From: a virus
Reading direction: 5' to 3' (one strand)
Length of the DNA: 29,107 nt
Virus record (IMG/VR): IMGVR_UViG_3300043418_000026
Location: 1-29,107 of that record
Part shown: positions 1-29,107 of the stretch, one piece after another
Position numbering within the stretch: position 1 is the first letter of the stretch
Layout: each line of letters begins with the position of its first letter
Made by a program: the position numbers and the translations under genes
The notes under the pieces: generated by a model
Databases searched by the model: none
Told to the model about the DNA's origin: nothing
What the model saw: only the letters and a program-made list of their open reading frames with translations

Positions 1-251
1 TTGCCGCCTTCTAGTATAACCTTAGAGGCATCTTTTAATAAAACGTTAGTCTTGTCTGTAATAACCTTTTGCCCATAAATATTTACATCCTTCTTGAGGG
101 ATTCAATATTTTGGAACATCTTGTCCGCTATCTCATTATCTCTCTTTTGCGTTGCCACTAAATGAGAGAAGATATCAGCTACACCAGCTCCTGCTTTTTG
201 GAAGCCTCTTTGTATATCAGCTGACGGGTCAAATGTATAGAATTCTGCCAT
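1..251 (-). CDS. Partial hypothetical virion protein, N-terminal 83 residues
   Basis: An open frame starts with ATG at 251-249 and runs off the left edge without a stop, so only the N-terminus (about 83 residues, beginning MAEFYTFDPSADIQRG) is present. Its ATG shares one base with the stop of the preceding gene (TAATG at 253-249), which suggests translational coupling and fixes the start. The visible part is hydrophilic and mostly helical, with Lys/Asp/Gln-rich stretches and no signal peptide or membrane segment. It follows the muzzle-like and cargo-like genes at the end of the tail block, so an internal virion or ejected protein is plausible. I do not recognise a named domain; the rest lies outside the window. 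Confidence 0.75.
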   Translation of the reverse strand, partial: MAEFYTFDPSADIQRGFQKAGAGVADIFSHLVATQKRDNEIADKMFQNIESLKKDVNIYGQKVITDKTNVLLKDASKVILEGG

Positions 252-1174
252 TATCTTTTAAGTAATGTTGGTAAAGGTAATTTTGTCATTTTACCAAAGC
301 TAGGATTCATAACTTTAGCTAAGTCGGTTCCAGTAGGCAATTTGTTTGCAGGATTACTAGCAACCCCCGCTTGACCTACTCCGTATATGCTCTTAAGTAA
401 ATCCATATTATCAGCCTGAGATTGCATATCCATTAATCCACTTCCAATTCCAGAGAAAATATCTCCCGCTCCAGACCATAAAGCTCCTTTAGCTTTTGCT
501 ACTGCGCCAGCCGCCGCTTGTTGTTGTTGGAATAATTGATTGTCGAGATTCATTCCACCTTGGAGCTTTTGTTGATTTAGACCAAGTATAGTATTTTCTT
601 TTCCAGATAATGATTCGAATTCCATTCCACGCTCACGAGCGGAAGCTGCAGCAGTCTGCCCTAATTGTTGTAAATAATCCTGTTGCGCTCTTTGCTTCTC
701 TTCGTAGCCTAACGTTTGAGAGCGAGCCATAATATCACTTACTTGAGCTCCTTCTTGAGCTTGACCTAGAGAAGCAGCAGCTAATAAATCAGCACCACTG
801 CCTGCGCCACGTTGAGCAGCTGCAAGCATATTAGCAGTTGATTGTCTAGTTTGCTCTAATGCTCTAGCTTCGCCAGGCATCTGTCCAGCACCAGCAGTTC
901 TACGCATCATATCTGCTGCTTGCTCTGCTTTAGTGTAACGAGACAAATCTCCTTTGTAGGTAGATAAACCCTTGGCGGAGGCTAATAAATCTCCATATCC
1001 TTTATCAAAGGTTTCGCGCTGTTGCTTTGCAAATTTCTCTGCCGCATACATTTGTCTTTCAGCTTCGTCTTTTAAACCAATGCCTCCAATGATATTTAAT
1101 GCGCCACCAACAATGCCTGCTCCAATACCTATTGGATTAAGACCTTTCGTTAATGTATCAAGTATTCCTGCCAT
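251..1174 (-). CDS. Internal virion / cargo-like protein, Ala-Gln rich
   Basis: This 307-residue protein is rich in Ala, Gln and Gly. The N-terminal 35 residues are a Gly/Ile-rich hydrophobic stretch (NPIGIGAGIVGGALNIIGGIG). A long helical Gln/Ala/Arg segment follows at about residues 45-225, then a second Gly-rich hydrophobic patch (WSGAGDIFSGIGSGLMDM). Helical, Gln-rich proteins with amphipathic or hydrophobic patches directly downstream of the large tail gene are typical internal (ejected) proteins of podoviruses; in crAss-like virions the cargo protein sits in this position. The gene starts 11 bases after the muzzle-like gene, inside the tail operon. The assignment is by composition and position only; no catalytic motif was seen. 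Confidence 0.6.
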   Translation of the reverse strand: MAGILDTLTKGLNPIGIGAGIVGGALNIIGGIGLKDEAERQMYAAEKFAKQQRETFDKGYGDLLASAKGLSTYKGDLSRYTKAEQAADMMRRTAGAGQMPGEARALEQTRQSTANMLAAAQRGAGSGADLLAAASLGQAQEGAQVSDIMARSQTLGYEEKQRAQQDYLQQLGQTAAASARERGMEFESLSGKENTILGLNQQKLQGGMNLDNQLFQQQQAAAGAVAKAKGALWSGAGDIFSGIGSGLMDMQSQADNMDLLKSIYGVGQAGVASNPANKLPTGTDLAKVMNPSFGKMTKLPLPTLLKR

Positions 1175-1185
1175 TTTATTTTAAA

Positions 1186-4100
1186 TTATGAGTGTCCTGA
1201 AACTGGTTGTATCTCGATGTCCAAGGAATTGATTCTCATACTTTGGGTTTTATCAGATAAAGATACAACAAAATCGTTACTATAGCCAACTATGTATTCT
1301 CCTTCTATTATTCCGCCTGACGAGTTGATATCCCTTTGTACGAAAGCGTATAGCCTATTGTCTTCGGCTATAAAATTAGATTCATAAATACGAGTTGCCT
1401 GACCATTTTCATTAGAAATAGCTATATCTAACAATGTTGCTTTGATATAATTACTTGTATTCGAATAGTCCATAACGTTCATATCGTGCGATATAGCTAC
1501 GTTTGTAGGCATAACTGGTATTCTTGAGTTGAGCGTCAATGTAATATTTGCAGCATAATCAACCCCAAAGTAGTTGGCGTATCCAGACTGCAGCGATTTA
1601 TAAGCAATGCTATTCTTAAACAATACCATCTTGTCGCCAAAGTTCTCAGAGAAATCTGACTTGAATGAGTATTTAGCAATCCATCGTTTTAATGTATCAG
1701 AGTAGCCAACAGAATAAGCGTCACTTCCAATTCCAATAAAACACATATTATAGAATGGGTCATAAGACAATCTAGCGGAGCCAGATTTAGTTAAGAAATA
1801 AGAGCGCATAAACACGTCGCTTACTAGCTCAATTCCGTTTTCGCTATATCTTATAACCTTCTTATTGAAATCGTCCCACCACCAAATGTTTCCTTTTTGA
1901 TTCATTACCGATAGCTTATCCTGCAAGCCATAGTTGTATCCAAGGTTACGTACTGTTCCTATGACATTAGATGTAATAGCTAACGTAGTAGTATTGTTGG
2001 CATTAGTCAACTCTTGCTCTCCTAGTAACACGTATGCGCTTTCCTTCTCGCATAAAGCAAGTAGCATTGTTCCTGTGCCCTGTAGTCTAGACGCGCGCTG
2101 CAATGATGTAATTCCACCATTTTCAACAGGTACGTCAGCTGAATCTAATGCAAAGAATGAGCTTAGGTTATTCACCTTTGTTCCTGCTACGTAGTTACCT
2201 CCGTGACGAATTGTACCTTTTCTGTTAGACGCAGTCGTAATCGTTGATTCTGTAATGGCTAATGATGGCTTGCCAGCAGATGTATTCCAGAACTGATTAG
2301 ATGTTGCATTGGATATTGAACGAACAACGTACTTAACCTTAGTGGAAGATACTTTAGCATCAGGGTTGTAAGATGTCGTAATCTTAGGAGTTGTTCTAGT
2401 TCCTAATAATGTAAATATAACACCATTGTCAACAGCTGTCTGCTTCTTAACGTTAATATTTAATGAGCTAGGTCCAGCCATTAAAGGCACTGTAAGGCGA
2501 TATGTTATATAGAACTTATCATTAGCAGCAATGTCTGTTCCATAACTCGCTAAGGTTATGGTTTGCGTATAGTTTACAGGAACCGTAGCGTTATTCTGAG
2601 TAGTTGTTACAGTTTCAGTGTATAGCTGTTGCTCTGCTATAAATACCACAGGGGTTCCGTAGGTGTTAGTCGTGTTATTATAAGGCACGCGCATTACCTT
2701 AGCGTATATAGCCCATTCGCAGCTACCAGAGATAGCAAATGGAATATTCTTTGTAATAAGTAGCTTATGGTCAACAGTCAAGAAGTTACTAGACAATTGC
2801 GTTGCAACGTCATAATATCCAGACAATGCTACCTCTGGCCCGCTAGAGGCATAAGCTCCTGATGAATCTAATATGTTTGCCCCATCTTGGTTTACTCCAG
2901 TAGTAAATGATGTAAAATAAGGCACATTAAGCACATCTGCTGGAGCTGTTGAGCTAAAGGAGACAATAGAAAACCCTGAACCATATGGGCTATTGATTTG
3001 ACAATTGGCTTGAGTTTGAACTCCTGTTACATTTTCAGCTGGAGAAGTCTTAGATGTTGTCTTAGTAAACGGGCTAGCAGAATAAACAGGTAGCTCTAAC
3101 TTTTGGAATACAGAATCTCCAATAAACTTATTGGTATTAAGGGTTCCTCCAGGATTTACTGAAATGGTTGATGTAGCCGTCCAAGATGTCATATCCATTA
3201 GGTTTCCATATTCATAGAATACCAATGACTCATCTTCTTGTATTTGCTTAGGGGTATAAATCTCAAAGTAGAATACAGATGCGTTAGGAACAGTAGGATT
3301 GCTCATCTCTGAGCCAGTATATTCGCAATAGATTAAGCTACCATTTTGCCCTGTAACCTTAAGGTTTAATATTCCATTCGTTCCTGTATTGATAAGCATT
3401 CTATCTCCGCTAGTGTAGTTATAGATAGAGTTAGCTCTAAACATACCCATTAAATCAACTACCATGCTCTTGACACTTTTTAGCTGGTCTTTAGTAACAG
3501 ATTGACTTAATACAGTTTCTTCGGTAATAGCACCCGTTGTTCCGTTAGTGCTAATCTGCAATAGCTCAAAGAAGATATTGCTTGCATATCCTTCGTAGAA
3601 ATAAGACTTGCTTGTATTTTTAGTATATACTACCTGTGCATACCTAGCCCAAGTTGGCTTTTGCCAAGAGCTATTCAATGCAATACTTACGTTTGGAAGA
3701 ATTGGGTATGCAAATGTGCCTGTCTCAAACTTAGTGTATTTTTCTACACCACGAGTTTTCATGGCTTCGTCGTAGTAAGCCAAGCCAATCGCATATGTTG
3801 AGTTGTTAACTAATGGCTTATAGTAATTGTTACCAGCTAATTCTGAGCTATTAATGCTATCTGCGCCAGTTTCAGCTACTGTACTAGCAGTAAGATACGT
3901 GTTGTATGTTCCGCCAGTTGTCGATAATTCAGTAGCGTTGCCCGCAGTAATATCGAATAATAATGAGTTAGTCTCTGACGCATAATCGTCTACAATATTT
4001 GCTAAAAAGATTCTGTTCTTAGCGATTTCAATATTCTTTGCAGATACTGGTACAGAGTCAAATGATTTAGATGCTGTAATAGAATCTAAGCTTTCATAGA

Positions 4101-4896
4101 TTTGACCCTTCCAAGGGAATGTGTCAGATGTAACACCTGTTTTGAATACATAGGTATCAATTCTCCTCCAGGTTCCGTTATTACCTATTCTAGCGTAAAC
4201 CTCTAGCTTTTCAGCATAAGTAGGTCTGCCACTAGATGAATATGTAAGAGTGTATCCTGTTGTGCCCTTTTCCCCTTTATACATTTGGGAATAATTGCTT
4301 AGCACAGAAAACTCGCCAGATTTATACTGATAACGCGAAGCAAACTGAAAATCATTTGCCTCCAAGAACTCTACGCCAGCAGTTAAGTTGATAGCATCCT
4401 TTACGATAGTTACAACATTGTTAGGAGTTCTCTTTTGTAATAACAGGTCAGCTACGGTAATAGTGCCATAGCTAACGAAAGTATCTAATGAATAAAGCAA
4501 CACGGAGCCTGACTTGCAGTAGTTCCAAACAATGCAGTTGTCGATAACCTTAATGTCTGGTGTGAAGTCTGTGCTAACGCTGTGCGTGTAATTTAATATA
4601 GCCGTAGATGAAGATAATGCAGCATTAATCTTTCTGATATAAGCTACGCCAGCGCCGTCTTTAGTCAAAACAAATATCTCCCCAGTTGTGTGGAGGAATG
4701 TAGCTTTGATTGTCTCGCCTGTAAATGATATGCCAGTAGAGCTAATTGCTTCAAGCATCTTAATAGCTCCAGCGCCACCAGTTAATCCAGCGTCAAATAT
4801 GATATTGTTTGCGTCAGTATAATCGCCTTCAGGCAACACATTAGCATCTACATCTGCATTTAAACCACCTGTAGCTTTTAATAATACTTTAGCCAT
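1186..4896 (-). CDS. Large tail protein, muzzle / tail-stabilization-like
   Basis: This 1236-residue protein begins MAKVLLKATGGLNADVDANVLPEGDY. A start of this kind (short leader, 'GGLN.D.....LPEGDY.dA.N') is typical of large tail stabilization proteins in crAss-like and related podoviruses, whose product forms the muzzle at the distal tail. The rest is beta-rich, with many Thr/Ser/Asn residues, no signal peptide and no membrane segment, as expected for a large beta-propeller-like virion protein. It follows three connector-like genes with spacings of 2, 2 and 7 bases and precedes a cargo-like gene. The role is assigned from N-terminal resemblance, size and gene order. A large receptor-binding tail protein is the main alternative. 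Confidence 0.65.
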   Translation of the reverse strand: MAKVLLKATGGLNADVDANVLPEGDYTDANNIIFDAGLTGGAGAIKMLEAISSTGISFTGETIKATFLHTTGEIFVLTKDGAGVAYIRKINAALSSSTAILNYTHSVSTDFTPDIKVIDNCIVWNYCKSGSVLLYSLDTFVSYGTITVADLLLQKRTPNNVVTIVKDAINLTAGVEFLEANDFQFASRYQYKSGEFSVLSNYSQMYKGEKGTTGYTLTYSSSGRPTYAEKLEVYARIGNNGTWRRIDTYVFKTGVTSDTFPWKGQIYESLDSITASKSFDSVPVSAKNIEIAKNRIFLANIVDDYASETNSLLFDITAGNATELSTTGGTYNTYLTASTVAETGADSINSSELAGNNYYKPLVNNSTYAIGLAYYDEAMKTRGVEKYTKFETGTFAYPILPNVSIALNSSWQKPTWARYAQVVYTKNTSKSYFYEGYASNIFFELLQISTNGTTGAITEETVLSQSVTKDQLKSVKSMVVDLMGMFRANSIYNYTSGDRMLINTGTNGILNLKVTGQNGSLIYCEYTGSEMSNPTVPNASVFYFEIYTPKQIQEDESLVFYEYGNLMDMTSWTATSTISVNPGGTLNTNKFIGDSVFQKLELPVYSASPFTKTTSKTSPAENVTGVQTQANCQINSPYGSGFSIVSFSSTAPADVLNVPYFTSFTTGVNQDGANILDSSGAYASSGPEVALSGYYDVATQLSSNFLTVDHKLLITKNIPFAISGSCEWAIYAKVMRVPYNNTTNTYGTPVVFIAEQQLYTETVTTTQNNATVPVNYTQTITLASYGTDIAANDKFYITYRLTVPLMAGPSSLNINVKKQTAVDNGVIFTLLGTRTTPKITTSYNPDAKVSSTKVKYVVRSISNATSNQFWNTSAGKPSLAITESTITTASNRKGTIRHGGNYVAGTKVNNLSSFFALDSADVPVENGGITSLQRASRLQGTGTMLLALCEKESAYVLLGEQELTNANNTTTLAITSNVIGTVRNLGYNYGLQDKLSVMNQKGNIWWWDDFNKKVIRYSENGIELVSDVFMRSYFLTKSGSARLSYDPFYNMCFIGIGSDAYSVGYSDTLKRWIAKYSFKSDFSENFGDKMVLFKNSIAYKSLQSGYANYFGVDYAANITLTLNSRIPVMPTNVAISHDMNVMDYSNTSNYIKATLLDIAISNENGQATRIYESNFIAEDNRLYAFVQRDINSSGGIIEGEYIVGYSNDFVVSLSDKTQSMRINSLDIEIQPVSGHS

Positions 4897-4903
4897 TATT
4901 TAA

Positions 4904-5662
4904 TTAGTTTTTAAGTCCCCCGTGAATACCCTTTCTGATTAAGCCTAGAATCTCGGCGTAATCCATTGCGTTCATTCTAGCTCTAAACACGCGTTTAGCG
5001 TTATCGTAGTCTTGTTTAGCTAACTGGAATTTGCCTAAGCTCATTCCCTCATTCTTAGCTGCCATCATTGAGATATACTTAGAGATAACATCTGTAGCGT
5101 AAGGCGTAACAACGTTGGCTGTTGAGCGAGATACAGCAGATGTAACGTAAGTAAGGGTTACTTGCGTCAAGTCCATTGTATTGCTAAACACTAACTCTGA
5201 ATTAGCAGCATCAATATCGTATGTTAATAAAGCATTACGCATTCTGCCATAGTAGCGTCCAATCATTTCCCCGCGAGGATTCATTGTTGTGCCTCCGCTT
5301 AATAGATTGTAGTTAAACTCTTGGTCATAGGTAATGCTAGTATCAGATGGATAAGGAATCTTATTTCCTTCAGTGTCTCTGTTGTATAGCTTATTCAATC
5401 CTCTGTTTCGCTCTAACGCTAATAGCTTCTCACCTCTTTTACCTGAAACATCAACTACATCAACAAAATCAGCTGGCAATACAGCTCTCTGATAAGATGT
5501 AACATCTAGAACAACAGATTTTACATTACCCAAGTCGAAGTCCATAGACAACTCATCTAAGCAACGTAATCCGTGATGTAAGTATCTAGTATAATAATGC
5601 AAAGGAAGCCCGCTATCAAGCAAGGCGTCTCTTACAATTACATCTAAGCTTTTAGTCTTCAT
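4904..5662 (-). CDS. Tail connector / ring-like protein (third of three)
   Basis: This 252-residue cytoplasmic-type protein has no signal peptide or membrane helix. The N-terminal 50 residues are helical (IVRDALLDSGLPLHYYTRYL), followed by a beta segment with the phrase YQRAVLPADFVDVVDVSGKRG. The helical C-terminal part contains ISKYISMMAAKNEGMSL. The layout of helix bundle, central beta domain with 'LP.DFv.v..V' and helical tail recalls head-tail adaptor/tail tubular A type proteins (T7 gp11, P22 gp4 and the crAss ring proteins). It sits directly before the muzzle-like gene and 2 bases after another connector-like gene. The virion role is fairly likely; which ring it forms cannot be told from sequence. 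Confidence 0.6.
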   Translation of the reverse strand: MKTKSLDVIVRDALLDSGLPLHYYTRYLHHGLRCLDELSMDFDLGNVKSVVLDVTSYQRAVLPADFVDVVDVSGKRGEKLLALERNRGLNKLYNRDTEGNKIPYPSDTSITYDQEFNYNLLSGGTTMNPRGEMIGRYYGRMRNALLTYDIDAANSELVFSNTMDLTQVTLTYVTSAVSRSTANVVTPYATDVISKYISMMAAKNEGMSLGKFQLAKQDYDNAKRVFRARMNAMDYAEILGLIRKGIHGGLKN

Positions 5663-5664
5663 TG

Positions 5665-6306
5665 TTATTGCTGTTGTTTACTAGCTAATTCCGCTTGGGA
5701 TATGCGTCCGTTGCTAATTGTTTGTAAGACATCGTCTATGATTGTTGACTCTACTTCTGGTGAAATAGGCAGCATCTCATTGTCGGTAAGCTGACTAAAG
5801 TCAGATACAAGCAAATTGATTTTAACGCCCGATACTGAACCATTAGCCGTCAAGGTAATGTCTTTTGTAAAGTAAATTCTTTTTCCTTGAAGATAATAAC
5901 CAATCTTTCCCTCTAGATAGCTAAGGTTTGTGCCCTGAAATACCAATACATCTTGAGATGGAATAGGTAAATAAGGAGTCATTGCGCCAGAGTTAGGAGT
6001 AACAGACCATATTCCCATATCCATAGGCAATGTTAATGGTACTGCTGGCAATGTAACGTAGGCTCTACTATTTGCAGTATCCTGAGTTACTGCAGCGTTA
6101 GAGTACTCCATTAAGTTACATTTCGGAACATCTATCATGCCCGCCTTAAATGACTCTGCTACCTGTAGCTTCAGCACCTTGTTGATGCTTTGGTTTACTA
6201 GCAGCTTGACTTCGCGGATGTCAATAACGTCCGAAGGGTTATTCTTGTCTAAGAATCGAGCATACAGGCGCTGTATTTGCTCGCTAATTACATATTTTGT
6301 GGTCAT
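5665..6306 (-). CDS. Tail connector / ring-like protein (second of three)
   Basis: This 213-residue protein begins with a helical region (MTTKYVISEQIQRLYARFLDKNN...IREVKLLVNQSINKVLKLQ). A beta-rich middle follows with AYVTLPAVPLTLPMDMGIWSV, and then a short helical C-terminus ending in Gln/Ser residues. The 'VTLPA.PL.LP.dmGiw.V' phrase is the kind seen in small structural/ring proteins of crAss-like phages. It is translated in a tight run, 2 bases after the 227-aa gene and 2 bases before the 252-aa gene, which supports a shared complex such as the portal-to-tail connector. No enzymatic motif is visible. Function is inferred mainly from neighbours and architecture. Confidence 0.55.
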   Translation of the reverse strand: MTTKYVISEQIQRLYARFLDKNNPSDVIDIREVKLLVNQSINKVLKLQVAESFKAGMIDVPKCNLMEYSNAAVTQDTANSRAYVTLPAVPLTLPMDMGIWSVTPNSGAMTPYLPIPSQDVLVFQGTNLSYLEGKIGYYLQGKRIYFTKDITLTANGSVSGVKINLLVSDFSQLTDNEMLPISPEVESTIIDDVLQTISNGRISQAELASKQQQ

Positions 6307-6308
6307 AG

Positions 6309-6992
6309 CTATCTTTGGTCTGCTAATTGATTGGCATCCTTCATTGCCTCTGAACTTGCAATATCTCCATCTCTTAATGAGATTCCAAGATACATTAGTG
6401 CTCTAGTAACAATATCAGTAAAGTATCTGTCATCAATATCGATATCAATACTACCTGTTGGATTATAAGTAAAGCTCCCTTTGTTATCTGTCGTATAGGC
6501 ATATACGCCTTTAGCTGGCTTTCTCATATACATTAATGTATACTCGTAGCTTCCAGATAAAGGAACTGGCTGAAACTGAATAGTTGGTGCACCTGCCTCT
6601 GAAACAAATATTGTTGCTACTGGAAAGTATTGGTCAGGAACCAAGATTGAGCTATTTTGAATCTCTAAGAATTCATCCCAAGAATAGATTGTTCCTTCGC
6701 GAACTACTTGGTCAGTGCCCTTCATGTACACAGTCAATGCTTCAACGTAGTCAACTAAATTAATATCCTGAGAACCAGTAGATGGCGTAACAGTATAAGC
6801 CTTCTTTTTAACGAACATATGGTCGTAGTCAAACTTACCTGTACGCTTGTATTTATATATAACCGCACTCATCCAATCAGATACGCCACGATTAACCGCT
6901 CTGTCAATATCTCCTGGGCTAACAAACCCACCCTTATTCTTTTTTATAATGGTGCGTATGAAATCGTGCGCATCTTTAATTGCTATTGCCAT
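6309..6992 (-). CDS. Tail connector / ring-like protein (first gene of tail operon)
   Basis: This 227-residue protein opens MAIAIKDAHDFIRTIIKKNKGGFVSPGDIDRAVNRG, a helical module followed by a 'G.vsPediD.a.n.g..D' phrase often seen at the start of small tail/connector proteins of Bacteroidetes phages. The middle is beta-rich and the C-terminal 40 residues are helical (DDRYFTDIVTRALMYLGISL). It is the first gene of the tail unit, with a good Bacteroidetes-type promoter whose -7 box ends 24 bases before the ATG. The next gene follows after 2 bases. A head-tail connector role is inferred from position and size. No better alternative is evident. Confidence 0.55.
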   Translation of the reverse strand: MAIAIKDAHDFIRTIIKKNKGGFVSPGDIDRAVNRGVSDWMSAVIYKYKRTGKFDYDHMFVKKKAYTVTPSTGSQDINLVDYVEALTVYMKGTDQVVREGTIYSWDEFLEIQNSSILVPDQYFPVATIFVSEAGAPTIQFQPVPLSGSYEYTLMYMRKPAKGVYAYTTDNKGSFTYNPTGSIDIDIDDRYFTDIVTRALMYLGISLRDGDIASSEAMKDANQLADQR

Positions 6993-7015
6993 TATATTAT
7001 AATGTTATATTTATC

Positions 7016-7047
7016 CAAAGTTATGAAATTTTATCTATAAAAGACAA
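7016..7047 (-). promoter_or_regulatory. Bacteroidetes-type promoter of the tail operon
   Basis: On the minus strand TTG (7047-7045) is followed by a 21-base spacer and TAACTTTG (7023-7016), an exact match to the TTG-N19-21-TAnnTTTG consensus. The -7 box ends 24 bases before the ATG of the first tail gene, the same geometry as several other promoters in this window. The -33 element overlaps the 3' arm of the upstream terminator hairpin. Confidence 0.75.
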
Positions 7048-7074
7048 TGCCCTAACTCAAAGAGCTAAGGCATT
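7035..7074 (-). terminator. Intrinsic terminator after the envelope cassette
   Basis: On the minus strand the arms AATGCCTTAGCTC and GAGTTAGGGCATT (7074-7046) pair over 13 bp, with two G-U pairs and a TTT loop, followed by GTCTTTTATAG. It lies 33 bases after the stop of the 67-aa gene and just before the tail promoter, so it separates two transcription units. The T-tract is short (TCTTTT), so read-through is possible. Confidence 0.75.
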
Positions 7075-7106
7075 AGTATTCATTTTCCATTAATAAAACG
7101 TATTCG

Positions 7107-7310
7107 CTATTTTCTCATCTTGTTGACTATATCGTTAAGCCCGCCAAGAACATTATTCTCTAAATCTAACCTAGATTCGATTGGAACCTCTTTTATGCTC
7201 TCTAGGATATCTAAATATGTTTTCACTTTAGCATCCTGAATACCAAGGAATTTGATGTGCTCCATATCATCGTGATTGATAGCATCTGAGGGAATCATAA
7301 ATTGAATCAT
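7107..7310 (-). CDS. Hypothetical small protein, 67 aa
   Basis: This 67-residue protein is mostly helical and charged (DDMEHIKFLGIQDAKVKTYLDILESIKEVP...LDLENNVLGGLNDIVNKMRK). It has no signal peptide, Cys pair or membrane segment. It starts 28 bases after the stop of the outer-membrane-protein gene, and a near-consensus promoter (TATCTTTA -7) lies about 20 bases upstream. It is the last gene before the terminator at 7035-7074. An in-frame ATG at codon 5 is an alternative start. I do not recognise the family. A cytoplasmic regulator or a small virion or anti-host protein are all possible. Confidence 0.65.
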   Translation of the reverse strand: MIQFMIPSDAINHDDMEHIKFLGIQDAKVKTYLDILESIKEVPIESRLDLENNVLGGLNDIVNKMRK

Positions 7311-7329
7311 ATCCTTGTGTTTAGTGGGG

Positions 7330-7361
7330 TAAAGATACCTATAAATTTATCTTAGTCCCAA
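7330..7361 (-). promoter_or_regulatory. Candidate weak promoter of the 67-aa gene
   Basis: On the minus strand TTG (7361-7359), a 21-base spacer and TATCTTTA (7337-7330) match the Bacteroidetes consensus except for the final G. The distance to the ATG at 7310 is about 20 bases, similar to the strong promoters here. It overlaps the 3' end of the preceding gene. Confidence 0.4.
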
Positions 7362-8598
7362 TCATCCCTAAATAACTTTGGGGAATAATCGGATTGCTAT
7401 TAAACCCTGTCTTCAAGGCAAAGTTGAACTTGAAGCGTTTAGTAAGTGCAATATCAAACGATGCCCCAGTAAGAACTCCAACGTCATTAGATGTCACAAA
7501 CTTCTGTTGTGAGGTTAAATAACCCGTTGCACTACCTGAGAAGTATATATCTGGAGATACCGTTAGTCTCTTACTAACCTTAACTGGTATTGTGTAGAAC
7601 AGCATTATGTTATTACTGATATTCATCCCAGCATCTGCGCCTGCAAAACTAAGCGTATAGTTGGCTCCTGACGTGCCGTATTTCCCTAAAGGTTGGATAT
7701 GTGCCGCAGTAACAAATCCGAGCGCTGTTCCGCCTAAATAGACGCCTGTGATACCAAAGTTAGAGATGGACTGCATCTTACCTCCAGCAAAGTTTAACAT
7801 AGTGTATCTACCACTAAGCGCAAACTGATTAAGCGTAGACCATATCATAGTAGATATACCCCACGAAGAGTTGCCCATTAGTGAACTTTGACTCATTCCT
7901 ACGCTTGCGATAATAGAAATAACATCACTTGATGGAGCGACTGTAAAGTCCGAGCTATATATAATCGGATTCGCCACAGCAGTCGATTTCTTGGCTTCGC
8001 TCTTCTTTTCTGATTTGGATTCTTTCTTGCTTTCACTTTTCGATTCGGATTTAGACTCTGACTTAGACTCAGATTTAGATGAACTTTCTTCGCTTTTAGA
8101 CGAACTATTAGACGAACTTTCACTGGAACTGCTTGATTCTGAGCTACTTGAGCTGTTAGAATTAGATGAACTTTGTGAAGAATTAGACGTTCCCGTAGAC
8201 ATTCCTGTAGACGCCGCTGAACTAGCTGCCGATGAAGCAGCACTTGTTGCTGCAGATGTAGCTGCTGACGTAGCCTGTGATGTTGCCGCGGATGCTGCCG
8301 CTGCTACTGCTTGTTGTACAGCGTTAGCTACGGTTTGTGTTACAGCGACAGTAGCCTGCGGGCAAGGGAAGTTAATGGTTAAATCGTTAATCCAAGCCTG
8401 TAGCGCGCCTGTAGTAATATCGTTAGACGTTACTACTCTGTACTGTCCTCTATAGACTACAGTAGTCTTGCCATTAGCCAAAGGTACGGTAACAACGGTA
8501 ACTTTCCCAGAGCAAGGGTCAACAAAGGTTTGGGTTAAAACTTGTGAATATGCACATAGTGGGGCTATGATAAATAGGAGTGCATATATCAGTTTCAT
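7339..8598 (-). CDS. Predicted secreted outer-membrane beta-barrel-like protein with Ala/Ser/Lys linker
   Basis: The 419 residues show four parts. A signal peptide covers about residues 1-18 (MKLIYALLFIIAPLCAYS). A small N-terminal domain at about 19-80 contains FVDPCSGKVTVVTVPLANG and two Cys. A low-complexity linker follows at about 97-205, first Ala/Ser/Thr-rich, then poly-Ser, then Ser-Glu-Ser-Lys repeats. The C-terminal domain at about 210-419 is rich in alternating hydrophobic/polar strands, Gly and aromatics (GRYTMLNFAGGKM, LTVSPDIYFSGSATGYLT, FKFNFALKTGFNSN) and looks like an outer-membrane beta-barrel. Its ATG overlaps the stop of the CsgG-like gene (TAATG at 8600-8596), so the two are probably translationally coupled and act together. 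It could be a partner or gate of the CsgG-like pore, or a surface-exposed phage protein. Exact family not recognised. Confidence 0.7.
   Translation of the reverse strand: MKLIYALLFIIAPLCAYSQVLTQTFVDPCSGKVTVVTVPLANGKTTVVYRGQYRVVTSNDITTGALQAWINDLTINFPCPQATVAVTQTVANAVQQAVAAAASAATSQATSAATSAATSAASSAASSAASTGMSTGTSNSSQSSSNSNSSSSSESSSSSESSSNSSSKSEESSSKSESKSESKSESKSESKKESKSEKKSEAKKSTAVANPIIYSSDFTVAPSSDVISIIASVGMSQSSLMGNSSWGISTMIWSTLNQFALSGRYTMLNFAGGKMQSISNFGITGVYLGGTALGFVTAAHIQPLGKYGTSGANYTLSFAGADAGMNISNNIMLFYTIPVKVSKRLTVSPDIYFSGSATGYLTSQQKFVTSNDVGVLTGASFDIALTKRFKFNFALKTGFNSNPIIPQSYLGMIGTKINL
7984..8310 (-). repeat. Low-complexity coding repeat (Ala/Ser/Thr then Ser/Glu/Lys)
   Basis: About 325 bases encode ATSAATSAASSAAS-type, poly-Ser and SESKSESK-type tracts inside the barrel-protein gene. 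The DNA is built of short imperfect tandem units, so it is prone to slippage and to length variation. The opposite strand reads as an Asp/Leu/Ser repeat ORF, which is a shadow. Confidence 0.8.
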
Positions 8599-9308
8599 TA
8601 CTTGAAGATTTTCTTCTTAATCATTCTAACAATGATTTTTGCGGCAGCGTTCTCTAACGCTTTCTTTGTGGTTGTACCAATAGTAGACTGGTTAAACTTA
8701 ATCTCCGCAAAGTTGCCATCATTCATTAACGTAGCCTCGCGCGTAGTTTTAGCTTCTCCTAGTCCTGAGCCTGTAAAGAACTCTCCAGTCTCCGCATTCA
8801 CAAACTTTACCTGCAAACCTAGCCGTGTGACTACAGTTTGTTTAGTGTCGCCTTTGATTGAGATGGACTCATCCTCGCTAATAGAGAAGTCGTAGCATTC
8901 GATGTAACAAAAAAACTGAGCTAACTTAATCTTACCTCTGCCGTCTAGTTTATTCTCCGAGATTCCAGCCTGTGACGCTTGGAACTGCTTGACCATCCTG
9001 TTCTTAATCTCAGCCTTGTCTTCGGTAAATGTGAAGCGATTAGTTTCCTCTAGGAACTCGATAACAATGTTAGTGACACCAAGACCAACGCGCTTATCTT
9101 TTAGCTCAGGATACGCAGCGTAAACCTCCTCGTTGATGCCTAAAGACAATAGCTGAATAGGAATCTTTGGACCATCGTAGTCCATTAATGAATCGATATT
9201 AATCTTCTTCTCAAATGATGCTGTATAAGCTTCTGTCTTAACAGAGGCTACCTGAGCTGTTGTCGCAAAAGTTGTCAATAATAGAGACAGAAATAATATC
9301 TTCTTCAT
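8598..9308 (-). CDS. CsgG-like curli-secretion-type protein
   Basis: This 236-residue protein has a signal peptide at about 1-18 (MKKILFLSLLLTTFATTA). The rest follows the CsgG order: GVTNIVIEFLEETNRFTFTED at about 78-97 (cf. the 'L...Lv.sgrF.vvEr' core), a strand near KLAQFFCYIECYDF (about 128-141), the LGLQVKFVNAETGEFFTG segment (about 163-180) typical of the CsgG 'vd..TGev' strand, and a C-terminal helix KKALENAAAKIIVRMI. CsgG forms a nonameric outer-membrane channel that exports curli subunits. Unlike CsgG, no lipobox Cys follows the signal peptide, so lipid anchoring is not expected. It is the first gene after a 380-base regulatory gap, and the barrel-protein gene overlaps its stop. Family assignment is from recognised motifs; pore function here is inference. 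Confidence 0.72.
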   Translation of the reverse strand: MKKILFLSLLLTTFATTAQVASVKTEAYTASFEKKINIDSLMDYDGPKIPIQLLSLGINEEVYAAYPELKDKRVGLGVTNIVIEFLEETNRFTFTEDKAEIKNRMVKQFQASQAGISENKLDGRGKIKLAQFFCYIECYDFSISEDESISIKGDTKQTVVTRLGLQVKFVNAETGEFFTGSGLGEAKTTREATLMNDGNFAEIKFNQSTIGTTTKKALENAAAKIIVRMIKKKIFK

Positions 9309-9309
9309 A

Positions 9310-9356
9310 AGGTTATAACCTGAAATATTTAATACAAATTTAAGGCTATAGCCTTA
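9310..9356 (-). promoter_or_regulatory. Candidate promoter/operator of the CsgG-like gene
   Basis: On the minus strand TAAATTTG (9342-9335) fits the TAnnTTTG -7 box and lies 27 bases before the ATG, but no TTG is found at the -33 distance. Two perfect palindromes lie at the site: TAAGGCTATAGCCTTA (9341-9356), touching the -7 box from the upstream side, and AGGTTATAACCT (9310-9321), in the leader. Their centres are 33 bp apart, about three helical turns, which suggests a dimeric regulator binding both. No regulator is proven. Confidence 0.5.
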
Positions 9357-9689
9357 TGGATAACGTTAAAGGTTTTTCAACTATAATTTACAATTTGTAA
9401 ACTGCGATTAACCTTATGCTCAAATCCTTATTATCAGAACTTGTCAAAAATTACAAGTTTCGTCAATAGTGTATATTAGTAATGCAAACCATTGGTTTGG
9501 ATAATTGTCATTTACCAGCCCATATTGGTTTGGTTTTTTATCATTATCCGTAGTATTACTTCCGAATTTGGCAACATTTTGTTACGGATTTTGGCAAATA
9601 GGTACCACTAATTCGGAAAAATTCATGCAAAAGGAGCCACTTAATAACCCGTTGTGCAAATTATTGCACTCCTATTGTGCAAAATAATA
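9357..9689. promoter_or_regulatory. Non-coding intergenic region with clustered dyads
   Basis: No gene is supported in this stretch. It holds several dyads: TTTACAA-T-TTGTAAA (9387-9401), AACTTGT/ACAAGTT with an 8-base loop (9438-9459), CAAACCA-T-TGGTTTG (9485-9499), a long-range pair TTCCGAATT (9560-9568) and AATTCGGAA (9610-9618), and GTGCAA/TTGCAC with a 4-base loop (9654-9669). The direct repeat ATTGGTTTGG occurs at 9491-9500 and 9524-9533, and TTGTGCAA at 9652-9659 and 9675-9682. No good intrinsic terminator for the upstream gene was seen. The layout fits a regulatory region. Confidence 0.5.
9652..9682. promoter_or_regulatory. Paired TTGTGCAA motifs downstream of the GIY-YIG/HTH gene
   Basis: TTGTGCAA occurs at 9652-9659 and 9675-9682, with the reverse-oriented TTGCAC between them (9664-9669). 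A third identical TTGTGCAA lies at 10308-10315 in the leader of the same gene. Repetition on both sides of an HTH gene is what operator sites of its own product would look like; binding is not shown. Confidence 0.4.
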
Positions 9690-10280
9690 CTAATAACTAC
9701 CTCTCGGAGTTTTAACTAATGGCATTAATTCACAACCCAATATATCAAGTACGGCTTCTATATTTAATATGGTACTATTTTTGTCTTTGCTTTCCATATT
9801 ATGTATTGTAACCCTTGATACTTTAGCTAAATCTGCTAATTCCTGCTGTGATATATTTAATTGTTTTCGCCTGTATTTAATGAACTCACCTATACAGGAC
9901 ATTCCATTTGTTAAATTTCTAACTAAATCAATTTTATCTTTGAGCCTAGATTCCTCTTTATCTATTTCCTTCTCAAGACCTTCTATTGCTTTACCTCTAT
10001 ACTTAATGTGATTGAACAATATACATCCAACTCTCTGGTAATACTGAATCCAAAAATGCTCCTTTATAACTAATTCGCTTTCTTGGCACTCCTCAATTAC
10101 ATCAACTAAAGGAGCTAATCCTTCTTCCCTTAATTCAATAACCCAATGATTTACTGATTCATTGTGAGAATATGTTAGGTGTGATTTAGCTCTACTAATT
10201 CCACTTGAACTTTTTCCTATATACCTGTAGTCGTCAGTCTTTGGGCATCTTAGCCCATAAATTAAATATGTCCTTGTCAT
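9690..10280 (-). CDS. GIY-YIG nuclease domain fused to XRE-type HTH
   Basis: The 196 residues fall into two parts. Residues about 3-95 are GIY-YIG-like: LIYGL, then YRYIGKSS at 18-25, Arg30 in ISRAKSH, Glu74 in VIKEHFW, and Asn90 near the end of the domain (LFNHIKYRG), matching the catalytic Tyr/Arg/Glu/Asn layout. Residues about 97-120 are a charged coil. Residues about 130-187 are an XRE/HipB-like helix-turn-helix (IKYRRKQLNISQQELADLAKVSRVTIHNMES). The leader contains a 17-bp inverted repeat (10284-10330), and motif TTGTGCAA occurs on both sides of the gene, so autoregulation is plausible. It may be a homing-type nuclease with a DNA-targeting HTH, or a regulator that has kept a nuclease fold. 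It lies inside the envelope cassette, upstream of the CsgG-like gene. Confidence 0.75.
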   Translation of the reverse strand: MTRTYLIYGLRCPKTDDYRYIGKSSSGISRAKSHLTYSHNESVNHWVIELREEGLAPLVDVIEECQESELVIKEHFWIQYYQRVGCILFNHIKYRGKAIEGLEKEIDKEESRLKDKIDLVRNLTNGMSCIGEFIKYRRKQLNISQQELADLAKVSRVTIHNMESKDKNSTILNIEAVLDILGCELMPLVKTPRGSY

Positions 10281-10283
10281 ACC

Positions 10284-10330
10284 ATAAAGTTAAATATATT
10301 TTACACATTGTGCAATATATTTAACTTTAT
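10284..10330. repeat. Perfect 17-bp inverted repeat in the GIY-YIG/HTH leader
   Basis: ATAAAGTTAAATATATT (10284-10300) and its exact reverse complement (10314-10330) flank a 13-base centre that itself contains the dyad CACA-T-TGTG (10304-10312). The repeat ends 3 bases before the ATG of the HTH gene. It could be an operator or a 5'-UTR hairpin. On the plus strand it is followed by a run of T (TTTTTTTTTG), but no plus-strand gene needs a terminator here. Confidence 0.7.
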
Positions 10331-10408
10331 ATAAGCTTTTTTTTTGATTTTATTTATTGTCGGCTTTCTCTACCGTTGAGTGCCATACAATACACTAATG
10401 ATGGAATT

Positions 10409-10714
10409 TTACCACTTCGGTTCTTCCGCAAGCGCCTCCTTTTCAGTCTTTTTCTTAGGAGCGCTCGGTTTTTCTATAACGCGCTCAATAATTTTAGTTC
10501 CGCCTGCAGATGCAGCTTGCTTTTGTTGTTGCGTGTTATTAGTTGTAATGTTAATTACAGGAGCTGGAGCCGATACAGCCGCTGGTGCAGCCGCAGCTTC
10601 TTCTTCGCCTGTTAATTGTTTAGTCACAAATCCGCCTACACCTAGTGCGATTGTGCTTGCTAGTCCGATAAGGATGCTTTTTAATGAGCCGCCGCCCTCT
10701 GATTCTTCTGCCAT
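10409..10714 (-). CDS. Hypothetical single-TM protein, Ala/Pro/Gln rich
   Basis: The 101 residues contain one membrane segment near the N-terminus, about residues 11-30 (LKSILIGLASTIALGVGGFV), after a short acidic/Gly stretch. An Ala/Pro-rich region, an Asn/Gln-rich patch (INITTNNTQQQKQAAS) and a charged Lys/Glu C-terminus follow. There is no cleavable signal peptide. The stop of the lipoprotein gene lies 1 base before its ATG, so the two are in one operon. It might anchor the secreted cassette to the inner membrane, or be a spanin- or virion-type small protein. No family is recognised. Confidence 0.65.
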   Translation of the reverse strand: MAEESEGGGSLKSILIGLASTIALGVGGFVTKQLTGEEEAAAAPAAVSAPAPVINITTNNTQQQKQAASAGGTKIIERVIEKPSAPKKKTEKEALAEEPKW

Positions 10715-10715
10715 T

Positions 10716-11069
10716 TTAATTAATGATTAAAGGTTTTTTAATTGTTACGCCTGATACGTCCGTCAAAGTTAAGTCATATAACCCGCGAGACAATGTATCT
10801 AATTGAATTGTCTTGATTGTAGCCACTGATGTAGCTGTAAACCCAACTGTCTTTAGTGGTTCGGTATTTCCGAATTTGTACACCTGCACAGAGTATTTAG
10901 CTCCAACAGTTGTATTAGCTACAATAGTAGCCTGCTTGCTTTCTACTACTAAGCTAGTAATATCTGTAGATTCAGGATTCGAACCAAGGCTTGTTTCCTT
11001 TTCTAACGTCTCGATGTCTTGGCAAGCTGCCAGCATCACTATCAACAAAAATGCTATCGTCTTCTTCAT
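10716..11069 (-). CDS. Lipoprotein with T9SS-type-A-sorting-like C-terminus
   Basis: The 117-residue protein starts MKKTIAFLLIVMLAAC, a signal peptide with lipobox LAAC (Cys16), so lipidation is expected. After an acidic/Ser linker (17-45), the C-terminal 70 residues form strands resembling the type A sorting domain of type IX secretion: VQVYKFGN.EPLKTV, then IQLDTLSRGLYDLTLTD, then a terminal VTIKKPLIIN (compare 'v.n..G..v......idls.l..GiY.l.l....g....kkliv'). The usual PNPa box is not clear. An alternative is a small Ig-like fold. It lies 5 bases after the cohesin/dockerin-like gene. The combination of lipid anchor and T9SS-like end is odd, because T9SS substrates are normally processed at that end. 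Confidence 0.65.
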   Translation of the reverse strand: MKKTIAFLLIVMLAACQDIETLEKETSLGSNPESTDITSLVVESKQATIVANTTVGAKYSVQVYKFGNTEPLKTVGFTATSVATIKTIQLDTLSRGLYDLTLTDVSGVTIKKPLIIN

Positions 11070-11074
11070 TTAAC

Positions 11075-12850
11075 CTAAAAGTTATTTATTCCCGTTAATT
11101 TTATAACCTCTAGGTTTAAATTAATCCCTAGTTGGTATCCTGACTTAGATGCCGCATCCATATTAGGCGACACGCGAATCACTGTGTTAATGTCTGCTCC
11201 GTTTCCAATAGTCTCAAACTTCAACTTAAATGGAGTAAGCTCACCTGTTACAGGAGTCTTTAGCTCCTTGTCTATCGCTCCAATGACTACCTTGCCATCC
11301 TTATTCTGAACAAACGTGTACCAGGTATTAGGCAGGTCATTTAACAGCGCTACAAATTTAACCTTTGTCGGGTCATAAACGAACTCAAATTGCAAGGCAG
11401 CAATATTACTTTCTTTAGTATTTACCTTTACAGGTATCTCGAAGCTGTTAGTTGTTACAGTTTTACCTAAAATTGTAACATCAATAGATGGGATGTACTG
11501 AGGCGTGTTGATTAACAAGTTAGCTGTCTGTGTCATAGATAAGTTCTTCTTTAAGCTAGGCACTGCGTTAGTAGCAATAGCATTATTAATTACAACCTGT
11601 GAGCTATGGCTTCTGTTAATGTCTCCTGGGATTAAGAACTTAAGTTTTAATGGTAGATTCTTTCCAATCTCAGCTGTCTTAAAGCGCACATAGTTCTTGT
11701 CTACATCTTTCCAGTTTGCTGCTGTCATCTTATTGAACGTAGAGTCTGTAAACGTAGGTACACTCATATACATATCAGTACCTGCTGCATAGTTACTCGG
11801 CAGCATAACCAACGATTCTACGCCTGTTACCTGCGCAAACAATCTAACTAAGTCTCCTCCGTCTAGCTTCTTGTTGTAATTCACATCTGATGCGTAATAT
11901 CCTGCACCTGTGATAATGTTCTGGTTCCTGAATGTGCCATCTAGGTTCTGCGTAACAAACTCAGCCTGCGCAGTTGTATAGTCAGAAACGGTAACTGCTG
12001 CCGCGGATAAGTCTTTAACACTGTCCATATTAAATAATGTTCTGACGTGGTAAACAGTATTAGGCTTGAACTGATTCTGGTCTACAGGAATTGTGCCGTC
12101 GGATAAAGCATCAACTAAGTATGTTGTATTAGCCACGCTATCTGTAAATGCAATTCTATGTAGCGACTGAACGTCCACATTTGCGTTGTAATCAATCGTT
12201 GGATTGATATATCTAGTAGCAACTGGGTCTAGCATAATAACGCTTGTAAGAGGCGTTGTCATCAAGGTTGAGCCGCTAGTACCATTCTGATTAAATGCTG
12301 CCGCAAAATTCATTATAATAGGGTTCCAAGCGTATCCTAGAGCATCTGTCTTTAGTTTAAACTTAAGAACCAATAATCTATCAGTCCCTAGTCCACCAGA
12401 AGCTATCGACCAGTTAAGGTATACACGAAGGATTGATTTAGGTCCTCCTTGAGTATAGCTGTACTGGCAGTTATTGTAGTTGGTATTGCCGTTATCGGTT
12501 GTATTTAATGTAGTCTTGTTGTAGCTGTATCCTGGATAGTTCTGGAAGCTCATTGAGATTTGTGAGCCGTAAGGGATAATGCCGCCGTTACCACCTGTTC
12601 CTGTGTTAGCAACACTTATTAATTGGAATGCTGTGTTCTGATATTCGAAGTCAAAGTATAATGCGCGAGTGGATGTGTTGCCGTTTCCATCCGCCATCAC
12701 GGTTACTATGAACTCGTCACCTTTGTTAATAACAGCGCCATTAACATTGGTATTAGTGTTTGCATTTTGCAAACTTAGCTTAACTGTTTGAGCAGATGCG
12801 CTGTAGGTAAGCAGCAGAATTGCTGCAAGGGCAAACCATAGTTTTTTCAT
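11075..12850 (-). CDS. Secreted protein with cohesin-like and dockerin-like modules
   Basis: The 591 residues start with a signal peptide (1-20, ending YSASA before QTVKL). Residues about 22-210 look cohesin-like: KGDEFIVTVMADG, then ALYFDFEYQNTAFQLISV. Residues about 317-345 carry a dockerin-type calcium loop (YASDVNYNKKLDGGDLVRLF; Asp322, Asn324, Asn326, Asp330), and a second, weaker one is IPGDINRSHS (about 407-416). Residues about 453-585 form a second cohesin-like domain (FEIPVKVNTKESNIAALQFEFVYDPTKVKFV, with the typical 'F.f.YDp..v.fv'). Such modules assemble extracellular complexes in bacteria. The ATG overlaps the stop of the 152-aa gene (TAATG). The domains are recognised by eye; the surface-scaffold role is inference. 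It might be a phage-specific adhesin. Confidence 0.68.
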   Translation of the reverse strand: MKKLWFALAAILLLTYSASAQTVKLSLQNANTNTNVNGAVINKGDEFIVTVMADGNGNTSTRALYFDFEYQNTAFQLISVANTGTGGNGGIIPYGSQISMSFQNYPGYSYNKTTLNTTDNGNTNYNNCQYSYTQGGPKSILRVYLNWSIASGGLGTDRLLVLKFKLKTDALGYAWNPIIMNFAAAFNQNGTSGSTLMTTPLTSVIMLDPVATRYINPTIDYNANVDVQSLHRIAFTDSVANTTYLVDALSDGTIPVDQNQFKPNTVYHVRTLFNMDSVKDLSAAAVTVSDYTTAQAEFVTQNLDGTFRNQNIITGAGYYASDVNYNKKLDGGDLVRLFAQVTGVESLVMLPSNYAAGTDMYMSVPTFTDSTFNKMTAANWKDVDKNYVRFKTAEIGKNLPLKLKFLIPGDINRSHSSQVVINNAIATNAVPSLKKNLSMTQTANLLINTPQYIPSIDVTILGKTVTTNSFEIPVKVNTKESNIAALQFEFVYDPTKVKFVALLNDLPNTWYTFVQNKDGKVVIGAIDKELKTPVTGELTPFKLKFETIGNGADINTVIRVSPNMDAASKSGYQLGINLNLEVIKLTGINNF

Positions 12851-13308
12851 TATAATAGCTTAGTGATTAAGGTGTTACAAGATTTCTTTATTGCGGAACT
12901 CAAGTTGGTTTGATTGAAAACTCCTCCTTCGTCAATTAAAAGCATAGCCATCGAAACCTCTTCTGCTTGCTCTTCTACGATGACAGTCTTCTTAATCTTG
13001 CCGTCCTGTATTAACTTTCCCCTTAGACGAATAACTACCGCTTCCTTATTGCTATGGAATACGGATAGATTCGACTGAGTTTTAAGTACATCTAAATAAA
13101 GAATCTCTACCTTAATCTGCGTTGGCGCATCCTCTGATACCTCGTGTCCCGCTTCTTGTAAGAACTCCTCTAGGATATTTTTAACGCCAAACTCTAAGTT
13201 TCTGTTACCAGCAAGTGCTCCAATCTGTACATTATTCTGTACAGATGCTACAGTTATTTCTTGTGGCTTCATAAGCCAGAAGAGCAGTATGCTTAACAGT
13301 AATCTCAT
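12850..13308 (-). CDS. Secreted 152-aa protein, possible short CsgG-fold relative
   Basis: An N-terminal hydrophobic stretch (MRLLLSILLFWLM, about 1-13) looks like a signal peptide or anchor. The mature part has FGVKNILEEFLQEAGHEVSED (about 40-60), which parallels GVTNIVIEFLEETN..FTED in the CsgG-like protein of this cassette. Strands VVIRLRGKLIQDGKIKKT and a C-terminal helix (SSAIKKSCNTLITKLL) lie in the same order. It is shorter than CsgG and lacks the pore-hairpin region. Other small periplasmic alpha/beta folds (YajG- or LptE-like) are alternatives. It starts 2 bases after the 41-aa basic gene and overlaps the cohesin-like gene by one base, so it heads the first half of the envelope cassette. 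Confidence 0.6.
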   Translation of the reverse strand: MRLLLSILLFWLMKPQEITVASVQNNVQIGALAGNRNLEFGVKNILEEFLQEAGHEVSEDAPTQIKVEILYLDVLKTQSNLSVFHSNKEAVVIRLRGKLIQDGKIKKTVIVEEQAEEVSMAMLLIDEGGVFNQTNLSSAIKKSCNTLITKLL

Positions 13309-13310
13309 AT

Positions 13311-13436
13311 CTATCCTTGCCCTCTACTGCGTTTCGACGGACTTTCTTTTGGACCATTTGTCTTCTTGTGCTTGCCGTTACGACGTACACCAAATACAAC
13401 CTTTTTGTTTTCCGATGATGGTTTTTGCTTTGCCAT
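13311..13436 (-). CDS. Small basic protein, 41 aa
   Basis: This short ORF was found by filling the gap between the endolysin and the 152-aa gene. Its ATG (13436-13434) overlaps the endolysin stop as TAATG, and its TAG (13313-13311) lies two bases before the next ATG. The product is strongly basic: MAKQKPSSENKKVVFGVRRN, then Lys/Arg/Gly/Ser-rich to the end. It has no membrane segment. The packing on both sides argues that it is a real gene. Function unknown; a nucleic-acid-binding or peptidoglycan/envelope-interacting peptide is possible. Confidence 0.65.
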   Translation of the reverse strand: MAKQKPSSENKKVVFGVRRNGKHKKTNGPKESPSKRSRGQG

Positions 13437-14308
13437 TATGCTAGTAAGTGATAAAAATGCTTAAACTCTTTCTTTCTTTCGCTTAAACCAATGGTTCCCC
13501 CATTTATGCGTTTAGTTAATTTAGTAACCACCTCATCAGATGAACCTTGGTCGCAGATTCCCCACAGACTATTTTTCTTGAAAAAGAAAGCCGCAGAAGC
13601 TAAGGCATATCTAGTTGCTACTAAATCAGGATTGCTCATAATTTCAGGCATCTGCATAAAGTTAGCAAAGTCTTGGTAGTTTGATTTACCTGTAGTTTGC
13701 AAGGCGCCTCTACCTCTGTACTTCCATCCATCTCCGCTTGCTTCGCTACCATTGCCCATACGGTTAGCATAAACCTTGTTAGCAATCTTCTCTGGCTTAC
13801 GTTCGTATTGCAAAGCAACAGTTACGCTAGGGAAATACTTACGGAAGATTCCGCATAAGCCTTTCGCCGAGTAGTTGAGATTTTCTTGCGTAGCTCTAAA
13901 GCCGCCAGACTCGTGCCCACATTGTGCTAAGAAGTGAGCAAGTCGTAATGGAGTTGTGATTCCAAAACGAGCTGCCGTATCAGGTATAGCATCAATAACA
14001 GCCTGAGGAACGTGTCCCTTAAGAGCGTCTAGCTTGAATACTGGTAAGCTTACACTTGGCGCAGGTGGTGCAAATGAAACAGGAGTATTGATTACTACTG
14101 AATCATAAGTAGGAGGCGTTACCACTGGAGCAAACATCTTCGCCCACGTTGAATCTCCTACAATGCCATCAGGTGTTAAACCGTGAGCGGATTGCCAACC
14201 TTTAACAGCTGCTTCTGTCTTAGGACCAAACTTGCCAATAGGGTCTACGCCAAGCTTAACTTGAAGCTTAGTGACATCCTCCCCAAATGAACCTAGTCTT
14301 AATAGCAT
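13436..14308 (-). CDS. Endolysin: PG-binding domain plus GH19 lysozyme/chitinase-like domain
   Basis: The 290 residues contain a peptidoglycan-binding module at about 3-60 (GSFGEDVTKLQVKLGVDPIG, then TPDGIVGDSTWAKM). A Pro/Val-rich linker runs to about 90. A GH19-type catalytic domain covers about 95-290, with LAHFLAQCGHESGGF (catalytic Glu133), QENLNYS (candidate second acid Glu142) and GDGWKYRGRGALQTTGKSNY (about 192-211). Such enzymes cleave the glycan backbone of the cell wall at lysis. There is no signal peptide, so passage through the inner membrane needs a holin, and a two-TM candidate lies about 800 bases upstream. The start lies one base after the stop of the 58-aa gene. Confidence 0.9.
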   Translation of the reverse strand: MLLRLGSFGEDVTKLQVKLGVDPIGKFGPKTEAAVKGWQSAHGLTPDGIVGDSTWAKMFAPVVTPPTYDSVVINTPVSFAPPAPSVSLPVFKLDALKGHVPQAVIDAIPDTAARFGITTPLRLAHFLAQCGHESGGFRATQENLNYSAKGLCGIFRKYFPSVTVALQYERKPEKIANKVYANRMGNGSEASGDGWKYRGRGALQTTGKSNYQDFANFMQMPEIMSNPDLVATRYALASAAFFFKKNSLWGICDQGSSDEVVTKLTKRINGGTIGLSERKKEFKHFYHLLA

Positions 14309-14309
14309 A

Positions 14310-14486
14310 CTATTTCTTCTTCTTAGCGTAATACTTCTTCTTCTTAGGAGTCGGCACAGCTACTTCTGCAATAGCTTCTGCTACCACATCTTTAATTTCA
14401 ACTACAGCGTCTTGAGTCTTCTCAACTGCTACTGCTACTTTCTTCTTAGCAGTGAACAACGCTTTAATCCATTTGATTAAATTCAT
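14310..14486 (-). CDS. Small Lys-rich amphipathic protein, 58 aa
   Basis: This ORF fills the gap between the 201-aa gene and the endolysin: ATG at 14486-14484, one base after the preceding TAA, and TAG at 14312-14310, one base before the endolysin ATG. The product begins MNLIKWIKALFTAKKKVAVA, continues with an Ala/Val/Glu helix (EIKDVVAEAIAEVAVP) and ends in a Lys/Tyr cluster (KKKKYYAKKKK). The amphipathic N-terminus with Trp and Lys could associate with membranes. The tight packing inside the lysis genes supports a real gene, perhaps a lysis accessory or regulator. Function not known. Confidence 0.7.
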   Translation of the reverse strand: MNLIKWIKALFTAKKKVAVAVEKTQDAVVEIKDVVAEAIAEVAVPTPKKKKYYAKKKK

Positions 14487-14487
14487 C

Positions 14488-15093
14488 TTATTTTAGTTTA
14501 TAGTAATAACCAGCACCGTACATAACATTTCCATCAATATCGACAGAAGCTTTAATGTTATACAGCTGGTCTTTTTTGGTTTTCAATATCATTCCCGCTT
14601 CAGCACCTCTTATTCCAAGAGCATTGTTAACGAGGACACCTGCTCCAACAAATACATTCCGTGTAGGTGGTGCGTATTTAGTAATAGTTTTAGTCTCCTT
14701 AACGATTGGAATGTTGAAATTATCACGCGTTCTTCTATACTTTAGTTTGTTCTCGTTGATTGTATCTAGTACAGCAATGTATCCGTAGGTTCCGACTCTA
14801 ATTGTATCTGAATAGATAAGCTTATTCATATACAACTGAAGTAACGCCATATACTGCTCCTTTAACTTAGCGTAGTTTGTATCAGGTAACATCTCAGGCT
14901 TAGACATAACGTCTACACGAATCTCCTTGTAGATAACCTTTGTCTTCTCTACGATAGAGTCGTGCACTTGCCAAGACGTATCGTGTACAACTAAGGTATC
15001 ATTAGGACGAGCCTCGCCAGCTTGCATATGCTTAGTATAAGCATAGAAGATAGCAATGATACAACAGATAAAAAGGGCTATATTAACCTTCAT
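14488..15093 (-). CDS. Inner-membrane-anchored periplasmic protein, spanin-like candidate
   Basis: The 201 residues start with one membrane helix (about 3-19, VNIALFICCIIAIFYAYT). A periplasmic part follows with helical/charged segments (VEKTKVIYKEIRVDVMSKPEM, then KLKEQYMALLQLYMNKLIYSDTIRV). The C-terminal 60 residues are strand- and Gly-rich (NVFVGAGVLVNNALGIRGAEAGM, ending VMYGAGYYYKLK). The N-terminal TM plus long periplasmic stalk and the position between holin and endolysin fit an i-spanin-type role linking inner and outer membranes. The strand-rich end may contact the outer membrane. It resembles proteins labelled as domains of unknown function in other Bacteroidetes phages. It overlaps the holin gene by 11 bases. 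Confidence 0.65.
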   Translation of the reverse strand: MKVNIALFICCIIAIFYAYTKHMQAGEARPNDTLVVHDTSWQVHDSIVEKTKVIYKEIRVDVMSKPEMLPDTNYAKLKEQYMALLQLYMNKLIYSDTIRVGTYGYIAVLDTINENKLKYRRTRDNFNIPIVKETKTITKYAPPTRNVFVGAGVLVNNALGIRGAEAGMILKTKKDQLYNIKASVDIDGNVMYGAGYYYKLK

Positions 15094-15373
15094 CTTCTGG
15101 AAGCGGGTCTAATCCGCCAGGTAAGTTCTTTTCGCGCTCAGCATCAGTCTTACGGTTTTGAACTTTCTCATAAGATGAGATACCAAAACAACCAGCTGTT
15201 AATGCAGCGAATACTTCTAGGATGATAGGTTCAATAACGAATACCTTGCCTTCAAGACCTGTGATAACGTCTACAATACCGTAGATGAATAAAACAGCGA
15301 ATGACAAGAATCCTAGTACGGATTTTTCGTTGATATCATTGTCATCGCGGAATAATTGTGAAATAAAAGACAT
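15083..15373 (-). CDS. Holin candidate (two TM segments)
   Basis: The 96 residues have a charged N-terminus (MSFISQLFRDDNDINEKS), a first TM at about 17-38 (VLGFLSFAVLFIYGIVDVIT), a second at about 46-66 (VIEPIILEVFAALTAGCFGI), and a charged C-terminal tail rich in Lys/Glu then Pro/Asp/Gly. Length, two helices and a charged tail fit a class II-type holin that lets endolysin reach the wall. It sits between the one-TM coiled-coil protein and the spanin-like gene, in the same orientation as the endolysin. The fold is the evidence; no experiment supports pore formation. An antiholin or plain membrane anchor is the alternative. Confidence 0.7.
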   Translation of the reverse strand: MSFISQLFRDDNDINEKSVLGFLSFAVLFIYGIVDVITGLEGKVFVIEPIILEVFAALTAGCFGISSYEKVQNRKTDAEREKNLPGGLDPLPEDEG

Positions 15374-15405
15374 AATATTAGTGGTTAGTATATAAATGCT
15401 TGATG

Positions 15406-15684
15406 CTATGAGTCTAGATTTTCATCCTCATCTGTTCTGATGGCGACTACTTGGCGCATATCTACCTGAAGAGGTAGTTTGCTAGGAGGGTTGGGTACTC
15501 TAAGACCAGTCTTGTAAACTTGTCTCTCTAGGTTATCAATCCTTGTTTTATCAATATTGGATTGCACTATTAGCTGTTTAATGTCGGCTTTCATTTCGTT
15601 TACATCGTGCCAAATCATTAGAGACACAATACTTACTAACGTTGGGAATATCCAAGACTTAACTTGCTCTATAGTGTTATCCAT
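15406..15684 (-). CDS. Small membrane protein with coiled coil, lysis-associated
   Basis: The 92 residues show one TM at about 8-25 (VKSWIFPTLVSIVSLMIW), then a predicted coiled coil (about 27-58, EMKADIKQLIVQSNIDKTRI), then a Pro/charged tail ending EDENLDS. It is the first gene of the lysis unit, with a strong promoter 22 bases upstream, and lies 32 bases before the holin candidate. The TM-then-coil order is the reverse of XhlA-type hemolysin proteins but fits a holin partner or inner-membrane spanin subunit. Function is inferred from topology and context only. Confidence 0.65.
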   Translation of the reverse strand: MDNTIEQVKSWIFPTLVSIVSLMIWHDVNEMKADIKQLIVQSNIDKTRIDNLERQVYKTGLRVPNPPSKLPLQVDMRQVVAIRTDEDENLDS

Positions 15685-15705
15685 TATTTTATAAAATATC
15701 TATAA

Positions 15706-15736
15706 CAAAGATAATCGTCTTTTTGCCTAACGCAAA
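15706..15736 (-). promoter_or_regulatory. Bacteroidetes-type promoter of the lysis unit
   Basis: On the minus strand TTTG (15736-15733), a 19-base spacer and TATCTTTG (15713-15706) match the consensus exactly. The -7 box ends 22 bases before the ATG of the 92-aa membrane protein. The -33 box overlaps the last codons of the 41-aa ORF at 15727-15852. Confidence 0.8.
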
Positions 15737-15852
15737 ATCTTTTTATAGGTAAAGCGCTCTCCATCAGGATTCTTAATAATCCGATAAGATAAAAGGGCGA
15801 CTGCTGTTATGCAAATCGCCCCGTATGTGATTCCTAGTGTTACTAAGCCCAT
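15727..15852 (-). CDS. Candidate 41-aa single-TM protein
   Basis: ATG (15852-15850) overlaps the stop of the preceding 143-aa gene as TAATG, and the frame runs to TAG (15729-15727). The product has a hydrophobic helix at about 2-23 (VTLGITYGAICITAVALLSY) and a short basic tail (RIIKNPDGERFTYKKILR), like many small phage membrane proteins. The ORF also contains a strong hairpin plus T-run (15784-15821) that looks like an intrinsic terminator. So either the gene lies across a terminator, or the ORF is an accident of that element. TAATG coupling and the TM-plus-basic-tail layout favour a gene. Confidence 0.5.
   Translation of the reverse strand: MGLVTLGITYGAICITAVALLSYRIIKNPDGERFTYKKILR
15784..15821 (-). 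terminator. Intrinsic terminator after the fibre region
   Basis: On the minus strand GGGCGA (15821-15816) pairs with TCGCCC (15800-15795), and inner pairs extend the stem (GC/GC after a bulge). It is followed by TTTTATCTTAT. It would end the fibre-region transcript just before the lysis promoter. It lies inside the 41-aa ORF. Confidence 0.65.
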
Positions 15853-16283
15853 TATTCTTTGATTAAACGGAATACTAGGTCATATCGCTCGTCAGACTTA
15901 ATGTCCTTGATGTCCTTTAATGTCAGAGGAGTATATTCGAATTCTTTCTGCTCCGCATATAAAGCTTCCATCTGGTTTTTGAACTCAGTAAAGTCAGGGT
16001 GCTCTACTGTTTTTGTTTCATCAGTCCATTGGTTCACAACAAATCTTCCTTCCTCCTCTTCCTTACCATATTTCTTAACAATCTCAGATTGCAACTCATC
16101 GATTGTTTTTTTCTCTGAAGCTAATGCATCAGATAATTTTTTTAATCGATACTTTACTACAAGGTCTAATTTTTCACCAAATAATCCTTTGGCAACAACT
16201 TCTTTAGTCTCTTGATTTACTAAGCCATTTAATTCAGCTTCTAATCCGATGATTTCGGCAATAGATAATTTAATTTTTTCCAT
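15852..16283 (-). CDS. Hypothetical protein, 143 aa, helical
   Basis: The 143 residues begin MEKIKLSIAEIIGLEAELNGLVNQET and continue with a helix-rich, Lys/Glu-rich sequence (VVKYRLKKLSDALASEKKTIDELQSEIVKKYG). A more extended middle (RFVVNQWTDETKTVEHPDF) and another helical end with YTPLTLKDIKDIKSDERYDLVFRLIKE follow. There is no signal peptide or TM. Small proteins of this kind occur near tail and fibre genes of Bacteroidetes phages; a tail-assembly chaperone or virion accessory role is possible but not shown. A -7-type box lies 23 bases upstream of its ATG, and the leader carries AACCAAACA, as do three other genes here. Confidence 0.7.
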   Translation of the reverse strand: MEKIKLSIAEIIGLEAELNGLVNQETKEVVAKGLFGEKLDLVVKYRLKKLSDALASEKKTIDELQSEIVKKYGKEEEEGRFVVNQWTDETKTVEHPDFTEFKNQMEALYAEQKEFEYTPLTLKDIKDIKSDERYDLVFRLIKE

Positions 16284-16287
16284 TTCT

Positions 16288-16297
16288 GTGTTTGGTT
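16288..16297 (-). promoter_or_regulatory. Partial copy of the leader motif ACCAAACAATAA
   Basis: The minus strand reads AACCAAACAC, ending 5 bases before the ATG at 16283. It shares the AACCAAACA core with three other leaders, at the spacing a ribosome-contact site would have. Confidence 0.35.
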
Positions 16298-16305
16298 ATT
16301 TTTAA

Positions 16306-16313
16306 CAAATATA
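16306..16313 (-). promoter_or_regulatory. Candidate -7 box upstream of the 143-aa gene
   Basis: On the minus strand TATATTTG fits TAnnTTTG, and its end lies 23 bases before the ATG at 16283, as in the stronger promoters. No TTG was found 19-21 bases further upstream, so it is weak or needs help. Confidence 0.4.
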
Positions 16314-16321
16314 ATCAATAA

Positions 16322-16753
16322 TTAGCAGTCTACGATATTGTCTTCTCCAAATAAGTCTACTAGCTTAGCTTTTAAGTGGGAGTATCCGAATGAGAAGATG
16401 TCAACACCTTCTGCAGAAGATAAATCTGGTACAGAAATTGTGATTGTTTCAACACGGTCAGCTAATGCATTACCTTCAGCGTCTACGCCAGGAGTTGGAT
16501 ATGTTACCGTCTTCTCCTCTTGCTTGTTCAATTGAACGTAAATGTTGTCTCCAATCTGTTGATTGCGAGCTTGCCCCGCTAACATCCCTGGCATAGCCGT
16601 CGAGACTAGTGTTGCATCATCTTCTGATTGGAAGATTTCTACTTGGAAGTTAGCTGAACCAAACTTAGATAGTTGGTAGTTTGAGATACGCACATAAGCT
16701 TCTGATGTGATACCTTTGTCTGTCCCGATTTGGGTTGTGATTTTTAATGCCAT
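16322..16753 (-). CDS. Hypothetical protein, paralogue of the upstream 139-aa protein
   Basis: This 143-residue protein begins MALKITTQIGTDKGITSEAY and shares a clear pattern with its neighbour at 16766-17185: 'MA..I.T.IGTD.GI...AYVRIS.Y...K.G...F.V.IF...D.T' at the start, then 'DLS', and a final 'F..GY..L..KL..L.GE.NI'. The middle differs in sequence. It lacks a signal peptide or TM and is predicted beta-rich with a helical end. The tandem copies lie 12 bases apart, directly after the large fibre gene, so a fibre-attachment or small tail protein role is likely. No named family is recognised. Confidence 0.75.
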   Translation of the reverse strand: MALKITTQIGTDKGITSEAYVRISNYQLSKFGSANFQVEIFQSEDDATLVSTAMPGMLAGQARNQQIGDNIYVQLNKQEEKTVTYPTPGVDAEGNALADRVETITISVPDLSSAEGVDIFSFGYSHLKAKLVDLFGEDNIVDC

Positions 16754-16765
16754 TTTTTATTTAAG

Positions 16766-17185
16766 TTATACTGTTTCAATGTTTTCTTCTCCGTATAAGG
16801 ATGCTAGTTTTTCACCTAGCTTTTCGTAGCCTACTTCAAAGATAGTCTTTGTTTCAAATACTGACAAGTCAGATATTTTTTTAGTAAACGTCTCTTCCAT
16901 TTCAGTGTCTACACCATCCACTTGCTTAGTAATAGTCTTTGTGTATTCTATCCTATTTGTCATCTTTAAGTCAAGGGATATTCCTATTTCCTTTGACTGA
17001 AGCTTATTAGGGTGGACAGTAGGTATATATGACGTATCATATTCCGTTGCATCTTTATTCCTAAAAATGTCAACTATAAATACTACATTACCATTCTTAT
17101 TTACATCGTATCCGCTTATACGAACATATGCTCCTGTTATAATGCCTGCATCAGTGCCAATAGGGGTGTTAATTTGGAATGCCAT
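16766..17185 (-). CDS. Hypothetical protein, paralogue of the downstream 143-aa protein
   Basis: The 139 residues begin MAFQINTPIGTDAGIITGAYVR and match the next gene in N-terminal half, SDLS core and C-terminal GYEKLGEKLASLYGEENI. The middle is more Lys/Thr/Glu-rich (EYTKTITKQVDGVDTEMEET). It starts 4 bases after the stop of the S74 fibre gene. Both copies were probably produced by tandem duplication and have diverged, perhaps to attach different fibres. No enzymatic motif is present. Confidence 0.75.
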   Translation of the reverse strand: MAFQINTPIGTDAGIITGAYVRISGYDVNKNGNVVFIVDIFRNKDATEYDTSYIPTVHPNKLQSKEIGISLDLKMTNRIEYTKTITKQVDGVDTEMEETFTKKISDLSVFETKTIFEVGYEKLGEKLASLYGEENIETV

Positions 17186-17189
17186 TATT

Positions 17190-20100
17190 TTAGTTTAATA
17201 AAGTTTGTAATTGAGCCTGCAATAAGGCTATCTTATCTTCTTGTAATTTCATTTTTACATCTTGCTCCTTAATAGCTTCCGCTAGTACAGATACAATTTG
17301 TCCGTATTCAACATTATATTCATCAATTTCTTCTGCATAACGTACTGCTTCTGGCAATACCTCAATTAATTCTTGGGCAATAAATCCAACTCTTTTATTC
17401 TTTTCTTCATCAATAATATAATTGAAGTTAACTCCACGCATAGCTAGAACTTTATCTAATGCCCCAGTTATTGTAGAAATGTTTTCTTTGGCGCGTCTAT
17501 CTGACCAAGTAGTCCAACCATATTGAGCAGAACCATATTTAACACAGCGGAAACCATCTCCCGAATATGTATTATCCGTTCCTATACCCCAGCAGTTGTT
17601 GCTTCTATTGTAGAATAATTGCCAAGCCCAGTCATCGTTATTGTAGAATCCAAAGTCTCCAGAACTATTTTGCATTAAAATAACTCGATAGTTATTCATA
17701 ATAGTATATCCCCCATAACCATTTGAATTGGTTCCGTATGTAGCTATAGTTCCAAAATATGAGTTGTACCCTGCCGCTCTAATTCCTTGCCCTTGATTGT
17801 CTTGATACCAACCTGTATTTCCTCCTGATGAATACATCCAGCCACCAGAATATATTTCATCTCTAGTTCTTATTCTTCCAGATATAGCAGCTAAAAAGTT
17901 ACCATTCTCCATAACAATCATACCGTGTGTATTCAAGTTAGATGTGATGCCTCCAGCATTAGGGTGAGACCAAGCTATGCCGTATAATGAGCCAGTAGAT
18001 GTCCCGTCTGCAGGAAGTTTATATGCATCTCCCATTGCAAATACCCCTTGGTATCTTGTAGATGTGTAAACTCCAACTAAACCATATCCATAGTTTTGGT
18101 CGGTATAAATATTTGTATTTGAACGAACTGTACCTCCTGTAATTAAACCACTTCCACTTATAGTATTTGCTCCACTAATACTATAACCGTTCATCATTAT
18201 GTTTCCATAAAGCCAGTTATTTCCAGTACTGTAAATTCCAGCAGGATGATATGATGCCTCTCCAGTTCCTGCAACATTACCTATGCCTCTGTATCCGCGT
18301 GCATATGTTTGCGCTCCTTTGTTTACTACAAAGTCTGGGTCATTCCAGCTCCCAATATTTACACCATTCTGCCCATCTATGTTTATCTTACCATTAGACG
18401 GAGAATATCCATTACTCCCAAAAGCGTGAATAGTTTGATGATTATTTCCATCCTGGAAAAATCTTATACGTCCATAGCCTGAGCTATTATAATTAATTCG
18501 TATACCAGTATCAGAGCCACTATCAGCTCCAAAACTTCCAATCCCTGAAGTATATATAGTGCTACTAGATGACAAATTAACTCCTAAATTAATTTGAGTA
18601 GTTCTTCTCCAGCCTAAATAAAGTTGTCCTGTACCTCCTTGTGCTCCAGCATTAATTTCATTGGTATAAAAAGATACTCCTCCAGACGCTGCAGATTGTA
18701 ACGCACCATCTCCATTAGCAAAGTTTAAAGTACCAGTCATTGTACCACCACTTAATGGGAGTGCATAAGAACCAAGATTTCCTGTGTGTAGTATATTCCA
18801 CCAAGGAGTTGACCAATTGCCTGCATATCCGCTTCTCCAAACTAAAGTCGTGGAACCTCCGTGTGCACCTGCAATTTGCCACATAGTATCTGATGCAGCT
18901 AAATGCAATACAGGTGCATAGGTTGGATTGCCTCCACTACTATTTTCATTACGAATTACCCTTGAATATCCGCTGCTAATATTAGTTGAATCTGTTCCAA
19001 GAAATGTAGTATTTAATCCTGCAACTGTACCTCCACTTGTAATATAACCTGGACCATTTGTTAATTGATTGAGGTTGGTTAAGTTACCTTGATGCCATAC
19101 TAAATAACTACTATCTGTAGCATAGAAGTTACCATCAGTATAAACATCAATAACTCCACTAGTTGATGAAAATCCAAATCTACTATTTCCTCCTGTAAAT
19201 GCATATCCTGGATATGAGCCTCCTCCAGCCCATTGACTATCTGAAAATTGTTTTGCTGAATCTCCACTAAATAATAACGAACGAGATGAACCCGTAACAT
19301 TAATCACCCAAGTACCACTAGCTCCACCACCTGTTAATGTTGGAGAATAAGAGTTATAGTTGCCTGCGTGAATAACAGCATTCCCCTTATAAGAGAAATC
19401 ATTCATTCCTACTCTTAAAGTAACAGTAGTCCAGGCATAATCAACAACCTCAAAAAATGAAGCATTAGAACTTCCGCCTAATTGGACAGTCATAGAACCA
19501 GTGCTTCTATCAGAAGCTCTTCCTAACCAAGCCTCTCCTGAGTTAGATACAGAGTTAGGGAATCGTCCCATACTAATGTAGCTAGTGCCAGATGTTCCCA
19601 TCAAAAGCCGACCTAAAGGAATAGAAAGATTCCCATCCTGGTCTAATTGCATTTTTGTAGTTGACCAATTTGCGCTTCCGCTTTTGCTTGTGTACCAATA
19701 ATGAGAATGGTCTTCGGTAGCAGCGGTTCCAACGGTTCGCCAATGACCAGCATAATACCTAATATCGTTTCCATAAGACCTTATTACTCCTACATAATTA
19801 GATTCTATTCCAAGTTCTAAACTTGCATATGCGCCCAACCCTTGTATTTGAACTCCGACAACTGTATTTTGACCAGAGGAGCCTCCTGTTGCAGCACTAA
19901 AATTAGTTTGCCCTGTAACGGTTCCTCCTGTTAGTGGTAGCTTAGTATTATCCGTTGCCGCAACACCTGCTACCGTAATTACATTCCCAGAAGAATCAAA
20001 CGCAAGGTATCCTGCGGCGGTGCCTGAATAGGATGTTGCAGAGGTGTAAGCGGAAAATCTTACTTGTCCATTTGAAAGGATTATTTTGCCTCCATTACCG

Positions 20101-21206
20101 CCAACTTGAATGTCAAGACCCGCTCCAACACCATAATCGTACGCATCTATTTTTAATGCACTACCATTATTATAAACATATATGGCTTTATTATTATATA
20201 CGGCACCTAATCCTGATTGAGTCGCGTCAGTTGTAATAACTTTCATCCAAGATGGAATGCTGTTAATAGTGCCTGACCCTAATATAATATTTGTAGCTGC
20301 TAAACTATTACTAAACTCCGCATTCCCCGTCGAATAAATCTTAAATCTACCAACTGAGTTTGTTACATCATATACCGTAAACGTCCCATCTGTGTTAGAG
20401 ATAAAGTAGTCTGGATTATTGTCTGTATCTGTGAAGTATAAGCGAGGGTTTGTTCCTGATAGGGTTAAATCTCCTGTAAGAGTTCCACCTGTCAATTTCA
20501 ATACTAACGAATCGTCCGCAGGAGTATATCCTAGTGCAGCTGCAATAGTTTTATTCTTCCAAAGGCTAGTTGCTGATTCCCAAACAATAGTTTGGTTGTT
20601 TGCCAAAGTAGCAATTGCTACGTTATGAAGCTCGTCTAATTCATATCCATTCTGAATGCGATAAACAATAGTACCGTTAGTCGGAGATGTACGAACAACC
20701 TTGCCAACATATACCAAGTGATTTGGTGCTGAAGGCTTCACATTTGTCACGTAACCTGCGATAGTTGGATGAAGGTAGATTGTATCACCGTCGGCTAAAG
20801 TAACGTCTGTAAATGGATTTGTCGCATTGGAGCGGGTATCCAAACTATCAATTGCCCCAATGGTTACAACTTGACCATCTGCATTATTTGCAATATCAGC
20901 AAAGACTACGCCAAATGTTCCTGCAGAAGTTGCTTCTACGTTAGCCTGAGCTTTTACAAAGTTTGGACGATTACCTGTACTTCCTGAAATATAGACAACA
21001 GTACCTTTATATAAAGTAGCTCCAGTAGCATTTCTGCCAACAGTAACCATTTTATCCGCACTAACTAAAGCTCCAGGAGTAGCGTAATCAGTATCCGCAA
21101 CAGCTGCAACTAATTTTCCAGCAGAATCAGTTTTAAGTAAAGATGAGGTTACAGCCGTTTGAGCGACGTAACCTTTTACATCCGCGTTATTTAAAAACTT
21201 AGTCAT
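17190..21206 (-). CDS. Tail fibre with C-terminal S74 intramolecular chaperone
   Basis: This 1338-residue fibre has an N-terminal Ala/Thr/Val region with a beta domain (about 60-185). Repeated fibre modules follow: LTGGTLTGDLTLSG, LPLTGGTVTGQTNFS and LPLSGGTMTGTLNFA. Many Gly/Ser/Asn/Tyr-rich strands contain HAGNYN, WHQGNL and LHTGNL units. The C-terminal 104 residues or so are a classic S74 peptidase/chaperone: WSDRRAKENI, then RGVNFNY, then KRVGFIAQELIEVLPEAV, then a coil ending at the C-terminus. The Ser of SDRR and the following Lys are the expected autocleavage dyad, releasing the chaperone after trimerisation. It probably binds host receptors. It is transcribed with the 403-aa fibre gene, 3 bases upstream. 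Confidence 0.88.
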   Translation of the reverse strand: MTKFLNNADVKGYVAQTAVTSSLLKTDSAGKLVAAVADTDYATPGALVSADKMVTVGRNATGATLYKGTVVYISGSTGNRPNFVKAQANVEATSAGTFGVVFADIANNADGQVVTIGAIDSLDTRSNATNPFTDVTLADGDTIYLHPTIAGYVTNVKPSAPNHLVYVGKVVRTSPTNGTIVYRIQNGYELDELHNVAIATLANNQTIVWESATSLWKNKTIAAALGYTPADDSLVLKLTGGTLTGDLTLSGTNPRLYFTDTDNNPDYFISNTDGTFTVYDVTNSVGRFKIYSTGNAEFSNSLAATNIILGSGTINSIPSWMKVITTDATQSGLGAVYNNKAIYVYNNGSALKIDAYDYGVGAGLDIQVGGNGGKIILSNGQVRFSAYTSATSYSGTAAGYLAFDSSGNVITVAGVAATDNTKLPLTGGTVTGQTNFSAATGGSSGQNTVVGVQIQGLGAYASLELGIESNYVGVIRSYGNDIRYYAGHWRTVGTAATEDHSHYWYTSKSGSANWSTTKMQLDQDGNLSIPLGRLLMGTSGTSYISMGRFPNSVSNSGEAWLGRASDRSTGSMTVQLGGSSNASFFEVVDYAWTTVTLRVGMNDFSYKGNAVIHAGNYNSYSPTLTGGGASGTWVINVTGSSRSLLFSGDSAKQFSDSQWAGGGSYPGYAFTGGNSRFGFSSTSGVIDVYTDGNFYATDSSYLVWHQGNLTNLNQLTNGPGYITSGGTVAGLNTTFLGTDSTNISSGYSRVIRNENSSGGNPTYAPVLHLAASDTMWQIAGAHGGSTTLVWRSGYAGNWSTPWWNILHTGNLGSYALPLSGGTMTGTLNFANGDGALQSAASGGVSFYTNEINAGAQGGTGQLYLGWRRTTQINLGVNLSSSSTIYTSGIGSFGADSGSDTGIRINYNSSGYGRIRFFQDGNNHQTIHAFGSNGYSPSNGKINIDGQNGVNIGSWNDPDFVVNKGAQTYARGYRGIGNVAGTGEASYHPAGIYSTGNNWLYGNIMMNGYSISGANTISGSGLITGGTVRSNTNIYTDQNYGYGLVGVYTSTRYQGVFAMGDAYKLPADGTSTGSLYGIAWSHPNAGGITSNLNTHGMIVMENGNFLAAISGRIRTRDEIYSGGWMYSSGGNTGWYQDNQGQGIRAAGYNSYFGTIATYGTNSNGYGGYTIMNNYRVILMQNSSGDFGFYNNDDWAWQLFYNRSNNCWGIGTDNTYSGDGFRCVKYGSAQYGWTTWSDRRAKENISTITGALDKVLAMRGVNFNYIIDEEKNKRVGFIAQELIEVLPEAVRYAEEIDEYNVEYGQIVSVLAEAIKEQDVKMKLQEDKIALLQAQLQTLLN

Positions 21207-21209
21207 TTA

Positions 21210-22421
21210 TTATTTTTTTATAACTACTCTGTATGCGTTTGAAGCTGGTGCAACAGCAAATGTAACTGTAACAACCGATGTAGACGTTAATACTACATCG
21301 GTAATAACTTCCTCATATGTTGTGTTATCATAAATAACAACTACAACATCTCTTGTGCCTAATCCGTGAGTAAGTGTAAATGAAGTGTTTGTTGCATCAC
21401 CTACGTTAGCAGCATAACCACCAGTGCGGTTATCTAATAGGGTCTTTAGTTTTAAAGGAGTAACAATTGTAGCATCATCCGTACCTGTGTTAACTTCTGT
21501 CTGCGTAGCAATCTCAGCAAGACCAGTACGAGTCTCAGTAGCTGTGCGACCAGCTAATGTAGCTGGAGTAACTGCCTTAACGGTATCTGTTCCTGTGTTA
21601 ACCTCTGTACCAGTTGCTAATGTAACTAAACCTAATGTAGATGTAGTAGCTTGGTCACGGTTAACCTCAATTGAAATCCAGTTGCTAGCATAAGTAGTTG
21701 TCGATGCTGCATTTACTGTTGCGACTAAAACATCTCCAACATTAAACGCCACTCCATTAACTGTTCCAGCAACACTAACATACCAATAGTCGCCTTTTTT
21801 AGTTCCAGAAACTGGAGAAGAACCTACGGGGAATGAGCCTGCTGATGCATCCCAAGCTCCTTCTAAATTACCTAGCCCACCAATAGCTGCATCAACATAG
21901 GCTTTAATTGCTGCTGTTGAAGGAATGTTTGTGTTAGCCGAACCTGTTAAATCTGTTGCTGTAATGATATCAACCTCAGCAACGTTACCAGTTGAACCAG
22001 ACACGTTACCTAATACCTTTCCGCTTGCAATAGTCTGTAGCTTAGCAAAGGTTACTTGGTTAGCGCCAATCTTAACAGTTGTTACCGCTCCATCGGCTAA
22101 TTTACCCGTAACAATACCAAGGTCTTTAACTTGGATAGCATCTGTTGCAATCTCAATAGTAGCGTTATCAACATTGATGTCTAAAGTAACAGAACCTGTA
22201 GTTCCGCCTCCGCCTAAACCTGCACCTGCGACAACAGCAGAAATATCTCCAGAAGCATCCACCCAAGCTGTGCCATTATAGAAGTATAAGTGCGCATCAG
22301 TTGTATTAAAGTATACTTGACCCGCTACTGGAGCCGAAGGAGCTGAAGATAAGTTCTGAATCGCGACGTTTAATATCTGATTCTTGGTTAAATCTAAACT
22401 GGTTAAAAATTTCTTTGCCAT
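21210..22421 (-). CDS. Tail fibre protein with phage-fibre repeats
   Basis: The 403 residues contain, after an N-terminal segment (SAPVAGQVYFNTTDAHLYFYNGTAWVDASG, a common fibre start), a Gly-rich region and a module with FPVGSSPVSGTKKGDYWYVS. Two fibre repeats of the type GLVTLATGTEVNTGTD and AVTPATLAGR follow at about 265-335. The C-terminal 65 residues (TNTSFTLTHGLGTRDVVVVIYD, ending YRVVIKK) are a well-known fibre tip-like domain. It lies between the 411-aa and 1338-aa fibre genes, 8 and 3 bases apart. It likely takes part in adsorption. There is no enzyme motif. Confidence 0.85.
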   Translation of the reverse strand: MAKKFLTSLDLTKNQILNVAIQNLSSAPSAPVAGQVYFNTTDAHLYFYNGTAWVDASGDISAVVAGAGLGGGGTTGSVTLDINVDNATIEIATDAIQVKDLGIVTGKLADGAVTTVKIGANQVTFAKLQTIASGKVLGNVSGSTGNVAEVDIITATDLTGSANTNIPSTAAIKAYVDAAIGGLGNLEGAWDASAGSFPVGSSPVSGTKKGDYWYVSVAGTVNGVAFNVGDVLVATVNAASTTTYASNWISIEVNRDQATTSTLGLVTLATGTEVNTGTDTVKAVTPATLAGRTATETRTGLAEIATQTEVNTGTDDATIVTPLKLKTLLDNRTGGYAANVGDATNTSFTLTHGLGTRDVVVVIYDNTTYEEVITDVVLTSTSVVTVTFAVAPASNAYRVVIKK

Positions 22422-22429
22422 TGCTTATG

Positions 22430-23665
22430 TTAATTTAAAAATGCCTTGCCGCTAAATGCTGCGGAAAATGTTACCACTACTTGAGTTGTACTTGTATAAT
22501 GTACCTCCCCGATAACTTCATCGTTTGCAGAATCTACTATGCTAACGGCAGGATACTTGTTTAAATCGTGATTTATTGTCCAAGTTGCGCTTGGCGTGGA
22601 CTGTGTAAATACATATCCTAATTTCGCTGTAAAAGTAACTTTATTATTGCTTACTGCAATGGCTAAACCAGAATTTGCAGACTCCAATAAAAGAGTTTCT
22701 CCTGTAATGATACCATCAGATGTAGTTCCATCAGAAATAACAAAGGCAGTATTGTTTACAGCAGATAAAGTAAATGGCAACATTTGTGTCGCCTTGTAAG
22801 TATAAGGGTTTGTAGGAGGCAATAAGCCAAGCAATTGGTCTAAGATTGGTTTACATCCATCTAATGTACCCGTATCAAAACGAGCAATTAAGTGTGAGTA
22901 TAATCCAAGAACTAAGTCGTATTCCTCATTTCTTCTAGCATACTCATCTGGATTCGTAGTCTTATACGCCTCAATCTGGTCTTTGTAGGTATTCATCAAA
23001 GCAACCAACTCTTCTTGAGTAGGAGCCTCTCTAATGTCGTATGTTTCTTGTAATAAGTCGACATAACTAACCGTTAGCCAAGATAAAGAAGAATGCGTAT
23101 AAGCCACGGAAATATCTGATTTGACCAGATATATACCCTCGTAGTATTTAGAGCTGTGAGAGGGCATTAAAACGTCTCCTACGCTTTGTTTCTTTAATGC
23201 TCCAACCTCACTTCCCGCAGGAGTGTAGGTATAGAAGTCGCGAGTTAGTGTTCCTGTGAAGTTTCCAGATGTTTCGTAGGGGGTCGAGTCGATAAATCTA
23301 ATATCAGGAAGCACTACATCAGACTCATTCTTAATAGACTTAACGGGCTTTTGCCAATTAAAGTCAAATGTTCTGCTGATGGTATCCTGTGTACTAGATG
23401 AATTTAATGCGACAAAGTCTACTGTGTATTGACCCGTTAGTACTAGATTATCTAAAGATGTAATCAATGCTATGTTTACACTGCCGCCAGGAGTATTAAT
23501 ATCGGGCGAGATAAAGTCTGTGTGTAACACCTGCGACCCATCAGGAAATGTAACCGAGAAGTTACCTTTGGCGACTACAAAGCCCGTAGACGTATCCGTC
23601 AAACGCAAGACCCTACTTGAAGTCTTTTCGTTTACAATAAATTGGGCTGAAAAATTTATAGCCAT
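22430..23665 (-). CDS. Tail/virion appendage protein with fibre-like C-terminus
   Basis: The 411 residues begin MAINFSAQFIVNEKTSSRVLRLTD, a beta domain over about 1-105. A helical insert follows at about 210-275 (APTQEELVALMNTYKDQIEAYKT). The C-terminal domain (ATWTINHDLNKYPAVSIVDS, ending FSAAFSGKAFLN) is the widespread 'W.I.H.L.kyP.v.v.Ds....V......s...v...Fs....G.A.lN' tip module of phage appendages. It is the first gene after a terminator and promoter, and heads the fibre unit. Position and C-terminus support a head- or tail-appendage protein that connects to the other fibres. Confidence 0.75.
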   Translation of the reverse strand: MAINFSAQFIVNEKTSSRVLRLTDTSTGFVVAKGNFSVTFPDGSQVLHTDFISPDINTPGGSVNIALITSLDNLVLTGQYTVDFVALNSSSTQDTISRTFDFNWQKPVKSIKNESDVVLPDIRFIDSTPYETSGNFTGTLTRDFYTYTPAGSEVGALKKQSVGDVLMPSHSSKYYEGIYLVKSDISVAYTHSSLSWLTVSYVDLLQETYDIREAPTQEELVALMNTYKDQIEAYKTTNPDEYARRNEEYDLVLGLYSHLIARFDTGTLDGCKPILDQLLGLLPPTNPYTYKATQMLPFTLSAVNNTAFVISDGTTSDGIITGETLLLESANSGLAIAVSNNKVTFTAKLGYVFTQSTPSATWTINHDLNKYPAVSIVDSANDEVIGEVHYTSTTQVVVTFSAAFSGKAFLN

Positions 23666-23687
23666 ATTGAGCCTAGGATAATTTGTT

Positions 23688-23695
23688 CAAATATA
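23688..23695 (-). promoter_or_regulatory. Promoter -7 box of the fibre unit
   Basis: On the minus strand TATATTTG fits TAnnTTTG and ends 23 bases before the ATG at 23665, directly after the terminator at 23714-23746. The -33 position shows TTTC rather than TTTG, so it is a weaker match. Confidence 0.55.
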
Positions 23696-23713
23696 CAATA
23701 AATAACTTTGCTA

Positions 23714-23746
23714 TGAAAAAAGAAAAGCGCCACAATATGCAGCGCT
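23714..23746 (-). terminator. Intrinsic terminator after the 271-aa gene
   Basis: On the minus strand the arms AGCGCTGCA and TGTGGCGCT pair over 9 bp (two G-U) with a TAT loop, followed by TTTCTTTTTTC. It lies about 40 bases after the stop at 23788 and just before the fibre promoter. Confidence 0.85.
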
Positions 23747-23787
23747 CTCTTAGTAACCGAAACCAAACAACCTATCCTGTAGTCGGA

Positions 23788-24603
23788 CTACCCTAAACGG
23801 GTCTTGATGGCATTTAGCTCATCTGGGTTGTTTTCTTGTAAATAATCGGTTAATTCTTTAATATAGTTCTTATTTGGAGCTTTTTTATACTTAAGGATTT
23901 CCTTCTTAGTCTCCGCCCATTCAAAGGTTTGGCTATTAAGGTTATTATTAATAATTCCCTTTTTGATTGCCTCCTTAATCAATGATTCGTATTCTAAGCT
24001 TGCACGCTCAGCAACTTCCATGAACTCCTCTGGGTTGTCTCCAGCGTAATCTTCTAGAGCGTTGCGGATTTCTTCAGTTGATTCTCCATCAATACCAAGT
24101 GCCATAGCAACTTCTTTTGCCTTCAAGTCATCCATCTCTAACGCCATATTAACCGATTTAACGATTAGCTTACGTAGGCTTCTTTCTGTCTTAGCTTCTT
24201 TCTGTGCGTCAACACGATAAAACTCAGCTTCAATTTCTGTGTTTCTATCTGGATTAGACTCGTTTGCGTTACATAACTCTACGTATTGGTATATCTTCTG
24301 GTGCACAGGGTTATTCCCATTAAGGAATAGATAGCCCATATTTGATGCGTTAAAGATAATATTGATAAACGTAGGGTTTCCTTCTAAGTCAGTACGCTCA
24401 ATAGCAGCAATAGGCACGAATTCGCCTGTTCCTTTGTCGTATACTGTATCTGTGGCTCTGATTTGCAATGCAGATGGCATTAAGAATTTGCCTGCGTTAT
24501 CAGGGTCAGGGCGTACATTAATTACGCGATAAATAGCTCTTTCGTCTGGCTTGAGCTTTCTAATCATCTTCTCTGATAGAAGATTAAAATCGGATGCTTT
24601 CAT
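23788..24603 (-). CDS. Hypothetical virion-associated protein, 271 aa
   Basis: The 271 residues start MKASDFNLLSEKMIRKLKPDERAIYRVINVRPD. A beta-rich N-terminal half follows (KFLMPSALQIRATDTVYDKGTGEFVPIAAI, then FINIIFNASNMGYLFLNG), then a helix-rich, acidic C-terminal half (LRKLIVKSVNMALEM, EEIRNALEDYAGDNPEEFMEV). There is no signal peptide or TM. It is transcribed from a promoter inside the end of the HNH gene and closed by the terminator at 23.7 kb, so it forms its own unit between capsid and fibre genes. In crAss-like phages the region after the capsid gene holds virion proteins, so an auxiliary capsid or head-associated protein is a reasonable guess. Family not recognised. Confidence 0.7.
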   Translation of the reverse strand: MKASDFNLLSEKMIRKLKPDERAIYRVINVRPDPDNAGKFLMPSALQIRATDTVYDKGTGEFVPIAAIERTDLEGNPTFINIIFNASNMGYLFLNGNNPVHQKIYQYVELCNANESNPDRNTEIEAEFYRVDAQKEAKTERSLRKLIVKSVNMALEMDDLKAKEVAMALGIDGESTEEIRNALEDYAGDNPEEFMEVAERASLEYESLIKEAIKKGIINNNLNSQTFEWAETKKEILKYKKAPNKNYIKELTDYLQENNPDELNAIKTRLG

Positions 24604-24607
24604 TTCT

Positions 24608-24620
24608 TTATTGTTTGGTT
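24608..24620 (-). promoter_or_regulatory. Leader motif AACCAAACAATAA before the 271-aa gene
   Basis: The minus strand reads AACCAAACAATAA, ending 5 bases before the ATG at 24603. It also encodes the last codons and stop of the HNH gene (ACC AAA CAA TAA), so the two functions overlap. Confidence 0.5.
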
Positions 24621-25351
24621 TTATAATTTACTCCTTCAAAGGTAGCTCCTTTGGATAAATTATCCAAGCACCATAAAGGCTGTAGATTGGTGTAGTGGTT
24701 TAGCGCAATGATATCTTCCTCGCAAGTAGCTGATGCTAAAGGTTTGATATGGTCAATGTGTATTTCGCCAGCAACGAATGCTTCCCATGTCATGCCATCC
24801 TTAAATTGAGATACTATATGGTCGCGAACTGTCTCCCAGTCGGCGCCAATGATTTGGTTGGTGCGACGAGCTTTGTTTTGTTTGAGTCTAATAAAGCCAC
24901 CCCTTATAACTACGCGTATTCTTTCTTTAAATATACGAAGAGGGTCAGACTTAATTAATTCCATTTTTTTGGCACTAAGTCTTTTGGCGTGCTTTTTTTG
25001 ATATTCTCTATTTTTAGCCTTTACTTTTTCTAAATTATTTTCTCTATATTCTCTACTTTTCCGATTTCTGATTTCTTTGTTAGCTAAATGGTATTCCTTG
25101 CGACTAACTAATATCTCTTCTTTCTTTCGAAGATAGTACTCTTTTTTTTGAGCAAGCTTTTTTTCTTTTAGTTTTTCATAAGAACGCTTATCTGCTTCCT
25201 TTTTCTTTTCTGGGTTAGCTGAATTTCGCTCCTTAAGTTTCTTATTGCAACATACTTTACAGGAGGCTCGTCTTCCGTCTTTAGTGTTTGCTTTGTCAAA
25301 AGTAAATTCTGTTAGCGGCTTTTCTTGTCCGCACATTGTACATTTTTTCAT
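24608..25351 (-). CDS. Free-standing HNH endonuclease
   Basis: I start this gene at ATG 25351-25349 (247 residues). A longer frame from TTG at 25375 would begin inside the -7 box of its own promoter and so cannot lie on that transcript. The product opens with a Cys4 zinc-ribbon-like motif (KKCTMCGQEKPLTEF, then CKVCCNKK). A very long Lys/Glu/Arg-rich helical stretch follows at about 35-125. The HNH core near the C-terminus has HIDHIKPLASATCEED, then NLQPLWCLDNLSKG. This matches phage HNH nucleases of the homing type. It lies between the capsid terminator and the 271-aa gene, and its last codons double as the promoter and leader of that gene. Probably a mobile intron-less homing gene. Confidence 0.88.
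   Translation of the reverse strand: MKKCTMCGQEKPLTEFTFDKANTKDGRRASCKVCCNKKLKERNSANPEKKKEADKRSYEKLKEKKLAQKKEYYLRKKEEILVSRKEYHLANKEIRNRKSREYRENNLEKVKAKNREYQKKHAKRLSAKKMELIKSDPLRIFKERIRVVIRGGFIRLKQNKARRTNQIIGADWETVRDHIVSQFKDGMTWEAFVAGEIHIDHIKPLASATCEEDIIALNHYTNLQPLWCLDNLSKGATFEGVNYKTKQ
24637..24667 (-). promoter_or_regulatory. Bacteroidetes-type promoter of the 271-aa gene, inside the HNH gene
   Basis: On the minus strand TTG (24667-24665), a 20-base spacer and TACCTTTG (24644-24637) match the consensus. The -7 box ends 34 bases before the ATG at 24603. Both boxes lie in the HNH coding region, and the -7 is identical to that of the HNH gene's own promoter. Confidence 0.65.
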
Positions 25352-25356
25352 ATCGT

Positions 25357-25368
25357 TTATTGTTTGGT
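25357..25368 (-). promoter_or_regulatory. Leader motif ACCAAACAATAA before the HNH gene
   Basis: The minus strand reads ACCAAACAATAA, ending 6 bases before the chosen ATG. Its presence at the usual distance supports that start over the upstream TTG. Confidence 0.5.
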
Positions 25369-25372
25369 GCAA

Positions 25373-25403
25373 CAAAGGTATAGAGAAAAAATATTATGAA
25401 CAA
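25373..25403 (-). promoter_or_regulatory. Bacteroidetes-type promoter of the HNH gene
   Basis: On the minus strand TTG (25403-25401), a 20-base spacer and TACCTTTG (25380-25373) match the consensus exactly. The -7 box ends 22 bases before the ATG at 25351, directly downstream of the capsid terminator. Confidence 0.8.
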
Positions 25404-25409
25404 GAAAAA

Positions 25410-25446
25410 TAGAAACAAAAAAGGGAAGAATTTCTTCCTCCCTTTT
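25410..25446 (-). terminator. Intrinsic terminator after the major capsid gene
   Basis: On the minus strand AAAAGGGAGGAA (25446-25435), a GAAA tetraloop and TTCTTCCCTTTT (25430-25419) form a 12-bp stem with one G-U, followed by TTGTTTCTATTTTT. It lies about 20 bases after the capsid stop. Confidence 0.85.
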
Positions 25447-25466
25447 AAGCTAAACATTGTGTGAAA

Positions 25467-26798
25467 CTACACTGAATATTTCACAAAGTGCTCATTTCCA
25501 ACTGTTTCCAATCCTTCGATTGAGCTGTACACGATATCTAATGTATCTGTATCAGATGTTGGAGTAGGGGCAAGGCCGCCAAGCATCTTTTCACGGAACC
25601 TCGAGTTAACGCCATCTGGCATCTCTAAGTAACGCATCATCATACGGTCTACTTGTCCACCACCTTGCTCAACCTTAATCTTTCCAGCAGGAACTAAGTA
25701 AGCCTCTTTAGAGAATACTGTAGCACCACCTACTGAAGTAACTTGTGGGTGAGACAATGCATTTAAACGCTTCTTGTGGAATGTACGTCCGAATGCAGAG
25801 ATAGAGTTAACGCCTAAAGCGATAGCTACATCTTTCTTACCACCGAATGAAGCATAGTTGATTGCTCCGTTAACGAATTGAGTAGCAGCTGTAATAGTTG
25901 TATCAAAAGCGTTATCGAAATCAGCACCAGCCCATAATAAATACTCAGAAGGGCAACGGTTAGCATCCATCAAACGAGATAATGCAGATAAGTCAGCTAA
26001 AGAAACTGCATTACCAGTACCTGTAGAAGAAGAAATACCTCCAGCGTTAACGATACTATCGCGTAAACCACGAGTTGTATTGATAGCGTTTCCTTCAGCA
26101 TCCGTTAAGCCTGCAGACTCACGTCCGAACAAGATGGCATAAAGGATATCCATACGGTGCTTCAAATATGCATCGTGCTGCTGCTTTAAGAAGTAGTAAG
26201 GCTTTCCTTTGAACTCAACCTCAATCTTAGAACCGTAAGCGATATCTGTAACTGAAGTTTTAGTTTTGAAAATCTGTAACTTGTTTGAACGCTTAATCAA
26301 GTCAGACTTACGCATTTGGTTAGAACCAGTTCCTTCCGCGTATGCGTTAGACATGAATGATAACTTAGAACCAGTTGTAGCAGCAGGAATTGCATCCGCA
26401 GAGTTAACTGGCTTAACAGTGATTACGAAGTCTGTAGCAGAAGAAATAGCTGATACATAACCTACAACGCCGTTAGCAAACAAAATCAATTCACCTTTTA
26501 CTGGCTTAACAGAAGTTGCGCCAACGCAAGTGATATCTACTGATGCACCAGCTGAACCCGCAGAAGTACCTGGAGTCTTAACTGTAGCAGTAGCATACAA
26601 GAAGTTGTTTTGTACTGTGAAGTATTCAGTCTGTGCAGTAGCCTTAGCTTTACCTGTCCAGTCTAATACGTCTAACATAGACGCTTCCTCATCATAGATG
26701 TCTAATACGTCCTTTAAAATTTCACGTTGCTCTAACGTGTTTGTGAATGATACAGTCGACAAGAATGTTCTGTCGATGTTACCTGCTCCAATAGCCAT
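25467..26798 (-). CDS. Major capsid protein (HK97-fold-like)
   Basis: The 443 residues start MAIGAGNIDRTFLSTVSFTNTLEQREILKDVLDIYDEEAS, an N-arm followed by a helix. A beta-rich domain covers about 55-150 (ATVKTPGTSAGSAGASVDITCVG, then VGYVSAISSATDFVITVKP). The central part contains FKTKTSVTDIAYGSKIEVEFKG and the helical KQQHDAYLKHRMDILYAILFGRES, typical of the spine helix region of phage capsids. The C-terminal half includes AINYASFGGKKDVAIALGVNSISAFGR. Size, position between the scaffold-like gene and a terminator, and the overall pattern support the capsid assignment, as in crAss-like phages. No fused protease was seen. Exact family placement is untested. Confidence 0.8.
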   Translation of the reverse strand: MAIGAGNIDRTFLSTVSFTNTLEQREILKDVLDIYDEEASMLDVLDWTGKAKATAQTEYFTVQNNFLYATATVKTPGTSAGSAGASVDITCVGATSVKPVKGELILFANGVVGYVSAISSATDFVITVKPVNSADAIPAATTGSKLSFMSNAYAEGTGSNQMRKSDLIKRSNKLQIFKTKTSVTDIAYGSKIEVEFKGKPYYFLKQQHDAYLKHRMDILYAILFGRESAGLTDAEGNAINTTRGLRDSIVNAGGISSSTGTGNAVSLADLSALSRLMDANRCPSEYLLWAGADFDNAFDTTITAATQFVNGAINYASFGGKKDVAIALGVNSISAFGRTFHKKRLNALSHPQVTSVGGATVFSKEAYLVPAGKIKVEQGGGQVDRMMMRYLEMPDGVNSRFREKMLGGLAPTPTSDTDTLDIVYSSIEGLETVGNEHFVKYSV

Positions 26799-26821
26799 TT
26801 TTTCTAAAGTTTAATTGTTAA

Positions 26822-27892
26822 TTACCTTTTACTAACAACCATACCTCTTAAGAATCCTACTGGGTCATCAGATGGTCTTTCTATTTCACCTGTACTGATA
26901 ACCTCTTTAGAACTAGTAGTCGGGGTTGCATTTTTTAATTCTGCTTCCATCGACTTGCGTCCCAAAGACTTTCCGTGTTTAATTAACTCGCTTATAAATT
27001 GTGTCGGATTCTCTGCGAATGCGACGACCTTAGTCCACTTATCCCAATCAACACTTCCGTCCTTAGCGAAAGTTGATAAAAATTTAGAAGAGTCAGCTGC
27101 GTAATCAACCACCTTATTAGTATCCGCAAACTGGTAGTTAATACCTTCTCCGTTTGCGTCCAACTTGATTAAGTTGTTTTTTACTACACCAGACACTCCT
27201 TGTTCAATAATTTTTCTGCTTTGCGCAGCTTGAGCCTCCATTTCTTCTTTAGAGATTTGTGGAGTCTCGTCTTGTTGCTTTTGAATCGATTGAACAAACT
27301 GGGTTTGCTCTTGTTTCAATGAGTTACGTAACTTGCTTGCATCTCGCTTTAACAGCGCGTTACCTACCTCAATGTCGTCTTCGTCATACGCATCAAGATT
27401 GTACTTCTCAAGTTCTTTTTCAAAAAGTCTTGTTCTAGCCTTTTCACTTAAATCAGCATTCTCTTTGTCAAAATGAAGACGCAAAACGTCAACATCTTCC
27501 ATAGAGTCGTAATCTACGTTAGTGGCTTCAAGATAGGGCTGTAAAGTACCATACATCTCGTAGTACTCAACGGCTTTTTTAATGAAGTCGTCCTTGAATT
27601 TATATTCTACAGGTTCAGCTTGTGAAGAATCTGCGTCTGGCTCTTGAGAATCAGAATTATCATCTGTTTTGTCCTCTTGAGCGTCTACGCCATCTTCTTG
27701 GCTACCCTCTGTATCCTCATCACTGGGCTCATCGTCTTGAGTCCCATTATCTTCACTAGAATCATCAGTTACTTCAGCTTCAGCACCATCATCTGTGCTA
27801 GCATTTTCATCGGAAGTCCCTGATGCTCCTGTTGTGTCATCAATTTTTTCGTCTTTAGACAACAATTCGTCTAAGTTAATTGGCTCTGCCAT
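26822..27892 (-). CDS. Scaffold-like protein, very acidic N-terminus
   Basis: The 356 residues start MAEPINLDELLSKDEKIDDT, followed by about 75 residues of nearly unbroken Asp/Glu/Ser/Thr (DDSSEDNGTQDDEPSDEDTE and similar). Helical segments come next (FIKKAVEYYEMYGTLQPYLEA, then LRLHFDKENADLSEKARTRLFEKELEKY), then a Gln-rich coil (KQEQTQFVQSIQKQQDE), and a Lys/Arg end (GRKSMEAELKNATPT, ending GMVVSKR). An acidic, helical protein encoded just before the major capsid protein is the usual place and composition of a scaffolding protein, which shapes the capsid and leaves before DNA packaging. It has its own promoter at 27915-27946 and lies 23 bases before the capsid gene. Confidence 0.7.
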   Translation of the reverse strand: MAEPINLDELLSKDEKIDDTTGASGTSDENASTDDGAEAEVTDDSSEDNGTQDDEPSDEDTEGSQEDGVDAQEDKTDDNSDSQEPDADSSQAEPVEYKFKDDFIKKAVEYYEMYGTLQPYLEATNVDYDSMEDVDVLRLHFDKENADLSEKARTRLFEKELEKYNLDAYDEDDIEVGNALLKRDASKLRNSLKQEQTQFVQSIQKQQDETPQISKEEMEAQAAQSRKIIEQGVSGVVKNNLIKLDANGEGINYQFADTNKVVDYAADSSKFLSTFAKDGSVDWDKWTKVVAFAENPTQFISELIKHGKSLGRKSMEAELKNATPTTSSKEVISTGEIERPSDDPVGFLRGMVVSKR

Positions 27893-27898
27893 ATTATA

Positions 27899-27911
27899 TT
27901 ATTGTTTGGTT
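27899..27911 (-). promoter_or_regulatory. Leader motif AACCAAACAATAA before the scaffold gene
   Basis: The minus strand reads AACCAAACAATAA, ending 7 bases before the ATG at 27892, the same position as in the HNH and 271-aa leaders. No purine-rich Shine-Dalgarno sequence is present. Confidence 0.5.
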
Positions 27912-27914
27912 ACG

Positions 27915-27946
27915 CAAATGTATAAACTATTCAGCTTTACTTCCAA
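27915..27946 (-). promoter_or_regulatory. Bacteroidetes-type promoter of the scaffold/capsid unit
   Basis: On the minus strand TTG (27946-27944), a 21-base spacer and TACATTTG (27922-27915) match the consensus. The -7 box ends 23 bases before the scaffold ATG. The -33 box lies in the last codons of the portal gene. Confidence 0.75.
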
Positions 27947-29107
27947 CTGCTTTTTCGCTCTTCTTAATTTGAGCAATGTATTCGCGGCTATCTGCCTCAA
28001 TCTTAGCCGTGTTAATCTTGCCCTCAAGTTTGCCCTGCTCAATCATTGCTTCATTTTGCAACTTCATTGCTAAAAGTTGTGCATCTAACTGCGCCTGCTT
28101 CTCTATTACCTGCATCTTCACAGCAGCTTCAACCTGCAGAGTCTGTTGCTTAGCTTGCTCAGCTGCCATAGCAGATTGCTGTTGAATCTGTCCATTCATT
28201 TGCTGCATCTCTAAAGCTTTCTGCTGCTTCTCCTCCTCATTCTTCTTGATTTTATACCCAAGCAATAACTCAGCATACTTTAAGTTATCAAGATTCTCTA
28301 CCATCATAGCATCAGCTAAAGTAATCTGTCCAGTTTGGATAGCTTGCTCAATTCTACGTGCTAACTTCTCTCTTTCAAACTCAGTTGGCTTTTGGCTAAC
28401 GATAAGCCCGCACTCATAAGCTGAAACCTCTGGGTCAATCTTAAAGAATTGTACAGTTGAGCTACCTAACGCACGAACATATCCGTTAATAGAGCCATTG
28501 ATGGCAGAATCTTGGATACGAAGTGTTAAATCGTAGCATAAGCGCTCGATTAAGTCACGCTCTGCACGCTTAATGTAGTCTAGTGAGTTATTAGTAGATT
28601 CGGATGCCAACTTAGCAACACCATTAAGTGTACGTGGGTCAGGAGTAGAGCCATCAGTAATCTCATTAAATCCAAGAATATCACGCAACAAGTCAATGTT
28701 CTGCTTGATGATATTGAAGTATTGAGTTGCCTCGTTACCAATACCATTATCTAGCTCCTCAATTGGCTTATAGTTACTAGCTGTACCATCATCTGATAGG
28801 CGACGATAAACCAAATTACCTGTCTGATTGTATAAGTCAATGATTTCCATTGGCTTAAGAGCTTTACCTCCTCTCCCAATAGGCACGTTTTCTAACGCTC
28901 CTAACTCAATCATAATACCACGAGGACGTGCGCGTAACATTACGTTTTGCAACTTGTACCAAGCGATTTGAATCTGGTCGGCAATCGTCTTCATCTGGTC
29001 GCCCATTGAATACGTAGACATCTGATAGATATCTGGAGCAGCGATATGGAAGCTTAGGCTAGTGTCTGTCAAAGAAGACTTCGCGCGCTTCATATTAGTA
29101 GCTAGCT
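27927..29107 (-). CDS. Portal protein, C-terminal part (5' end outside window)
   Basis: About 393 residues are visible. The frame stays open through the right edge (codons for L-A-T-N precede the first visible Met), so the N-terminus is missing. Recognisable portal-like parts are DQMKTIADQIQIAWYKLQNVMLRARPRGIMIE, LRDILGFNEITDGSTPDPRTLNGVAKLASESTN, and RAERDLIERLCYDLTLRIQDS. A Gln/Glu-rich coiled-coil tail follows (QQKALEMQQMNGQIQQQSAM onward). This pattern is that of crAss-like and podoviral portals, which form the dodecameric DNA channel at one capsid vertex. It precedes the scaffold- and capsid-like genes, the classic order. Full family portals are about twice this length, consistent with truncation by the window. 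Confidence 0.78.
   Translation of the reverse strand, partial: LATNMKRAKSSLTDTSLSFHIAAPDIYQMSTYSMGDQMKTIADQIQIAWYKLQNVMLRARPRGIMIELGALENVPIGRGGKALKPMEIIDLYNQTGNLVYRRLSDDGTASNYKPIEELDNGIGNEATQYFNIIKQNIDLLRDILGFNEITDGSTPDPRTLNGVAKLASESTNNSLDYIKRAERDLIERLCYDLTLRIQDSAINGSINGYVRALGSSTVQFFKIDPEVSAYECGLIVSQKPTEFEREKLARRIEQAIQTGQITLADAMMVENLDNLKYAELLLGYKIKKNEEEKQQKALEMQQMNGQIQQQSAMAAEQAKQQTLQVEAAVKMQVIEKQAQLDAQLLAMKLQNEAMIEQGKLEGKINTAKIEADSREYIAQIKKSEKAVGSKAE

Follow-up and report, generated by a model that had tools for sequence, protein, structure and literature searches.

A six-gene module for envelope-directed proteins shared by unrelated phages of freshwater Bacteroidota

We have analyzed a 29-kb piece of a tailed phage genome, referred to below as the window (the whole stretch of DNA under study). 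It carries six genes, designated A, B, C, D, F and G, that form a unit common to many unrelated viruses of freshwater Bacteroidota. The gene set seems to be undescribed so far; no account of it was found in the literature on Bacteroidota phages, and novelty is judged here on limited coverage, most subscription journals lying outside the search. We tentatively propose, at rather less than an even chance, that this widely shared system remodels the exterior of Bacteroidota cells as they are infected. In it, a ring of CsgG fold and a 12-strand barrel would carry a coat of self-linking cohesin-dockerin protein, sent out either by the type IX secretion system (T9SS) of the host or by a phage lipoprotein that would be a detached T9SS sorting domain.

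Gene organization of the window

The main genes of the window all lie on the minus strand and run from the portal through tail fibres, lysis genes and the module region to ring and tail genes. The portal, major capsid and ring proteins match virion-protein PHROG families, and the major capsid protein is distantly related (22% identity) to those of Cellulophaga phages phi38:1 and phi40:1. No Rfam elements or tRNAs were found in the window. An earlier note on this DNA had described eight genes between endolysin and tail genes; all eight ORFs were recovered in place on the minus strand, with a GH19 endolysin on one side and tail-ring genes on the other. Judged by its position and by the way phage genomes are organized, the cassette of this phage would belong to the late block. 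The eight ORFs and three neighbours on the lysis side are as follows.

12850..13308, minus strand: gene A, 152 aa, exported or membrane-anchored periplasmic protein, YajG/TraT-like (Pfam, profiles)
11075..12850, minus strand: gene B, 591 aa, signal peptide, cohesin-like N-terminus, dockerin motif and C-terminal cohesin (Pfam, motif)
10716..11069, minus strand: gene C, 117 aa, lipoprotein with a T9SS-CTD-like beta domain (lipobox, profiles)
10409..10714, minus strand: gene D, 101 aa, single transmembrane (TM) segment, Ala/Pro/Gln/Asn-rich tail, invariant final Trp (alignment)
9690..10280, minus strand: gene E, 196 aa, GIY-YIG-like and HTH_3, between D and F (HTH_3, 3e-10; GIY-YIG, 0.32)
8598..9308, minus strand: gene F, 236 aa, exported protein of predicted CsgG fold (AF2 model, PDB fold matches)
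7339..8598, minus strand: gene G, 419 aa, predicted barrel protein (AF2 model, PDB matches)
7107..7310, minus strand: gene H, 67 aa (occurrence among loci)
13436..14308, minus strand: neighbour, GH19 endolysin with a peptidoglycan-binding domain (phrog_181, E 6e-67; PG_binding_1, 1e-12)
14488..15093, minus strand: neighbour, 201-aa protein with one N-terminal TM segment and a periplasmic part (sequence; co-occurrence with the module), a candidate i-spanin-like protein
15083..15373, minus strand: neighbour, 96-aa two-TM holin-like protein (sequence)

Composition and distribution of the module

Searches of IMG/VR found relatives of F in 109 stretches and of B in 28, while a profile of A found 479 related stretches, the best 80 of which were retained. 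All loci were scanned with a profile for each module gene, and duplicates, recognized by an identical A or F gene, were discarded, which left 117 distinct loci. All six genes are present in 68 of these, and A, B, D, F and G in 16 more; many of the incomplete loci end at a contig edge. The order A-B-C-D-F-G is kept in nearly every locus, and with so many distinct loci carrying the complete set the association is not a matter of chance. The cassette of eight genes proposed earlier is thereby reduced to a unit of six. E, an insertion between D and F, occurs in 2 of the 117 loci and is ruled out as a module gene. H is likewise ruled out: it is found in 8 of the 117, accompanies the tail-ring genes of close relatives only, and goes with the ring and tail genes, which are likewise present in 8 loci.

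Among the 68 loci that could be tested for tail genes (those with G and at least 4 kb of sequence past it), just 8 share the ring and tail genes of the window, so that the module is found in different virion backgrounds. The set, which the earlier note suggested looking for in other Bacteroidetes phages, is retained on various phage backbones. The contigs that bear the module reach 148 kb in IMG/VR, and a further one of 254 kb (L110) is binned as Bacteroidetes. The sole isolate with the module is Flavobacterium phage immuto (160 kb), which carries it at 13-16 kb; in public annotation the immuto genes appear mostly as 'hypothetical protein'. F matched only four of 50,697 phage records, all of them Immutovirus, and the module is accessory in nature.

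Five of the six module proteins have export signals (a Sec signal or a lipobox) and D has its single TM segment, in agreement with the signal peptides and lipobox listed in the earlier note. These signals speak against the proteins being capsid or tail components, a role that the position of the module amid the virion genes of the window would allow. The earlier note had named ordinary virion folds as a finding that would refute its reading; the folds recognized are of outer-membrane or surface type instead. Since the module is also retained while the virion genes around it change, we consider a place in the virion highly improbable.

Distance matrices of the module genes are well correlated with each other (A-G 0.85, B-G 0.83, B-F 0.80 and F-G 0.79). 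These values do not separate the hypotheses considered below, because those for the lysin are nearly as high (0.66-0.74 against A, B, C, F and G, and 0.50 against D).

F, A and G: a CsgG-like fold and an outer-membrane barrel

F is the most conserved member of the module, with a mean column identity of 77%. An AF2 model built from 26 aligned sequences is of middling confidence (pLDDT 68) and has long strands. Its top 25 matches in the PDB are all CsgG chains (best 4uv2, E 1.9e-7, prob 1.00), which bears out the CsgG fold noticed earlier in the 236-aa protein; among predicted viral proteins the fold has one strong match, an uncultured-phage CsgG. Direct Pfam and PHROG searches gave nothing useful for naming F, Pfam CsgG matched neither the window nor any of 27 F members, and PDB sequence searches with F, as single sequence or profile, returned no meaningful match. 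HHalign of the F profile against the single E. coli CsgG sequence also gave no signal. The link to CsgG runs only through the fold and through an intermediate, the bacterial homologue at locus L111 (36% identity), which passes Pfam CsgG with 28.6 bits against a cut-off of 20.8. This homologue, from an Ignavibacteriales MAG, is the only bacterial one found, a search of 295 other genomes of that phylum giving none, so that it reveals no ancestral function.

A hydrophobic start that would serve for export is present in 98 of 102 F proteins, and a lipobox in none of the 102 phage proteins. Aligned to E. coli CsgG, F is without 10 of the 20 TM1 residues, and its TM2 is polar and shows no alternating pattern; the limits of TM1 and TM2 are those that we take to apply to E. 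coli CsgG. F thus seems to be without the membrane strands of CsgG; it is CsgG-like in fold and probably a periplasmic ring. The missing TM segment and the absent lipobox weaken the case for a true curli pore, and no Pfam match to CsgA, B, E or F was found in the window cassette. Of the phage-encoded surface structure or outer-membrane channel proposed earlier, an envelope-directed, non-virion set of proteins stands, but F as its pore is doubtful, G being the better candidate for a channel through the membrane.

A may be a small paralogue or relative of F. Its best profile partner is F (E 4e-4, 35% probability), a match that ranks third of 78 pairs and is clear of the background, and the two share the motifs G-V-x-N-I-x-x-E-x-L and F-N-Q...KK. 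At the bacterial locus L111 an A-like gene follows F too. Pfam Lipoprotein_16 (YajG) matches 22 of 33 A members weakly (best 7e-5, under the cut-off for P0002), and TraT matches 3 of the 33, also weakly (best 0.004), the A of the window not among them. PDB sequence searches with A, as single sequence or profile, gave no meaningful match, and direct Pfam and PHROG searches with D gave nothing useful.

G consists of a signal peptide, a small N-terminal domain, a helix (80-129), a disordered linker rich in Ser, Lys and Glu, and a barrel (212-418). The AF2 model predicts about 12 strands of the outer-membrane type, as expected from the barrel recognized earlier in the 419-aa protein. Direct Pfam and PHROG searches with G yielded nothing useful, and Pfam PorP/SprF does not match it. 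The best PDB matches are FapF, KdgM and NanC, with KdgM and NanC similar in strength. Because all three are 12-strand barrels, the likeness to FapF (4-7% sequence identity) is one of architecture only; no Fap operon partners were found in the window cassette.

The folds of F and G raise the idea of a conduit, made of F, A and G, that exports phage proteins or imports large nutrients. Secreted Endonuclease_NS genes lie near the module in 12 loci, and such a neighbouring nuclease could be among the cargo. However, the transmembrane strands of CsgG are apparently missing from F, there is neither an amyloid subunit nor a CsgE/F-like gene, and FapF is just one of many 12-strand matches to the channel-like barrel of G. 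We regard a secretion or uptake channel as decidedly improbable.

B and C: a cohesin-dockerin protein and an exchanged sorting domain

The cohesin and dockerin modules reported earlier in the 591-aa protein are confirmed. Pfam Cohesin matches the B of the window with 29.2 bits (cut-off 24.1), the C-terminal cohesin lying at 469-539, and cohesin is found in 25 of 32 B relatives. The calcium-binding dockerin motif of the window B is at 322-333 (DVNYNKKLDGGD). Its EF-hand first repeat, D-x-N-x-N-x3-D-x2-D, recurs in 28 of the 32 relatives, the second repeat being degenerate, and Dockerin_1 matches 3 of the 32 (5e-4). A weak profile match that stands above background (probability 63) suggests that the N-terminal half is cohesin-like as well. 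PDB sequence searches with B, as single sequence or profile, gave no meaningful match. A hydrophobic start is seen in 90 of 98 B proteins. In one locus B is joined with a C-type lectin in a single protein, and in immuto a lectin gene adjoins the module.

In principle, B could link to itself and polymerise through cohesin-dockerin binding. Together with the lectins, this raises the idea of a mesh that glues infected cells to neighbours or to surfaces, so that progeny meet new hosts. Aggregation or sibling capture of this kind was proposed for the curli genes of pelagimyophages (PMC7029224), but phage Melnitz, which carries csgGF, showed no clumping (PMC9004378). For the module we think such a role improbable.

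Pfam finds a T9SS C-terminal sorting domain (CTD) on 5 of 32 B proteins; the B of the window is without one. Its 117-aa neighbour, C, is a lipoprotein whose lipobox Cys is invariant in 29 sequences. The mature start is C-[SQ]-D-x-E, with [SQ]-D-[ILM]-E after the Cys in many members, and resembles SDDFE, the motif for surface export of lipoproteins (LES) in Flavobacterium (PMC5080379). The T9SS-like end ascribed to C in the earlier note is sub-threshold in the sequence alone (14.0 bits against Por_Secre_tail, cut-off 27), but profile comparison with CTDs supports it (prob 93, E 2.8e-7), this being the strongest of the 78 pairs compared. The distribution of the two domains points the same way. 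Of the 95 loci in which B, D and F all occur, C is present and B free of a CTD in 78; in 13, B carries the CTD and C is missing. Both are lacking in 4 loci, and no locus combines them. Where C is absent, B mostly ends in a T9SS sorting domain (Por_Secre_tail up to 39.5 bits; 44.5 in L110). From this mutual exclusion and the profile match, C is best understood as a T9SS-type domain that has been split off and given a lipid anchor. The exchange connects the two proteins and points to the cell surface as the destination of each.

Association with lysis genes

An endolysin of this family was found in 89 of the 117 loci, each time within 2 kb of the module and in nine arrangements. It may lie inside the module (between F and G in eight loci, between C and D in one and between D and F in one). 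A holin-like TM protein occurs in 49 loci, and in 45 of them it lies within the module. This nearness suggests the main rival to a surface role: an outer-membrane lysis step, in which the module would be a spanin substitute or timed permeabiliser, F and G opening or weakening the outer membrane after holin and endolysin have acted. A role in lysis has been suggested for the csgGF genes of phage Melnitz (PMC9004378).

The link to lysis is strong but not obligatory. In immuto the chitinase, the holin and the adjoining homologue of the 96-aa protein are at 43-45 kb, 28 kb from the module, and the endolysin is on the opposite strand in five loci. Most Bacteroidota phages in the phage collection are without the module, which argues that it is not a required lysis step. 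Unrelated genes also gather in late-gene neighbourhoods, and the position of the module may reflect late timing instead of a lysis function. A surface cohesin-dockerin protein and T9SS routing are poorly explained by lysis, and we consider a lysis function rather unlikely.

Comparison with known systems

The earlier note mentioned CsgG/CsgF-type genes in marine phages; csgF and csgG are indeed published in SAR11 phages (pelagimyophages) and OM43 phages (PMC7029224, PMC9004378). The operons of pelagimyophages and Melnitz, like the module, place a CsgG-fold protein in a small group of genes for exported proteins without an amyloid subunit. The module differs in its hosts, which are Bacteroidota, in an F without a lipobox and probably without transmembrane strands, and in its partners: a 12-strand barrel, a cohesin-dockerin protein, a lipoprotein resembling a CTD and a TM protein; CsgF was not found. 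Curli (type VIII) and Fap amyloid secretion resemble it in the CsgG fold of F and in FapF as best PDB match of G, and the 12-strand barrel of FapF has an N-terminal helical part that is also seen in G; the module is without the amyloid subunit and CsgE/F of such systems.

T9SS cargo with PorP/SprF-type anchoring (PMC9143113) is paralleled by the CTD on B in 13 loci and by an outer-membrane barrel gene beside that of a surface protein, whereas the CTD-like domain of the window is a separate lipoprotein. Cohesin-dockerin scaffolds, cellulosomal or not, use both module types that B combines; here there are no enzymes, the protein is phage-encoded and exported, and cohesin and dockerin share one polypeptide. 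The superinfection-exclusion lipoproteins T5 Llp and phi80 Cor and the plasmid protein TraT are likewise envelope proteins from mobile elements. A resembles TraT weakly, and the Cor family of PHROG gives E 0.013 against the N-terminal half of C, signal region included. Llp, Cor and TraT are single small proteins, whereas the module comprises six.

Possible function of the module

The explanation that we favour, at a little short of an even chance, is that the module encodes a late-made complex spanning the envelope that shows B on the infected cell, its likeliest use being to block the surface to adsorption. D would be placed in the inner membrane, A and F would form periplasmic rings of the CsgG/YajG class, and G would be the 12-strand barrel in the outer membrane. 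C would be a surface lipoprotein, and B would be exported and kept on the cell surface, where dockerin-cohesin contacts between B molecules could join them as a mesh or a fibre. One lineage would send B, with its own T9SS sorting domain, out through the host secretion system; in the other, C would replace the CTD on B with a lipoprotein copy of the sorting domain. Outer-membrane barrels are known to hold T9SS cargo (PMC9143113). The phage of the window would make the complex late, with its lysis and virion genes, and the host surface would be covered or blocked so that neither other phages nor released progeny attach to an infected cell or to debris from it.

Blocking of the surface would agree with the predicted arrival of B and C there, with the lectin modules and with the accessory distribution of the module. 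Shielding progeny from debris has a precedent in T5 Llp (PMC9586334). On the other side, proteins for superinfection exclusion tend to be small and made early (PMC9586334), whereas the module is large and would be late in the window; this counts against such a use, as does the nearness of endolysin and holin in most loci, which could mean a role in lysis. Also against the proposal, the B of the window is without a T9SS domain to carry it over the outer membrane.

Relatives of the module are present on hundreds of environmental phage contigs (479 stretches for A alone), and immuto and its host make both the surface and the lysis roles testable now. If the module acts at the surface, infected cells would be recoated by way of the T9SS route and cohesin-dockerin chemistry, a new form of superinfection control. 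If it acts in lysis, it would explain the way in which many phages of Bacteroidota get through the outer membrane.

Apparent insertion and other genes in the window

The genes for the one-TM protein D and the CsgG-fold protein F are separated in the window by a GIY-YIG-like/HTH gene and, directly after it, a gene-free stretch of ~380 bp; together these look like a homing-type insertion. The GIY-YIG-like/HTH insertion is present in only 2 of the 117 related loci. The endonuclease VII-like HNH gene lies within the virion gene block, and the two proteins encoded beside the tail fibre gene look like paralogues.

Features of the window
9309-9689, gene-free stretch between D and F
9690-10280, GIY-YIG-like/HTH gene
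16322-17185, two neighbouring genes (143 and 139 aa)
24608-25375, endonuclease VII-like HNH gene, close to the MCP gene

Genes adjoining the module in other loci

Some 12 distinct loci encode secreted DNA/RNA non-specific endonucleases beside the module or within it, and small Asp/Ser/Thr-rich lipoproteins, possibly o-spanins or exclusion lipoproteins, recur no more than a few kb away from it. In one large phage-like contig (L103) the module is adjoined by genes that, by sequence, resemble chaperone and iron-sulphur genes. The only chromosomal F homologue found, a lipoprotein, is in an Ignavibacteriales MAG (L111).

Features of other loci (own coordinates)
L044 9538-10149 and L108 (Flavobacterium phage immuto) 4145-4720, secreted endonuclease, as in some ten further loci
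L110 (254-kb contig) 7045-7230, L108 14097-14324, L044 15959-16147 and L103 17477-17686, lipoproteins of 61-75 aa
L103 5002-8801, Hsp20-, GroES-, GroEL-, IscU-, ferredoxin- and SufA-like genes
L111 9992-16031, F homologue, then A-like gene, 825-aa transglutaminase-like protein and CHASE2-cyclase

Variation of B and F

In phage immuto, the cohesin-dockerin gene B is apparently divided into two genes (L108 5808-7629; 363 and 243 aa), the second encoding a cohesin and a type IX secretion sorting domain. The F gene of another locus (L054, 10001-10705) starts as in its close relatives and then changes to a distant allele. Its identity to these relatives is 75%, versus 88-90% for A, B, C, D and G; this allele switch suggests recombination within the module.
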